NCBI GenBank assembly: GCA_902599495.1
Contig: CACKFY010000002.1
Location: 1 to 55,759 of the forward strand
Source of the DNA: an uncultured Pelagibacteraceae bacterium
GTDB taxonomy: Bacteria; Pseudomonadota; Alphaproteobacteria; Pelagibacterales; Pelagibacteraceae
Direction of reading: 5' to 3'
Length of the DNA: 55,759 nt
Part shown: one piece after another, positions 1 through 55,759 of the stretch
Layout: each line of letters starts with the position of its first letter
Position numbering within the stretch: position 1 is the stretch's first letter
Made by a program: the position numbers and the translations under genes
The notes under the pieces: generated by a model
The model's database searches: none
What the model saw: the letters and a program-made list of their open reading frames with translations, nothing else
What the model was told of the DNA's origin: nothing

Positions 1-1179
1 GCGGAATATGGTTTCAACAAAAGTCATGCAGCAGCATATGCATTAATTGCTTATCAAACAGCTTATTTAAAAACTTATTATAAAGAAGAATTTATAGCCT
101 CAACTATGTCCACGGAATTAACAAATACTAGTAAGTTAAGAGAGTTTGTAGATGAATTAAAAAGATTAAAAGTTGAAGTTATCAGACCAAATATTAATGA
201 TTGTTATGCTGATTTTAAAACAAGTGAAAATCAAATATTTTATGGTTTAAGTGCTATTAAAAATGTGGGAAATGAAGCTATTAAAAATTTGGTAAGAGAG
301 AGAGAAAAAAAAGGTAAGTTTCAATCCTTAATGGATTTTATTAAAAGAGTAAATCCAAAAGACATTAATAAACTTCAACTTGAAGGATTAGTTAAATCTG
401 GCGCTTTTGACTCAATTGAGAAGAATAGAAGAGGTATATTTGAATCTATTCCAAAAATTATTCAATTAAATAAAGTTTTATATGAAGAAAAAATGAGTAA
501 ACAAAGCAATTTATTTGATACTGGAGATAATTTTACAAATGAAAAATTTGAAATTGAGTCAAAAAAAACATGGGATCAAAAAAAACTTTTGAATGAGGAA
601 TTTAAGTCTTTAGGTTTCTATATATCTGACCATCCATTAAATAATTATAAAAATACCTTTCACCAATTAAATATTAAAACATATACAGATTTTATATCAA
701 ACCAAAAAAACGAGGGTATAATATCTGGAACTTTGATGTCTATTCAAGAAAAGAAAAGCTCTAAAGGAACACCTTTTGCAATAGCAAAATTCAGTGATAA
801 TTTTGGTGAATTTGAACTTTTTATTTTTTCAGACTTACTGATCAAAAATAGAGAAATTTTAAAAGAAGGCGAGTCTTATGTTATAACACTTTTAAAAGAT
901 GTAAATATTGATCAAAAAAGAGTAAATGTAAAAAAAATAGTATTATTAGACGATTTAATAAATAGTAGTTATAAAAAAGTATCTATAGAAATTGATGAAA
1001 GACTAGATTTAAATGAATTAAAAAAACTTCTAGAAAAAAAGGGGGAGACAGAGATAGAGTTGATTTTGAGGCAGAAAGATACAAAATTTACTATAAAATT
1101 AGAAAATCCGAGAAAATTTGATTTAAAACTATTTAATGATGTAAAAAACAGAGAATACGTAAAGAAAATAACTTTTTAA
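1..1179 (+). CDS. dnaE: DNA polymerase III subunit alpha, C-terminal part (truncated by window edge)
   Basis: Catalytic alpha subunit of the replicative DNA polymerase; only the last 392 codons are present. The frame is open from base 1, so the first internal ATG (106) is not the start. The fragment opens with the family motif FNKSHAAAYALIAYQTAYLK, followed by the helix-hairpin-helix region (GLSAIKNVGNEAI), the LGFYISDHPL motif near fragment residue 200, and an OB-fold (GIISGTLMSIQEKKSSKG) near residue 240. The stop at 1177-1179 is followed by the rpsB promoter and leader. dnaE upstream of rpsB-tsf is a usual alphaproteobacterial order. Recognition is secure; nothing in the visible part looks broken. 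Confidence 0.97.
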   Translation, partial: AEYGFNKSHAAAYALIAYQTAYLKTYYKEEFIASTMSTELTNTSKLREFVDELKRLKVEVIRPNINDCYADFKTSENQIFYGLSAIKNVGNEAIKNLVREREKKGKFQSLMDFIKRVNPKDINKLQLEGLVKSGAFDSIEKNRRGIFESIPKIIQLNKVLYEEKMSKQSNLFDTGDNFTNEKFEIESKKTWDQKKLLNEEFKSLGFYISDHPLNNYKNTFHQLNIKTYTDFISNQKNEGIISGTLMSIQEKKSSKGTPFAIAKFSDNFGEFELFIFSDLLIKNREILKEGESYVITLLKDVNIDQKRVNVKKIVLLDDLINSSYKKVSIEIDERLDLNELKKLLEKKGETEIELILRQKDTKFTIKLENPRKFDLKLFNDVKNREYVKKITF

Positions 1180-1183
1180 GCTA

Positions 1184-1210
1184 TTGCATTTTTAGATAAT
1201 AAATTATACT
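1184..1210 (+). promoter_or_regulatory. Candidate promoter for rpsB-tsf operon
   Basis: A TTGCAT box (1184-1189) lies 15 bp before TATACT (1205-1210), placing a likely transcription start near 1217, just before the paired RNA leader of rpsB. GATAAT at 1195-1200 is an alternative -10. The spacer is short and the region AT-rich, so this is plausible rather than proven. Confidence 0.45.
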
Positions 1211-1216
1211 AAAGTC

Positions 1217-1295
1217 TAATTTCGCACACAACTTTAAGGGTGAATGCCCCCCGGTCCAAAAATGGAGCAGTTGTGGTGGATAAACCGGAAAAAAA
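1217..1295 (+). ncRNA. Ribosomal protein S2 leader RNA (cis-regulatory pseudoknot upstream of rpsB)
   Basis: This gap is clearly richer in G and C than its surroundings and folds by eye. The outer helix is CACAACT (1227-1233) with AGTTGTG (1269-1275). Inside are a GGG/CCC hairpin (1238-1240 with 1247-1249) and TCCA/TGGA (1255-1258 with 1263-1266). CCGGT (1251-1255) is complementary to ACCGG (1284-1288), which lies outside the outer helix, so this pairing makes a pseudoknot. ACCGG sits 7 nt before the rpsB ATG at the ribosome-binding position, so pseudoknot formation would hide it. A leader element preceding S2 genes was described from intergenic regions of Ca. Pelagibacter ubique (Meyer and colleagues, 2009). 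Autoregulation by S2 is the expected role; the pairing was done by hand. Confidence 0.82.
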
Positions 1296-2081
1296 ATGAA
1301 AGTACCTGAAGTAAATATAAAACAGTTATTAGAAGCAGGTGTTCACCTTGGTCACAAAACCTTGAGGTGGAACCCTAAAATGAAAAGTTTCATTTTTGGT
1401 GAAAAAAATTCCATACATATAATTGATTTAACTCAAACTGTAAATTTTCTAAAATCGGCTCTTGTAGAAGTTCATAAATGTATTGCTTCAGGAGGTAAAA
1501 TACTAATTGTTTCTACAAAAAAACAAGCTTCAGAACAAGTAAGTTCATTAGCGCAAGAAACTTCTCAATATTATGTAAATTATAGATGGCTTGGCGGAAT
1601 GTTAACAAATTGGAATACAATACAAAATTCCATCAAAAGGATGAAATATTTGAATGATCAACTTTCAAAAGATAATATGGGTTTTACCAAAAAAGAAATT
1701 ATCAAATTTGGAAAAGAGCGTGATAAACTACAGAGATCATTAGGCGGAATATCAGAGATGAAAAAACTTCCAAATCTAATTTTTATAATTGATACAAATA
1801 TTGAGTCATTAGCAGTAAATGAAGCAAAAAAATTAGGAATACCAATTGTTGCTATTTTAGACACCAACTCGGATCCTACTGGTATAGAATTTCCAATACC
1901 AGGCAATGATGATGCCAGAAGATCAATTAATCTGTATTGTGATTTGTTAAATAACACTATTAAAGATGCAGAAAAATTTATTGAGAAAAAAAGTGAGGAA
2001 ACTATTTCTGAAAATCAAGAGTCAAAAAAAAATAAACCAAAAACAACCAAGTCTGAAAAAAAAAATTCTCAAAAAAAATAG
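1296..2081 (+). CDS. rpsB: 30S ribosomal protein S2
   Basis: Small-subunit ribosomal protein located on the solvent side near S1. The 261-residue product starts [20 protein letters not shown], with the S2 signature [14 protein letters not shown] at residues 16-29, followed by [11 protein letters not shown] and a conserved end of the core near [13 protein letters not shown]. The last about 25 residues are a Lys/Ser/Glu-rich tail beyond the usual about 240-residue core. ATG 1296 follows the structured leader directly. tsf starts 13 bp downstream, the classical rpsB-tsf pair. Expression is probably controlled by S2 acting on the leader. Confidence 0.98.
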
Positions 2082-2094
2082 TCTAATTATTTAA

Positions 2095-2952
2095 ATGTCA
2101 AACAAAAATTTATTAGAAAACGTAAAAAAATTAAGAGAGCTAACTGGTGTTGGATTTAAAGATTGCAAAACTGCAATTGAGGAAAATAAAGGTGACATAG
2201 AAAAATCAATAGAGTTCCTTAGAAAAAAAGGAATGGCAAAAGCATCAAAAAAAATGGGAAGAAATGCTTCCGAAGGACTTGTGCTTGTGTATGAGAAAGA
2301 TGAAGAAATAGCAGCAATCGAAATAAATAGCGAGACAGACTTTGTTGCCAAGAATAAAGATTTTTTAGATTTTAGCAAAGAGATATCGCAAATTAATTTT
2401 GATGTTTCAGGAGACTTAGAAAAATTAAAATCATGTAAAATGAAAAATGGAAATACTGTAAATGATAACTTAATAGCACTTATTTCAAAAATAGGAGAAA
2501 AAATTACAATAAGAAGATCGAAATTTTTTAGTAACAAAGAAGGTAAAAATCATTATTACATTCATTCAGCTGTAGAAAAAAATATAGGAAAAATTGTTTC
2601 TATAGTACAATTATTAAATAACGATAATAATGATTTAGGTCAAAAAATTGCTATGCACATAGCTGCCTCAAGTCCATTAGCCATAGATAAAAATGGTATA
2701 AAAAAAGAAATAATTGATAAAGAATTAGAAATAATTAAAGCAGAATTAGAAAATTCTGGAAAAAAAGGTGATATAGTAGAAAAAATTTCCAAGGGAAAAA
2801 TAAATAAATTTATTTCTGATAATACGTTATTGAATCAATTTTGGATAATGGATCCAAAAAAAAAAGTATCAGATGTTATCAAAGAGAACCAGAAAACAAA
2901 TGAAATAAAGATTGTTGATTTTATCAGATTTAAAGTTGGAGAAGGAGTTTAA
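2095..2952 (+). CDS. tsf: Elongation factor Ts
   Basis: Guanine nucleotide exchange factor that recycles EF-Tu-GDP to EF-Tu-GTP; cytoplasmic. The 285 residues show an N-terminal UBA-like helical domain (LRELTGVGFKDCKTAIEE, about residues 10-30) and the EF-Tu-contacting TDFVAKN motif in the ETDFVAKNKDF stretch near residue 80. Length is usual. The stop codon (2950-2952) directly abuts the frr ATG at 2953, so the two are translationally linked. pyrH, which commonly sits between tsf and frr, is absent here. Confidence 0.97.
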   Translation: MSNKNLLENVKKLRELTGVGFKDCKTAIEENKGDIEKSIEFLRKKGMAKASKKMGRNASEGLVLVYEKDEEIAAIEINSETDFVAKNKDFLDFSKEISQINFDVSGDLEKLKSCKMKNGNTVNDNLIALISKIGEKITIRRSKFFSNKEGKNHYYIHSAVEKNIGKIVSIVQLLNNDNNDLGQKIAMHIAASSPLAIDKNGIKKEIIDKELEIIKAELENSGKKGDIVEKISKGKINKFISDNTLLNQFWIMDPKKKVSDVIKENQKTNEIKIVDFIRFKVGEGV

Positions 2953-3513
2953 ATGAGTTCTGAATTTATTGAAAAAAATTATTCCAACAAGATGGATAAA
3001 ACAATTCAATCATTTAAAAAAGAAATTTCTACTTTAAGAACCGGAAGAGCCAATTCCTCTATGCTTGATATGATCAAAGTTGATGTTTACGGTCAATTAA
3101 TGCCAATAAATCAACTTGCCACTATATCAGTACCAGAGTCTAGATTAATAACTATTCAAGTGTGGGATAAATCGAATGTTACTTTAATTGATAGTGCAAT
3201 TCAAAAATCTGAGCTAGGAGTAAATCCTCAAGTTGATAGCCAATTAATAAGGATTAAAATACCAGATTTGACAGAAGAACGAAGAAAAGAATTGATAAAA
3301 ATTCTAAAAGGCATGACTGAAAAAAATAAAGTTTCAATAAGAAATATAAGAAGAGAAGCGAATGAAGACTTAAAAAAGAAACTCAAAGAAAAAAAAATAA
3401 CTGAAGACCAAAATAAATCTTTTGAAAAAAATACCCAAAAACTTACAGATGATTATATTTCAACAATAGACAAAATAACTGCTGAAAAAGAAAAAGAAAT
3501 AATACAAATATGA
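2953..3513 (+). CDS. frr: Ribosome recycling factor
   Basis: Splits post-termination ribosomes together with EF-G. The product is 186 residues, the standard size. LRTGRANSSMLD (about residues 28-39) and the conserved YGQLMPINQLATISVPESR region are diagnostic, as is the C-terminal RRKELIKILKGMTEKNKVSI helix. It starts immediately after the tsf stop and its last 4 bases overlap the uppS start (ATGA), so translation is coupled along the operon. Confidence 0.97.
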   Translation: MSSEFIEKNYSNKMDKTIQSFKKEISTLRTGRANSSMLDMIKVDVYGQLMPINQLATISVPESRLITIQVWDKSNVTLIDSAIQKSELGVNPQVDSQLIRIKIPDLTEERRKELIKILKGMTEKNKVSIRNIRREANEDLKKKLKEKKITEDQNKSFEKNTQKLTDDYISTIDKITAEKEKEIIQI

Positions 3514-4181
3514 ACAAACTTAACCACATTGCATTCATAATGGATGGTAATGGGCGATGGGGAAAGAAGAAAAAAAAAGGTAGAAATTTTGGTCATTATG
3601 AAGGAGTAAAAACAGTAAAGAAAATTGTACAAGCTTCGATTAAATTTAGAGTACCAATTGTAACTTTTTATGTTTTTTCAACTGAAAACTGGAAAAGACC
3701 AAAAAATGAGATTAATTTTCTTTTCAACTTGGTTAAATCGTACTTTGAAAATGAATTGAACAATGTGATCAAAAATGGAATAAAAATAAATATTTTAGGT
3801 GAATTAAATAAACTTCCAAATAATCTAAAGTTCATATTAAAAAAAACAGTAAAAAAAACAAAAAAAAATAAAAAAATTATTGTCAATCTCGCTCTTAATT
3901 ATGGGTCAAAAAAAGAAATAATTAATACTTTTAAAAAGATAAGGTCTAAAAAGTTTACGGAAAGAAATGTCGATAATAATTTATATACAAAAAGAGTATC
4001 AGATCCAGATATTCTGATTAGAACTGGGGGAAAAAAAAGACTAAGTAACTTTATGCTATGGCAACTGGCATATACAGAGCTGTATTTTTTAGATAAGCTG
4101 TGGCCAGATTTTATGCCAAATGATTTGAAAAAAATTATAAAAGGCTATTATAAAATTAAAAGAAATTTTGGAGGTATTTAA
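3510..4181 (+). CDS. uppS: Undecaprenyl diphosphate synthase (cis-prenyltransferase)
   Basis: Condenses isopentenyl diphosphate with farnesyl diphosphate to make the C55 carrier lipid for peptidoglycan and surface glycans. The IMDGNGRW motif at residues 10-17 carries the catalytic Asp12. VPIVTFYVFSTENWKRPKNE and the C-terminal RLSNFMLWQLAYTELYF match conserved regions of the family. At 223 residues it is slightly shorter than the E. coli enzyme (253). The usual RTSGE-type segment reads RTGGKKRLSNF here, so the Glu is a Lys. It overlaps frr by 4 bp and abuts cdsA. Confidence 0.95.
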   Translation: MNKLNHIAFIMDGNGRWGKKKKKGRNFGHYEGVKTVKKIVQASIKFRVPIVTFYVFSTENWKRPKNEINFLFNLVKSYFENELNNVIKNGIKINILGELNKLPNNLKFILKKTVKKTKKNKKIIVNLALNYGSKKEIINTFKKIRSKKFTERNVDNNLYTKRVSDPDILIRTGGKKRLSNFMLWQLAYTELYFLDKLWPDFMPNDLKKIIKGYYKIKRNFGGI

Positions 4182-4841
4182 TTGAAATCTGAAATAAAAC
4201 AAAGGATAGAAACTGGTTTATTACTTATTCTTCTTTTAATTTTAATGTTTATAAGTAAAACCATATATCTATTTATATCATTAGTAATATTTGCATTATC
4301 TTTTATTGAATTTACTAAAATATCAAAAAAAATTTATAAAACAAATTATCTTAAAAACTTTTTCTCAAATTTATTTTTTGTTACTTATTTATTTTTATTT
4401 TTACTAGTATTTATTTTAGGTATAAATGATATTCATTTTAAAATAATTTTATTTGTAACTTTATTGGTGTGTATAGCGTCAGATATTGGTGGGTTGGTTT
4501 TTGGTAAAATTTTTAAAGGACCAAAACTTACAAAAATAAGCCCTAACAAAACTTTAACTGGTAGTTTTGGATCATTCTTGTTTTCAATTTTAATGGGAAA
4601 TTTTATTTTGAGCTATTTATTTAATACTGAAATAATTTATAATTTCTTATTTGGAGTTATTGTTTCTTTAAGTGTTCAGATAGGAGATTTAATTTTTTCT
4701 TATTTGAAAAGAAAATCTTCAATTAAAAATACAGGCAATATCTTACCTGGCCACGGAGGTATTCTCGATAGAATCGATGGAATTCTTTTAGGTGTTCCTA
4801 TTGGATTAATTTATTTACTGATATTAGTTTTTACGAAATGA
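4182..4841 (+). CDS. cdsA: Phosphatidate cytidylyltransferase
   Basis: Makes CDP-diacylglycerol from CTP and phosphatidic acid; integral inner-membrane enzyme. The 219 residues hold about seven hydrophobic segments and the C-terminal CDP-DG synthase signature ending LPGHGGILDRIDG. The metal-binding Asp pair of the family (GD, then LDR 27 residues later) is present, while the conserved KD inside the signature reads KN. The start is TTG: it lies directly after the uppS stop, GGAGG at 4170-4174 is at ideal spacing, and the first internal Met lies about 20 codons in, inside the first membrane segment. The product is shorter than E. coli CdsA (285). Confidence 0.93.
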   Translation: MKSEIKQRIETGLLLILLLILMFISKTIYLFISLVIFALSFIEFTKISKKIYKTNYLKNFFSNLFFVTYLFLFLLVFILGINDIHFKIILFVTLLVCIASDIGGLVFGKIFKGPKLTKISPNKTLTGSFGSFLFSILMGNFILSYLFNTEIIYNFLFGVIVSLSVQIGDLIFSYLKRKSSIKNTGNILPGHGGILDRIDGILLGVPIGLIYLLILVFTK

Positions 4842-6022
4842 AAAAAAAACTATCAATATTTGGATGCACTGGTTCGATTGGAGATACAACATTTAAGTTA
4901 TTTAATAAAAATAATAAAGAATATGAATTTTATATTCTTACAGGATATAGAAATCTTAAAAAAATAAAATATCTAATTAAAAACTATAAACCTGAATTTT
5001 TTATAATTTTTGATCAAAAAACTTATCTTAAAATTAAGAGTGAATTAAAAGTAAAAAAAACTAAGATTTTAAATTCAAAAAATTATTTTAAATACAAATT
5101 TAAAAAAACTGATCTTTCGATTTCAGCAATACCAGGTATAGCAGGTCTAGAACCTACTTTAAATCTTATAAAAATGAGTAAAAAAATTCTAATTGCAAAT
5201 AAAGAGTCAATTATTTGCGGTTGGCACCTAATTGATAAATTAGTAAAAAAAAACGGTATTAAAATTTTACCTGTAGACTCAGAACATTTTTCGATAATGA
5301 ATTTAATTAGAAATACAAAAAAAAGAAATATAGAAAAAATATATTTAACCGCTTCTGGAGGTCCTTTTTTGAATCATCCACTTAACAAAATGAGTAAAAT
5401 AAAACCGGAAGAAGCTATTAAACATCCAAAGTGGAAAATGGGAAAAAAAATATCAGTAGACTCGGCAACATTAATGAATAAACTTTTTGAAGTTATTGAA
5501 GCTAGCAAGTTATTTTCAATAGAACTGGATAAGATTGAAATTTTAATACATCCACAATCTTTAGTTCATGCGATAGTCAAATTTAAAAGTGGATTATATA
5601 AATTTTTGTATTTTGAAACTGACATGGCTGTTCCTATCGGAAACGCAATATTTGGAGATAATTTTGAGATAAAAAAAATAAAAAAAATTAATTATAAAGT
5701 AAAAAAAAATGAGTCTATTAATCATTTAAATTTTTTTAAAGTAGATAAAAAAAAATTTCCTGCGATTAAGCTAAAACCTATATTGAACAAACATGCTTCA
5801 ACACCTATAATATTAAATGCAGCAAATGAAATATTTGTTGATCAATTTTTAAAAAAAAATATGAGTTTTTGCTCAATAATTAAATATATGTTTGCTCTTT
5901 TAAAAGACCCAAAATTGATAAAATATGCTATAAAAAAACCCTCAAATTTGAAAACTATTTTAACTATCGATAAATGGACAAGAAATAAAGCAATGAAGAT
6001 TATAAATAACAATATTAAATGA
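4838..6022 (+). CDS. dxr: 1-deoxy-D-xylulose 5-phosphate reductoisomerase
   Basis: Second enzyme of the MEP isoprenoid pathway: converts DXP to MEP with NADPH. The 394 residues start with the nucleotide-binding motif FGCTGSIG (residues 8-15). Then come IANKESIICG, the metal-site motif VDSEHFS (about 146), ASGGPF (about 172) and the substrate-loop segment HPKWKMGKKISVDSATLMNK. Length is usual. It overlaps cdsA and bamA by 4 bp each. The gene for the site-2 protease RseP, usually found between dxr and bamA, is not here. IspDF in this window supplies the next pathway steps. Confidence 0.97.
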   Translation: MKKKLSIFGCTGSIGDTTFKLFNKNNKEYEFYILTGYRNLKKIKYLIKNYKPEFFIIFDQKTYLKIKSELKVKKTKILNSKNYFKYKFKKTDLSISAIPGIAGLEPTLNLIKMSKKILIANKESIICGWHLIDKLVKKNGIKILPVDSEHFSIMNLIRNTKKRNIEKIYLTASGGPFLNHPLNKMSKIKPEEAIKHPKWKMGKKISVDSATLMNKLFEVIEASKLFSIELDKIEILIHPQSLVHAIVKFKSGLYKFLYFETDMAVPIGNAIFGDNFEIKKIKKINYKVKKNESINHLNFFKVDKKKFPAIKLKPILNKHASTPIILNAANEIFVDQFLKKNMSFCSIIKYMFALLKDPKLIKYAIKKPSNLKTILTIDKWTRNKAMKIINNNIK

Positions 6023-8250
6023 AAAAAATTTTATTAATTATATCTATAACACTATTTACAAATATTTTATCGGCAGAGGTGATAAAAAAAATTGAAATAA
6101 CGGGGAATGAGAGAATTAGTGATGAAACTATCAAAGTTTATGGAAATTTTTCAATTAATCAAAATATAGATAATTTAAAAATAAATAAGATAATAAAAGA
6201 TTTATACTCTACTAATTTTTTTGAAGATATTGAAGTATCGGTTTCTAATAATACATTATTTGTTAATTTAACAGAGTATCCTGTAATAAATGAAATTATA
6301 ATCATAGGAGAAAAAGCTAATAAATATAAAAAAGCGATAATAGAAAATATAAAATCAAAAAAAAATGGACCATTCGTAAAATCATTAATTGCTGATGATG
6401 AGATAATTATTAAAAAATTGTATGGTTCATTAGGTTTTAATTTTTTAAACGTTAAGTCTAAAATTGAGAGTTTTCCTAAAAAAAGAGTAAATGTTTTTTT
6501 TGAAATAGAAAAAGGTGAAAAAACAAAAATTTCTAAGATAAATTTTAAAGGCGATAGAAAACTTAGGGATAGAAGATTAAGAGATATCATAACTTCACAG
6601 GAAGCACAATTCTGGAAAGTCCTTACAAAAAATATTTATTTGAATCAGGCTAATATTGAATTAGATAAAAGATTATTAACAAATTATTACAAGTCTATTG
6701 GATATTACGATGTAAAGGTATTATCAGAAATAGCTGAATTGGATGAAAATTTTAGCGCTAACTTAACTTTTAACATAGATGCAGGGACAAGATATAGAAT
6801 AAGTAAAATTAGTACCAACGTTGATAACGTATTAGATAAAAAATTATTTTTACCCTTAAACGAAGTTTATTCAGAAGTAATTGGCAGCTATTACTCTCCA
6901 TTTACTGTAAAAAAATTACTTGATGAGCTTGATTTAATTATAAGCAATGAAGATCTTCAATTTGTTGAACATAACGTTAATGAGATAATAAAAGATGACA
7001 CAATTGAAGTTGTAATAAATGTAATTGAAGGAGATAAAATTATTGTAGAAAAGATTGAGATATTAGGAAATTCAGTGACTAATGAGACAGTAATAAGAAG
7101 TGAGCTTTTATTAGACGAGGGTGATCCATATAGTCAAGTTAAAGTCGATAAATCAATATCAAATATAAAAAGCAAAAGAATATTTGCATCCGTAAAAGAA
7201 AGTGTCACTGACGGCTCTACACCAAACTCAAAAAATATAAAAATTACTGTTGAAGAAATGCCAACAGGTGAGATAAGTGCTGGAGCTGGAATTGGTACTA
7301 ACGGCGGTTCTTTTGCATTTAATATAAAAGAAAATAATTGGTTAGGTAAAGGTATTACTCTATCTGCTAATGCTGATGTAAGTGCTGAATCTGTCAGAGG
7401 TTCATTGTCCTTTACCGAACCAAATTATAATTTTACTGGAAAAACTCTTTCATATAATGTCAAAAATATAAAAAATGATAAATCTGACACTTCAGGATAT
7501 GAAAATAATATATTTGGTGCTGGTATTGGATTATCTTATGAAAAATTTAAAAATATATATTTTTCCCCAGGTTTAAATATAACTCATGACGATTTAAAAA
7601 CAGACAGCTCAGCCTCTGCATTATTAAAAAAACAAGCCGGCACTTCAACAGATTTTATGTTTGATTATTCTTTATCTACAGATAAAAGAGACAGGTCATT
7701 TATGCCTACATCAGGATACTTAACATCTTTTTATCAAGAATTACCATTGTATGCAGATCAGCCATATTTGAAAAATAATGTCTCTACAAGACATTATAAA
7801 GAATTAAGCGAAAATGTTGTAGGAGCACTAAAATTTAGCGCTACCGCAATAAACGGTATTGCAGACGAAGATGTGCGTTTAAGTAAAAGATTAACAATAA
7901 GTAGTAATAACTTACGAGGATTTGAACCAGGTAAAGTAGGCCCCAAAGATGGTAATGACTTTATTGGAGGTAATTATGCAACTTCACTTAACCTTGAAGC
8001 TAATTTTCCAAATTTTTTTCCTGAAAAAAGTAATGCTGATATAGGAATGTTTTTAGATGCAGGTAATATCTGGGGAGTGGATTACAGTGACAGCATTGAT
8101 GACTCAAGCAAAATTAGATCAACTATAGGAATTAACACTAGTTGGCTTTCGCCCGCAGGGCCTTTATCATTTATTTTCTCAAAAAATATAACTAAAGCAA
8201 CAACAGATGTCGACCAAAGTTTTAATTTTAGGTTAGGAACAACCTTTTAA
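6019..8250 (+). CDS. bamA: Outer membrane protein assembly factor BamA
   Basis: Central Omp85 component that folds beta-barrel proteins into the outer membrane. The 743-residue product has a signal peptide (about 1-19, ending LSA), POTRA repeats over about residues 20-420 (recurring KIEITGNERIS / KINFKGDRKLRD / KIEILGNSVTNE starts), and a C-terminal 16-strand barrel. The barrel shows GISYEK-like strands, a GFEPGKVGPKDGND lid segment and a terminal Phe (FNFRLGTTF), the expected barrel signal. It overlaps dxr and is followed 1 bp later by the periplasmic chaperone skp, forming an envelope-assembly module. Confidence 0.96.
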   Translation: MKKILLIISITLFTNILSAEVIKKIEITGNERISDETIKVYGNFSINQNIDNLKINKIIKDLYSTNFFEDIEVSVSNNTLFVNLTEYPVINEIIIIGEKANKYKKAIIENIKSKKNGPFVKSLIADDEIIIKKLYGSLGFNFLNVKSKIESFPKKRVNVFFEIEKGEKTKISKINFKGDRKLRDRRLRDIITSQEAQFWKVLTKNIYLNQANIELDKRLLTNYYKSIGYYDVKVLSEIAELDENFSANLTFNIDAGTRYRISKISTNVDNVLDKKLFLPLNEVYSEVIGSYYSPFTVKKLLDELDLIISNEDLQFVEHNVNEIIKDDTIEVVINVIEGDKIIVEKIEILGNSVTNETVIRSELLLDEGDPYSQVKVDKSISNIKSKRIFASVKESVTDGSTPNSKNIKITVEEMPTGEISAGAGIGTNGGSFAFNIKENNWLGKGITLSANADVSAESVRGSLSFTEPNYNFTGKTLSYNVKNIKNDKSDTSGYENNIFGAGIGLSYEKFKNIYFSPGLNITHDDLKTDSSASALLKKQAGTSTDFMFDYSLSTDKRDRSFMPTSGYLTSFYQELPLYADQPYLKNNVSTRHYKELSENVVGALKFSATAINGIADEDVRLSKRLTISSNNLRGFEPGKVGPKDGNDFIGGNYATSLNLEANFPNFFPEKSNADIGMFLDAGNIWGVDYSDSIDDSSKIRSTIGINTSWLSPAGPLSFIFSKNITKATTDVDQSFNFRLGTTF

Positions 8251-8251
8251 A

Positions 8252-8779
8252 ATGCCAAAATTGAAAAAATTTTTCTTAATTTTCATAATTTTAATTGCTT
8301 TTGCAGGAAATAATTTATTTGCAAACGAAGTGTATTTTTTAGATTTTTCAAAAGTTATGAATGAGAGCAAGGCAGGTAAAAAGGCTCAAGATACACTTAA
8401 AAAACTTTTAAAGGATTCAAATAAAAAGTTTAATGAGACAGCAAAAAAATTGAAAGAGGAAGAAAATAAACTTATAAGTCAAAAAAATGCCCTTAATAAA
8501 GAAGACTATAGAAAAAAAGCTGATGAATTAAGAAATAAAGTATTTAATCTTAACAAAGAGCGTCAGAAATCTATTCAGTCGATAGCCAAAAAACGGCAAA
8601 ATGCAAAAGATGAATTATTTAAAAAATTAAATCCTATTCTAGGTAAATATATGGAGGAAAATAATATCCCGCTAGTAATTGACAAAAAAAATGTCTTAAT
8701 GGGTAATAAAAAATTTGAACTTACTTCAAAAATAATTGAAATTTTAAATAATGAATTAAAATCAATTAATTTAAATTAA
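8252..8779 (+). CDS. skp: Skp/OmpH-family periplasmic chaperone
   Basis: Holds unfolded outer-membrane proteins in the periplasm on their way to BamA. The 175 residues begin with a signal peptide (hydrophobic stretch 8-20, likely cleavage after LFA), followed by YFLDFSKVMNESKAGKKAQD and a long charged alpha-helical arm (about residues 45-115, rich in K, E, N and Q) that matches the Skp tentacle. Size and position right after bamA support the call. Sequence identity in this family is always low, so it rests on architecture and context. The last base overlaps the lpxD start. Confidence 0.9.
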   Translation: MPKLKKFFLIFIILIAFAGNNLFANEVYFLDFSKVMNESKAGKKAQDTLKKLLKDSNKKFNETAKKLKEEENKLISQKNALNKEDYRKKADELRNKVFNLNKERQKSIQSIAKKRQNAKDELFKKLNPILGKYMEENNIPLVIDKKNVLMGNKKFELTSKIIEILNNELKSINLN

Positions 8780-9738
8780 TGTCAAAAAATATTTTTTTTA
8801 AAAGTAAAGGTCCTTTTAAATTAAATGCACTATTCCCTAAAGAAACTAATTTGAATATCACTATAAAAGATATTAAAACTTTAGATAAAGCAGAAAAGTC
8901 AGACTTAACTTTTTTTGACTCAATAAATTACAAAAATTTCGCATTAAAAACAAAAGCTAGCACTTGTATAACAAGAGAAAATTTAAAAAAATATCTTCCT
9001 AAATCCTGTGAGGCCATATGTGTTCAAAGTGTATTGTTTGAACTAGCAAAAGTTGCATCAAAATTTTACCCAAATGCTGAAATTGATTATCCTGATAATT
9101 CCTTAAAAAAACCAAATAAATCAAAATTTCCTGGAGTAAAATTTGGTAACAATGTTTTAGTTGGAAAAAATGTTAAAATAGGTAAATCATCAGAAGTCGG
9201 AAGCAACACAATTATAGAGCAGAATGTGTTAATAGGTAGAAATTGTATTATTGGATCGCAAATTATGATTAAAAATTCAGTTATTGGTAATAATGTTGTT
9301 ATTCAAGACGGATCAAAAATCGGTCTTAAAGGATTTGGATTTATCCCTTTAAAAGATAAAAATTATAGAATTCCACACATAGGAAAAGTAGTCTTAGAAG
9401 ACAATGTTGAAATTGGTGCTTCTTGCACTATTGATAGAGGTTCAATTGGCGATACCACAATTGGAAAAAATACTTTTTTAGATAATCAAGTACATATGGC
9501 GCACAATGTTAAAATTGGAGAAAATTGTATGATAGCAGGACAAGTAGGATTTGCTGGAAGCTCCACATTAGGTAATAGCGTTTCAATTGGAGGTCAGGCT
9601 GGAATTTCAGGCCACTTAAAAATCGGAAACAATGTTAAAATTGGAGGAGGAAGCGGTGTAGTTAAAGATATACCTGATAATACTACTGTAATGGGGTATC
9701 CCGCGGTACCATTTAAAGAATTTTTAAAAAAAAATTAA
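8779..9738 (+). CDS. lpxD: UDP-3-O-(3-hydroxyacyl)glucosamine N-acyltransferase
   Basis: Third step of lipid A synthesis: N-acylation of UDP-3-O-acylglucosamine using acyl-ACP. The 319 residues comprise an N-terminal uridine-binding domain and a left-handed beta-helix of hexapeptide repeats from about residue 115 (IGKSSEVGSNTIIEQNVLIG). The catalytic His is at about residue 242 in HMAHNVKIGENC. Repeats end near residue 295, followed by a short C-terminal helix. Followed directly by fabZ with no gap, as in most Gram-negatives. Confidence 0.96.
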   Translation: MSKNIFFKSKGPFKLNALFPKETNLNITIKDIKTLDKAEKSDLTFFDSINYKNFALKTKASTCITRENLKKYLPKSCEAICVQSVLFELAKVASKFYPNAEIDYPDNSLKKPNKSKFPGVKFGNNVLVGKNVKIGKSSEVGSNTIIEQNVLIGRNCIIGSQIMIKNSVIGNNVVIQDGSKIGLKGFGFIPLKDKNYRIPHIGKVVLEDNVEIGASCTIDRGSIGDTTIGKNTFLDNQVHMAHNVKIGENCMIAGQVGFAGSSTLGNSVSIGGQAGISGHLKIGNNVKIGGGSGVVKDIPDNTTVMGYPAVPFKEFLKKN

Positions 9739-10194
9739 ATGATAAAAAAAGATTTTATTAACAGAAAAGAAATTGAGCAACTACTTCCCCATAGATCACC
9801 TATGTTACTTATAGATAAACTTACGAAAATTGTTCACTTAAAATCTGCTACAGCAATCATGAATGTAAAAAAGGATGGTTTTTATGTTCAAGGTCATTTT
9901 CCTGGGCAACCAGTAATGCCAGGTGTTTTAATTGTTGAGGCATTTGGTCAAGCAGCAGCAGCTTTAACAGCATACGGAATTGATCCTAAAGAGTATGATA
10001 ATAAATTAGTTTATTTAATGAGCGTAGAAAAAGCTAAATTTAGAAATCCAGTTTTACCTGATTGTGAACTTCATTTAGAAATAGAGGCAATAAGGTCTCA
10101 TGGAAGAGTTTGGAAATATAAAGGAACAGCTAAAGTAGAGGGAAAAAGAATGGCAGATGCCGAGTGGTCAGCAACTATAGTTGATAGGAAATAA
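9739..10194 (+). CDS. fabZ: 3-hydroxyacyl-[acyl-carrier-protein] dehydratase FabZ
   Basis: Dehydrates beta-hydroxyacyl-ACP in fatty acid elongation and competes with LpxA and LpxD for hydroxyacyl-ACP. The 151-residue hot-dog fold carries LLPHRSPMLLIDK near the N terminus and the active-site segment GHFPGQPVMPGVLIVEAFGQ, with catalytic His53 and Glu67 14 residues apart, as in known FabZ. It starts at the base after the lpxD stop and is 1 bp from lpxA, the conserved lpxD-fabZ-lpxA arrangement. Confidence 0.97.
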   Translation: MIKKDFINRKEIEQLLPHRSPMLLIDKLTKIVHLKSATAIMNVKKDGFYVQGHFPGQPVMPGVLIVEAFGQAAAALTAYGIDPKEYDNKLVYLMSVEKAKFRNPVLPDCELHLEIEAIRSHGRVWKYKGTAKVEGKRMADAEWSATIVDRK

Positions 10195-10195
10195 A

Positions 10196-10978
10196 ATGAT
10201 ACATAATTCAAGTGTAATAGATAAAAAAGCAAAAATAGGAAATAATGTTAAGATTGGTCCGTTTTGCTATGTTGGTCCAAATGTGGAGCTACAACAAGAT
10301 GTAGAATTAATTTCTAATGTTCATATTGAAGGAAATACTAAAATTGGTAAAGGTACAAAAATTTTCCCTTTTGCAAGTATTGGAACAATGCCTCAAGATT
10401 TAAAATTCAGAGGAGAGTCAAATAGTTTGCTTATTGGTGAAAATAATATGATTAGAGAATATGTAACAATAAATCCAGGGACAGAAGGTGGAGGGGGCAA
10501 AACAATTATTGGAAATAGTTGCTTATTTATGATTTCTTCACACATAGCTCATGATTGCAAAGTTGGTAACAATGTTGTTATAGCGAACAACGTTCCTTTA
10601 GGAGGTCATGTTACATTGGAAGACTCAGTTGTTATTGGTGGAAACTCAGCAGTACAACAATTTACAAGAATAGGAAGATTAGCGATGATTGGAGGAATGA
10701 CCGGAGTGCTTAAAGATGTTATTCCATTTGGTTTGTCATTTGGTAATAGAAATTACTTGCAAGGTATCAATTTAATTGGACTAAGAAGAAAAAAATATGA
10801 GAATAAAAAAATTTTAGAATTAGATACTGCTTATAAAAAAATCTTCTCATCAAAGAAACTTCATGAAAATTTAGCTAAAATTAACGGCGAATTTAAAAAG
10901 AATGATTTAGTTAAAGAAGTAATTGATTTTTTAGAAAAAGACAAAAAAAGGCCTATTTGCACACCATTATCTAAATAA
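10196..10978 (+). CDS. lpxA: UDP-N-acetylglucosamine O-acyltransferase
   Basis: First step of lipid A synthesis: transfers a 3-hydroxyacyl chain to UDP-GlcNAc. A hexapeptide-repeat beta-helix is followed by an alpha-helical C-terminal domain. The catalytic His is about residue 119 in SSHIAHDCKVGNN; GLNVVG-like RNYLQGINLIGLRRKKY leads into the helical part. ATG 10196 gives MIHNSSVIDKKAKIG, matching the LpxA N terminus, with AGGA upstream. A TTG at 10181 in the same frame would lengthen it by five residues inside fabZ and was not chosen. The last base is shared with the lpxI start. Confidence 0.96.
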   Translation: MIHNSSVIDKKAKIGNNVKIGPFCYVGPNVELQQDVELISNVHIEGNTKIGKGTKIFPFASIGTMPQDLKFRGESNSLLIGENNMIREYVTINPGTEGGGGKTIIGNSCLFMISSHIAHDCKVGNNVVIANNVPLGGHVTLEDSVVIGGNSAVQQFTRIGRLAMIGGMTGVLKDVIPFGLSFGNRNYLQGINLIGLRRKKYENKKILELDTAYKKIFSSKKLHENLAKINGEFKKNDLVKEVIDFLEKDKKRPICTPLSK

Positions 10979-11772
10979 TGATTGGACTAATATTCGGAGA
11001 TTCTGATTTTCCAAAGGAAATACTAAAAAAAATTAAAAGTAAAAAATTAAAATATCTAATTATAGATTTGAGTAAAAATAGTTCGTTTAAAAAAGATAAA
11101 AACTCTAAAAGAGTATCCATAGGTCAATTTGGAAAAATTATAAATTTACTTAAAGAAAATAAATGTAAAAAGGTATTATTTGCAGGTAAAGTAAAAAAAC
11201 CTAAATTTTCTAAATTAAAACTTGATTTTAAGGGTGTTTATTATATGCCACGAATTATAAGAAGCTCTAGAATAGGTGATGCAGCTATTTTAAAAGAAAT
11301 AATTGAAATTTTTAAAAGGGAAAAAATTACTACCATAAGCTCTTTGTTTTTTAATCCAGAGCTAACTTTAAAAAAAGGTCTCTATACAAAAATTAAACCG
11401 AGCAGTCATGATAATGCTGATATTAATAAAGCAATTTTTATATTAAATAAATTGAATAAATATAACTTCAGCCAAGGTACAGTAGTCAGAAAAAAAAAAT
11501 TAGTAGCTGTTGAAGGAAGAGAAGGTACCCAAAGTTTACTCAAAAAATTGAAAAATAAGGGATTGAAAAATAATGGGGTGCTAGTCAAATTTCCAAAAAA
11601 AAAACAAGATTTAAGAGTTGATTTACCAACTGTTGGATTGAAAACTCTAAAACAATGTAAGTTAGCAGGTCTAAAAGGTATTGTTGTAAAGAATAAGCAA
11701 AATATTTTTTTAGAAAGAAAAAAATGTATTAATTTTGCAAATAAAAATAAAATGTTTATTTTATCAAAATGA
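10978..11772 (+). CDS. lpxI: UDP-2,3-diacylglucosamine diphosphatase LpxI
   Basis: Hydrolyses UDP-2,3-diacylglucosamine to lipid X, the step done by LpxH in E. coli; LpxI is the usual alphaproteobacterial isozyme. The 264 residues show the N-terminal MIGLIFGDSDFPKEIL, the FAGKVKKP and RIGDAAILKEI segments, and the C-terminal domain with VAVEGREGTQSLLKK, LVKFPKKKQDLRVDLPTVG and GLKGIVVK. The position between lpxA and lpxB fits. It overlaps lpxA by 1 bp and the next gene by 4 bp. Confidence 0.93.
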   Translation: MIGLIFGDSDFPKEILKKIKSKKLKYLIIDLSKNSSFKKDKNSKRVSIGQFGKIINLLKENKCKKVLFAGKVKKPKFSKLKLDFKGVYYMPRIIRSSRIGDAAILKEIIEIFKREKITTISSLFFNPELTLKKGLYTKIKPSSHDNADINKAIFILNKLNKYNFSQGTVVRKKKLVAVEGREGTQSLLKKLKNKGLKNNGVLVKFPKKKQDLRVDLPTVGLKTLKQCKLAGLKGIVVKNKQNIFLERKKCINFANKNKMFILSK

Positions 11773-12830
11773 AAAAAACACTTGTATCACTTTTAATATA
11801 TTTTACCTTATCCTACTCACATTGCTCAGAAATAAAACTTATAAAAATATTTGATGGATTAAACAAACCATGGAGTTTATCTTTTATTGACGAAAATAAT
11901 ATTTTGATAACAGAAAAACCGGGTAATCTTTTGATCATAAATTTAAAAGATAAAACAAAATCGGTTATTAAACATAATTTATCTGTTTTGGAAGACGGGC
12001 AAGGTGGCTTGTTAGATGTTTTGTTTCATGATGAACATGTTTATGTTTCATATTCTGAAAATAGAGGAAATTGGCAATCTAGCACCTCTGTTGCGAGAGG
12101 ACGATTCAATAACAAGAATATAAATTTTAAAAATATTTTTAGAGCTGAACCCCCAATAAATTCTGGATACCATTTTGGTTCAAGATTAGTTATAAAGAAA
12201 GACAAACTATTTATAACAGCTGGAGAAAGAGGCAAAGGTATGATTGCTCAGGATCCTCAAAAACATCCTGGCAGTATTATTAGAATAAATTTAGACGGTT
12301 CTATTCCAAAAGATAATCCAAAGTTTAAAGATAAAAAAAATTGGTTACCTGAAATCTATCAGATAGGCGTAAGAAATCCTCAAGGAATAGCTTTATCACC
12401 ATTTGATGATAAAATTTATTTAAGTAATCATGGTGCAAAAGGAGGCGATTGGTTTGGTACAGCAAACTATGGTGAAAATTATGGTTGGAAAATATTAGGA
12501 TGGGGAGGAACGAATTATAGTGGAACAAAAATTGGTCCAAAATGGAAACCAGGATTTACCAAGGCTATAAAATACTGGGTACCATCTATAGCAGCAAGTG
12601 CGATTGCAATTTACAAAGGTGAAGAATTTAAGGAATGGAACGGAGATGCACTTGTTACAGCGTTAAAAGATCAGTCACTAAGAAAAATTAGTTTTAAAGA
12701 CTCATTTGTTGTTGAACAGATAATATTCAAGGGAAATATTGGAAGAATAAGAGATATTAAAATTCATAAAAAAACAGGAGAAATTTACTTAATTTCCGAC
12801 AACGGCAGTATTTGGAGAATGTTTAAATGA
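11769..12830 (+). CDS. PQQ-dependent sugar dehydrogenase family protein (aldose/sorbosone dehydrogenase-like beta-propeller)
   Basis: The 353-residue product has a signal peptide (about 1-19) and the six-bladed propeller motifs of the soluble glucose/sorbosone dehydrogenase family. These include NKPWSLSFIDENNILITEKP near residue 35, GGLLDVLFH, GYHFGSRLVIKKDKLFITAG, HPGSIIRINLDGSIPKDNP, GVRNPQGIALSP, NYGENYGWKILGWGG and GRIRDIKIHKKTGEIYLISD. Members oxidise aldoses in the periplasm with PQQ, though many have unknown substrates. The family HGPxGGDE motif reads HGAKGGDWF, so the acidic residue is missing and activity is uncertain. It overlaps both lpxI and lpxB by 4 bp, so it is co-translated with the lipid A genes. 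Confidence 0.88.
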   Translation: MKKTLVSLLIYFTLSYSHCSEIKLIKIFDGLNKPWSLSFIDENNILITEKPGNLLIINLKDKTKSVIKHNLSVLEDGQGGLLDVLFHDEHVYVSYSENRGNWQSSTSVARGRFNNKNINFKNIFRAEPPINSGYHFGSRLVIKKDKLFITAGERGKGMIAQDPQKHPGSIIRINLDGSIPKDNPKFKDKKNWLPEIYQIGVRNPQGIALSPFDDKIYLSNHGAKGGDWFGTANYGENYGWKILGWGGTNYSGTKIGPKWKPGFTKAIKYWVPSIAASAIAIYKGEEFKEWNGDALVTALKDQSLRKISFKDSFVVEQIIFKGNIGRIRDIKIHKKTGEIYLISDNGSIWRMFK

Positions 12831-13957
12831 AGAAAATATTTATTTTAACAGGCGAACCTTCAGGCGACAAATTAGCTGCTAAAGTTATTTCAAAACTTAA
12901 AATTAAAGATCCAAGTATCACCTATCTTTGTTTGGGTGGAGAAGAACTTAAATCTTTAGGAATAAATTCAATTTCAAAACTAAGCGAAGTAACATACTTG
13001 GGTTTTACTCAGGTATTACTAAACTTATTTAAAATTAAGAGAAAAATAAATGAAACTGTTCAAAAAATATTAGAGTTTAAACCAGATATTTTGTTTTCAG
13101 TAGACAGTCCAGATTTCACATTACGAGTTGCTGAAAAAGTAAAAAATAATTCACCTAATATAAAAACAATACATTTTGTAGCCCCACAGGTTTGGGTGTG
13201 GAGAGAAGGAAGAGTAAAGAAAATTAAAAAATTTATCGATCATATTTTGCTTTTATTCAAATTTGAAAAAAAATATTGGGAAAAGGAAAATGTGAGTTGT
13301 GAGTTTGTTGGCCATCCACTTTTAGAAAACAACAAAGAAGATAAGATTGAACTTAATCAAGTTATAAAAAAAAATAAAGCGATTATTTCCATTTTTCCAG
13401 GGAGTAGAGATAGCGAAGTAAAAAAACTTACTCCAATATTATTGGAGTTTATTAAACTTATGAATGAAAAATATGAAGATTTTTTATATGTTTTTCATTC
13501 GACAAAAGCCCAAAGATCTAATTTAGAAAAAATAATTAATAAAAGCCAAATTAATAATACAGAAATTATTTCTGACGATAAAATTAAAGATCACATACTA
13601 AAAAAATCAATTTTTGCTGTTTCAAAATCTGGTACTATTTCTCTTGAAATAAGTAAAAGAAAAATACCTTCAATAATTATTTACAAGATGAATTTTATAA
13701 ATTTTTTAATTGTAAAAATGTTAGTAAAAATAAAATATGCAAATATATTAAATATAGCTGCGGGACAGATGATTATTCCTGAATTATTACAATCAAAATG
13801 TAACCCTAAAGAAATTTATAAATTAGTTTCTAGTTTTTTAGAAGATCAAAATAAAATAAAAAAACAAATTTCTAATACTGAAAAAGTTTTAGAAAGTTTT
13901 AGAACCAAAAACCTGCCAACCGACTTAGCTGCGGACTCACTTAGGAAAAGTCTGTAA
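12827..13957 (+). CDS. lpxB: Lipid-A-disaccharide synthase
   Basis: GT19 glycosyltransferase that joins lipid X and UDP-2,3-diacylglucosamine to the tetra-acylated disaccharide at the inner membrane surface. The 376 residues carry the N-terminal ILTGEPSGDKLAAKVI, the YVAPSVWAW-type motif as FVAPQVWVWREGRVKKIKKF, VGHPLLE and FPGSRDSEVKKL (about residue 191), plus SGTISLEISKRKIPSIIIYK. Length is usual. It starts by ATGA overlap with the sugar dehydrogenase. The 3' end runs 21 bp into the convergent nuclease gene. Confidence 0.96.
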   Translation: MKKIFILTGEPSGDKLAAKVISKLKIKDPSITYLCLGGEELKSLGINSISKLSEVTYLGFTQVLLNLFKIKRKINETVQKILEFKPDILFSVDSPDFTLRVAEKVKNNSPNIKTIHFVAPQVWVWREGRVKKIKKFIDHILLLFKFEKKYWEKENVSCEFVGHPLLENNKEDKIELNQVIKKNKAIISIFPGSRDSEVKKLTPILLEFIKLMNEKYEDFLYVFHSTKAQRSNLEKIINKSQINNTEIISDDKIKDHILKKSIFAVSKSGTISLEISKRKIPSIIIYKMNFINFLIVKMLVKIKYANILNIAAGQMIIPELLQSKCNPKEIYKLVSSFLEDQNKIKKQISNTEKVLESFRTKNLPTDLAADSLRKSL

Positions 13958-14599
13958 TTTTAAATTACAAAGATTACATTCGTTATTTAAACTTGGGATA
14001 TCACCTTCTAAAAAATCTATTACGTCAGTTATAAATTTTAAATATAAATCATCATTTCTTTTAATTTCAAAATATTGCGTAGACATTTCAAGTGCTGGTG
14101 TATTTTTGAATATTAAATTTTCTGGCTCAAAACAAAAAATTCCTAGGTTTTTTACTGGATTTAATTTTAAATAGTTTTGATCTGGTTTTTCAAACATAAT
14201 TGCATAACTATTTAATTGTGTCATGTATGTTAATGATTTTTTTTCATTTATGTTTGTTACCTTAAAATCTATTATTGAAAAAAAATCTTTATGATCAATA
14301 TAGGCATCGATTTTACCTCTTAATTGAAATGCTCTATCTTTATGATCATAAAGTACTTCAGATTTATGTAGCTTGACGTAATCTGTTTTTATTATTCCCT
14401 CAGGCACTTTATTAGAATTTAAAAATTTTGAGGGTTTATTATGATAAAATTTTTTTTGAATTGAATCTATTTTTGAAAATATTGTCGGAAAACCAAAATT
14501 TATTCTTAAATCGTTTACCTTAAGATCGTAGTAACATCTTTTGCAACCTGAGTATCCAAACGCAAATTCACTTGGACTAAATAAATATGGTTTAGACAT
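13937..14599 (-). CDS. PD-(D/E)XK (RecB/Cas4-like) nuclease with four conserved-looking cysteines
   Basis: Function is not established; predicted nuclease. The 220 residues show the RecB-type core: G95-K-I-D98, D111-F-K113 (motif IIDFK) and a motif-IV QxxxY at Q128-Y132. Two cysteine pairs flank the core: Cys19/Cys22 (GCKRCYYD) near the N terminus and Cys208/Cys211 (ECNLCNL) near the C terminus. This recalls the Fe-S nuclease domains of Cas4 and AddB, which usually have one N-terminal and three C-terminal cysteines; here they are two plus two, so a zinc site is possible. It is the last gene of the lexA-gltX operon (the start shares a base with the gltX stop). No cas genes or repeats are nearby. 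A DNA repair role is inferred from fold and LexA context. Confidence 0.75.
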   Translation of the reverse strand: MSKPYLFSPSEFAFGYSGCKRCYYDLKVNDLRINFGFPTIFSKIDSIQKKFYHNKPSKFLNSNKVPEGIIKTDYVKLHKSEVLYDHKDRAFQLRGKIDAYIDHKDFFSIIDFKVTNINEKKSLTYMTQLNSYAIMFEKPDQNYLKLNPVKNLGIFCFEPENLIFKNTPALEMSTQYFEIKRNDDLYLKFITDVIDFLEGDIPSLNNECNLCNLKLQTFPK

Positions 14600-15990
14600 T
14601 ACAATAATTTTTTTAACCTATTTATTACAGTAGTTTTATCTAAAGATAAAATAATGTCATAAATACCAGGCCCGAATTTTGTACCAACCAAGCCAATTCT
14701 TAATGGTTGCCCAACCCCTTTAAAGTTAGTTTTGTGTTTATCAATCAAATTTTTAATAATTGGCTCTAAGCTTGTTTTATTTAAATCTTTTAATGCATCG
14801 AAATCTTCTATAAAATTTTTAATAATATCTTGAGATTTTTTATCAATCAAAGATTTATCCTCACTTGATATCTTTAAGTTATCATTAAGTATATAGCCTG
14901 AATTATTATAGATATCTTCGAGTGTTTTTGCTTTATTTTTTAAAAAATTTAATGACTTTAAGATTATCCTTTCTTTAGATTTATCAATATTTATTTTGAA
15001 TTTATTAGAAAATTCTAATAGTTTATCGAACAATTCTTTCTCGTTCATAGATTTTATATAAGTTTCATTCATTGATAAAATTCTAGACATATCTAATTTA
15101 GAGGGTGATTTACCTATTCCCTCAAAATTAAATAACTCTATACTTTCTTTAAGTGAAAAAATTTCTTTATCTTTATATGACCAACCTAATCTTAACAAAT
15201 AATTTCTTAAAGCTTCTGGAATAATACCAATTTTCATATAATCATTAATTGTTGATGCATTATCTCTCTTAGAAAGTTTTTTACCTTTTTCACTATGAAT
15301 TAAAGGTATATGAGCAAATTTCGGAACTTCCCATTCCATCGCATCGTAAATTTGTTTTTGCTTAAAAGAATTAATCATATGATCATCACCTCTTATCACG
15401 TGAGTTATTTTCATTTCATGATCATCTACAGTTGCGGATAGCTGATAGGTAGGAGATTTATCTTTTCTTAATATGACAAAATCTTCAATAGTAGAGTTTG
15501 ATATATTTCTTTCTCCTTGAACCAAATCTTTTATAATTGTATTTCCAGAGATTTTACTCTTGAACCTTATAACTGGTTTTACATCTTTTGGTATTTTAAG
15601 ATCTTTAGCGTCTCTCCATTTTCTATTATATACATATGGTATTCCTTGTTTTTTACATTTTTCTTTTTGTTCATTTATTTCTTCCTCTGAGCAATAACAT
15701 GCATATGCAAAACCTTTTTTTATAAGATCTTCAGCTACAGCCACATGTTTAGAAATATTTTTTGACTGAATATATTCTTCGCTCTCATGTTCAATACCTA
15801 ACCACGCTAATGATGAAATAATTTGTTTTTTAAACTCGTCCTTAGATCGTTCTTTATCAGTATCTTCTATTCTCAAAAAATATTTTCCTCTATTTTTCTT
15901 AGCTAACAACCAATTAAATAATGCTGTTCTGACCCCTCCAATATGAAGTGGACCAGTAGGGGATGGAGCAAACCTACAATTAAAAGACAT
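14599..15990 (-). CDS. gltX: Glutamate--tRNA ligase
   Basis: Class I aminoacyl-tRNA synthetase charging tRNA-Glu (in many alphaproteobacteria also tRNA-Gln, later amidated by GatCAB). The 463 residues carry the HIGH motif as PLHIGG (14-19) in APSPTGPLHIGGVRTALFNW, and KMSKS as KLSKR (238-242) after HSEKGK. An anticodon-binding helical domain fills the C-terminal third, with GVGQPLRIGLVG. It lies 19 bp after lexA and abuts the nuclease gene. lexA followed by gltX is an alphaproteobacterial order, normally with comEC between them; comEC is absent. Confidence 0.97.
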   Translation of the reverse strand: MSFNCRFAPSPTGPLHIGGVRTALFNWLLAKKNRGKYFLRIEDTDKERSKDEFKKQIISSLAWLGIEHESEEYIQSKNISKHVAVAEDLIKKGFAYACYCSEEEINEQKEKCKKQGIPYVYNRKWRDAKDLKIPKDVKPVIRFKSKISGNTIIKDLVQGERNISNSTIEDFVILRKDKSPTYQLSATVDDHEMKITHVIRGDDHMINSFKQKQIYDAMEWEVPKFAHIPLIHSEKGKKLSKRDNASTINDYMKIGIIPEALRNYLLRLGWSYKDKEIFSLKESIELFNFEGIGKSPSKLDMSRILSMNETYIKSMNEKELFDKLLEFSNKFKINIDKSKERIILKSLNFLKNKAKTLEDIYNNSGYILNDNLKISSEDKSLIDKKSQDIIKNFIEDFDALKDLNKTSLEPIIKNLIDKHKTNFKGVGQPLRIGLVGTKFGPGIYDIILSLDKTTVINRLKKLL

Positions 15991-16009
15991 TCAATATTTT
16001 TAGACTATT

Positions 16010-16684
16010 TTAGTGAAAGTTTCTATATAAAGAAATTAATCTTCCTTGGATTTTTATTCTATTAGAGGCGTATATTTTAGTATCGTAATTTTTATTAGCA
16101 GCCTCTAAAGCAATTGTGTTACCTTTTTTTCTTATTCTTTTTAAAGTAGCTTCTTGTTCATCAATTAGCACTACAGCAATTTGCCCTGTGTCAGCTGTAG
16201 ATGTTTTTTTTATAATTACTGTGTCACCATCATTTATTCCAGCTTCAATCATAGAATTTCCTTTAACTTTTAAACCAAAATATTCACCATTTTTCTGCAA
16301 ATCCTCTGGTAGGGCAACTTTATCAACTTCATGTTGTATAGCTTCTATTGGAGTGCCTGCTGCAATGCTTCCTAGCACAGAAACTTTAGAAGAGTTACTT
16401 TTTGATTTATCTAAACCACCTTTAATTACGCTTGGAGTAAAAGAATTAAAAATATCGTTAGCACTAGCATTTTCTGGAAGTTTTACTACTTCCAAAGCTC
16501 TTGCTTTGTGAGCTAATCTTTTCACAAAACCCCTTTCTTCCAAGGCGCTAATTAATCTGTGAATACCAGATTTCGACTTCAAGTTGAGTGAGTTTTTCAT
16601 CTCTTCGTAAGACGGAGAAATACCTGAGGATCTAATTTTTTTATTAATAAAAATTAGTAAGTTTTTTTGTTTTTTTGTAAGCAT
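16010..16684 (-). CDS. lexA: LexA repressor (SOS regulator)
   Basis: Represses DNA-damage genes and self-cleaves when RecA is activated. From ATG 16684 it has 224 residues: a winged-helix DNA-binding domain (1-65, with SPSYEEMKNSLNLKSKSGIH) and an S24 peptidase domain. It has the cleavage site Ala109-Gly110 in GSIAAGTPIEA, catalytic Ser144 (KGNSMIEAG) and Lys182 (ATLKRI). An upstream in-frame ATG (16702) would add six residues, but 16684 has GAGG at 8-nt spacing and gives the family start MLTKKQ, and the likely transcript starts close to 16702. An SOS box lies just upstream, so it is autoregulated. Confidence 0.96.
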   Translation of the reverse strand: MLTKKQKNLLIFINKKIRSSGISPSYEEMKNSLNLKSKSGIHRLISALEERGFVKRLAHKARALEVVKLPENASANDIFNSFTPSVIKGGLDKSKSNSSKVSVLGSIAAGTPIEAIQHEVDKVALPEDLQKNGEYFGLKVKGNSMIEAGINDGDTVIIKKTSTADTGQIAVVLIDEQEATLKRIRKKGNTIALEAANKNYDTKIYASNRIKIQGRLISLYRNFH

Positions 16685-16706
16685 AGAACAAACCTCGTAC
16701 ATCTAT

Positions 16707-16721
16707 GTTCTATAAAAGTTC
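16707..16721 (-). promoter_or_regulatory. LexA operator (GTTC-N7-GTTC box) over the lexA promoter
   Basis: On the + strand the sequence is GTTC (16707-16710), seven bases, GTTC (16718-16721), an exact match to the alphaproteobacterial LexA box. Read on the lexA strand it overlaps a TATAGA -10 candidate (16714-16709) with TTGTAA about 15 bp further upstream, and lies 23 bp before the lexA start. Binding here would block transcription of lexA and probably of gltX and the nuclease. Confidence 0.85.
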
Positions 16722-16754
16722 TCTTTAAATTACAACTTCAAATAAATGTTATTT

Positions 16755-17546
16755 TTACTGGGTTATTTGAATTAATTTTCTCATTAATTCTTCAGGTTTG
16801 TCGGATTTTAAAAGTGATTCCCCAATCAGAAAATTTTTAATACCTGTTTTTTCGTAGATGTATTTTGCATCTTTTTCATTCTTTATTCCGCTTTCAGATA
16901 AAAGAGGTCCTTTATGTGCTTTAACTACCTCAAAAATTGAAATCGTATTATTAATAGAAACATCCAAAGTTTTTAAATTTCTATTGTTAATTCCAATCAA
17001 AGCTTGATCATATTTTAATGCCATCTCAGCCTCTTTCAGATCATGCACTTCTACTATAACAGAAAGATTATGTTTTAAAGCTTCTGAATATATTTCATCA
17101 GCTTGACTGCCATTTAGAGCAGCAATAATTATCAATATACAATCACTTCCAAAACTTTTAGCTAAAGGTATTTGATAAGGATCTATAAAAAAATCTTTTG
17201 CCAAAATAGGTATTTGAAACTTTTTTTTAATATCTCGAATATATTCTAACTTACCCAAAAAGTAATTTTCCTCTGTTAATACTGAAAGACATGTAGCACC
17301 GTTTTCAATATACATTTTTGCTATCTCTAAATGATTGAAATTATCAATAATAGTGCCTGCTGAAGGACTTGCTTTTTTTATTTCAGATATAATTGAAATA
17401 CCTTTATTTTTTTGAATTGCAGCTTTAAAATTATAAAAATTTTGATATTTAATGTTTTTTTCTAGCGCATCTAAAGATTTATCTTTTTTGATTAATTCTA
17501 AAGATTGTTTTTTATTGTTTACAATTTTTTCTAAAATATTTATCAT
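16755..17546 (-). CDS. trpC: Indole-3-glycerol phosphate synthase
   Basis: Closes the indole ring from CdRP in tryptophan synthesis. The 263-residue TIM barrel carries the active-site segments SEIKKASPSAGTI, LAKDFFIDPYQI (Lys and Asp/Phe of strand 3), ILIIAALN, IGINNRNLKT and SESGI. Length is usual for the monofunctional enzyme. The start overlaps the trpD stop by 1 bp. trpF, trpB and trpA are not in this window, which is normal for alphaproteobacteria, where trpFBA is a separate cluster. Confidence 0.96.
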   Translation of the reverse strand: MINILEKIVNNKKQSLELIKKDKSLDALEKNIKYQNFYNFKAAIQKNKGISIISEIKKASPSAGTIIDNFNHLEIAKMYIENGATCLSVLTEENYFLGKLEYIRDIKKKFQIPILAKDFFIDPYQIPLAKSFGSDCILIIIAALNGSQADEIYSEALKHNLSVIVEVHDLKEAEMALKYDQALIGINNRNLKTLDVSINNTISIFEVVKAHKGPLLSESGIKNEKDAKYIYEKTGIKNFLIGESLLKSDKPEELMRKLIQITQ

Positions 17547-18541
17547 TAATTAGATTGAATTTTAACTAAATGTTGAAACACTTTACCTGAATTTAAATGT
17601 TTCGTGGCACTTTCAAAAGCTTTTTTAAATTCAATTTCTTTACCAGAAACAATCAAACCTGCGGCAGCATTTAAAGCTACAGATTGAGAAAATTCATTAT
17701 TTTTTCCTTTATAAATATCAATAATTTTTTCAGAATTATATTCTGCATTTTTTCCTTTTAAATTTTCTCTGTTAGTAGAATTTAAGCCAAGATTTTTTGG
17801 ATCTATTGAAAATTGCGTTATACTATTGCCCTTTAGTTCTACCACATTTGTTTTTTCAAATGGCGAGATTTCGTCCATTCCATCTTCGCTATGCACGATA
17901 TACGCATGGACAACACCATTTTCTTTTAAAGCTTCCGCAAACGGTTTCATCCATTTTTTATCAAAAACTCCAATTACCTGTCTTTTTACTTGCGCAGGGC
18001 TACTCAAAGGGCCGATTAAATTAAATATTGTTTTTTTTCCCATCTTTTTTCTAGCAGGTCCTACATGTTTCATTGCAGAGTGATAATTTGGAGCAAACAT
18101 AAAAGCAAAATTGAGTTTTTTAATATTTTCTTCAACTTCTTTGGGGCTTAAATTGATTTTAATTTTTAAAGCTTGAAGCACATCCGCTGAACCACAATTT
18201 GATGAGACCGCCTTATTACCATGCTTAGCAACTCTTACACCCATACTTGCTAAAACTATAGCTGCAGCAGTTGAAATATTAAGTGAATTTTGACCATCAC
18301 CACCAGTGCCGCATGTATCTATAGTATTTTCATCTGTATTTACTTTGTTTGCTTTTTCTCTGAGCACGTAGATACCACCTGCGAGCTCTTCTTTTGTTTC
18401 TCCTTTTGCTAAAAGATTTTCTAAAATATCAATTATCGAACTTTCATCATGTTTTCCTTCCATAAGCTCTGAAAAAAGAATTTTGCTTTCTTCAAAAGAA
18501 AGGTTTTGACCTTTTTTTAACTTTTCTTTGATATTTGACAT
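17546..18541 (-). CDS. trpD: Anthranilate phosphoribosyltransferase
   Basis: Joins anthranilate and PRPP. The 331 residues show the N-terminal helical domain and the PRPP-binding glycine loop CGTGGDGQNSLNIST, then KHGNKAVSSNCGSADVL, the ARKKMGKKTIFNLIGPLSSP segment and the acidic metal motif SEDGMDEIS. Length is usual. It overlaps trpC by one base and is 1 bp from trpG, within a co-directional trpE-G-D-C run. Confidence 0.97.
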   Translation of the reverse strand: MSNIKEKLKKGQNLSFEESKILFSELMEGKHDESSIIDILENLLAKGETKEELAGGIYVLREKANKVNTDENTIDTCGTGGDGQNSLNISTAAAIVLASMGVRVAKHGNKAVSSNCGSADVLQALKIKINLSPKEVEENIKKLNFAFMFAPNYHSAMKHVGPARKKMGKKTIFNLIGPLSSPAQVKRQVIGVFDKKWMKPFAEALKENGVVHAYIVHSEDGMDEISPFEKTNVVELKGNSITQFSIDPKNLGLNSTNRENLKGKNAEYNSEKIIDIYKGKNNEFSQSVALNAAAGLIVSGKEIEFKKAFESATKHLNSGKVFQHLVKIQSN

Positions 18542-18542
18542 T

Positions 18543-19109
18543 TCAATTTTTTATAAAATTTTCAATTAATTTCATTCCTACCTTAGTATTAATACTCTCA
18601 GGATGAAATTGAAAGCCGTGAATATTGTAGTATTTATGCATCAGACCCATAATAGTCTTATTTTTTGTCTCAGCAGTAATTACTAGGTTTTTTGACAGTC
18701 TTTTGCGATCAACTACCAAACTATGGTATCTAGTGGCTTCAAAATTATTTTTTATATTTTTAAACAATCCTTTTCTTAAGTGTTTTATTTTACTTGTTTT
18801 CCCGTGCATTAATTTATTTGCATTTACTATCTTTCCACCAAAAGCTTGCCCAATTACTTGATGACCTAAACATACACCGAGAATTGGAATTTTTTTGTAA
18901 ACATCTTTTACGATTTTAAGACAGTTTCCGGCCTGATTTGGATTGCCAGGACCTGGCGATATAACTATTTTTTTATATTTTTTTTTTAAAATAGCTTTAC
19001 TATTTATTTTGTCGTTTCTAACTACGTCTACGTTTTTATTAAATTTAGAAATATAATGATATAAATTGTAAGTAAAACTATCGTAATTATCTATTAATAA
19101 AATTTTCAT
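18543..19109 (-). CDS. trpG: Anthranilate synthase glutamine amidotransferase component
   Basis: Class I glutaminase subunit that feeds ammonia to TrpE. The 188 residues have the conserved SPGPGNP oxyanion segment (51-57), nucleophile Cys80 in GVCLGHQVIGQAFGG, and the His169/Glu171 pair in FQFHPESI. It directly abuts trpE (no gap). Such subunits can also serve PabB in folate synthesis; whether this one does cannot be told from here. Confidence 0.96.
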   Translation of the reverse strand: MKILLIDNYDSFTYNLYHYISKFNKNVDVVRNDKINSKAILKKKYKKIVISPGPGNPNQAGNCLKIVKDVYKKIPILGVCLGHQVIGQAFGGKIVNANKLMHGKTSKIKHLRKGLFKNIKNNFEATRYHSLVVDRKRLSKNLVITAETKNKTIMGLMHKYYNIHGFQFHPESINTKVGMKLIENFIKN

Positions 19110-20567
19110 TTAATCAACAGCTCTCATTAATGCTTTTGCTTTATTTACAGTTTCGGCAAATTCTTTTTCTGGTTTACTATCAGCAACAATACCTGCTCCA
19201 GCTTGTACAAAAAATTTATTATTTTTAATTAAAGCTGTTCTTAAAGCTATACATGTATCAAATTCATTATTTGGTGTAAAATACCCAATGCCTCCGGCAT
19301 ATAAATTTCTTCTATTTTTTTCTAATTCATCAATAATTTCCATAGCTCTTATTTTTGGTGCTCCACTTACAGTTCCAGCAGGAAAACCGGCTAATAATGC
19401 CTCAAATGAAGAAACTTTTTTATTAAACTTGCCGACAACGTTTGAAACAATGTGCATTACATGAGAATACTTTTCTACTTTAAAACTCTCTGTAACCCTA
19501 ACACTATTTATTTTTGAAACTTTACCAACATCATTCCTACCTAAATCTAATAACATTAAGTGTTCTGCTAACTCCTTCTTGTCTTTAATTAAATCGTTTT
19601 TGAATTTTTTGTCTTGATTTATATTTTTTCCTCTAGGCCTTGTACCTGCTATTGGTCTAACTGTAATGAAGTCATTTCTTAATCTTACTAAAATTTCAGG
19701 ACTACTACCTAAAATTTTAAAGTCGTCAAAGTTAAAATAAAACATAAAAGGAGACGGGTTGGACTCCCTTAAGTAATTATAAATTTCGATAGGTTTCTTT
19801 TCAAATTTTCGTTCAAATCTTTGACTTAATACTACCTGAAAAATATCCCCTTTTTTAATATAAGCTTTTGCCTTAAGAACTTTATTTTTAAATTGTTTTT
19901 TCGTCATATTCGATTTGACTTTATTTTTGTTAATTTTAAAAGTCAGTTTCTTAGGTAAATTAATTTCACCGTAAAAATTAAGTATTTTAAATTCTTTTTT
20001 TATAGTGTCGTATTCTTCAAAATAATTTAAAATTTTACTATCAGAAAAAACGTTACATAAATAAAAAATTTTCTTTTTTAAATTATCGTAAATTATTAAA
20101 TTTTTTGGCCTTAGTATTCTTACATCAGGTATTTTAAGATCATCTTTACAACGATCGGGGATTTTCTCGATATATCTTATAATATCGTAAGAGAAATAAC
20201 CTACTAACATTGAAGACATTGAGGGTATTTTTTTTGGTAAATTAATTTTAAAATTTTTTGTTAAATCATTTATATATTTCAAAGAGTTTACCTTTAAGTT
20301 TTTAATCTTAGAATTATTATAAATTTTTAAATTATTTTTTTTAAAATCCCAAATTTTATCTGGATTGTAACCTATGATAGTGTATCTACCTCTATTTTTT
20401 CCCTTTTCTACAGACTCGAATATAAAACTATTTTTCTTAGATAAAATTAAGTTAAATATATTCTCAACTTTTTTATAATTCAAACATTTTTCTTCAACGA
20501 AAAGTATCTGACTCTTTTTTTTTTTATGGTTTTTTTTAAAATTTTCAAAACTTACGTTTATTTTCAT
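19110..20567 (-). CDS. trpE: Anthranilate synthase component I
   Basis: Chorismate to anthranilate, the committed step of tryptophan synthesis. The 485 residues include the N-terminal SFIFESVEKGKNRGRY region, which aligns with the LLES feedback site (Leu-Leu replaced by Ile-Phe). The catalytic domain has SNPSPFMFYFNFDDF, TVRPIAGTRPRG, LLDLGRNDVG and FPAGTVSGAPKIRAMEIIDE. Length is usual. It overlaps ppiD by 1 bp, so it is co-transcribed with the chaperone gene. No trp leader peptide or attenuator was seen upstream; the operon seems to start at ppiD. Confidence 0.96.
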   Translation of the reverse strand: MKINVSFENFKKNHKKKKSQILFVEEKCLNYKKVENIFNLILSKKNSFIFESVEKGKNRGRYTIIGYNPDKIWDFKKNNLKIYNNSKIKNLKVNSLKYINDLTKNFKINLPKKIPSMSSMLVGYFSYDIIRYIEKIPDRCKDDLKIPDVRILRPKNLIIYDNLKKKIFYLCNVFSDSKILNYFEEYDTIKKEFKILNFYGEINLPKKLTFKINKNKVKSNMTKKQFKNKVLKAKAYIKKGDIFQVVLSQRFERKFEKKPIEIYNYLRESNPSPFMFYFNFDDFKILGSSPEILVRLRNDFITVRPIAGTRPRGKNINQDKKFKNDLIKDKKELAEHLMLLDLGRNDVGKVSKINSVRVTESFKVEKYSHVMHIVSNVVGKFNKKVSSFEALLAGFPAGTVSGAPKIRAMEIIDELEKNRRNLYAGGIGYFTPNNEFDTCIALRTALIKNNKFFVQAGAGIVADSKPEKEFAETVNKAKALMRAVD

Positions 20568-22018
20568 TAAAATGAATTTTTTATACGGTTCAAAGTTTTA
20601 TTATTTATTTCGACATTATACTTTCTATTTAAGCCTAGGTCATAGATATTGTAGATTGAGTTAGCAAGATTCAGTTTTGCTTTTAATTTAAAATTTTCAT
20701 AATCTTTATTTTTTTTTTTTATCGTTGGTAGTTTAGTCTCTTTTGTATATATAATAAAATTATCTTTAAGCATATTATCAGTAATTAAATTAATTGATTT
20801 ATCATCTGTTTCAAATATTCTTTTAACAACACCAGAACTAAATGTACTGTTATCTTCTAGATTATTTAAAGTTATCGAATCAACACTAAGATTATTTTCT
20901 TTTGCAAAAATTTCCATATTTGATTTTGTAAATTTTTTATCAGTAATATCTTTTGCCAATTTACTGTTTTCTGTGATTTTATTTTCTATGTTAATCTGAG
21001 CTTTGATAGAATCTCTGACTTCTTTACTGTTTTTATCTTTTTGAATAAGTGTTTTTTTTGTTAGTTCAACTATAAAATATTTTTTATCAAGGTTAATAAA
21101 TTCAACAATATTTTGCTGTTTAATTTTAAAAAATCGATTTATGATTTTTTCATTTAATCTTGAACTAATTTTTTTATCTATATTTTTATTTTTTTTATTT
21201 ACAAGTCCTGTATTATTAATATTTAAATTATAAGCTGAAGCCAATTTATTAAATTCAACATTATCTAAAACTTCATTTTCGATTAGGTTAATTTTGTTAA
21301 AAAAGCTCTCATTATATTCATTTTCTCCAATTATATTTAAAGGAGTTAATTCTGCATATTTAAAATCTTTAAAATCTTCAGTGTAAAATTCTTTATTTTT
21401 ATTGAAAACCTCCTCAATTTTTTTTTCTGAGATTGGTTTGTTATATAAATTTTTTAAATTAATAAATTCTATTTTTTTTGTTTGATTTTCTTTATTGAAC
21501 TCATGTTGAACTAGAAAATGAGGAATTTCAATTCCTCCAGATAAAAAGTTTAATAACTGCCGTTTTTTTTCTTGCTCAGCCATATTACTTTCAAACAAAG
21601 CAGCGCTCAAGCCACTAGCAATTAAAAATTTTTCATATTCTGTTCTTGAAAATTTATTCTCTTTAAAAAAAGTTTTGTCATTTATGATCAATTCTTTTAG
21701 AGATGAGTCCTCAAGAACAACGTCTAAATCCTCTAATTCTAAAATAAGAACTTTTTTACCGATATATTCAGACAGAATTTTTTCAGCTAAGTCAGTTTTT
21801 GGTAAATCTTTACGTTCTTGATCGCTCAAATTTAAAATATTTAAATAATTTATAAAATCGCGGGTACTTATTTTTTCTGAGTCTATCTTTGCAACTACAT
21901 TTTGACTTCCTCCACTAAATACATCACCCATTCCCCAAAATAAAAAGGGTAATATAATTATGCCCACAAGGACTTTGAAAAAGAAAGTTTTTGAATATTT
22001 TTTAATTGAATTTAACAT
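20567..22018 (-). CDS. ppiD: PpiD/SurA-type membrane-anchored periplasmic folding factor
   Basis: The 483 residues start with a short cytoplasmic part, one membrane anchor (about 16-32: KVLVGIIILPFLFWGMGDVF) and the SurA-like N-terminal chaperone domain (KIDSEKISTRDFINYLNIL, EYIGKKVLILELEDLDV). The central part, where PpiD has a parvulin domain, is Lys/Asn-rich and shows no clear rotamase motif, so it may be a holdase only. It is shorter than E. coli PpiD (623). Linkage to trpE is usual in alphaproteobacteria. Divergent from tpiA across a 64-bp AT-only-like gap that must hold both promoters. Confidence 0.82.
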   Translation of the reverse strand: MLNSIKKYSKTFFFKVLVGIIILPFLFWGMGDVFSGGSQNVVAKIDSEKISTRDFINYLNILNLSDQERKDLPKTDLAEKILSEYIGKKVLILELEDLDVVLEDSSLKELIINDKTFFKENKFSRTEYEKFLIASGLSAALFESNMAEQEKKRQLLNFLSGGIEIPHFLVQHEFNKENQTKKIEFINLKNLYNKPISEKKIEEVFNKNKEFYTEDFKDFKYAELTPLNIIGENEYNESFFNKINLIENEVLDNVEFNKLASAYNLNINNTGLVNKKNKNIDKKISSRLNEKIINRFFKIKQQNIVEFINLDKKYFIVELTKKTLIQKDKNSKEVRDSIKAQINIENKITENSKLAKDITDKKFTKSNMEIFAKENNLSVDSITLNNLEDNSTFSSGVVKRIFETDDKSINLITDNMLKDNFIIYTKETKLPTIKKKNKDYENFKLKAKLNLANSIYNIYDLGLNRKYNVEINNKTLNRIKNSF

Positions 22019-22082
22019 ATTATTATTTTAAATAATTAATAAATTATTAATTCAGATAGATCAAACTCAATATAAAAAAATA

Positions 22083-22826
22083 ATGAAATATTTTATTGGA
22101 AATTGGAAAATGTTTGGAATTCCCAAGTCTATTAGTATTTTAAAAAAAATTAACTCATTTTACTCAATTGACAAAAATCGAAACAAATACAAAGTAATCT
22201 TTACTCCACCATTTACACTTTTAGAGTCATATTCTCAGTTTTTTAAAAATAAATATTTATCTATAGGTTCACAAAACTGTTATCAAAAAGATCAATTTTC
22301 ATCCAATACTGCCGCAATAAGTTCTTACATGATAAAAAAAGTAGGAGCGGAATATACTCTTATTGGCCATTCAGATAATAGAGCTGAGGGAGATACAGAT
22401 GTTATTCTTAAAAATAAAATCAAATTTGCCTTAAAAAATAATTTAAAAGTTATCTTTTGTATTGGAGAAAACAAATTAGAAAAAAGAAAAAATAAAACTT
22501 TTCGTGTTTTGAAAAAACAATTAAAAAAAGCTTTAGAGAGGAAATTTAATAAAAAAAAAATAATTGTAGCTTATGAACCAATTTGGTCTATAGGCACAGG
22601 CAGAACACCTAAAGCTAAAGAACTCAATAAGACAATCAAATTTATCAAGAAAGTCTTAAAAAATATTTTTAAGCAGAATAGTCCAGCGGTCCTTTACGGA
22701 GGATCAGTTGATGAGGTCAACGTTAAAAAGTTTAAAGAAATTGATGAAATTGATGGTTTTTTAATTGGTGGAGCTTCAAAATCATCCAAAAAATTTATTG
22801 ATATAATAAAGAATTACTATAGATAA
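22083..22826 (+). CDS. tpiA: Triosephosphate isomerase
   Basis: Interconverts DHAP and GAP in glycolysis and gluconeogenesis. The 247-residue TIM barrel has Asn7 and Lys9 (GNWKM), His96 and Glu165 (VAYEPIWSIGTGRTP), plus the phosphate loops YGGSVDEVNV and LIGGASKSSK. The family signature GHSERR reads GHSDNR (Asp98 in place of the conserved Glu), with a shorter following segment, and the TGE element of the dimer interface reads NTAA. It should still be active, since all catalytic residues except the conserved Glu are present. First gene of tpiA-secG-pyrG-kdsA-eno. Confidence 0.93.
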   Translation: MKYFIGNWKMFGIPKSISILKKINSFYSIDKNRNKYKVIFTPPFTLLESYSQFFKNKYLSIGSQNCYQKDQFSSNTAAISSYMIKKVGAEYTLIGHSDNRAEGDTDVILKNKIKFALKNNLKVIFCIGENKLEKRKNKTFRVLKKQLKKALERKFNKKKIIVAYEPIWSIGTGRTPKAKELNKTIKFIKKVLKNIFKQNSPAVLYGGSVDEVNVKKFKEIDEIDGFLIGGASKSSKKFIDIIKNYYR

Positions 22827-22831
22827 GCATC

Positions 22832-23134
22832 ATGGAAAATATAATTGTAGTAATAAATATTATATTGGCGATCATCTTGGTAATAGTAGTTTTACTTCAA
22901 AGATCTGAGGGTGGTGCACTTGGACTTGGTGTTTCACAAGATAATTTCACGTCATCCAGATCAGTAGGCACTTTTTTAACAAAACTAACTGCCATAGTTG
23001 CAACTTTATTCATAATTTGTAGTATTTCGTTAGTGGCAATCAATAGAGATGAAATTAGAAAAACACAATCAGTTTTAGAGCTTGAAGAAAATCAAGACTC
23101 AGATTTGCCTCAAATTCCAGAATCAAATAAATAA
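22832..23134 (+). CDS. secG: Preprotein translocase subunit SecG
   Basis: Accessory subunit of the SecYEG channel. The 100 residues hold two membrane helices (about 3-21 and 52-72) separated by the conserved loop LLQRSEGGALGLGVSQDNFTS, which is diagnostic. The acidic C-terminal tail is poorly conserved. It begins 5 bp after tpiA, and tpiA-secG is a widely conserved pair. Confidence 0.95.
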   Translation: MENIIVVINIILAIILVIVVLLQRSEGGALGLGVSQDNFTSSRSVGTFLTKLTAIVATLFIICSISLVAINRDEIRKTQSVLELEENQDSDLPQIPESNK

Positions 23135-23174
23135 ATCTTTTTTTTTAGACAAAATTAAAGTATAACATACTTCC

Positions 23175-24797
23175 ATGGCGCGATACATATTCGTAACTGG
23201 CGGCGTGGTTTCATCTTTAGGAAAAGGATTATCATCTGCATCTTTAGCATATTTATTACAATCAAGAGGGTACAAAGTTAGAATCAGAAAACTTGATCCA
23301 TATTTAAATGTTGATCCAGGAACAATGAGTCCATTTCAACATGGAGAAGTTTATGTAACAAATGATGGTGCCGAAACAGATTTAGATTTGGGTCATTATG
23401 AAAGATTTTCGGGTATTACAGCAAAACAATCAGACAATATAACTACAGGAAAAATTTATAGTGATGTATTAAAAAGAGAAAGACAAGGAAAATATTTAGG
23501 TAAAACTGTTCAAGTTATTCCACATATTACAAATAGAATAAAAGAATTTATCAAAAATGATGTTGTAAAAGAGGACTTCGTAATTTGTGAAATAGGAGGT
23601 ACAGTTGGTGATATTGAGAGTTTGCCCTTTTTAGAGGCTATTAGACAATTTTCAAACGAGATTGGAAGAAACAATACTTTGTTCATTCACCTCACATTAG
23701 TTCCATATATGAAAGCATCGGATGAAATAAAAACAAAACCAACTCAACATTCAGTTAAAGAGCTAAGAAGTATTGGTATTCAGCCGGATATTATAATTTG
23801 TAGATCTGAAAGAACTATACCTATTGACCAAAGAAAAAAAATTTCTTTATTCTGCAATGTAGATATTGAAGATGTCATAGAGACAGTTGATGTTAAAACA
23901 ATATATGAGGCTCCAATAAGCTTTAATAAAGAAAAATTAGATAAAAGAGTATTAAAATTTTTCAAAATTCAATCTAAAAAAAAAGCAAATCTTAACCCTT
24001 GGAAAAAAATTACCAAATTAGTCTTAAATTCAAGAGATCAAGTAAATATTGCTGTAATTGGAAAATACGTTGAACTAAAAGATGCTTATAAATCTTTGGA
24101 TGAAGCATTAACTCATGGAGGGATAGCAAATAACTTAAAGGTAAATCTTAGAAGAATAGAGTCGGATCATTTAAATCCAAAACAAATTAAACAAAAACTA
24201 AATAGTGTTTCTGGCATTCTTATACCTGGAGGGTTTGGTAAGCGAGGCACCGAAGGTAAAATAGCAGCTATTAATTATGCAAGAATAAATAAAATTCCTT
24301 TTTTTGGAATATGTTTTGGGATGCAAATGGCTATTATAGAGTTTGCAAGAAATAAACTTAATATTAAAAAAGCTACCTCAAGTGAATTTGGACCTTCTAA
24401 AGCTTCTGTAGTGGGTTTAATGAGTGAATGGTCAAAAGATGGTCAAATAATCAAAGGTACTGATAAAAATTTAGGAGGCACTATGAGATTAGGCAGTTAC
24501 GAAGCTAGACTAAAAAAAGACACAAAAATAAGTAAAATATATAAAACTTTAAAAATTGAAGAAAGACATCGACATAGATATGAAGTTAACATTAATTTTA
24601 AAGAAAAATTTGAAAATAAAGGAATGATTTTTTCAGGTTTATCACCAGACAAAAAGTTACCAGAAACAATTGAGCTAAAGGATCATCCATGGTTTATTGG
24701 AGTTCAGTTTCATCCAGAATTTAAATCTAGACCTTTAGTACCACATCCTCTATTCTCATCGTTTATAAAGGCAGCAAAAATCAATTCGAAAAAATGA
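23175..24797 (+). CDS. pyrG: CTP synthase
   Basis: Makes CTP from UTP, ATP and glutamine. The 540 residues start with [20 protein letters not shown] (synthetase P-loop). [26 protein letters not shown] and the ITNRIKEFI segment follow. The C-terminal glutaminase domain has the Cys nucleophile in [11 protein letters not shown] and His/Glu in [11 protein letters not shown]. Length is standard. It follows secG after a 40-bp gap and overlaps kdsA by 4 bp. It is the only pyrimidine nucleotide gene here; UMP kinase (pyrH) is not in the window. Confidence 0.98.
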
Positions 24798-25615
24798 TAA
24801 ATCAAAAAGTGAAATGCAATAATTTTGAAATAGGAAATGATAAACCTTTTACTTTAATAGCTGGCCCATGTCAGCTCGAAAATGAGAAGCATGCTATAAA
24901 GATGTCAACTGAACTAAAAAAAATTACTAGCGAACTAGGCATTAATCTTATTTACAAAACATCATTTGATAAAGCTAACAGAACAAGTCTTTCAGGTAAA
25001 AGGGGATTAGGTTTAGATAAATCTCTTCCGATTTTTGACAAAATAAAAAAAGAAGTCGGTGTCCCAATTTTAACCGATGTACATACAGCGGAACAATGTT
25101 CTGTAGTTGCAAAACATGTAGATGTCTTACAAATTCCAGCTTTTTTATGTAGACAAACGGATTTATTAATAGCTGCAGCAAAAACAGGAAAAATAATTAA
25201 TGTTAAAAAAGGACAATTTTTAGCTCCTTGGGATATAAAAAATGTCATAAAAAAAATAGAAGATTCAGGAAACAAAAATATTCTTGTAACAGAGAGGGGA
25301 GCGAGTTTTGGATACAACACTCTTGTTTCTGATATGAGATCTTTGCCCATAATCGCAAAATTTGGATTCCCCGTAGTATTTGATGCAACACATTCGGTTC
25401 AACAACCTGGTGGGATGGGAGAGAAAAGTGGTGGTCAAAGAGAATTCGTTCCTCACCTTGCTCGAGCTGCGATAGCAGTCGGTGTAGGTGCAATATTTAT
25501 TGAAACACACGAGGATCCAGATAATGCACCATCGGATGGACCTAATATGGTTCCATTAAATGAATTGAAAGATTTATTAAAAAAATTAATTAAAATCGAC
25601 GAACTAGTAAAATAA
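24794..25615 (+). CDS. kdsA: 3-deoxy-D-manno-octulosonate 8-phosphate synthase
   Basis: Condenses phosphoenolpyruvate and arabinose 5-phosphate to Kdo-8-phosphate, the precursor of the inner LPS core. The 273 residues carry [50 protein letters not shown] and the C-terminal [18 protein letters not shown]. Length is usual. It sits between pyrG (4-bp overlap) and eno (2-bp gap) as in other alphaproteobacteria. With the Lpx genes it shows that this cell makes a Kdo-lipid A type LPS. Confidence 0.97.
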
Positions 25616-25617
25616 AG

Positions 25618-26880
25618 ATGTCAATAATTCAAAGTATAAAAGGCAGACAGGTCTTTGATAGTAGAGGCAACCCAACTGTTGAAGCAGAGATAATTTTACA
25701 GAACGGCTCAGTTGGAACATCAATAGTTCCGTCCGGTGCATCAACCGGTAAACATGAGGCACATGAGCTTAGAGATAAAAATAGTGATTATTTAAACAAA
25801 AGTGTATTTGATGCAGTAAATAATATAAATACTAAAATTTCAAAAGCACTTATAAATAAAGTTTCAACGCATCAAAGTAAAATAGATGAAATTTTAATTA
25901 ATTTAGACGGGACAGAAAATAAATCAAAAATCGGCGCTAATGCCATATTAGCAGTATCAATAGCAAATTTAAAAGCTGCAGCCAAATTTTCAAAAAGGGA
26001 AATATATAGATATATAAATAACGGTGGTATGAACAATATTAATTATGGAGAAAAATTAAAAAGTATTGAAGCAACTAAACCTGTTTTTAATATGCCTTAT
26101 CCTTTGATGAATATTATCAATGGAGGAGCTCATGCAAACAATTCACTAGAAATCCAAGAATTTATGATCAGACCAGATGGAGCAAAAAGTTTTAAAGAAT
26201 GTATGCAAATGTCTTTTTTAGTTATTCAAAATTTAAAAAAATACTTAGAGGGAAAAAAGATTTCTACGAGCGTAGGTGATGAAGGTGGTTTCGCACCCTC
26301 ATTAGACTCCGATGAAGAAGCTATAGAAATAATCATGAAGTCAATATCCTCTGCAGGGCTCAGACCAGGAAAAGATATATCGATTTGTTTAGATGTAGCT
26401 GCCAACGAGTTAAATGAGCCAAAAAATGTTGAATACTTTTTAGATTTAACTAAAAAATATCCGATAAAATCCATAGAAGATCCATTTGCAGAAGATGATT
26501 GGGATAATTGGAAAAAGTTAACTCAAAAAATCAAATGTCAAATTGTTGGTGATGATTTATTTGTAACAAATAAAAAAAGGTTAGAAAAAGGGATTAAAGA
26601 AAAATCAGCAAATTCCATCTTAATTAAACCTAATCAAATAGGGACAATAAGTGAAACTCTTGAATCAATAAGTCTTGCTAAAAGTAATAATCTTGCGACT
26701 ATCATCTCGCATAGATCAGGCGACTCAGAAGATACTTTTATTGCTGATTTGGCTGTTGCCACAATGTCTTCCCAGATTAAAACTGGATCGCTGGCAAGAT
26801 CAGAAAGAGTAGCTAAATACAACAGATTATTGCGTATTGAAGAAGAACTTGGCAATCAAGTTAAAATGGCTAAAATCTAG
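25618..26880 (+). CDS. eno: Enolase
   Basis: 2-phosphoglycerate to phosphoenolpyruvate. The 420 residues show RGNPTVEAEI, SGASTGKHEAHELRD, IINGGAHANNSLEIQEFMI, SVGDEGGFAPS, the metal ligands in LDVAANE and SIEDPFAEDDW, the catalytic Lys in LIKPNQIGT, and HRSGDSEDTFIADLAV. Length is usual. It starts 2 bp after kdsA, and its PEP product is also the KdsA substrate. Confidence 0.98.
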   Translation: MSIIQSIKGRQVFDSRGNPTVEAEIILQNGSVGTSIVPSGASTGKHEAHELRDKNSDYLNKSVFDAVNNINTKISKALINKVSTHQSKIDEILINLDGTENKSKIGANAILAVSIANLKAAAKFSKREIYRYINNGGMNNINYGEKLKSIEATKPVFNMPYPLMNIINGGAHANNSLEIQEFMIRPDGAKSFKECMQMSFLVIQNLKKYLEGKKISTSVGDEGGFAPSLDSDEEAIEIIMKSISSAGLRPGKDISICLDVAANELNEPKNVEYFLDLTKKYPIKSIEDPFAEDDWDNWKKLTQKIKCQIVGDDLFVTNKKRLEKGIKEKSANSILIKPNQIGTISETLESISLAKSNNLATIISHRSGDSEDTFIADLAVATMSSQIKTGSLARSERVAKYNRLLRIEEELGNQVKMAKI

Positions 26881-26883
26881 TTG

Positions 26884-27180
26884 ATGCGACTTATTGAAAG
26901 TTTAAAAAAGAGAAAATTTATTTTATTTAATATTTTCTTAACTTTATATATTGGTGTAAATTTAGTTGGAGGTGAAAGAGGATTAATCTCTTATTATGAG
27001 AAAAACAAAATACAAAAAAATTTAATAAGAGTTGAGATAAATCTTTCAAGAAATCTTGATGAAATTGAAAAAAAAATAAAACTTTTATCAACAAATATTG
27101 ATCCTGATTACATTGATACAATTTATAGAGAAAAGTTTAAGTTTGGAAAAAAAGATGAAATTATAATTAAGTTAAAATGA
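26884..27180 (+). CDS. ftsB: FtsB/DivIC-type septum formation protein
   Basis: Small bitopic membrane protein of the FtsB-FtsL-FtsQ complex in cell division. About 98 residues: a positively charged N terminus (LKKRK), one membrane helix (about 13-30), then a charged coiled-coil ([20 protein letters not shown]) and a C-terminal [15 protein letters not shown], matching the FtsB REKLGYVKPGE-like end. ATG 26884 is preferred over the in-frame TTG at 26881. Position directly after eno is conserved in proteobacteria and supports the call. It overlaps lipA by 4 bp. Confidence 0.85.
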
Positions 27181-28124
27181 TTGATAGAGACAAAAGACAT
27201 CCTGAAAAAATAAAAAAACCTTTTAACCCTATTAAAAGAAAACCAGAATGGATAAGATCTAAAATAGTAGACTCTCAGATATTTTTTCAAACCAAACAAG
27301 TCGTTAATCAAAATAATTTAGTTACTGTATGTCAGGAAGCTAACTGTCCTAATATTACTGAATGTTGGAGTAAAAAACATGCCACTTTTATGATAATGGG
27401 AGACACTTGTACTAGAGCGTGTGCGTTTTGTGATGTCAAAACTGGCAAACCTGCTGATCTAGATATTTATGAGCCTGCGAAAATAGCTAAAGCTGTTCGA
27501 AATTTAAATTTAAAACATGTTGTAATCACTTCTGTAGATAGAGATGATTTAAAGGATGGAGGATCAGAGCATTTTTATAAAGTTGTGAAAGCTACTCGAA
27601 ATAAAAACCCCAAAACATCAATAGAAGTTTTGACTCCGGATTTTTTAAGAAAAGGCGATGCCTACAAAAAAGTTTTGGAAGCTGATCTAGATGTTTTTAA
27701 TCACAATATAGAAACAGTTCCTAGGCTATATGCAACAGTTAGACCAGGAGCTCGTTATTTTGCTTCATTAGAGCTTTTAAAGAACGCAAAAAAATTTAAT
27801 CAAAAAGTTTTTACGAAATCAGGAATTATGGTTGGTTTAGGAGAACAAAAAGAAGAAGTATACCAAGTTATGGATGATCTTAGATCCGCTGAAGTTGATT
27901 TCATAACTATTGGACAATATTTACAACCATCTCCAAAACATCATCCGTTACATCGTTATTATCACCCTGATGAATTTAAAGAGTTCGAACTTATTGCAAA
28001 GACAAAAGGGTTTTTACTTGTGTCATCATCTCCTCTAACAAGATCTTCTTACCATGCGGATGAAGATTTTAGAAAATTACAAGATGCAAGAAATAAACAG
28101 CTCGAATGTCGTCTGCATCAATAA
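27177..28124 (+). CDS. lipA: Lipoyl synthase
   Basis: Radical-SAM enzyme inserting two sulfurs into octanoyl groups on lipoyl domains of the 2-oxoacid dehydrogenases and GcvH. The 315 residues have the auxiliary cluster motif [12 protein letters not shown], the radical-SAM CxxxCxxC as CTRACAFC, and the C-terminal [12 protein letters not shown] that supplies the Ser ligand to the auxiliary cluster. Length is usual. It overlaps ftsB and coq10. The pdh genes often found just upstream in alphaproteobacteria are missing from this slot. Confidence 0.98.
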
Positions 28125-28549
28125 AAAAAATTATTCCTTGTAAAAAAAATCAATTGATTCAAATGGTCCTTGATATAGAAAAATATCCTGAATTTGTACC
28201 ATGGTGTTTAAATGGTAAAGTGCATTCAAGGAGAGAGAGCAATGATTTAGTTGAGATAAAGGCTGATTTAAAAGTTGGAAAAAGAATAATTAACGAGACT
28301 TATACAAGTCTAGTATTATACTATAAAGAAAAAGATAAAATACTAGTTACAAATATTGATGGACCTCTTACACATTTAAAAAATGAATGGAAATTTAAAG
28401 AAATTAACAACTCCACACAACTTGATTTTAATATTGATTTTGAATTAAAAAATAATCTCTTAAATATAATAATGAAAAGATATTTTGATTTTGGTTTGAA
28501 TAAAATCGCAGATGCTTTTGAAAAAAGAGCCTTAGAGCTGTATAAATAA
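28106..28549 (+). CDS. Coq10/RatA-type START-domain protein
   Basis: Type II toxin-antitoxin RatA / coenzyme Q-binding COQ10 family, a small START-like lipid-binding fold. The 147 residues show the family opening [28 protein letters not shown] and the later [29 protein letters not shown]-type strands. In alphaproteobacteria the gene follows lipA and is taken to help coenzyme Q function. It overlaps the end of lipA by 19 bp, which is long for this window but supported because the family start needs it. Confidence 0.88.
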
Positions 28550-28842
28550 TGATCGGTACAATATCTTTAATATTAATTTTCTTAGTATTTTGGTGGTATT
28601 TAGTAGAGTATATTAAATATTTTAACACAGGAGACCCAAACGAAACAGATACAAATTACTGGAAATTTTCTTACGATTTTAAACCAAATAAAAAAGAGGA
28701 TTTTAGCCCTGATAAACCTAAAATTCTAAGAAGAAGACGGTTTAGAAATAGATTAGTTTTTTTACTTTACATTGACGTGATAGCAATCTTCTTCTTATTA
28801 AATATTTTAGCAGCTCAAATATTAGAGAAGATTATGAGTTAA
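28549..28842 (+). CDS. Uncharacterised small membrane protein with two helices
   Basis: Not recognised. The 97 residues have an N-terminal membrane helix (about 3-20, rich in I, L and W) and a second one (about 72-92). The hydrophilic loop between them holds DPNETDTNYWKFSYDF and an Arg-rich patch (ILRRRRFRNR) just before the second helix, suggesting the loop is cytoplasmic. It starts on the last base of the coq10 stop and its 3' end overlaps the convergent pncC gene by 21 bp. A link to quinone function or membrane physiology is only a guess from position. Confidence 0.7.
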   Translation: MIGTISLILIFLVFWWYLVEYIKYFNTGDPNETDTNYWKFSYDFKPNKKEDFSPDKPKILRRRRFRNRLVFLLYIDVIAIFFLLNILAAQILEKIMS

Positions 28843-29289
28843 TTTTAAAGCCTTATTGACCGTTGCTTTTTGAATATAATTTCTTCCTCGATTTTTAAAG
28901 ACATATCTATTTACTTTTACAATCTTATCTTTCTTAACACCAATAAAAACTAACCCAACTGGTTTTTGCTTAGACCCTCCTTTAGGACCAGCAATACCAG
29001 TTACAGAAATACAAAACTTACATTTACTAATTTTGCTCAAATTATTAACCATAGACAAACAGCATTGAACGCTAACAGCACCATGTTTTTGAATAATTTT
29101 TTTAGGTACTTTTAAAATATTTATTTTAGCTTGATTAGAGTAGGTTACTAAACCTAATGAAAATACCTTAGAAGCGCCACTTACAGAAGTAATTGAACCT
29201 GAGAGCAATCCACCTGTGCAAGACTCAGCTATGGCTAACTTAAGTTTTTTCTTTTTTAGAATTGAAACTATTTTTTTATTTAAACTCAT
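28822..29289 (-). CDS. pncC: Nicotinamide-nucleotide amidase (CinA C-terminal domain protein)
   Basis: Deamidates NMN to nicotinate mononucleotide in NAD salvage. The 155 residues correspond to the stand-alone CinA C-terminal domain: AESCTGGLLSGSITSVSGAS near residue 20, GAVSVQCCLSM, and VTGIAGPKGGSKQKPVGLVF. The N-terminal CinA domain is lacking, which is common in alphaproteobacteria. It overlaps pgpA by 4 bp and the small membrane gene tail-to-tail. Confidence 0.92.
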   Translation of the reverse strand: MSLNKKIVSILKKKKLKLAIAESCTGGLLSGSITSVSGASKVFSLGLVTYSNQAKINILKVPKKIIQKHGAVSVQCCLSMVNNLSKISKCKFCISVTGIAGPKGGSKQKPVGLVFIGVKKDKIVKVNRYVFKNRGRNYIQKATVNKALKLTHNLL

Positions 29290-29792
29290 ATGAAAAACCT
29301 TGACTTGATAATCATAAAAACAATTAGGGTTAAAACAACATAAAATCCCGCAATAACATCATCGATAATTACACCAAAACTATTTTTATAGTTTTTATCA
29401 AAAATATTGATCGGAAATGGTTTTTTAATGTCAAAAAATCTAAACAATACAAAAATATAAATATAAAAAAGCATAGCTTCCTGAGAGCTTTTTTCTGAAC
29501 CGTGCGCAATTTCAAATAGATAAATTGGAATAGACTGGCCTATAACCTCATCTATAACCACTTCTTTAGGATCTTTGTTTTCATTTTCTTTTATATATTC
29601 AGCTACAGCGTGAAAAGAATATAAAAAAACTATAATAAGAAATAATAGAATTGCATTATTAGAAAAATTTAAAATGTGAAATAAACTAAAAAGTAGAACA
29701 GCTGTAATTAGAGAAGTAATTGTTCCAGGAGCAAATCTTATCGTTCCTATTCCAAAAAAAGTAACAAATAAATAATTAAAAGTTTTAATCAT
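29286..29792 (-). CDS. pgpA: Phosphatidylglycerophosphatase A
   Basis: Removes phosphate from phosphatidylglycerophosphate to give phosphatidylglycerol; inner membrane. The 168 residues have the N-terminal FGIGTIRFAPGTITSL, the catalytic acidic motif EVVIDEVIGQSIP, PFPINIFDK and the C-terminal GVIIDDVIAGFYV, with about four membrane segments. It overlaps ispDF by 8 bp and pncC by 4 bp; the ispDF-pgpA-pncC order is typical of alphaproteobacteria. Confidence 0.93.
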   Translation of the reverse strand: MIKTFNYLFVTFFGIGTIRFAPGTITSLITAVLLFSLFHILNFSNNAILLFLIIVFLYSFHAVAEYIKENENKDPKEVVIDEVIGQSIPIYLFEIAHGSEKSSQEAMLFYIYIFVLFRFFDIKKPFPINIFDKNYKNSFGVIIDDVIAGFYVVLTLIVFMIIKSRFFI

Positions 29793-30930
29793 ATTTTACT
29801 ACTGACGCTATGACTTCACATGCTATAGCTTTTTCTTTTCCGATAACACCTAATTTTTCAGTGGTTTTACCTTTAATGTTTATTTGGTCTTTTGGAATTT
29901 CACAGAGCTTTGCTATATTTTTAATCATTTTAGTTCTTAAATTTTTAATTTTAGGAGTTTGAGTGATTATATTTATATCTATATTATTTACATAATATCC
30001 CTTTACTTTAATTTGATCTAAAACTTTTTTTAATAAAATAGTTGATCTTATGTTTTTAAATTTTTTACTTTTATCTGAAAACATTCGTCCAATGTCACCT
30101 AATTGACAAGCACCTAAAATAGCATCAGTAATTGAATGGAGAACAGGATCCCCATCTGAGTGACCAAGAGTTCCTAATTTTGATTTAATATGCAATCCCC
30201 CTAAGTAAAGTTTTCTTTTGGGAACTAGACGGTGAACATCAAAACCAATACCAACATATTGTTTTGTTCTATATATTTTTTTTAAATTCTCGAAATCTTT
30301 CCAATCTGTTATTTTAAAGTTATTTTTTTCACCATCAATAAATTTAACTTTATTTAAATCCATATATAGAGAAATATCATCGTCTTTATATTTTTCTGAG
30401 TTAGTTTTATGTAAATGATAAATCTCTTTAAGATTAAATGCTTGTGGTGTTTGAGTTAAAAATAAATTTTTTCTACTTTTCCCTAAAATATATTCGTTTA
30501 AACTCGAGTCAATTTTTTGCTTAATCGCATCATTTATATTTATTTTAGGCACAACAGCTCTAGCATCTTTCATTTTAGAAATTATTGTATTAAGTAATTT
30601 ATGAGTAAAATTTGGCCTTGCTACATCATGAATTAAAACTTTTTTTATACTATTATCTTTAATCAAATATTTTAAGGCTTTCAAAGCCGATTGTTGTCTA
30701 TTTTTTCCACCTACAATTAATTTTACATTTTTAAGTTTTAAAGATTTCACTCTTTTTGAGTCTTTTTTATTATAAACAAGAACTGTTTTTTTTATTTCTT
30801 TGGTCTTCTTTGCTTTATCTATGTTTATTTCAATTAATGATTTACCAGCGATTTTTTGATATGGTTTGCCTATATTAGACCTAAATCTATGGCTATTACC
30901 TGCAGCAAGAATAATCAAACAGAAACTCAT
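29785..30930 (-). CDS. ispDF: Bifunctional IspD/IspF enzyme (MEP cytidylyltransferase / MEcPP synthase)
   Basis: Carries out steps 3 and 5 of the MEP pathway. The 381 residues are a fusion. Residues 1 to about 220 are IspD (ILAAGNSHRF nucleotide loop, KPYQKIAGKSLIE, LIHDVARPNF), and about 224-381 are IspF (GIGFDVHRLVPKRKLYLGG, GTLGHSDGDPVLHSITDAIL, DINIITQTPKI, GKTTEKLGVIG), with the zinc Asp and His residues in FDVH. The fusion is characteristic of alphaproteobacteria. Divergent from ntrY across 40 bp. dusB and ntrBC, often next to ispDF in relatives, are not here. Confidence 0.96.
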   Translation of the reverse strand: MSFCLIILAAGNSHRFRSNIGKPYQKIAGKSLIEINIDKAKKTKEIKKTVLVYNKKDSKRVKSLKLKNVKLIVGGKNRQQSALKALKYLIKDNSIKKVLIHDVARPNFTHKLLNTIISKMKDARAVVPKININDAIKQKIDSSLNEYILGKSRKNLFLTQTPQAFNLKEIYHLHKTNSEKYKDDDISLYMDLNKVKFIDGEKNNFKITDWKDFENLKKIYRTKQYVGIGFDVHRLVPKRKLYLGGLHIKSKLGTLGHSDGDPVLHSITDAILGACQLGDIGRMFSDKSKKFKNIRSTILLKKVLDQIKVKGYYVNNIDINIITQTPKIKNLRTKMIKNIAKLCEIPKDQINIKGKTTEKLGVIGKEKAIACEVIASVVKYD

Positions 30931-30970
30931 TGTATAAACTTATATTATATTTATATAAATAATTAACTAT

Positions 30971-32737
30971 ATGTTTAAGATAATTAAAAATTTCAATTGG
31001 ATTATTTTATCCTCTATTACCTGTATTTTACTTGGAATTTTAACATTTCTTACTTTTATAAATGAGGGTTTTATACCTTTAACAGAGAAAAATTTACTAT
31101 TATTGTTATCAATTGATATTACTTTATTAATTATTTTCTTTTATTTAATATTCAGGAATTTCTTGAGATTTTATGCTGCTGGAAAAAAAAACAAATCTGG
31201 CTCTCAAACTAATTTAAAATATATTTCATTGCTTTCTTTATTTACATTAATACCATCATTATTAGTCGCAATTTTTTCTCTTTTTATATTTAATTTTGGT
31301 TTACAAAAATACTTTGATGATAAAATTACACAAGCTGTTAATAATTCCAATGATGTAGCTAAAAATTATTTAGAAGAAAGTAAAAAAAACGTTAAGTCTG
31401 ATGTTATATTAATGAGTGTTGGATTAAATAGGGCTTCAAATTTTTTTTATTCTAATCCAAAACAATTTTTAAGAGTTATAAACGCTGAAAAGATTTTAAG
31501 AAGAATTGATGAAGTTTTTCTTATAGACAGTGCAGGAAATATATTAATTTCAGAGACAAGTGGATCCGCAGATAATTTTTATATTCCTGGTGAAGAAACT
31601 TTTGATGCTGCATTAGCCGGGGCTCCTGTTATAATTTCTGGCAATTTAGAGAACAAGACTTCTGCAATGATAAAACTTAATTCTCTTATTGATACTTATC
31701 TTTACATTTCAAGAAATATTGAACCTGAAATTTTAAAATACCTTAATGAGACTGAAAAAGCAGTAGATTTTTATTATTCTATAGAAAATAGTCAGACCGG
31801 TATAAAAATTACTTTTGCGATTATATATATAATAGTGATAACTTTATTATTATTCCTTTCTACTGCTATAGCAATTACTTTTGCTAGAAGATTAACAAAA
31901 CCTATTATTAATTTGATAAGCGCATCAGAAAGTATAAGTAAAGGCGAACTTGACATAAAAGTTCCTGAAATAGAGTCAGACGAAGAATTTAAAAAACTTA
32001 ACATAAATTTTAATAACATGATAACAAGGTTAAAAAAACAACAAGACAAACTCTTAGTAACTGAGAGATATGAAGCTTGGGAAGTTGTAGCAAGAAAACT
32101 GGCACATGAAATTAAAAACCCACTCACTCCAATACAATTATCAATCGATAGACTTAAAGAAAAATACTCCTCAAAAATTAATGAGGATAAATCTCAATTT
32201 AATGAATATTTATTAACTATTAATCGTCAAATTAAAGATATTGAAAAACTTGTTAATGAATTTTCAAACTTTGCTCGAATGCCTAGACCCATGATAAAAA
32301 AGACTAATTTAAATGAGGTTGTCTCGAGATCAAAAAAATTTTTAGAAGTTTCTTTAAAAAGCAAAATTTCACTAAGTCAAAATAAACATGAAAATTTTAT
32401 TATGGGAGATGAAGATCAATTATATAGAGTTTTTATCAACATCATTAAAAATGCCGATGAGTCTATAGCTGAAATTTTAAATAAAAAGCCAGATTATAAA
32501 GGTAAAATTGAGATAGAAATTCTTCATAATAATGATTATATAGTCACTATTATAAGAGATAATGGCGAAGGAATTCCAGACACAAAAAAAGCAATGACAC
32601 CCTATTTTACAACAAAAAAAAACGGGACTGGCTTAGGACTACCAATAGTAAATAAAATAATTAATGAACACTCAGGAGAAATCTTCATTAAAAAAGAAAA
32701 AGGTACAATTATTGAAATTTGGTTACCAAGTATTTAG
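30971..32737 (+). CDS. ntrY: NtrY-type sensor histidine kinase
   Basis: Membrane sensor of the NtrYX two-component system. The 588 residues hold three membrane helices near the N terminus (about 10-30, 42-62, 83-110) and an extracytoplasmic sensor domain. A fourth helix (about 278-302) and a HAMP domain (RRLTKPIINLISASESISKG) follow, then the kinase core with phospho-accepting His379 (LAHEIKNPLTPIQ), N box FINIIKNADES, and G boxes DNGEGIPD and GTGLGLPIV. The PAS domain usual between HAMP and His box seems missing, which would explain the short length. The first gene of the ntrY-ntrX-trkA run; its promoter must lie in the 40-bp divergent gap. Confidence 0.92.
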   Translation: MFKIIKNFNWIILSSITCILLGILTFLTFINEGFIPLTEKNLLLLLSIDITLLIIFFYLIFRNFLRFYAAGKKNKSGSQTNLKYISLLSLFTLIPSLLVAIFSLFIFNFGLQKYFDDKITQAVNNSNDVAKNYLEESKKNVKSDVILMSVGLNRASNFFYSNPKQFLRVINAEKILRRIDEVFLIDSAGNILISETSGSADNFYIPGEETFDAALAGAPVIISGNLENKTSAMIKLNSLIDTYLYISRNIEPEILKYLNETEKAVDFYYSIENSQTGIKITFAIIYIIVITLLLFLSTAIAITFARRLTKPIINLISASESISKGELDIKVPEIESDEEFKKLNINFNNMITRLKKQQDKLLVTERYEAWEVVARKLAHEIKNPLTPIQLSIDRLKEKYSSKINEDKSQFNEYLLTINRQIKDIEKLVNEFSNFARMPRPMIKKTNLNEVVSRSKKFLEVSLKSKISLSQNKHENFIMGDEDQLYRVFINIIKNADESIAEILNKKPDYKGKIEIEILHNNDYIVTIIRDNGEGIPDTKKAMTPYFTTKKNGTGLGLPIVNKIINEHSGEIFIKKEKGTIIEIWLPSI

Positions 32738-32740
32738 CAT

Positions 32741-34111
32741 ATGAATAAAGAAATTTTAGTTATAGATGACAATCCAGATATAAGATATTTAATTTGTAAC
32801 ATTCTAAAGGAAAAAAACTTTAATGTAAGACCAGCAGCTAACTTTGGTCAAGCTGAATTAGAAATTAACAAAAAATTACCTGATCTAGCTATAATTGATA
32901 TTAAATTAGACAGAACAGATAAAGATGGTATTGATTTATTAAAACTTATCTTAAAAAAAAACAATACAATTCCAGTAATAATGATTTCTGGCCACGCTTC
33001 GGTCCAAATTGCTCTAGAGTCTATTAGATTAGGTGCGTATGAGTTTATTGAAAAAGGCGCTTCCTTTTCAAAAGATAAATTATTAAATTATGTAAATAGA
33101 GCTATAGAGGCAGCTAATCTGAAGCAAGAAAAAGACATAATTGAAAATAAACTATTCCATTCCTTCGACCTTATTGGCAAAAGTCAATCAATCCTTAAAG
33201 TAAAAAAAATAATTGAAAAATTGTCTAATACCGAAAGTAGAGTTTTAATTTCAGGACCAACTGGTTCAGGTAAAGAATTAGTCGCTAGAAAAATTCACAA
33301 ATTTTCACCACGCAATAAAAAACCATTTGTAGTAATTAATGCAGCTTCACTAAAAGAGACAACCTATGAAAAGGAACTATTTGGTCAAGAGTTTGAAGAT
33401 GGTACTATTTCTTTTGGTGCTCTTGATCGAGCAAATAAAGGAACTTTGCTAATAGATGAGGTGACAGAAATGCCAATTGAAACACAAGCAAATATTTTAA
33501 GAGTTTTAATAGATCAAAAATTTAAAAGAATTAATGGAAAAAAAGATATTAATGTTAATATAAGAATAATTTCATCTTCTTCAAAAAATTTAAACGAAAA
33601 AGTTTCAACTGGCAAATTTAGGGAAGACTTGTTTCATAGACTTAACGTTGTACCAATTGAAATAAGCCCCTTAACTTCAAGAACAGAAGATATTCCTGAA
33701 TTAATAAATTATTTTAAAAAAAAGATTTCTGAAATTAATGGCGTGAAAGAAGTTGAAATTGATACAAATAATGACCAACTATATACATACAATTGGCCAG
33801 GTAACGTCAGGGAGCTAAGAAATTTAATTGAGAGAATAACAATTCTCTCTGCCAATGAGTCTAAGGAGAATATAAACAAATCAATTAACGACATACTTTC
33901 TAATAAAGACTCTCTAAATAAAGACGCCATTCTGCAAGATACATTTGCTTCTCCATTAAAAGAAGCAAGGGAACATTTTGAGAAAGAATACCTCACTATT
34001 CAATTAAAAAAAAACCATGGAAACATATCAAAAACAGCTGATTTTATCGGCATGGAACGTTCAGCACTCCACAGGAAATTGAAGCAACTGGGCATTAAAG
34101 GTATAAACTAA
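32741..34111 (+). CDS. ntrX: NtrX-type response regulator lacking the sigma-54 contact loop
   Basis: Response regulator partner of NtrY. The 456 residues have a receiver domain (1-125, phospho-acceptor Asp53 in LAIIDIKL), an AAA+ domain (Walker A GPTGSGKE about 172-179, Walker B TLLIDE about 235-240, NWPGNVRELRNLIER) and a C-terminal Fis-type helix-turn-helix (NISKTADFIGMERSALHRKL). The GAFTGA loop of sigma-54 activators is replaced by EFEDGTISFGAL (about 217-228), as in other alphaproteobacterial NtrX proteins, so it probably acts with sigma-70 RNA polymerase. SAR11 genomes are known to lack sigma-54. It begins 3 bp after ntrY. Confidence 0.93.
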   Translation: MNKEILVIDDNPDIRYLICNILKEKNFNVRPAANFGQAELEINKKLPDLAIIDIKLDRTDKDGIDLLKLILKKNNTIPVIMISGHASVQIALESIRLGAYEFIEKGASFSKDKLLNYVNRAIEAANLKQEKDIIENKLFHSFDLIGKSQSILKVKKIIEKLSNTESRVLISGPTGSGKELVARKIHKFSPRNKKPFVVINAASLKETTYEKELFGQEFEDGTISFGALDRANKGTLLIDEVTEMPIETQANILRVLIDQKFKRINGKKDINVNIRIISSSSKNLNEKVSTGKFREDLFHRLNVVPIEISPLTSRTEDIPELINYFKKKISEINGVKEVEIDTNNDQLYTYNWPGNVRELRNLIERITILSANESKENINKSINDILSNKDSLNKDAILQDTFASPLKEAREHFEKEYLTIQLKKNHGNISKTADFIGMERSALHRKLKQLGIKGIN

Positions 34112-34114
34112 AAA

Positions 34115-35482
34115 ATGAATATAATAATTTGCGGTGCCGGAAAAGTCGGCTTTTCAATTAGTAAGCAATTATCGTCGCAAGGCCATTCGGTCACTGTCAT
34201 TGATCAGTCGTCAGAAGATATCAAAAAAATAAATGATACTCAGGATGTTAAAGGTATTGTAGGTAGAGCTACACTACCTTCTGTTTTAGAAAATGCAGGT
34301 GCAGAAAATGCTGACATGATTATTGCTGTCACAAGGAATGACGAAACAAATATGATTGTATGTCAGCTAGCGAGTTCTTTGTTTAATATTTCAAAAAAAA
34401 TTGCGAGAATAAGAACAAAAGACTTTTTAGAAGGTAAATGGAGCAAACTTTATAATAAATCAAATATTCCTATTGATGTAATTATTTCTCCTGAGAAAGA
34501 GGTCGCTAAATCATTATTTAGAAGATTAGAGGCACCCGGAGCTCTTGATAATGTTCCATTTATAAATAATAAGGTAAAAATGCTTGAAATAGCTATAGAA
34601 AAAAAATGCCCTATAATAAATACTCCTTTAAAAAAATTAACAGAAAAATACCCAAATTTTAGAGCCAACATTGTAGGCTTGGTAAGAAAAGAGAAATTTC
34701 AGTTTTTAAAAAAGGACGATAAATTAATAGAAGGTGACAACGTATACGTGGTTGTAAGTAGTGATCAATTAAATCAAATTTTAAAGGCTTTTGGTCATGA
34801 AGAAAAAACCTCTAAAAAAATTTTAATAATTGGAGGAGGAAATATTGGTTTTCATTTAGCAAAAATGGTTGAAGAAAATTTTGAAGGAGCAAGAGTAAAA
34901 ATCATTGAAAAAGACAAATCAAGAGCTGAAGAAATTGCTTCAGATCTTACCTCTTCAATTGTAATAAATGGTGATGCTTTGGATGAAGAAATTTTAAAAG
35001 AAGCTAATTTAGAAGAGTCAGAGACTGTGCTAGCTTTGACTAACGATGATGAAAATAATATTATGGCGTGTGTTTTAGCAGAGAAGACTGGTCAAACAAA
35101 AAGAACAATCGCAATTGTAAATAAGTCAAATTACAGTTTATTACAAAGCTCTTTAAATATAGATGATTTAGTAGATCCGAGAATGACAACTGTCTCTAGA
35201 ATAATGGAGCATGTGCATAGAGGCACTATAGCTACGGTTTATTCATTATTAGATGGTGAATTTGAATTCATAGAAGCAAAAGTTTTGGAAAAGTCTGAAC
35301 TGGTAAATAAAAAAATTAAAGAGAGTAATTTACCAGAAAATACAAGGGTTGGAGCTGTTGTTAGAGGAAAGCAAGTTATTATACCAAGAAGTGATTTTAT
35401 ATTTGAAAAGGATGACCTAGTGGTTCTTTTAGTAAGTAGAGATCAATTGAATGAGATAGAAAATATTTTTAGTATTGTTTAA
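34115..35482 (+). CDS. trkA: Trk system potassium uptake regulator TrkA
   Basis: Peripheral NAD-binding gating subunit of the TrkH/TrkG potassium transporter. The 455 residues contain two RCK units, each with a Rossmann motif: IICGAGKVGFSISKQLSSQG at the N terminus and ILIIGGGNIGFHLAK near residue 233. Each is followed by a TrkA-C domain. The gene order ntrX-trkA is conserved in alphaproteobacteria. It is 3 bp after ntrX; the stop codon interlocks with that of the convergent galE. No trkH is in the window. Confidence 0.95.
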   Translation: MNIIICGAGKVGFSISKQLSSQGHSVTVIDQSSEDIKKINDTQDVKGIVGRATLPSVLENAGAENADMIIAVTRNDETNMIVCQLASSLFNISKKIARIRTKDFLEGKWSKLYNKSNIPIDVIISPEKEVAKSLFRRLEAPGALDNVPFINNKVKMLEIAIEKKCPIINTPLKKLTEKYPNFRANIVGLVRKEKFQFLKKDDKLIEGDNVYVVVSSDQLNQILKAFGHEEKTSKKILIIGGGNIGFHLAKMVEENFEGARVKIIEKDKSRAEEIASDLTSSIVINGDALDEEILKEANLEESETVLALTNDDENNIMACVLAEKTGQTKRTIAIVNKSNYSLLQSSLNIDDLVDPRMTTVSRIMEHVHRGTIATVYSLLDGEFEFIEAKVLEKSELVNKKIKESNLPENTRVGAVVRGKQVIIPRSDFIFEKDDLVVLLVSRDQLNEIENIFSIV

Positions 35483-36447
35483 ATTTTTTTTTCCCATTTA
35501 ATACAACTTTTGACTATTTTGCTTAGAATATTTTTTTTAGGTCTCCACTTTAAAAAACGTTTAATTTTTTTATTATTTGCAATTATTTCTTCCATATCTC
35601 CTTTTCGTCTATCTTTAACTTTAACTTTTATTTTTTTTCCTAATTGTTTTTGAAATTCGTATATTGCATCTAGTACTGATACACCGTTTCCATATCCACA
35701 ATTTAAAATAATATTTTTATTTTCATTGTTAATTTTTTTTAGAACCATTATATGAATTTTCGCTATATCTGACACGTGGATGTAATCTCTAATGCAAGTA
35801 CCATCTTTTGTTTTATAGTCATTACCATAAACATTTATGTTAGGATTCATTTTTTTAGAGCATATAGATAAATTTTTAAATAGTTGATCACCAATAGAAA
35901 TTTGCCCTATATTTCCACTTTCACTAGCTCCTGCAACATTAAAATATCTTAAAATTGCAAAATTAGTTTTATTTTTAATTAAATTTTTTTTAATTATATT
36001 TTCACCTTTTAATTTAGTTTTGCCATAAACACTTTTTGGCTCCAGTTTAGAATTTTCTTTTACAGATTTAATTTTGTCTTTATAAACAGCACAAGTAGAG
36101 GAAAAAATTAAATTTTTAATATCATTTTTTTTGCAGCAATTAATCACATTTCTAGTTCCAATGACATTGTTTGAAAAATATTTTTTTGGTTTTCTTTCAC
36201 TTTCACCAACACTCAAACAGGCAGCTAGATGTATGATAGACTGTATTTTATTTTGCTTAACTATTCTATCCAATCTTTTAAAATTTCTTATATCACACAA
36301 GAAAAAATTTGCTTTTTTATGAAGTAACCTTTTATAACCAGTTGAAAGATTATCAACAACAAAAACTTTTTTTTTTGCTTTTATTAATTGCTCTACAATA
36401 TGACTACCTATATAACCAGCACCACCAGTAATTAAGATATTGTTCAT
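35479..36447 (-). CDS. galE: UDP-glucose 4-epimerase (or related UDP-hexose epimerase)
   Basis: Extended short-chain dehydrogenase interconverting UDP-glucose and UDP-galactose. The 322 residues have the NAD motif TGGAGYIGSH (about 7-16), DNLSTGYKRLL, HLAACLSVGES, Ser/Thr in FSSTCAVY and the catalytic Tyr141-x-x-x-Lys145. RYFNVAGAS and GTCIRDYIHVSD are further family marks. It sits 1 bp after glf, the next enzyme toward UDP-galactofuranose, which supports UDP-Gal as product. UDP-GlcNAc specificity is not excluded. Confidence 0.92.
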   Translation of the reverse strand: MNNILITGGAGYIGSHIVEQLIKAKKKVFVVDNLSTGYKRLLHKKANFFLCDIRNFKRLDRIVKQNKIQSIIHLAACLSVGESERKPKKYFSNNVIGTRNVINCCKKNDIKNLIFSSTCAVYKDKIKSVKENSKLEPKSVYGKTKLKGENIIKKNLIKNKTNFAILRYFNVAGASESGNIGQISIGDQLFKNLSICSKKMNPNINVYGNDYKTKDGTCIRDYIHVSDIAKIHIMVLKKINNENKNIILNCGYGNGVSVLDAIYEFQKQLGKKIKVKVKDRRKGDMEEIIANNKKIKRFLKWRPKKNILSKIVKSCIKWEKKI

Positions 36448-36448
36448 T

Positions 36449-37585
36449 TCATTTATATTTTTTTTTAAGTTTATTAAATAAATTTAAGGCACATTCAATT
36501 ACTTCGTCCATATTTAAATATCTATAACTTGCTAATCTGCCTTCAAAATAAATATTTTTATTTTCCATTTTTTTAATTAATTTTTTATATTTTTTAAAGA
36601 GAATTGAATTTTTTTTGTTACTTATTGGATAATAGGGGTCCCCTTTTGATTTTGGAAATTCATAAGAAATTGTAGAATATTTAGATTTTTGTTTTGTTAC
36701 ATGTTTTATTTCTACCTTTCGCGTAAATTTATTTTCATTTGGAAAATTTATTTGTACACATTCTTGTATTTTATTTTTCTTAAAAGTTTTAAATTTAAAA
36801 TCAAGAGATCTCCAATTCAACTTTCCATACTTGTAATTAAAAAAAACATCAGGTGGACCAGTATAAATTGTTGCTATACTTGGAGAAATATTATTTTTAA
36901 TTTTTTCATATGAAGTATTAAGCAAAACCTTTATTTTTTTATTTTTAATCATATTCGCAAAAAGATGAGTATAGCCTTTTTTTGGCATTACTTTTAATTT
37001 TTGATTAACGTAGTAAGGATCACGATTAAAACGTATTGGCAGTCTACCGACAACACTTTTATTTAGATTTTTTGGATGAATTCCCCATTGCTTAATTGTA
37101 TAATTTTTATAAAAATTTTCATAAATATCTTTTCCTAATTTTGATAAAATAAAGTCTTCACTATTTTTAATTTTTTTTTTTCTAATTTTTAAAGTATTGA
37201 TAAATTTTTTTGCTTCTTTACTACTTTTAAACTTTTTATTGAAAAATTTCTCAATTGTATCAAGATTAATAGGAATGGGATATAGTTCACCTTTGACATT
37301 TGATTTGACAATATAGTTTCCTTTAATCCATTTTGTAAAATTACTTACATAGTCAAAAATTTTTCTTTTTTTAAACCTCATATAGTGCGGCCCATATTTA
37401 TGAATTCTTAATCCTTTTTTATTAATCTCATCATAGCAATTGCCGGCAATATGATTTCTTTTTTCAACAATTAAACATGACCAATTTTTAATTTTAGCCG
37501 CTCTTTCAGCTATCACACATCCCACAGGACCAGCACCTACTATGAGCAGATCAGGTTTTTTATTTTTATTTTTTTTAATATTCAT
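36449..37585 (-). CDS. glf: UDP-galactopyranose mutase
   Basis: Flavoenzyme converting UDP-galactopyranose to UDP-galactofuranose. The 378 residues have the FAD motif LIVGAGPVGCVIAERAA (about 14-30), EKRNHIAGNCYDE, HKYGPH, VVGRLPIRFNRDPYYVN, YTGPPDVFFNYKYGKLNWRS and the C-terminal RLASYRYLNMDEVIECAL, all typical of Glf. The usual GPHIFHT segment reads GPHYMRF, which marks a variant subgroup. It is flanked by galE and by a membrane glycosyltransferase in one operon. Confidence 0.92.
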   Translation of the reverse strand: MNIKKNKNKKPDLLIVGAGPVGCVIAERAAKIKNWSCLIVEKRNHIAGNCYDEINKKGLRIHKYGPHYMRFKKRKIFDYVSNFTKWIKGNYIVKSNVKGELYPIPINLDTIEKFFNKKFKSSKEAKKFINTLKIRKKKIKNSEDFILSKLGKDIYENFYKNYTIKQWGIHPKNLNKSVVGRLPIRFNRDPYYVNQKLKVMPKKGYTHLFANMIKNKKIKVLLNTSYEKIKNNISPSIATIYTGPPDVFFNYKYGKLNWRSLDFKFKTFKKNKIQECVQINFPNENKFTRKVEIKHVTKQKSKYSTISYEFPKSKGDPYYPISNKKNSILFKKYKKLIKKMENKNIYFEGRLASYRYLNMDEVIECALNLFNKLKKKYK

Positions 37586-39141
37586 TATCTTAACTTTTTA
37601 ATTGCTGATAATACCACACCGTTCCTTTTAACCTCTGCTATATTTTCTAAATTGTATTCATCATAACAATTTGAAATACTTTTATTATTTTCAGAAAACA
37701 TTGTTCTATTTGTCATAATAATATATGAGGCTTTTTTTATGTCTGTATATTCAACATTTTTATATTTTTGTTTCATATAATTTTTAACCACTGATGGATT
37801 AATACCACATGAGTAAAAATTAATTTTTTTTCCTTGTAAATTTGAGTTTAGAATTAATTCTTTTAAGCTTACTGACCAATAGTCATTTTCAAATTTTTTA
37901 TATCTTGAATCTTTTTCTCCTGAAAGAAAATTTAAAAATGTATAATGATAAGGTGTTATCTTTATGAAATTAACAAGGTGATAAGATAACAGAAAAAATA
38001 GCGTTAATTTTAAAATATTGAAGATTAAACTTTTGTTGTTAAAAATTACTACAAAAGTTATAGCCGGAATAATTACTAAATAGGGAGTAACCCATAAAAA
38101 CAATCTAAGACCGTCGTAGATAGGATATGAAATAAAAAATAAAATTAAGTTTGGGAAAATTAATAAAGTAATTATTAAAAGTATTTTAACTTTAAAATTA
38201 CTAAATTTCTCTTTTAAATAACTAAATTTAAAGATCATTATAGGAATTGAAATAATATATAAAAAAATTAAAAATTCCGGTAATTTGTACAAATAGTTAG
38301 TAAGTAAATAATTTTTTGGTATCTCATTTGAAAAAATATATGAGCCATTTATTAAATTAAAAGGCCACCCTACATTTAAAGATAAAGTCTTTAAAAAAAA
38401 TTTAAAAGGGTATGTGAAGATATTACCATGTGTGTCGACCCAAAATAATATTAAAATTAAGTAGAAAAAAATTAAATAAATCAAGATGTCTATTAAAGCA
38501 TCTTTTAATTTTTTTCTTGAAAAAAAAAATAAATTAATAAAAAAAATCATTATTATTGGAATTAAGGAGCCCATGAATAATAACTGAATACCTGTTCCTA
38601 AAGCAGATAAAGTTGAAATTTTAAAGACAATCAAAAATCTTTTTTTAAAATTAAAATTTTTAACAGTATATTTTATTAAGTAATACACTATCCAAACATG
38701 TGCAAATGTAATTATGGTGTCTTTGTTGTTGATGGCAAAGTGACCAAAAAAAAATGGAATAAAAAAAAGAAAAACGCTGATTGTTTTAGCGACGTTTGTA
38801 CTAAAAAGTTTTTTTGTAATTTTATAAACTCCAATGATAGTTAAAAAACCAAATAAGGTGTTTATTAAATGATGAATTTCTATGCTATATTTATTTGGAA
38901 CTACTTGGCTCAATAAACTCGATAGCGACCAATAAAGAGTTGAATATCTATATTTTTGATCAAAATTTTCATCTAATAATCCAAATGACAACAAATAATC
39001 AAGGTTAATTTTTCCAATAATTTGATAATATTTTTCATCCCAAGATGTGCCTAAAGATATTGCACAATAAATTCCATAAAATACTAGTAAATATTTCAAT
39101 TTGACCTGATGTTTTAATAAAAGATTTGAAAATTTATTCAA
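37585..39141 (-). CDS. Multi-spanning membrane protein, probable GT-C type glycosyltransferase
   Basis: The 518 residues have about ten hydrophobic helices. The first extracytoplasmic loop carries an acidic pair (GTSWDEKYYQ, about residues 31-40), followed by HHLINTLFGF and GHFAINNKDTIITFAHVW. This layout matches lipid-linked sugar transferases of the PMT/ArnT (GT39/GT83) type, where a loop-1 Asp is catalytic. The C-terminal about 100 residues form a soluble domain with YSCGINPSVVKNYMKQKYK. It overlaps glf by one base. Donor and acceptor are unknown; transfer of a sugar from a polyprenyl carrier is inferred. Confidence 0.68.
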   Translation of the reverse strand: MNKFSNLLLKHQVKLKYLLVFYGIYCAISLGTSWDEKYYQIIGKINLDYLLSFGLLDENFDQKYRYSTLYWSLSSLLSQVVPNKYSIEIHHLINTLFGFLTIIGVYKITKKLFSTNVAKTISVFLFFIPFFFGHFAINNKDTIITFAHVWIVYYLIKYTVKNFNFKKRFLIVFKISTLSALGTGIQLLFMGSLIPIIMIFFINLFFFSRKKLKDALIDILIYLIFFYLILILFWVDTHGNIFTYPFKFFLKTLSLNVGWPFNLINGSYIFSNEIPKNYLLTNYLYKLPEFLIFLYIISIPIMIFKFSYLKEKFSNFKVKILLIITLLIFPNLILFFISYPIYDGLRLFLWVTPYLVIIPAITFVVIFNNKSLIFNILKLTLFFLLSYHLVNFIKITPYHYTFLNFLSGEKDSRYKKFENDYWSVSLKELILNSNLQGKKINFYSCGINPSVVKNYMKQKYKNVEYTDIKKASYIIMTNRTMFSENNKSISNCYDEYNLENIAEVKRNGVVLSAIKKLR

Positions 39142-39150
39142 TGTACAATT

Positions 39151-39429
39151 TTATTTTAATTCAGAAGAAATTTTGCTAATAAACTTTTTAATTAATATCG
39201 CATCCTCATCAGATAATATTTTATCTTTTTCTAAACCACTTCTTATTTCAGACCTAATCTTGTCCTTTATCATATCAGCTGACTCTTTATCTAGACTTGA
39301 AAGTTTAGCTAAAACCTCTAATTTATCGGATAAAAATGTATTATAAAAAACATTTATAATTATTATGATTGAAAAAGTAATAGCTATTAATTTAATAAAA
39401 AAAACTTTTAAATTGCTTTCAGGTTTCAT
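39151..39429 (-). CDS. Uncharacterised small membrane-anchored protein
   Basis: Not recognised. The 92 residues have one N-terminal membrane helix (about 9-30, FFIKLIAITFSIIIIINVFY) and a charged helical remainder with regularly spaced Leu/Ile (KLEVLAKLSSLDKESADMI, ILSDEDAILIKKFISKI), likely a periplasmic helical bundle or coiled coil. It is the first gene of the - strand glycan operon, 9 bp before the GT-C gene. A chain-length or scaffold role is possible but only inferred from position. Confidence 0.65.
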   Translation of the reverse strand: MKPESNLKVFFIKLIAITFSIIIIINVFYNTFLSDKLEVLAKLSSLDKESADMIKDKIRSEIRSGLEKDKILSDEDAILIKKFISKISSELK

Positions 39430-39463
39430 GTTCTTATAATTATACTGATAGTATTAAAATTCA

Positions 39464-40219
39464 ATGATAAACTTGCCTCAAATAGATATAATTATACCTA
39501 ATTTTAATAAGGGTAAATATTTAAGAGAGTGCTTACAATCCGTAATAAATCAAACATATAAAAAATGGAAAATATATATTGTAGACGACTGTTCTACGGA
39601 TAATTCAAGAGAAATTCTTATAGATTTTAAAAAGGAAGATAGATTTAATATTACTCTTTTGGACAAAAACTTTGGTCCATCACACTGCCGCAATATAGGA
39701 ATTAAAAATTCAACATCAAATTTTATTGCATTTTTGGACTCAGATGATTTTTGGCCTGATAATAAATTAGAAATACAGATTAAAGAAATGCTAAATAATA
39801 ATTATGATTTTTCTTACACTGATATTAAATTTTTTTTTAATGATAATAAAACAAATATTGATAAAACTAATTTACCAAAAATTTATGATTTAAAAAAATT
39901 TATAACCAGGTCTACAATGAGCACTTCTTCAATTGTTGTTAAAAGAACTTTAATTGAAAAAATAAATTTTTCAAATGTTCAACATGAAGATTTTTTATTT
40001 AAGTGCCAGATACTTAAGAAGGGAAATTTAGCTTTTAAAATTTTTGATACTTTCGTATTTTATAGAATTAATAAAAATAATAGATCGTCTAATAAAATAA
40101 TTAACATAATAAATCTTTGGAAAATTAATAGATTATTTAATAATTTAGGATTTTTCGATAATCTAAAGTCTATAATCTCTATCAGTTACAACTCTTTTAA
40201 AACTTATGGTTGGAAATAA
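39464..40219 (+). CDS. Family 2 glycosyltransferase
   Basis: GT-A fold sugar transferase, cytoplasmic or membrane-associated. The 251 residues show the GT2 N terminus (IDIIIPNFNKGKYLRECLQS), VDDCSTDNSREIL, NFGPSHCRNIGIKNST and the metal-binding DXD motif as LDSDDFW, with HEDFLFKCQ as the acceptor-side acidic motif. At 251 residues it has only the catalytic domain. It is divergent from the small membrane gene; TATAAT at 39435-39440 is a candidate -10. The next glycosyltransferase gene follows within 10 bp. The sugar is not predictable. Confidence 0.9.
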   Translation: MINLPQIDIIIPNFNKGKYLRECLQSVINQTYKKWKIYIVDDCSTDNSREILIDFKKEDRFNITLLDKNFGPSHCRNIGIKNSTSNFIAFLDSDDFWPDNKLEIQIKEMLNNNYDFSYTDIKFFFNDNKTNIDKTNLPKIYDLKKFITRSTMSTSSIVVKRTLIEKINFSNVQHEDFLFKCQILKKGNLAFKIFDTFVFYRINKNNRSSNKIINIINLWKINRLFNNLGFFDNLKSIISISYNSFKTYGWK

Positions 40220-40227
40220 ATATTCTT

Positions 40228-41310
40228 ATGGAAAAAGAAAATAATAAGATTATTTTACAAAAAAATACAAAAATATACATTTTTGCACCTGCAAATACAT
40301 ATACCGGGGGTCCTGAGTGTTTGCATCAATTAGCTTATCACTTAAAGCAGATATTTAGAGTTAAAACTTTAATGTTTTATTTACCAAATGAAGTGAAAAA
40401 ACCCACTCACGAGTATTTTAAACATTATAAAGTAAAATTTACTAAAATAATTCAAGATAAAAAAGAAAATATCTTAATCATGCCTGAACACTATCTTTAT
40501 CTTAAAGAAGGTTTGAAATATTCCAAAATAAGAAAGATTATTTGGTGGTTAAGTTTAGATAATTATTTCGGTTTTAAATTTAGATATCAAAACACAAAAC
40601 TATTACGCTCGATCATAAAAATACCGTTTAACCTAATCTCAATTTTTAACAAATTAACTAGTTTCTATTTTGGAATATTAAATTATCATGATTATTTAAA
40701 ATTTATCTATAAATTTAAAGATTTAAAAAAACAATCTGAAATTTCACAAGCTGATAAACACTTGATGCAATCTTACTATTCCTATGATTATTTAAAAAAA
40801 GATTTAAATAATTTGGAATTTTTATTTGATTTTCAAAATAAAAAAATTATTCAAAATAGCAAGTATAAATCCAAGAAAGAAAACATAATATGTTATTCTC
40901 ATAAAAGTGGAGAATTTTTAAAATTTTTTATACAATCAAATGATAAAAAATTTATAGAATTAAAAAATTTTAGCGCAAAACAGATAATTGAAATTTTTAG
41001 AAAATCTAAAATTTATATTGATTTTGGATATCATCCTGGAAAAGATAAAATGCCAAGAGAGGCAGCATTATTTAATAACTGTATAATTACAAATACTAAA
41101 GGCAGCGCATACAATTCTTATGATATTCCAATAAATAAGAAATTTAAATTTAAACAAAGAAATAGTGAAATAAAGAAATTAGATGTTTTAATAGAGAAAA
41201 TATTTAAAAATTATAAAGAAGAAATAAAATTATATGGAAGATATAAAAAACAAATTTTAAATGAAGAAAAGAACTTTAAAAAACAATTATTAAAAATTTT
41301 TAAAAAATAA
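40228..41310 (+). CDS. Probable GT-B type glycosyltransferase (surface glycan)
   Basis: Confidently coding, function inferred. The product of about 360 residues opens, after a short leader, with YIFAPANTYTGGPECLHQLA, a glycine-rich start like that of some GT-B transferases. The C-terminal half has DFGYHPGKDKMPREAALFNN, similar to the conserved Glu-containing donor-binding segment (PREA). The middle is Lys/Asn-rich and poorly conserved. ATG 40228 was chosen; an in-frame TTG at 40210 would overlap the GT2 stop and add six residues. The gene ends 9 bp before the encoded CCA of tRNA-Thr on the other strand. Confidence 0.72.
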   Translation: MEKENNKIILQKNTKIYIFAPANTYTGGPECLHQLAYHLKQIFRVKTLMFYLPNEVKKPTHEYFKHYKVKFTKIIQDKKENILIMPEHYLYLKEGLKYSKIRKIIWWLSLDNYFGFKFRYQNTKLLRSIIKIPFNLISIFNKLTSFYFGILNYHDYLKFIYKFKDLKKQSEISQADKHLMQSYYSYDYLKKDLNNLEFLFDFQNKKIIQNSKYKSKKENIICYSHKSGEFLKFFIQSNDKKFIELKNFSAKQIIEIFRKSKIYIDFGYHPGKDKMPREAALFNNCIITNTKGSAYNSYDIPINKKFKFKQRNSEIKKLDVLIEKIFKNYKEEIKLYGRYKKQILNEEKNFKKQLLKIFKK

Positions 41311-41319
41311 ATTTTAACA

Positions 41320-41395
41320 TGGTGCCCTCACACGGACTCGAACCGCGAACCTATTGATTACAAATCAATTGCTCTACCAATTGAGCTATGAGGGC
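41320..41395 (-). tRNA. tRNA-Thr (anticodon TGT)
   Basis: Full cloverleaf on the - strand: acceptor GCCCTCA/TGAGGGC (41395-41389 with 41330-41324), D arm AGCTCAATTGGTAGAGC, anticodon stem ATTGA/TCAAT around loop TTTGTAA with TGT, T arm with GGTTCGAGTCC, discriminator A and encoded CCA (41322-41320). It has its own candidate promoter upstream. Confidence 0.97.
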
Positions 41396-41410
41396 CTACA
41401 AAATACATTA

Positions 41411-41437
41411 ATTATACTAAAAGACTAATACAATCAA
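41411..41437 (-). promoter_or_regulatory. Candidate promoter for tRNA-Thr
   Basis: On the - strand a perfect TATAAT (41416-41411) lies 16 bp before the tRNA 5' end, and TTGATT (41437-41432) lies 15 bp further up, overlapping the last codons of rlmB. The perfect -10 and its distance to the tRNA are the main support; the short spacer is a weakness. Confidence 0.5.
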
Positions 41438-42189
41438 TTTTTTTTATTACCAACAGTTTTATTAATATGATGACAAACTATTGAAACCGAGTTAGCTATA
41501 TTTAAACTTTCCATTTTATTACTAATGTATATTTTGTAAATAAAATCTGAATTGGCTTTAGTATTTTTATTTAGGCCAGATCCCTCTGATCCAAATAGAA
41601 GCACATTTTTACCCTCCCATTTTGCGTCAGTAAAATCTTTGCTTGCCAAAGAGTCAAACGCACTTATCCAAAAATCTTTAGACTTTAAAAATCGTAGTGT
41701 AGTATTTATGTTGGACACTCTAAAAATATTTATATGTTCCATACCACCACTTGCTGATTTAAACAGAAGTTTACTTTTAAATGGAAAAGAGCGATCTTTA
41801 ACTATCAGACCATTTATTCCAAAACTGACTGCGCTCCTTATGATCGAGCCAATATTTCTTGGATCAGACACATCCTCTAAAGCTAAAAAATTCATATTTT
41901 TTTTAACATTCAGTTCTAAATATTCTTTGATTTTTATTTCGTCAAAATCTTCTATTTCAGCAACGATATTTTGATGAGAAATGTCCTCTTTTCCACAAAG
42001 ATTATCTATCTCTTTCTTTGATTTATAAAAAACGTGAACCTTTTTTAGTAAGTTTTTATTTTGATTATCTCTATTAATTTTTTTTAAAGCATCCTCAGTA
42101 ATAAATAGACGATGTACCTTTCTTCTTGGATTTTTAAGAGCCTCGGTGACCGCATGCCTTCCAATTATTAAAAAAGTAGTTTTTTTCAT
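41434..42189 (-). CDS. rlmB: SpoU/TrmH-family RNA 2'-O-methyltransferase (RlmB-like)
   Basis: SPOUT-fold methyltransferase; RlmB methylates Gm2251 of 23S rRNA. The 251 residues have an N-terminal substrate-binding domain (IGRHAVTEALKNPRRKVHRL), and the catalytic domain with motif 1 ALEDVSDPRNIGSIIRSAVS, motif 2 LLFGSEGSGLN and motif 3 ISNKMESLNIANSVSIVCH. tRNA methyltransferases share these motifs, so rRNA specificity is inferred from the RlmB-type N terminus. It lies near a tRNA cluster and tuf, a common location in alphaproteobacteria. Confidence 0.9.
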   Translation of the reverse strand: MKKTTFLIIGRHAVTEALKNPRRKVHRLFITEDALKKINRDNQNKNLLKKVHVFYKSKKEIDNLCGKEDISHQNIVAEIEDFDEIKIKEYLELNVKKNMNFLALEDVSDPRNIGSIIRSAVSFGINGLIVKDRSFPFKSKLLFKSASGGMEHINIFRVSNINTTLRFLKSKDFWISAFDSLASKDFTDAKWEGKNVLLFGSEGSGLNKNTKANSDFIYKIYISNKMESLNIANSVSIVCHHINKTVGNKKN

Positions 42190-42243
42190 AAAAATCTTGG
42201 TTTTTTTTCAAATAATTAGCATATTTTAATGCAAAATGATTTA

Positions 42244-42271
42244 TTGCATTTATTGTACAAAAGCTTATAAA
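42244..42271 (+). promoter_or_regulatory. Candidate promoter for tRNA-Tyr / tRNA-Gly / tuf
   Basis: TATAAA (42266-42271) is preceded by TTGCAT (42244-42249) with a 16-bp spacer, giving a start about 45 bp before tRNA-Tyr in the 134-bp gap between rlmB and the tRNA. There is no terminator-like hairpin from tRNA-Tyr through tuf, so the tRNAs and tuf probably share this transcript. The match is moderate. Confidence 0.4.
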
Positions 42272-42323
42272 ACCCTTGTTGTTGAATGCTTTTTAAGTTA
42301 GTGGGTATCCCTAAAGAAAATAT

Positions 42324-42409
42324 GGAGGGGTACCAAAGCGGTCAAATGGGGCGGGCTGTAAACCCGTTGACTTCGGTCTTCGAAAGTTCGAATCTTTCCC
42401 CCTCCACCA
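42324..42409 (+). tRNA. tRNA-Tyr (anticodon GTA)
   Basis: 86-nt class II tRNA: acceptor GGAGGGG (42324-42330) pairs with CCCCTCC (42399-42405), anticodon stem GCGGG/CCCGT-type around loop CTGTAAA with GTA (42358-42360), a long variable arm (TTGACTTCGGTCTTCGAA), T arm with GTTCGAATC, discriminator A and encoded CCA. First gene of a tRNA-tuf transcript. Confidence 0.97.
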
Positions 42410-42455
42410 TACTTAAAAACGTTTAATAATGAAGAGCGTGTTAAGTTTGGATTTT

Positions 42456-42529
42456 GCGGGTGTAGTTCAATGGTAGAACGCTAGCCTTCCAAGCTGGATG
42501 TAAGGGTTCGATTCCCTTTACCCGCTCCA
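42456..42529 (+). tRNA. tRNA-Gly (anticodon TCC)
   Basis: 74-nt tRNA: acceptor GCGGGTG (42456-42462) pairs with TACCCGC (42519-42525), D arm TAGTTCAATGGTAGAA, anticodon loop CTTCCAA (TCC), T arm GGGTTCGATTCCC, discriminator T and encoded CCA. It lies 46 bp after tRNA-Tyr and 36 bp before tuf. The Tyr-Gly-tuf order is the same as tyrU-glyT upstream of tufB in E. coli, there with thrT between glyT and tufB. Confidence 0.97.
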
Positions 42530-42565
42530 AAAACAAAATTAAAAAGAAAAAAAAAGGAAAAAAAA

Positions 42566-43756
42566 ATGTCGAAGGAAAAGTTTAATAGAAATAAACCGCA
42601 TTGTAACATTGGTACAATCGGACACGTAGACCACGGTAAGACTACTTTAACTGCAGCAATTACTAAAGTTCTTGCAGAAGCAGGCGGAGCAAAGTTTGTT
42701 GCTTATGATCAAATTGATAAAGCTCCAGAAGAAAAAGAAAGAGGAATAACTATATCAACTGCCCACGTAGAGTATGAAACAGCTAAAAGGCATTATGCTC
42801 ATGTTGATTGTCCTGGTCACGCCGATTATGTGAAAAATATGATTACAGGAGCAGCTCAAATGGATGGAGCAATTTTAGTTGTTAACGCTGCTGATGGTCC
42901 AATGCCACAAACTAGAGAGCACATTCTATTAGCTCGTCAAGTAGGAGTTCCTGCGATAGTAGTTTTTCTAAATAAAATAGATACTGTCAAAGATAAAGAG
43001 TTAGTTGATCTTGTTGAAGAAGAAATCAGGGAATTGTTAACTTCATATAAATTTCCTGGAGATAAAATTCCAATTATAAAAGGATCAGCACTTAATGCAG
43101 TTGAAGGCAAAGACGAAGCAACTGGAAAGAATGCTATTATGGAATTAATGAAAGCAGTTGATGAAACAATTCCTCAACCAGATAGACCTAAAGATAAACC
43201 TTTCTTGATGCCAGTTGAAGATGTTTTCTCAATTTCTGGAAGAGGAACAGTAGTAACTGGAAGAGTTGAGCAAGGTGTTATTAAAGTTGGAGAAGAAATT
43301 GAAATAATCGGTATTACAGATACAAAAAAATCTGTGTGTACTGGTGTAGAAATGTTTAGAAAACTTTTAGACAGCGGTGAAGCAGGTGACAATATTGGTG
43401 CATTGTTAAGAGGTGTTGAAAGAGATGATGTTCAGAGAGGACAAGTTTTAGCTAAACCTGGTTCAGTAACACCTCATACAGAGTTTGAATGCCAAGCATA
43501 CATTCTTAAAAAAGAAGAGGGTGGAAGGCATACTCCATTTTTCACGAAATACAGGCCTCAATTTTATTTCAGAACTACTGACGTTACTGGTGAAGTAACT
43601 CTTCCTTCGGGAACGGAAATGGTAATGCCTGGAGATGACGGTAAGTTTAGCGTGAAATTAATTACTCCGATTGCTATGAGCCAAAACTTAAATTTTGCCA
43701 TACGTGAAGGCGGTAAAACTGTTGGAGCTGGCGTAGTAACGAAGATAATTAAATAG
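42566..43756 (+). CDS. tuf: Elongation factor Tu
   Basis: GTPase that delivers aminoacyl-tRNA to the ribosome. The 396 residues have G1 GHVDHGKT (19-26), the switch I RGITIST region, DCPGH (about 81-85), NKID (about 136-139) and the later beta-barrel domains with [13 protein letters not shown] and [25 protein letters not shown] lies ahead of ATG 42566. Codon choice is richer in G and C than in its neighbours, as expected for a very highly expressed gene. The TAG stop (43754-43756) shares two bases with the mature 5' end of tRNA-Trp. Confidence 0.98.
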
Positions 43757-43830
43757 GAGCGTAGCTCAACTGGTAGAGCGCCGGTCTCCAAAACCGGAGG
43801 CTGTGGGTTCGAGTCCCTCCGCTCCTGCCA
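43755..43830 (+). tRNA. tRNA-Trp (anticodon CCA), overlapping the tuf stop codon
   Basis: 76-nt tRNA: acceptor AGGAGCG (43755-43761) pairs perfectly with CGCTCCT (43820-43826), D arm TAGCTCAACTGGTAGAGC, anticodon stem CCGGT/ACCGG around loop CTCCAAA (CCA), T arm GGGTTCGAGTCCC, discriminator G and encoded CCA. All seven acceptor pairs are Watson-Crick, so the 5' end is firmly at 43755, inside the tuf TAG. The tuf-tRNA-Trp-secE order is common in alphaproteobacteria. Confidence 0.97.
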
Positions 43831-43853
43831 AATAAATTAAAAAAAAGTGTATT

Positions 43854-44045
43854 ATGAGAAATCCGCTAAAATTTTTACAAGAAGTAAAACAGGAAGCCTT
43901 TAGAATATCTTGGCCTACAAAAAAAGATACCATGACAGGAGCATTAATGGTTTTTGGATTAGCATCCATTGCAGCAATTTTCTTTTTACTCTTGGATCAA
44001 ATTTTAAGATTTTTGTTAAACATAATTTTAAACATAAGTTTTTAA
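43854..44045 (+). CDS. secE: Preprotein translocase subunit SecE
   Basis: Essential clamp subunit of SecYEG. At 63 residues it is the short single-helix form: an amphipathic N-terminal helix with FLQEVKQEAFRISWPTKKD (the conserved WP near residues 20-21) and one membrane helix (about 28-60). The start lies 23 bp after tRNA-Trp, and nusG follows with no gap, the universal secE-nusG pair. Confidence 0.96.
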   Translation: MRNPLKFLQEVKQEAFRISWPTKKDTMTGALMVFGLASIAAIFFLLLDQILRFLLNIILNISF

Positions 44046-44570
44046 ATGAATTGGTATATAGTTCAGGCATACTCGGGTTTTGAAAAAAAAGTAGTAGAAA
44101 ACATTAAAGATGAGTTAAAAAGGCATAACTTAGAAAGTAGTTTAGACCAACTTTTAATTCCCACACATCAGGTAACTGAGGTTAAAAAGGGCAAAAGAAC
44201 AAAAAAAGAAAAAAAGTATTTTCCAGGCTATGTACTAATTAAGATAAATTTAACCAAACAAATTTATCATTTGATTAAAAATTTACAAAAAGTTAGCGGT
44301 TTTCTTGGTTCATCCAATAAACCTACTCCAATTTCTGATGGTGAAATAAAAAGAATTTTAGGTCAGGTTTCAGAAAGTGCAATTAACCAAAAGACTGGAA
44401 TGAATTTTGAAATTGGTGAAAAAGTAAAAGTTTGTGACGGTCCTTTTGCATCTTTTAGCGGTCTTATTGAAGAAATTGATGAAGAAAAGTCTAGACTCAA
44501 GGTATCAGTTTCGATATTTGGTAGGGCGACACCAGTTGATTTAGAATTTAACCAGGTCGAAAAGAATTAA
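44046..44570 (+). CDS. nusG: Transcription termination/antitermination factor NusG
   Basis: Binds RNA polymerase and links it to Rho or the ribosome. The 174 residues have the NGN domain ([51 protein letters not shown]) and the C-terminal KOW domain ([20 protein letters not shown]). Length is usual. It starts directly after the secE stop and is 2 bp from rplK. Confidence 0.97.
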
Positions 44571-44572
44571 TT

Positions 44573-44998
44573 ATGGCAAAAGAAATAACAGGATATGTGA
44601 AGTTACAGATTAAGGGTGGACAGGCAAATCCATCTCCTCCAGTAGGACCAGCACTTGGTCAAAGAGGAATAAATATTATGGAATTTTGTAAAGCTTTCAA
44701 TGAAAAAACAAAATCTTTTATGGGGAAACCGGTTCCAGTTGTAATAACAGTTTATAAAGATAAAAAATTTGATTTTGTTATAAAATCTCCTCCTGCTTCA
44801 CATTTCATTAGAGAGGCTGCTAAATTAAAAAGTGGCTCTAAAGAACCTGGGAGAATGATAGCAGGATCTATTACAATGAAACAAGCTGAAGCAATTGCTA
44901 AAGAAAAAATGAAAGATTTAAATGCTTTTGATCTTAAAGAAGCAACAAAAATAATTTGTGGTTCAGCAAGATCTATGGGCATAGAGGTTAAAGAATGA
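44573..44998 (+). CDS. rplK: 50S ribosomal protein L11
   Basis: Part of the GTPase-associated centre next to the L7/L12 stalk. The 141 residues show [38 protein letters not shown] and the C-terminal rRNA-binding domain with [12 protein letters not shown]. The conserved proline helix that binds thiostrepton-type drugs ([10 protein letters not shown]) is intact. It overlaps rplA by 4 bp. Confidence 0.98.
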
Positions 44999-45681
44999 AA
45001 AAAAGATCTAAAAGATATAAATTAATTGAAAAGAAAAAAACCAAAGAGAAGATAGCCTTTGATAAATCTTTAGATTTAATAAAAGATACTTGCACTTCAA
45101 AGATAGATGAGTCAATTGATATTTCTATTCGAATAAATACAAAACAGTCAAAAGGTGGAGATTTTAATTTGAGAACTGTCGTGAAATTACCTAATGGCAA
45201 TGGTAAAAAAAATAAAATAGCTGTTTTATGTGAGCAAGAAAAAACAGAAGAGGCAAAAAAACTTGGAGCAGATATAGCTGGCTCTCAAGATTTATTAGAT
45301 AAAATTTCTAATGGTAAGATTAATTTTGATAGATTAATTTGCACACCAGGAATGATGAGCAAAATAGGTAAACTTGGAAAAATTCTTGGACCAAAAGGAT
45401 TAATGCCAAATCCTAAACTTGGAACAGTTTCAAATGATTTAAAAAAATCAATTTCAGATATAAAATCAGGTTTAGTTGAAATTAAAAACGATAAAGATGG
45501 AAATTTAGCTTTATCAATAGGTAGAAAAAACTTTTCAAAAGATAAGTTAAAAGAAAATTACAAACATTTTATAGAATTTTTAAAAAAGGAGAAACCCGAA
45601 AATATTAAAGGCGAATTTATAAGAAATATATATTTAACTTCAACTATGGGTATATCTTATAAAATAGGTGGTAAGATTTAG
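44995..45681 (+). CDS. rplA: 50S ribosomal protein L1
   Basis: Forms the mobile L1 stalk and often represses its own operon. The 228 residues have [65 protein letters not shown] and the C-terminal [12 protein letters not shown]. Length is usual. It overlaps rplK by ATGA and lies 2 bp before rplJ. Confidence 0.98.
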
Positions 45682-45683
45682 TT

Positions 45684-46196
45684 ATGATGAACAAAGAGAA
45701 TAAAAAAAACTATATCGAAGAGATGAAGAAAAACTTTTCTTCTAATAACTCGGTAATGATTGCTCAATATCAAGGTTTAAACGTTAATGAACTTGATGAG
45801 TTGAGAAAACAGTTGAGAGAAAAAGGTATACTTTTTAAAATTACAAAAAATCGAATAACCAAAATTGCTATAAAAGAGACACCTGTTAAAGAATTAGAAA
45901 AATATTTCACTGGACCTACAGCTGCAGCATTATCTTCAGATCCAATTACTACTGCAAAGATTTTAACAAAATTTGCAAAAACTCATCAAAAATTAAAAAT
46001 TATTGCTGGCTTTATGGATGGTAAAGTTTTAGATCAAAAAGAGGTGGCTATTATCGCCACATTACCTTCTTTGGAAGAAGCGAGGGCTAAAATTGTGGGT
46101 ATTTTGTCATCTCCGGCCCAAAAATTAGTAAGTATTTTACTTGCACCAGGCTCAAAAATTGCTAATTTAGCGCGCGCGAAGAGTTTAAAAAATTAA
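45684..46196 (+). CDS. rplJ: 50S ribosomal protein L10
   Basis: Base of the L7/L12 stalk. The 170 residues have [26 protein letters not shown]-like [23 protein letters not shown], and a C-terminal helix that binds L7/L12 dimers ([20 protein letters not shown]). Two consecutive ATG codons (45684 and 45687) are both possible starts. The gap from rplA is only 2 bp, so there is no separate untranslated L10 leader as in E. coli. Confidence 0.97.
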
Positions 46197-46210
46197 TTAC
46201 AAGGATCACA

Positions 46211-46579
46211 ATGTCAGACTTAAATAAAATTATTGAAGATTTATCAAAACTAACAGTTGTCGAAGCAGCTGAACTTTCAAAGCAATTAGAAGAAAAATGG
46301 GGAGTTACTGCAGCAGCTCCAGTAGCAGCAGCAGCACCAGCAGGCGCAGCGCCGGCAGGAGAGGAAAAATCTGAGTTTTCGTTATTCCTAGCAGCCGCTG
46401 GCGATAAAAAAATTAATGTTATTAAAGAAGTTAGAGCAATTACTGGTTTAGGTTTAAAAGAAGCTAAAGATTTGGTTGAGGGAGCACCAAAAGAAATTAA
46501 AAGTGGTGTACCAAAAAAAGAAGCTGACGAATTTAAGAAAAAACTTGAAGCAGCAGGCGCTAAAGTAGAATTAAAGTAA
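46211..46579 (+). CDS. rplL: 50S ribosomal protein L7/L12
   Basis: Multicopy stalk protein that recruits translation GTPases. The 122 residues have the N-terminal dimerisation domain ([20 protein letters not shown]), an Ala/Pro hinge at about 33-52 whose codons make a local GC-rich patch, and the C-terminal factor-binding domain with [20 protein letters not shown] and [17 protein letters not shown] precedes ATG 46211. A hairpin separates it from rpoB. Confidence 0.98.
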
Positions 46580-46601
46580 ATTAAAATTTAAGACAGAAAT
46601 T

Positions 46602-46622
46602 ATTGCGAAATTGTTTCGCAAT
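46602..46622 (+). other. Perfect hairpin between rplL and rpoB (attenuator or RNase processing site)
   Basis: ATTGCGAAA (46602-46610), a 3-nt loop (TTG) and TTTCGCAAT (46614-46622) form a perfect 9-bp stem in the 54-bp gap. No run of U follows, so it is not a classical strong terminator. In E. coli the rplL-rpoB gap carries a partial terminator and an RNase III site that lower rpoBC relative to ribosomal proteins; the same job is inferred here. Confidence 0.75.
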
Positions 46623-46633
46623 TAAACTATTTG

Positions 46634-49600
46634 ATGGATTTATCTTTTACTCAAAAGAAAAGTATAAGAAAAAGTTTTGGTAAGCTAGTTGAGGGCTTGT
46701 CAATTCCAAATTTAATTGAAGTTCAAAAAAATTCGTACCAAGAATTTTTATCCTCTAAGGCATTGAACGAACAGATGGATGTCTTGTCAAAAGGGATAGA
46801 TAAAGTTTTTAAAAGTATTTTTCCAATTGATGATAACTCAGAAAAATCCACTTTAGAATACATATCGTACAAACTAGAAAAACCAAAATTCGATGTGCTT
46901 GAATGCAAACAGAGAAGCTTAACATATTCTGCTTCATTAAAAGCCAACTTAAGACTAGTAGTGTACGATATAGACACTGAAAATAATACTAAGCAAATCT
47001 TGTCAGCTAAGGAACAAGAAGTTTTTATAGGCGATCTACCTTTGATGACTCCTAGTGGAACTTTTGTAGTCAATGGAGTTGAAAGAGTTGTCGTAAACCA
47101 GATGCACAGAAGTCCAGGTGTATTTTTTGATCACGATAAAGGCAAAACGCACTCTAGTGGAAAATTATTATTTAATTGTAGAATTATACCCGGAAGAGGT
47201 TCTTGGTTAGATTTTGAATTTGATCCGAAAGATATTTTATATTTTAGAATTGATAGAAAAAAAAAATTACCAATTACAACAATCTTATTTGCATTAGGAA
47301 TTTCAAAAGAAAAAATAATTAAAACATTTTACTCTACAAGTTTATGTAGATTAGATGAAAAAAGTAATAAATGGATAACAACATTTAATATAAATAATTA
47401 CAAAAGACCAGTTAAATTAATTTTTGATTTAATTGATGCAAAGAATGGTAAAAAGATTTTATCTAAAGGTGAAAAATTAAATTTTGTAATTGCGAAAAAA
47501 CTTGAAGAAAAAAACTTAAAAGAAATATTTATTTCCAAAGAAGAATTAATTGGTAAATATATCTCAAAAGATCTTAAAGATAAAAATAACAATATATTTC
47601 TTTCATCTGGCTCAGATTTAAATGAAGAAGTTTTAGAAAAAATAAAGACCGAAGAGATTAAAAATTTAGAACTGGTAAATATAGATCCTATTAACAAGGG
47701 ACCATATTTGCTTGAAACTTTAAAGATAGATAAAAATTCTAATAAAACAGATGCGTTAAACGATATATATAAAGTGTTAAGACCTGGTGAAGCACCTACA
47801 ATAGAGATTGCTGAAGAAGTTTTTCAAAATTTATACTTTAAAAAAGATAGATATGATCTTTCAGAAGTAGGAAGAGTTAAACTTAATTCAAAATTAGATT
47901 TAAATAGAGATGTTAAAGACAACACTCTTAACACAATAGATATTATTGCAATAATAAAATTCATGCTAGATCTTAGAGATGGTAAAGGCGAGGTAGATGA
48001 TATTGATCACCTAGGAAATAGAAGAGTGAGGTCGGTAGGAGAGCTTGTAGAAAATCAATTCAGAATTGGATTATTAAGAATGGAGAGAACTGTAAAAGAG
48101 AAAATGTCTACTTTTTTAGAAATAGAGTCCGCAATGCCACAGGATTTAATAAACGCTAAGCCAATTACCACATCATTAAAAGATTTTTTTGCAACATCAC
48201 AATTATCTCAATTTATGGATCAAACAAATCCACTGTCAGAAATTACACATAAAAGAAGGGTTTCAGCTTTAGGCCCAGGTGGGCTTACAAGAGAAAGAGC
48301 TGGTTTTGAAGTTAGAGATGTTCATCCTACTCACTATGGTAGAATCTGTCCAATAGAAACTCCTGAAGGTCCAAATATAGGGTTAATTAATAGCTTAGCG
48401 ACTTACTGCAGAGTAAATAAATTTGGCTATATAGAGAGTCCTTACAAAAAAGTAATAAAAGGTAAAGTAACCAAAGAAATCAAATATTTATCAGCAATAG
48501 AGGAAGAAAAATATACCATTGCTCAAGCTAATTCAAAAATAAGTCAGGACGGGACGTTCGAAGAAGAATTGGTAGCATGCAGGAAAAACTTAAATTTTCA
48601 GTTATCAAATAAAGATAACATTGACTTTATTGATGTATCACCAAAACAATTAGTTTCAGTGGCTGCTGCTCTAATTCCATTTTTAGAAAATGATGATGCT
48701 AATAGAGCATTAATGGGATCAAACATGATGAGACAAGCAGTTCCATTACTTAAACCCGAGTCCCCTCTTGTTGGCACAGGTATTGAGTCTGATGTTGCTT
48801 TAGACTCTGGTGTAACAATTGTAGCAAAAAGAAGTGGTGTTGTTGATAAAATTGATGGTAAAAGAATTGTAGTAAAAGCTACTGAAGTTAGAGATTTGTC
48901 ACAATCTGCTGTTGACATATATAATTTATCCAAATTTAAGAGATCAAATCAAAACACATGCATAAACCAAAAACCACTTGTTAAAGTCGGTGATCAAATT
49001 AAAAAAGGGGATATTATTGCGGATGGACCTGCTACAAAACTTGGTGAATTAGCTTTAGGTAAAAACGTTACAGTCGCTTTTATGCCTTGGCAGGGTTATA
49101 ATTTTGAAGATTCAATTTTGATTTCAGAAAGATGCGTAACAGATGATGTATTTACATCAATTCACATTGAAGAGTATGAGTCAATGGCCAGAGATACAAA
49201 GTTGGGAGCTGAAGAAATAACAAGAGACATTCCAAATGTAAGTGAAGAAAGTTTGAGAAATTTAGATGAGTCAGGAATTGTGTATGTTGGTGCAGAGGTA
49301 AAACCTGGAGATATATTAGTTGGCAAAGTTACTCCTAAAAGTGAAACATCATCTAGCCCAGAAGAAAAGCTTCTTAGATCTATTTTCGGGGAAAAAGCTA
49401 CAGATGTAAGAGACTCTTCCTTAAAACTTCCCTCTGGAAGCGCAGGCGTAGTAATAGATGTCAGAGTTTTTAATAGACATGGTATTGAAAAAGATGAAAG
49501 GTCAATTGCAATAGAAAGGTCTGAAATTGAATTAGTTCAGGAAGATAGAAAAGTCGAAGAAGAAATATTAAATAGAAATATTAAATCTAGGACTACAGAC

Positions 49601-50725
49601 TTACTTAAAAATCAAGCAATAAGCAAAAATTACAAAGAACTTAAAGCTGGTTTGACATTAAATGAAAACGATTTAAGTAATCTAAATTTAAAAGATTTAT
49701 GGAAAATGACTTTTAAAGATGAAAAAATAAACGAAAATATTTTAAAATTAAAAAATCAATACGATAACGCCTTAGAAGATATTAATTTAAGATTTGATGA
49801 TAAAGTAAATAAAATTCAGCAAGGAGACGACTTATTACCGACTGTGATGAAAGTAGTAAAAGTTTTTGTTGCAGTAAAAAGAAGATTAATGCCTGGTGAC
49901 AAAATGGCAGGAAGACACGGAAATAAAGGAGTAGTTAGTAAAATAGTTCCTGTAGAAGACATGCCGTATATGGAAAATGGAAAACCAGTTGATATTGTTC
50001 TAAATCCACTTGGCGTACCAAGTAGGATGAATGTTGGGCAAATACTTGAAACTCATCTTGGCTGGTCTTGCTCTGAACTAGGCGATCAAATTAAATCTCA
50101 TTTGAAAGACTTTGAGAAACAGTATGAAAAATTAAAGTCTAAACTGAAGGAAATTTATGGAGATTCATATTATTCAAATGTAATTTCAAAACTATCAAAA
50201 AAAGAGATATTTGAACTAGTAGAAAATATTTCTAACGGGATACCTATAGGAACACCAGTTTTTGATGGAGCATCAACACAAGACATAACAAAAATGTTAG
50301 ATTTAGCCAAACTACCAACAAGTGGACAAACTAATCTTTGGGATGGAAGAACTGGAGAGAGATTTGATAGACCAGTGACTGTTGGAACTATTTATATGTT
50401 AAAATTAAATCATTTAGTAGAAGATAAGATACATGCTAGATCTACAGGTCCTTACAGTTTAGTTACTCAACAACCATTAGGAGGTAAAGCTCAATTAGGA
50501 GGCCAAAGATTTGGTGAAATGGAGGTTTGGGCACTTGAAGCTTATGGAGCTTCATATTCATTACAAGAAATTTTGACAGTTAAATCTGACGATGTTGCAG
50601 GAAGAACAAAGGTTTATGAAACAATTGTTAAAGGCAACAATAATTTCGAGTCGGGTGTACCTGAGTCTTTTAACGTTTTAATTAAAGAAATAAGAGCATT
50701 AGGATTAAATATAGAATTAAATTAA
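46634..50725 (+). CDS. rpoB: DNA-directed RNA polymerase subunit beta
   Basis: Second largest RNA polymerase subunit. About 1363 residues, a usual proteobacterial length. The rifampicin pocket reads [20 protein letters not shown] followed by VSALGPGGL, with the common resistance positions (Asp516, His526 and Ser531 in E. coli numbering) all wild type. [38 protein letters not shown] and the C-terminal [20 protein letters not shown] are diagnostic. ATG 46634 is chosen over TTG 46631, which adds one residue. It is 3 bp from rpoC. Confidence 0.98.
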
Positions 50726-50728
50726 TTT

Positions 50729-53700
50729 ATGGAAAAAAGTATAACTAAAAATTTTAATAATCAAAATATTACTTCTGAAAATAATTTTGGAAGCATAAAA
50801 ATTACTTTAGCTAGCCCAGACAAAATTAAATCATGGTCTTTTGGAGAAATAAAAAAACCGGAAACTATAAATTATAGGACTTTTAGACCTGAAAAGGATG
50901 GTCTTTTTTGTTCTAGAATTTTTGGACCTGTCAAAGATTATGAGTGTCTTTGTGGAAAGTATAAAAGAATGAAGTTTAGAGGTATAATTTGTGAAAAGTG
51001 TGGAGTAGAGGTAACCAAATCAAACGTAAGACGAGAAAGAATGGGTCATATAGATTTGGCTTGCCCAGTTGCTCATATTTGGTTTCTAAAGTCACTTCCA
51101 AGTAGAATTTCTTTGGCGATCGATATGAAGCTTAAAGAAGTTGAAAAGGTTTTGTATTTTGAGAGCTTCATCGTCATCGAACCAGGTTTGACTAATTTAA
51201 AAAAAGGTCAATTATTAAATGAAGAAGAGCTTATTAAAGCCCAAGATGAATTTGGCGAAGACGCTTTTACAGCTGGTATTGGTGCTGAAGCTGTTAGAGA
51301 GATATTAATAAACCTTGATCTTCAATCAGAACAAAAAAAACTGAGAGAGTCTTTAAAAGAGGTAAAATCTAAAGTTACAGAGGAAAGAACAATCAAAAGA
51401 CTTAAATTGATAGAGTCATTTATTAACTCAGGAAATAAACCTGAGTGGATGATTTTGACCACAGTTCCTGTAATACCTCCCGAGTTAAGACCTTTGGTTC
51501 CACTTGATGGCGGAAGATTTGCAACATCAGATTTAAATGATCTTTATAGAAGAGTTATAAATAGAAATAACAGACTCAAAAGACTTTTAGATTTAAAAGC
51601 CCCAGATATTATTGTAAGAAACGAAAAAAGAATGTTGCAAGAGTCTGTTGATGCTCTCTTTGATAACGGTCGTAGAGGAAGAGTGATTACTGGCACTGGC
51701 AAAAGACCTTTAAAATCTTTAGCTGAAATGTTAAAAGGTAAACAAGGAAGATTTAGACAAAATCTTTTAGGGAAAAGGGTAGATTATTCAGGAAGATCAG
51801 TAATTGTTGTAGGGCCCGAATTAAAACTTCATCAATGCGGATTACCGAAAAAAATGGCTTTAGAACTATTTAAACCATTCCTTTACGCAAGATTGGACAA
51901 ATTAGGTTTAGCAACAACAATTAAACAAGCAAAAAGATTGGTTGAAAAAGAAAAAAGTGAAGTATGGGATGCACTTGAGTATATAATAAGAGAGCACCCT
52001 GTTTTATTAAATAGAGCTCCTACTTTACACAGGTTGGGAGTTCAAGCTTTTGAAGCAAAATTAATCGAGGGTAATGCAATTGAACTTCATCCCTTAGTTT
52101 GTGCTGCCTTTAATGCAGATTTTGATGGAGATCAAATGGCTGTGCATATTCCCTTAAGCTTGGAAGCACAATTAGAAGCAAGAGTATTAATGATGTCGAC
52201 TAATAATATTTTAAGCCCATCTAACGGAAAACCAATTATTGTACCGAGTCAGGACATTGTATTAGGAATTTATTATCTATCACAAGCTTCAAAATCAGAT
52301 AAACCAAAAGGGATTTTTTCAAACATCGATGAAATTGAACAAGCCCTAGAAAATAAATCAATAAGTTTACATTCAAAGATTATTTCTATTTTCGAAACAG
52401 TAGACGAAAAAAATAACATAGTAAAACATAAGTATACTAGTACCGCAGGAAGATTTTTACTTGCAAACTTACTACCAAAACATCCAAATATTAAATTTAC
52501 TCTAATAGATAAATTGTTGACTAAAAAAAATGTATCAGAAGTTATAGATACTATTTTTAGATATTGTGGTCAGAAAGAAACAGTTATTTTTTGTGACAAG
52601 ATAAAAACACTAGGATTTAAACATGCTTTTAAGGCTGGTATTTCTTTTGGTAAAGATGACCTTATTATTCCTAAAACAAAAGAAAATCTAATAAACGATA
52701 CAAAGAAAAGAATAGAAGAGTATGAGAAACAGTATTCTGATGGGCTTATTACCAGAGGCGAAAAATATAACAAAGTTGTCGATATTTGGTCTAAATGTAC
52801 AGACACAGTTGCAAATGAGATGATGAAAGAAATTTCTTCAGCTGAAAAAGTATATGAGAACGATAGAATTGAGACGAACTCAGTTTATATGATGGCAGAC
52901 TCTGGCGCTAGAGGCTCTCAAGCACAAATGAAACAACTTGCAGGAATGAGAGGACTGATAGCAAAACCTTCTGGAGAAATTATAGAGACACCAATAATCT
53001 CAAACTTTAAGGAAGGATTATCAGTTTTAGAATATTTTAATTCAACCCACGGAGCTAGAAAAGGATTAGCAGATACAGCTTTGAAAACAGCAAATTCTGG
53101 TTACTTGACTAGAAGATTGTGTGATGTAGCGCAAGATGTTCAAATCACAAAAAAAGAGTGTGACTGTAAAACTCGATCATCAGTGACTATCTCAGAGATT
53201 ATAGAAGGTGGTAATATTTTAGTAAGTTTATCTGAGCGAATTTTAGGAAGAGTTATAGCAGAAAATATTAAAAATCCAGTTACTGGTGAAGTTATTATCA
53301 AAAAAGAAAAACTTATTGATGAATTTGACTGTGAAAAGATAGATGCTGCAGGAGTAAAATCTGTAAAAGTTTATTCAGTAATAACATGCGGTTCTAGCAA
53401 AGGTGTTTGCGCAATGAGTTACGGAAGAGATCTTGCTAGAGGAAAATTAGTAAGTGTTGGCGAAGCAATCGGAATGATAGCTGCACAATCAATCGGTGAG
53501 CCAGGCACTCAGCTAACGATGAGAACTTTTCACGTCGGTGGAACTGCACAAATTAAAGAAGAGTCACAAATTATCTCTCAAACAAAAGGAAGTCTTAAAA
53601 TAATAAACAAAAATTTAATTGAAGACTCTAAGAAAAATATAATAGTTATGGGAAGAAATACTCAGCTAAGTATTGAAGATGAAAACAAAAGACAACTAGC

Positions 53701-54901
53701 AATCTATAAAGTAAATTATGGTTCTAAGTTATTTTTTAAAGATGGAGATAAAATAGAAAAAGGAAAAAAAATTGCTGAATGGGATCCTTACACACTACCT
53801 GTAATAGCTGAAACATCGGGCATAGTTAATTATATGGATTTAGTCGAAGGTACTTCCATAACTGAAACGTTAGACGATGCTACAGGTATTTCATCAAAAT
53901 CAGTTACTGACTGGAAATCGGTAAGTAAAAATTCTGAATTAAAGCCAAGATTAACCTTAAGAAGTGATAAAGGCGAAATTATTAAAAAAGCTGATGGAAA
54001 TGAAGCACGATATTATCTAGTACCAGACACTATACTTTCAGTTAAAGATGGACAAAAAGTTTCAGCTGGTGACGTATTAGCTAGACTTCCAAAAGAAACT
54101 TCCAAAACAAAAGACATTACAGGAGGTCTGCCGAGAGTTGCAGAGCTTTTTGAAGCTAGAAGACCAAAAGATAGTGCAATCATTGCAGAGAATGATGGAG
54201 TTATAGAATTTGGAAAAGAAGTAAGAGGTAAGCAAAAAATATCAATTGTTTCCTCAAAGGGAGAAACTTCAAATTACCTAATACCAAAAGGCAAGCACGT
54301 AAATTTTAATCAAGGTGAAAAAATAAAGAAAGGTGAGTATTTATTAGACGGAAGTCCAGCTCCTCATGATATTTTAAGAATTTTAGGAGTAGAAAAACTT
54401 ACAGAGTATTTTGTAAGTGAAGTTCAAGAAGTTTATAGATTACAAGGTGTAGTAATAAATGACAAACACATTGAAACAATAGTAAGACAAATGCTAAAAA
54501 AAGTTGAAGTTAAAGATCCAGGAGACTCAGAGTTATTATTAGGAGAGGTTATTGATTTAAATGACATGAAAAATATCAATGAAAAATTGTCTAATGATAA
54601 GAAAAAACCTGTATTGTTTGAAAGAGTTCTTTTAGGTATAACTAAAGCATCTTTACAAACGAACTCTTTTATATCAGCAGCTTCTTTCCAAGAAACTACA
54701 CGAGTACTAACTGACGCATCCATTAAGGGAAAAGTTGATAATCTTGAAGGACTTAAGGAAAATGTGATTGTGGGCAGATTAGTTCCAGCAGGCACAGGAT
54801 TAACCAAAATGGGATGGGATAAGGAAGCTCAAAAAGAAGATAAGCTAAGATTGGAAGAATTAAAAAAAGAAGAGCAAGAAAGCGCACCTGTAGCGGAATA
54901 A
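50729..54901 (+). CDS. rpoC: DNA-directed RNA polymerase subunit beta'
   Basis: Largest RNA polymerase subunit, bearing the catalytic magnesium site. The 1390 residues have the N-terminal zinc site ([20 protein letters not shown] followed by CGVEV), the lid and rudder region, and the catalytic loop [12 protein letters not shown] near residues 460-470. The bridge/trigger region carries TFHVGGTAQ and the second zinc cluster CDCKTRSS with CGSSKGVC. Length is usual and the frame intact. A perfect TATAAT and the rpsL leader begin right after its stop. Confidence 0.98.
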
Positions 54902-54914
54902 TCACTATATTATC

Positions 54915-54965
54915 TATAATAAAACAGCCAAAAATCGTTGACTTTTCTAGCTTCGATGCTAGTTT
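54915..54965 (+). promoter_or_regulatory. Candidate promoters for the rpsL-rpsG (str) operon
   Basis: Two options are visible in the 160-bp gap after rpoC. A perfect TATAAT at 54915-54920 lacks a good -35. A second promoter has TTGACT (54938-54943), a 16-bp spacer and TAGTTT (54960-54965) with an extended TG motif (54957-54958). The first would give a leader of about 135 nt, the second about 90 nt. Confidence 0.5.
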
Positions 54966-55061
54966 AGCGCAATTTTGAAAGTTAGAAGTAAGGTTGAATT
55001 TAGCCTTAAACACTAACAAAGACCAACTAGGTAACCCTTTCTTTTACTTCAAAATAAAATT
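54927..55061 (+). ncRNA. Ribosomal protein S12 leader RNA (cis-regulatory) upstream of rpsL
   Basis: The gap has several complementary segments: CTAGC/GCTAG (54947-54951 with 54958-54962), GTTAG/CTAAC (54981-54985 with 55013-55017) enclosing a TAAGG/CCTTA hairpin (54989-54993 with 55004-55008), and a competing pairing of GAAGTAA (54985-54991) with TTACTTC (55044-55050) that reaches to 11 nt before the rpsL ATG. The last two are mutually exclusive at their edges, as expected of a switch. A structured element before S12 genes was reported from Ca. Pelagibacter ubique intergenic regions (Meyer and colleagues, 2009). Exact boundaries and match to that model are not verified. Confidence 0.65.
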
Positions 55062-55433
55062 ATGCCAACTATAAATCAGTTGATAAAAAAAGGTAGAGTA
55101 AAACCATTAATAAGGAACAAGGTTCCTGCACTGCAAAAACAACCACTCAAAAGGGGTGTTTGTGTAAAGGTTTATACTACAACGCCGAAAAAACCAAATT
55201 CTGCTCTAAGAAAAGTTGCGAGAGTTAGATTATCAAATGGCTTTGAAGTAACAGCGTACATTCCCGGTGAAGGACATAATTTACAAGAACACTCTGTAGT
55301 AATGATTAGGGGCGGAAGAGTTAAAGATTTACCTGGTGTTCGATATCATATACTTAGAGGTAATTTAGATACTCAAGGTGTAGCAAATAGAAAGAAAAGA
55401 CGCTCGCTTTACGGAACAAAAAAACCTAAATAA
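55062..55433 (+). CDS. rpsL: 30S ribosomal protein S12
   Basis: Decoding-site ribosomal protein. The 123 residues show [53 protein letters not shown] and [17 protein letters not shown]. The Lys residues in TPKKPNS and RVKDLPG that confer streptomycin resistance when mutated are wild type. It is followed 4 bp later by rpsG. Confidence 0.98.
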
Positions 55434-55437
55434 CATC

Positions 55438-55759
55438 ATGTCCAGAAAAAGAAAAGCTCCTATTAGAAAAATCTATCCAGATCCAAAATATAGATCAGTA
55501 ATTATTTCAAAATTTATAAATTCAATTATGTATGATGGTAAAAGATCGACAGCAGAAAAAATTTTATATGATGCTTTGGAAAAAATTAAACAAAAAGGAA
55601 ATGAAGATCCTATAAAAGTATTTAATAGTGCAATAAGTAACGTAAAACCGAATTTAGAGGTTCGATCTAGAAGAGTTGGTGGAGCCACTTATCAAGTTCC
55701 AGTTGAAGTTAAACCTAACAGAGGGCAAGCTTTAGCTTTAAGATGGATAATTGAAGCAA
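55438..55759 (+). CDS. rpsG: 30S ribosomal protein S7, N-terminal part (truncated by window edge)
   Basis: Primary 16S rRNA-binding protein of the 30S head. ATG 55438 opens [20 protein letters not shown], and the frame stays open to the window end (107 complete codons). [21 protein letters not shown]-like and [20 protein letters not shown] segments are typical S7. It lies 4 bp after rpsL in the str operon; the remainder, and probably fusA, lie beyond the window. Confidence 0.97.

Follow-up and report, generated by a model that had tools for sequence, protein, structure and literature searches.

A candidate second surface-glycan locus in one SAR11 subclade, with a small membrane protein kept beside a GT-C glycosyltransferase

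We analysed a stretch of 55,759 nucleotides from an uncultured Pelagibacteraceae bacterium (the window), in which six genes between trkA and a tRNA-Thr gene form a block that probably makes an unusual sugar and attaches it to the cell surface. On balance, we lean towards reading it as a second surface-glycan locus, one particular to a SAR11 subclade, with a small membrane protein (ANCH) and a GT-C glycosyltransferase as its core and galE-glf as an exchangeable part. ANCH is most likely a dedicated partner of the GT-C protein, a function that we infer; we give about even chances to the broader claim that it founds an undescribed SAR11 family of single-pass subunits of two-part GT-C enzymes, the pair being kept by selection rather than by a shared operon, since it occurs in three orientations and is gained and lost jointly even when convergent. 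The six genes lie where the earlier note had placed them (ORF and tRNA calling):

35479..36447, minus strand: galE, UDP-glucose 4-epimerase, allele type A (TIGR01179, 353.5 bits, cut-off 262.3; PDB 7k3p, E 1.4e-67)
36449..37585, minus strand: glf, UDP-galactopyranose mutase, allele type A (PF03275, 209.5 bits, cut-off 26.3; PDB mutase 3hdq, E 1.2e-97)
37585..39141, minus strand: 518-aa integral-membrane glycosyltransferase of GT-C fold, PMT_2/ArnT/OST-like (structure model, Foldseek, VIA)
39151..39429, minus strand: ANCH, small membrane protein of 92 aa, single hydrophobic segment by hydropathy, proposed partner of the GT-C protein
39430..39463, no strand: divergent gap, 34 bp (31-38 bp in 13/13 compared islands)
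39464..40219, plus strand: family-2 (GT-A type) glycosyltransferase, 251 aa, TuaG-like (PF00535, 123.8 bits; PDB GT2 chains)
40210..41310, plus strand: glycosyltransferase of GT-B fold, 366 aa (structure model and Foldseek)
41320..41395, minus strand: tRNA-Thr(tgt), far border of the block, 9 bases past the last ORF, with rlmB next

ANCH was found at 71 places in 67 genomes, two of them at a contig end and 69 readable. A GT-C gene was directly adjacent in 64/69 readable places and one or two genes off in the other five; among the 64 adjacent pairs, ANCH lay 5′ on the same strand in 18, 3′ on the same strand in 30 and convergent in 16. With the window left out, 63 adjacent pairs were seen, against 17.7/70 (s.d. 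3.6) expected under random placement in the same stretches. Five further ANCH places gave four adjacent to GT-C and one with a 232-aa gene in between. Pfam PMT_2, which matched one to four genes per genome in 14 genomes, by itself (E 0.001) found the adjacent GT-C at only 8/12 ANCH places in these genomes, two of the four misses being cut by a contig end; the remaining GT-C calls depend on a profile that was built up from the ANCH loci themselves and run over all ORFs wherever they lay (54 ORFs in the first pass with A1 alone, 63 with the grown profile). No ANCH was found with two GT-C relatives (L056 and L064), so a GT-C of the same family can lack ANCH. The 38 GT-C-relative loci were not added to the 71 ANCH places; at least 23 of them overlap other locus sets.

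The association was also visible at the bolA-grx/rpsD site, where ANCH and GT-C are convergent: GT-C was present in 25/25 readable ANCH-bearing loci and in 0/40 ANCH-free loci, the latter chosen by hand down a list of 135 genomes with a grx gene and all from the >90% complete sample (G000 apart). Loci of the L115 type, in which an additional gene stands between GT-C and rpsD, were counted as the same site. A tree of the first 61 loci, 21 of them ANCH-bearing, showed seven joint changes of ANCH and GT-C, at least four on well-supported branches. Six ANCH-bearing loci were added after the tree; four carry GT-C and the other two (L119 and L124) are cut off by the contig end.

The ANCH family has no Pfam match and, in the samples searched, was confined to the family of the window (Pelagibacteraceae). 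A class sample of 385, taken to look outside the order, returned only the window's genome and one partial match of 33 residues, judged to be chance, and the phage collection gave no match. The same judgement applies to the PDB matches of the ANCH profile (hexokinase, a CD53 fusion, Skp1 and others; best E 0.006) and to weak Pfam matches of single members (best E 0.003). K13, K57, E61, L79 and K86 are invariant in 28 ANCH sequences. In island pairs, ANCH was more conserved than GT-C (78/78), GT-B (55/55), GT2 (74/78) and galE (66/78); against glf, ANCH was more conserved in 35/55 pairs and glf in 20/55, so ANCH does not consistently outrank the other island genes in conservation.

The 518-aa protein, previously described as GT-C-like, has the GT-C fold in its structure model (pLDDT 73.6, pTM 0.77). 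By VIA the model matched ALG12 (Z = 22.7, 4.9 Å over 401 residues) and ArnT (Z = 21.2, 6.0 Å over 410 residues); 55 chains reached Z ≥ 8, and the titles of the 50 listed name GT-C enzymes, OST-bearing translocon complexes or GPI transamidase, whose U subunit presumably also has a GT-C fold. The best Foldseek matches were protein glycosyltransferases. PMT_2 (PF13231, gathering cut-off 26.1) scored 22.4 bits with the ORF and 27.8 bits in a six-frame search. In the GT-C alignment, D or E stands at position 35 in 63/63 sequences and at 36 in 60/63; D141 is kept in 63/63, and K140-D141 is conserved. We take acidic residues in the first periplasmic loop, a part of the model with low confidence, to be a GT-C signature. 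ArnT, PMT, STT3 and ALG enzymes share with the protein this motif and the fold over nearly its whole length, whereas identity is 8-14% (VIA list) and the block protein adjoins the single-pass ANCH. Sugar transfer outside the cytoplasm, as proposed earlier, would follow from the modelled fold. No relative of the block GT-C was found in viral_contigs.

The six genes occur in the same order in 12/14 complete trkA-to-tRNA-Thr intervals of one SAR11 subclade. Outside the subclade, where 93 genomes had trkA and 21 loci were read (one ending after trkA), the block was absent from 20/20 readable trkA neighbourhoods; the gene after trkA was trkH in 20/20, followed by gpsA in 19, so the suggested replacement of an hfq/hflX neighbourhood is not supported in this sample. 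The idea of a variable locus survives in part: the trkA-rlmB interval differs across SAR11, with no case for the same six genes in all of them, but within its subclade the block is nearly fixed and does not vary freely. Variation there is mostly fast divergence, exchange of galE-glf alleles, loss of glf and additions at the tRNA end, and the most constant part of the block is GT-C, usually beside ANCH. Loss of trkH through the block was not supported, TrkH-family genes lying elsewhere in 14/19 subclade assemblies. In one member (G051) the block is turned around; inverted repeats were rejected as the cause, the 25 longest pairs in each of two sets (266 and 159 pairs) being A/T-rich imperfect matches that we read as chance.

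The GC content of the block is 22.4% vs. 28.1% for the window, below every same-length stretch tried (100-base steps), and runs of at least six A or T make up 8.2% of the block vs. 5.7% elsewhere, which bears out the reported richness in A/T runs above the core. Equally accurate were the one-base separation of galE and glf (36447 and 36449) and the 34-bp gap between the divergent gene sets. The stops of galE and trkA overlap by four bases. dN/dS was <1 in every comparison of block genes made with relatives, and the genes are therefore real. The tRNA-Thr gene shares no 12-mer with the rest of the window, so there is no sign there of an attachment-site copy, and profile searches of the six block proteins gave no integrase; on neither count does the block resemble a mobile island integrated at the tRNA.

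GalE and Glf, which would supply UDP-Gal and UDP-Galf, the GT-A-type and GT-B cytoplasmic transferases and the GT-C protein are assigned by sequence or fold. Glf scored 302.2 bits against TIGR00031 over nearly its full length, just below the cut-off of 303.75. The galE-glf pair exists as two alleles at one site (40-48% identity), and their exchange shows as two changes on the trkA tree; at bootstrap values of 1-3 a single exchange may suffice, and repeated exchange was not accepted. In 3/19 subclade assemblies (G051, G116 and G027) glf was not detected while GT-C was retained, so galactofuranose is not a constant product: the earlier prediction of galactofuranose holds for the UDP-Galf enzymes, by family, and not for a product common to the subclade. 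Known Galf glycan loci with UDP-galactopyranose mutase and GalE resemble the block in both enzymes at the family level and differ from it in that the block has two alleles at one site and lacks glf in some relatives. Phage records with glf numbered 88, all at <60% identity; with no GT-C relative in viral_contigs and no ANCH in the phage collection, viral carriage was rejected.

The 23S gene was found in 12/19 subclade assemblies, always on a contig other than that of the block, and Pfam sugar families lay beside it in 4/5 longer stretches read (G098, G078, G115 and G060); the fifth (G107) had only a GalE-like end fragment, and G000, a 78% complete assembly, shows no 23S. With sugar genes also beside 23S in some members, and at both places in at least four, the trkA block would count as a second glycan locus. 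A 2025 study states that SAR11 O-chain genes form a single cluster (PMC11898729), and an independent polymer from the trkA block is thus not established. Like that cluster in HVR2, which occurs in the same organisms, the block has variable glycan content with RNA genes at its borders; it differs in site (trkA to tRNA-Thr/rlmB vs. between 23S and 5S), in size (∼6 kb vs. 10-90 kb as given in PMC11898729) and in that most of the subclade has the same six genes. Few cells in the ocean are as abundant as those of SAR11. Their surface, according to the same study, is built from a single O-chain cluster (PMC11898729); a second locus that is nearly fixed in one subclade and varies in its Galf supply would change how SAR11 surface diversity is counted.

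We propose that a lipid-linked glycan is built or extended by the cytoplasmic enzymes and that, on the periplasmic side, the GT-C protein decorates an envelope glycan with a sugar taken from a polyprenyl-phosphate carrier. ANCH and GT-C would together form the working core: ANCH may be inserted through one N-terminal helix, its C-terminal part lying on the same side as the active site of GT-C, and may serve as a dedicated partner, e.g., for acceptor binding or stability. The galE-glf pair would be a supply module open to exchange, and the sugar may accordingly differ among relatives. Three-component (multi-component) transmembrane glycosylation systems, as outlined in a review (PMC8035078), comprise a GT-A polyprenyl-phosphate-sugar synthase, a GtrA flippase and a GT-C transferase; the block likewise has a GT-C membrane transferase amid cytoplasmic transferases, but no GtrA flippase was found among its six proteins in profile searches, and its small protein, with a single hydrophobic segment, belongs to no known family. 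No donor synthase was recognised in the window's block, and a DPM-synthase-like gene lies inside the block in only 2/14 complete intervals (G107 and G051). Such matches occur in 16/19 subclade genomes, at 22-36% identity except in these two, and are too weak to name one as donor synthase. The review speculates that a second protein, one that binds the acceptor, may be required by small GT-Cs (PMC8035078). If ANCH is a dedicated GT-C partner, it would be a concrete case of that two-protein transfer step (PMC8035078), and the pair would offer structural work a small and testable object.

ANCH and GT-C could instead be mere passengers of one cassette that recombination carries from island to island, and have no physical or functional tie to each other. 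Many ANCH places are indeed recombining glycan loci, and galE-glf shows cassette exchange here; this reading is nonetheless unlikely, as adjacency is kept in three relative orientations and at several different sites, and the pair stays intact although glf, GT366 and the 232-aa gene vary. The proposal of the earlier note, in which the block by itself yields a complete Galf polymer as a putative phage receptor, can point to galE-glf, two cytoplasmic transferases and GT-C in one block, as well as to low GC and rapid divergence. We consider it quite unlikely, given that the six genes include no initiating phosphoglycosyl transferase, Wzx/Wzy or ABC exporter, and that GT-C stays in the three relatives where glf was undetected.

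Two other roles for ANCH itself were considered. According to PMC8035078, GT-A and GT-C enzymes in such systems should have a flippase next to them, and none was seen in the block, which would leave ANCH to transport the polyprenyl-phosphate sugar in the GtrA/GtcA role; the same source gives GtrA proteins three to four helices (PMC8035078), against one hydrophobic segment in ANCH, and GtrA is absent among the 25 of 42 weak families listed for 28 ANCH members, making this very unlikely. Highly improbable, too, is that GT-C glycosylates ANCH as its acceptor to yield a membrane-anchored glycoprotein: the Foldseek matches to protein glycosyltransferases and the long part of ANCH after its hydrophobic segment agree with this, but the 28 ANCH sequences have no invariant serine, threonine, asparagine or tyrosine. 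A dedicated partner of GT-C remains our preferred reading of ANCH.

Among the two divergent transferases, the 251-aa GT2 scored 144 bits against the TuaG model NF047683, far below the cut-off of 400. The 366-aa protein has no Pfam family above its cut-off, and its model (pLDDT 74.6, pTM 0.72) matched 8xsg (E 3.5e-10) and also WsaF, BshA and PimA in Foldseek. Its TTG start at 40210 is probably too early and the true start probably near 40231, since 9/10 homologues (own calls) begin at or after the internal ATG there, L013 beginning earlier.

The block between trkA and tRNA-Thr (window 35479-41310) is a surface glycan island with galactofuranose (Galf) enzymes, an ordinary kind of locus at an unusual site. 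ORF and tRNA calls bore out the earlier description of its six genes, their spacing, and the tRNA border. It consists of galE, glf, and the following four genes:

37585-39141, minus strand: 518-aa protein of GT-C type (GT-C)
39151-39429, minus strand: 92-aa small membrane protein (ANCH)
39464-40219, plus strand: family-2 transferase (GT2)
40210-41310, plus strand: 366-aa protein of GT-B fold (GT-B)

GalE scored over its NCBI cut-off. Glf cleared the Pfam threshold, missed that of the NCBI equivalog by 1.5 bits, and matched a PDB mutase at E = 1.2e-97. GT2 was assigned by both Pfam and PDB matches; the last gene returned no family in the Pfam search, and its predicted structure is GT-B. The GT-C fold proposed in the earlier note agrees with the predicted structure of the 518-aa protein (pLDDT 73.6, pTM 0.77; first loop modelled poorly), which matched OST, ALG9, and ArnT in Foldseek, and ALG12 (Z = 22.7; 4.9 Å, 401 residues) and ArnT (Z = 21.2; 6.0 Å, 410 residues) by VIA. 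The block is A/T-rich as described, its GC content (22.4%, vs. 28.1% for the window overall) being below that of every same-length stretch tried in the window.

ANCH, which belongs to no known family, is strongly tied to GT-C enzymes by position and co-occurrence, as judged from sequence. We read the surroundings of all 71 ANCH places from a search of the order, two of which stop at a contig end. GT-C directly adjoins ANCH at 64 of the 69 readable places (where the two share a strand, GT-C lies downstream in 18 and upstream in 30; in 16 they converge); at the other five, a 231-232-aa gene separates the two, with one gene more in L141. Five ANCH places beyond this first set gave GT-C adjacent at four and a 232-aa gene between at one. 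With the window omitted, adjacency was seen in 63 of 70 cases vs. 17.7 expected (s.d. 3.6) from random gene borders in the same stretches, an expectation that already takes a nearby GT-C as given. In favor of the tie, Pfam PMT_2 counted just one to four genes per genome in 14 genomes; against it, PMT_2 alone recovered the adjacent GT-C at 8 of 12 ANCH places there, two of the four misses being cut by a contig end. The 231-232-aa gene lies between convergent ANCH and GT-C in loci L145, L146, L147, L135, L141, and L155; in L145, the only one tested, it encodes an FkbM-type methyltransferase (PF05050).

The convergent ANCH/GT-C type is sited between bolA-grx and rpsD. Among the 27 ANCH-bearing loci there, two stop at a contig end and all 25 others have GT-C; among the ANCH-free loci read, GT-C is missing in 40 of 40. 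For 61 of these loci, a bolA-grx-rpsD tree requires seven changes of the shared ANCH/GT-C state, at least four of them forced by well-supported branches. Co-transcription does not account for this co-occurrence, since convergent genes have separate transcripts. The link is not absolute, since L056 and L064 carry GT-C relatives without ANCH.

A role for ANCH as the glycan acceptor is disfavored because not one Ser, Thr, Asn, or Tyr position is invariant across the 28 sequences compared; the most conserved positions are mostly charged (K13, K57, E61, and K86, with K8, K68, D76, and E90 conserved almost as strongly). A review of transmembrane glycosylation (PMC8035078) speculates that GT-C enzymes of small size may depend on another protein to bind the acceptor, and ANCH is a candidate for such a part. 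No paper in a full-text literature search, judged on titles and abstract openings besides PMC8035078, named such a GT-C partner. ANCH has one hydrophobic segment. Pfam gave no match to it (28 members gave only weak, scattered ones), and the PDB none that is credible. A search of 397 genomes of the order with a profile built from 13 relatives located ANCH in 67, every one a member of the window's family (5 of 13 genera). A broader profile picked it up in the window's own genome and in 26 of the 143 genomes that make up a family sample (>90% complete); in a class sample, it was found in the window's genome alone, besides one partial chance match.

ANCH is also better conserved than most of its neighbors. 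Its identity exceeded that of GT-C in 78/78 island pairs, GT-B in 55/55, GT2 in 74/78, and galE in 66/78, and that of glf in only 35/55. In all four pairs of islands whose synonymous distance was moderate, dN/dS was lower for ANCH than for GT-C (G143-G108: 0 vs. 0.090; G097-G115: 0.065 vs. 0.164; G078-G115: 0.096 vs. 0.134; G116-G097: 0.029 vs. 0.131), each ANCH value being rough because the gene is short; four further computed pairs were set aside, with dS near or >1.

The families and folds of the block, and the pairing and co-occurrence of ANCH and GT-C, are what the analysis shows. GalE and Glf would supply UDP-Gal and UDP-Galf, the cytoplasmic transferases would work on a carrier lipid, and GT-C, with ANCH beside it, would decorate an envelope glycan with a sugar on the periplasmic side. 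No donor synthase was identified in the window; in G107 and G051, two close relatives, a gene within the block resembles dolichol-phosphate mannose synthase (5mlz, E = 9.4e-21).

In a genus sample of mostly incomplete assemblies, trkA was detected in 110 of 151 genomes and rlmB in 105. A trkA identity of at least 89% delimited a close group of 17 genomes, enlarged by G277 and G100 from other searches. Complete trkA-to-tRNA-Thr intervals numbered 14 (the window, twelve further group genomes, and G277 [L043]); in 12 of them the six genes keep their order, with no others present in nine and with extra genes ahead of the tRNA in G078, G107, and G060. The G116 block is without glf and the GT-B gene, as is that of G051, whose GT2/ANCH/GT-C part is inverted. 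Contig ends cut the block in G098, G087, and G027, and the tRNA side in G100 carries only other genes. In G120 (L019), galE is followed by a shortened glf and unrelated genes, by eye including topoisomerase I, and the block looks decayed or recombined. We read 21 of the 93 trkA loci outside the group, one of which stops after trkA; trkH directly follows trkA in 20 of 20 readable loci, with gpsA next in 19. The hfq/hflX neighborhood that the earlier note described as frequent after trkA is thus not the usual one in this sample, and the six genes are not common to all SAR11, in line with its view of the locus as variable. Only 31-38 bp separate ANCH from GT2, its divergently read neighbor (window 39430-39463), in each of the 13 islands examined, the turned G051 block included; the two transcription units share just this stretch.

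Two allele types of galE and glf were distinguished (identity 40-48% between types, 67-98% within), and galE type matches glf type in all 11 compared islands having both, where trkA identity is 89-99%. The trkA tree gave two changes of galE-glf type, a single change being also compatible. GLF is present in 16 of 19 group assemblies, in the block in 15; G016 has a second copy outside the block, and G100 its sole copy. The predicted Galf is therefore not constant in the group, GLF being undetected in G051, G116, and G027; for the window's genome, the gene content makes UDP-Galf likely.

The available part of a 2025 study (PMC11898729) places a single SAR11 O-chain cluster in the 23S-5S interval, or at tRNA-Val/Met in one genomospecies; the same 23S-5S region is HVR2, one of four hypervariable regions (Wilhelm 2007, PMC2217521, as far as available), and trkA does not occur in the text of that paper. 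The accessible part of PMC7318151 names a glycosylation island and gives no trkA site, and a full-text search of the open-licence literature, as far as its texts were available, returned no paper on the trkA/tRNA-Thr block. The trkA/tRNA-Thr block is read here as a second glycan locus, apart from that cluster. 23S was detected in 12 of 19 group assemblies, always on a different contig from the block. We read 23S-adjacent stretches in six assemblies and ran Pfam on 20 chosen genes. The families assigned are of nucleotide-sugar, sialic-acid, or transferase type in G098 (cytidylyltransferase), G078 (UDP-sugar dehydrogenase, NeuB, cytidylyltransferase, DegT), G115 (UDP-GlcNAc 2-epimerase), and G060 (group-1 transferase, DegT). 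G107 has a GalE-like fragment (35%) at the contig end and no sugar family among four genes tested by Pfam; the G116 stretch is too short to judge.

In G060 (L013:7544-19801 and L014:1-1540), >13 kb lies between the GT-B gene and tRNA-Thr, with many ~190-aa proteins, a 526-aa protein with repeats and a protease-like appearance by eye, and another of 816 aa that carries a caspase domain (PF00656). Between tRNA-Thr and rlmB, G016 (L009:7439-10825) has an added APS-kinase-like protein, an arylsulfotransferase (PF14269), and a sulfotransferase, and G060 (L014) a sulfotransferase at the same spot as the G016 group. In G100 (L015:3026-8017), a 1663-aa repetitive exported protein, coiled-coil-like by eye, adjoins tRNA-Thr at the block's normal end. 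L048, a contig labelled Verrucomicrobia bacterium TMED56, holds the SAR11 trkA block and is probably misbinned.
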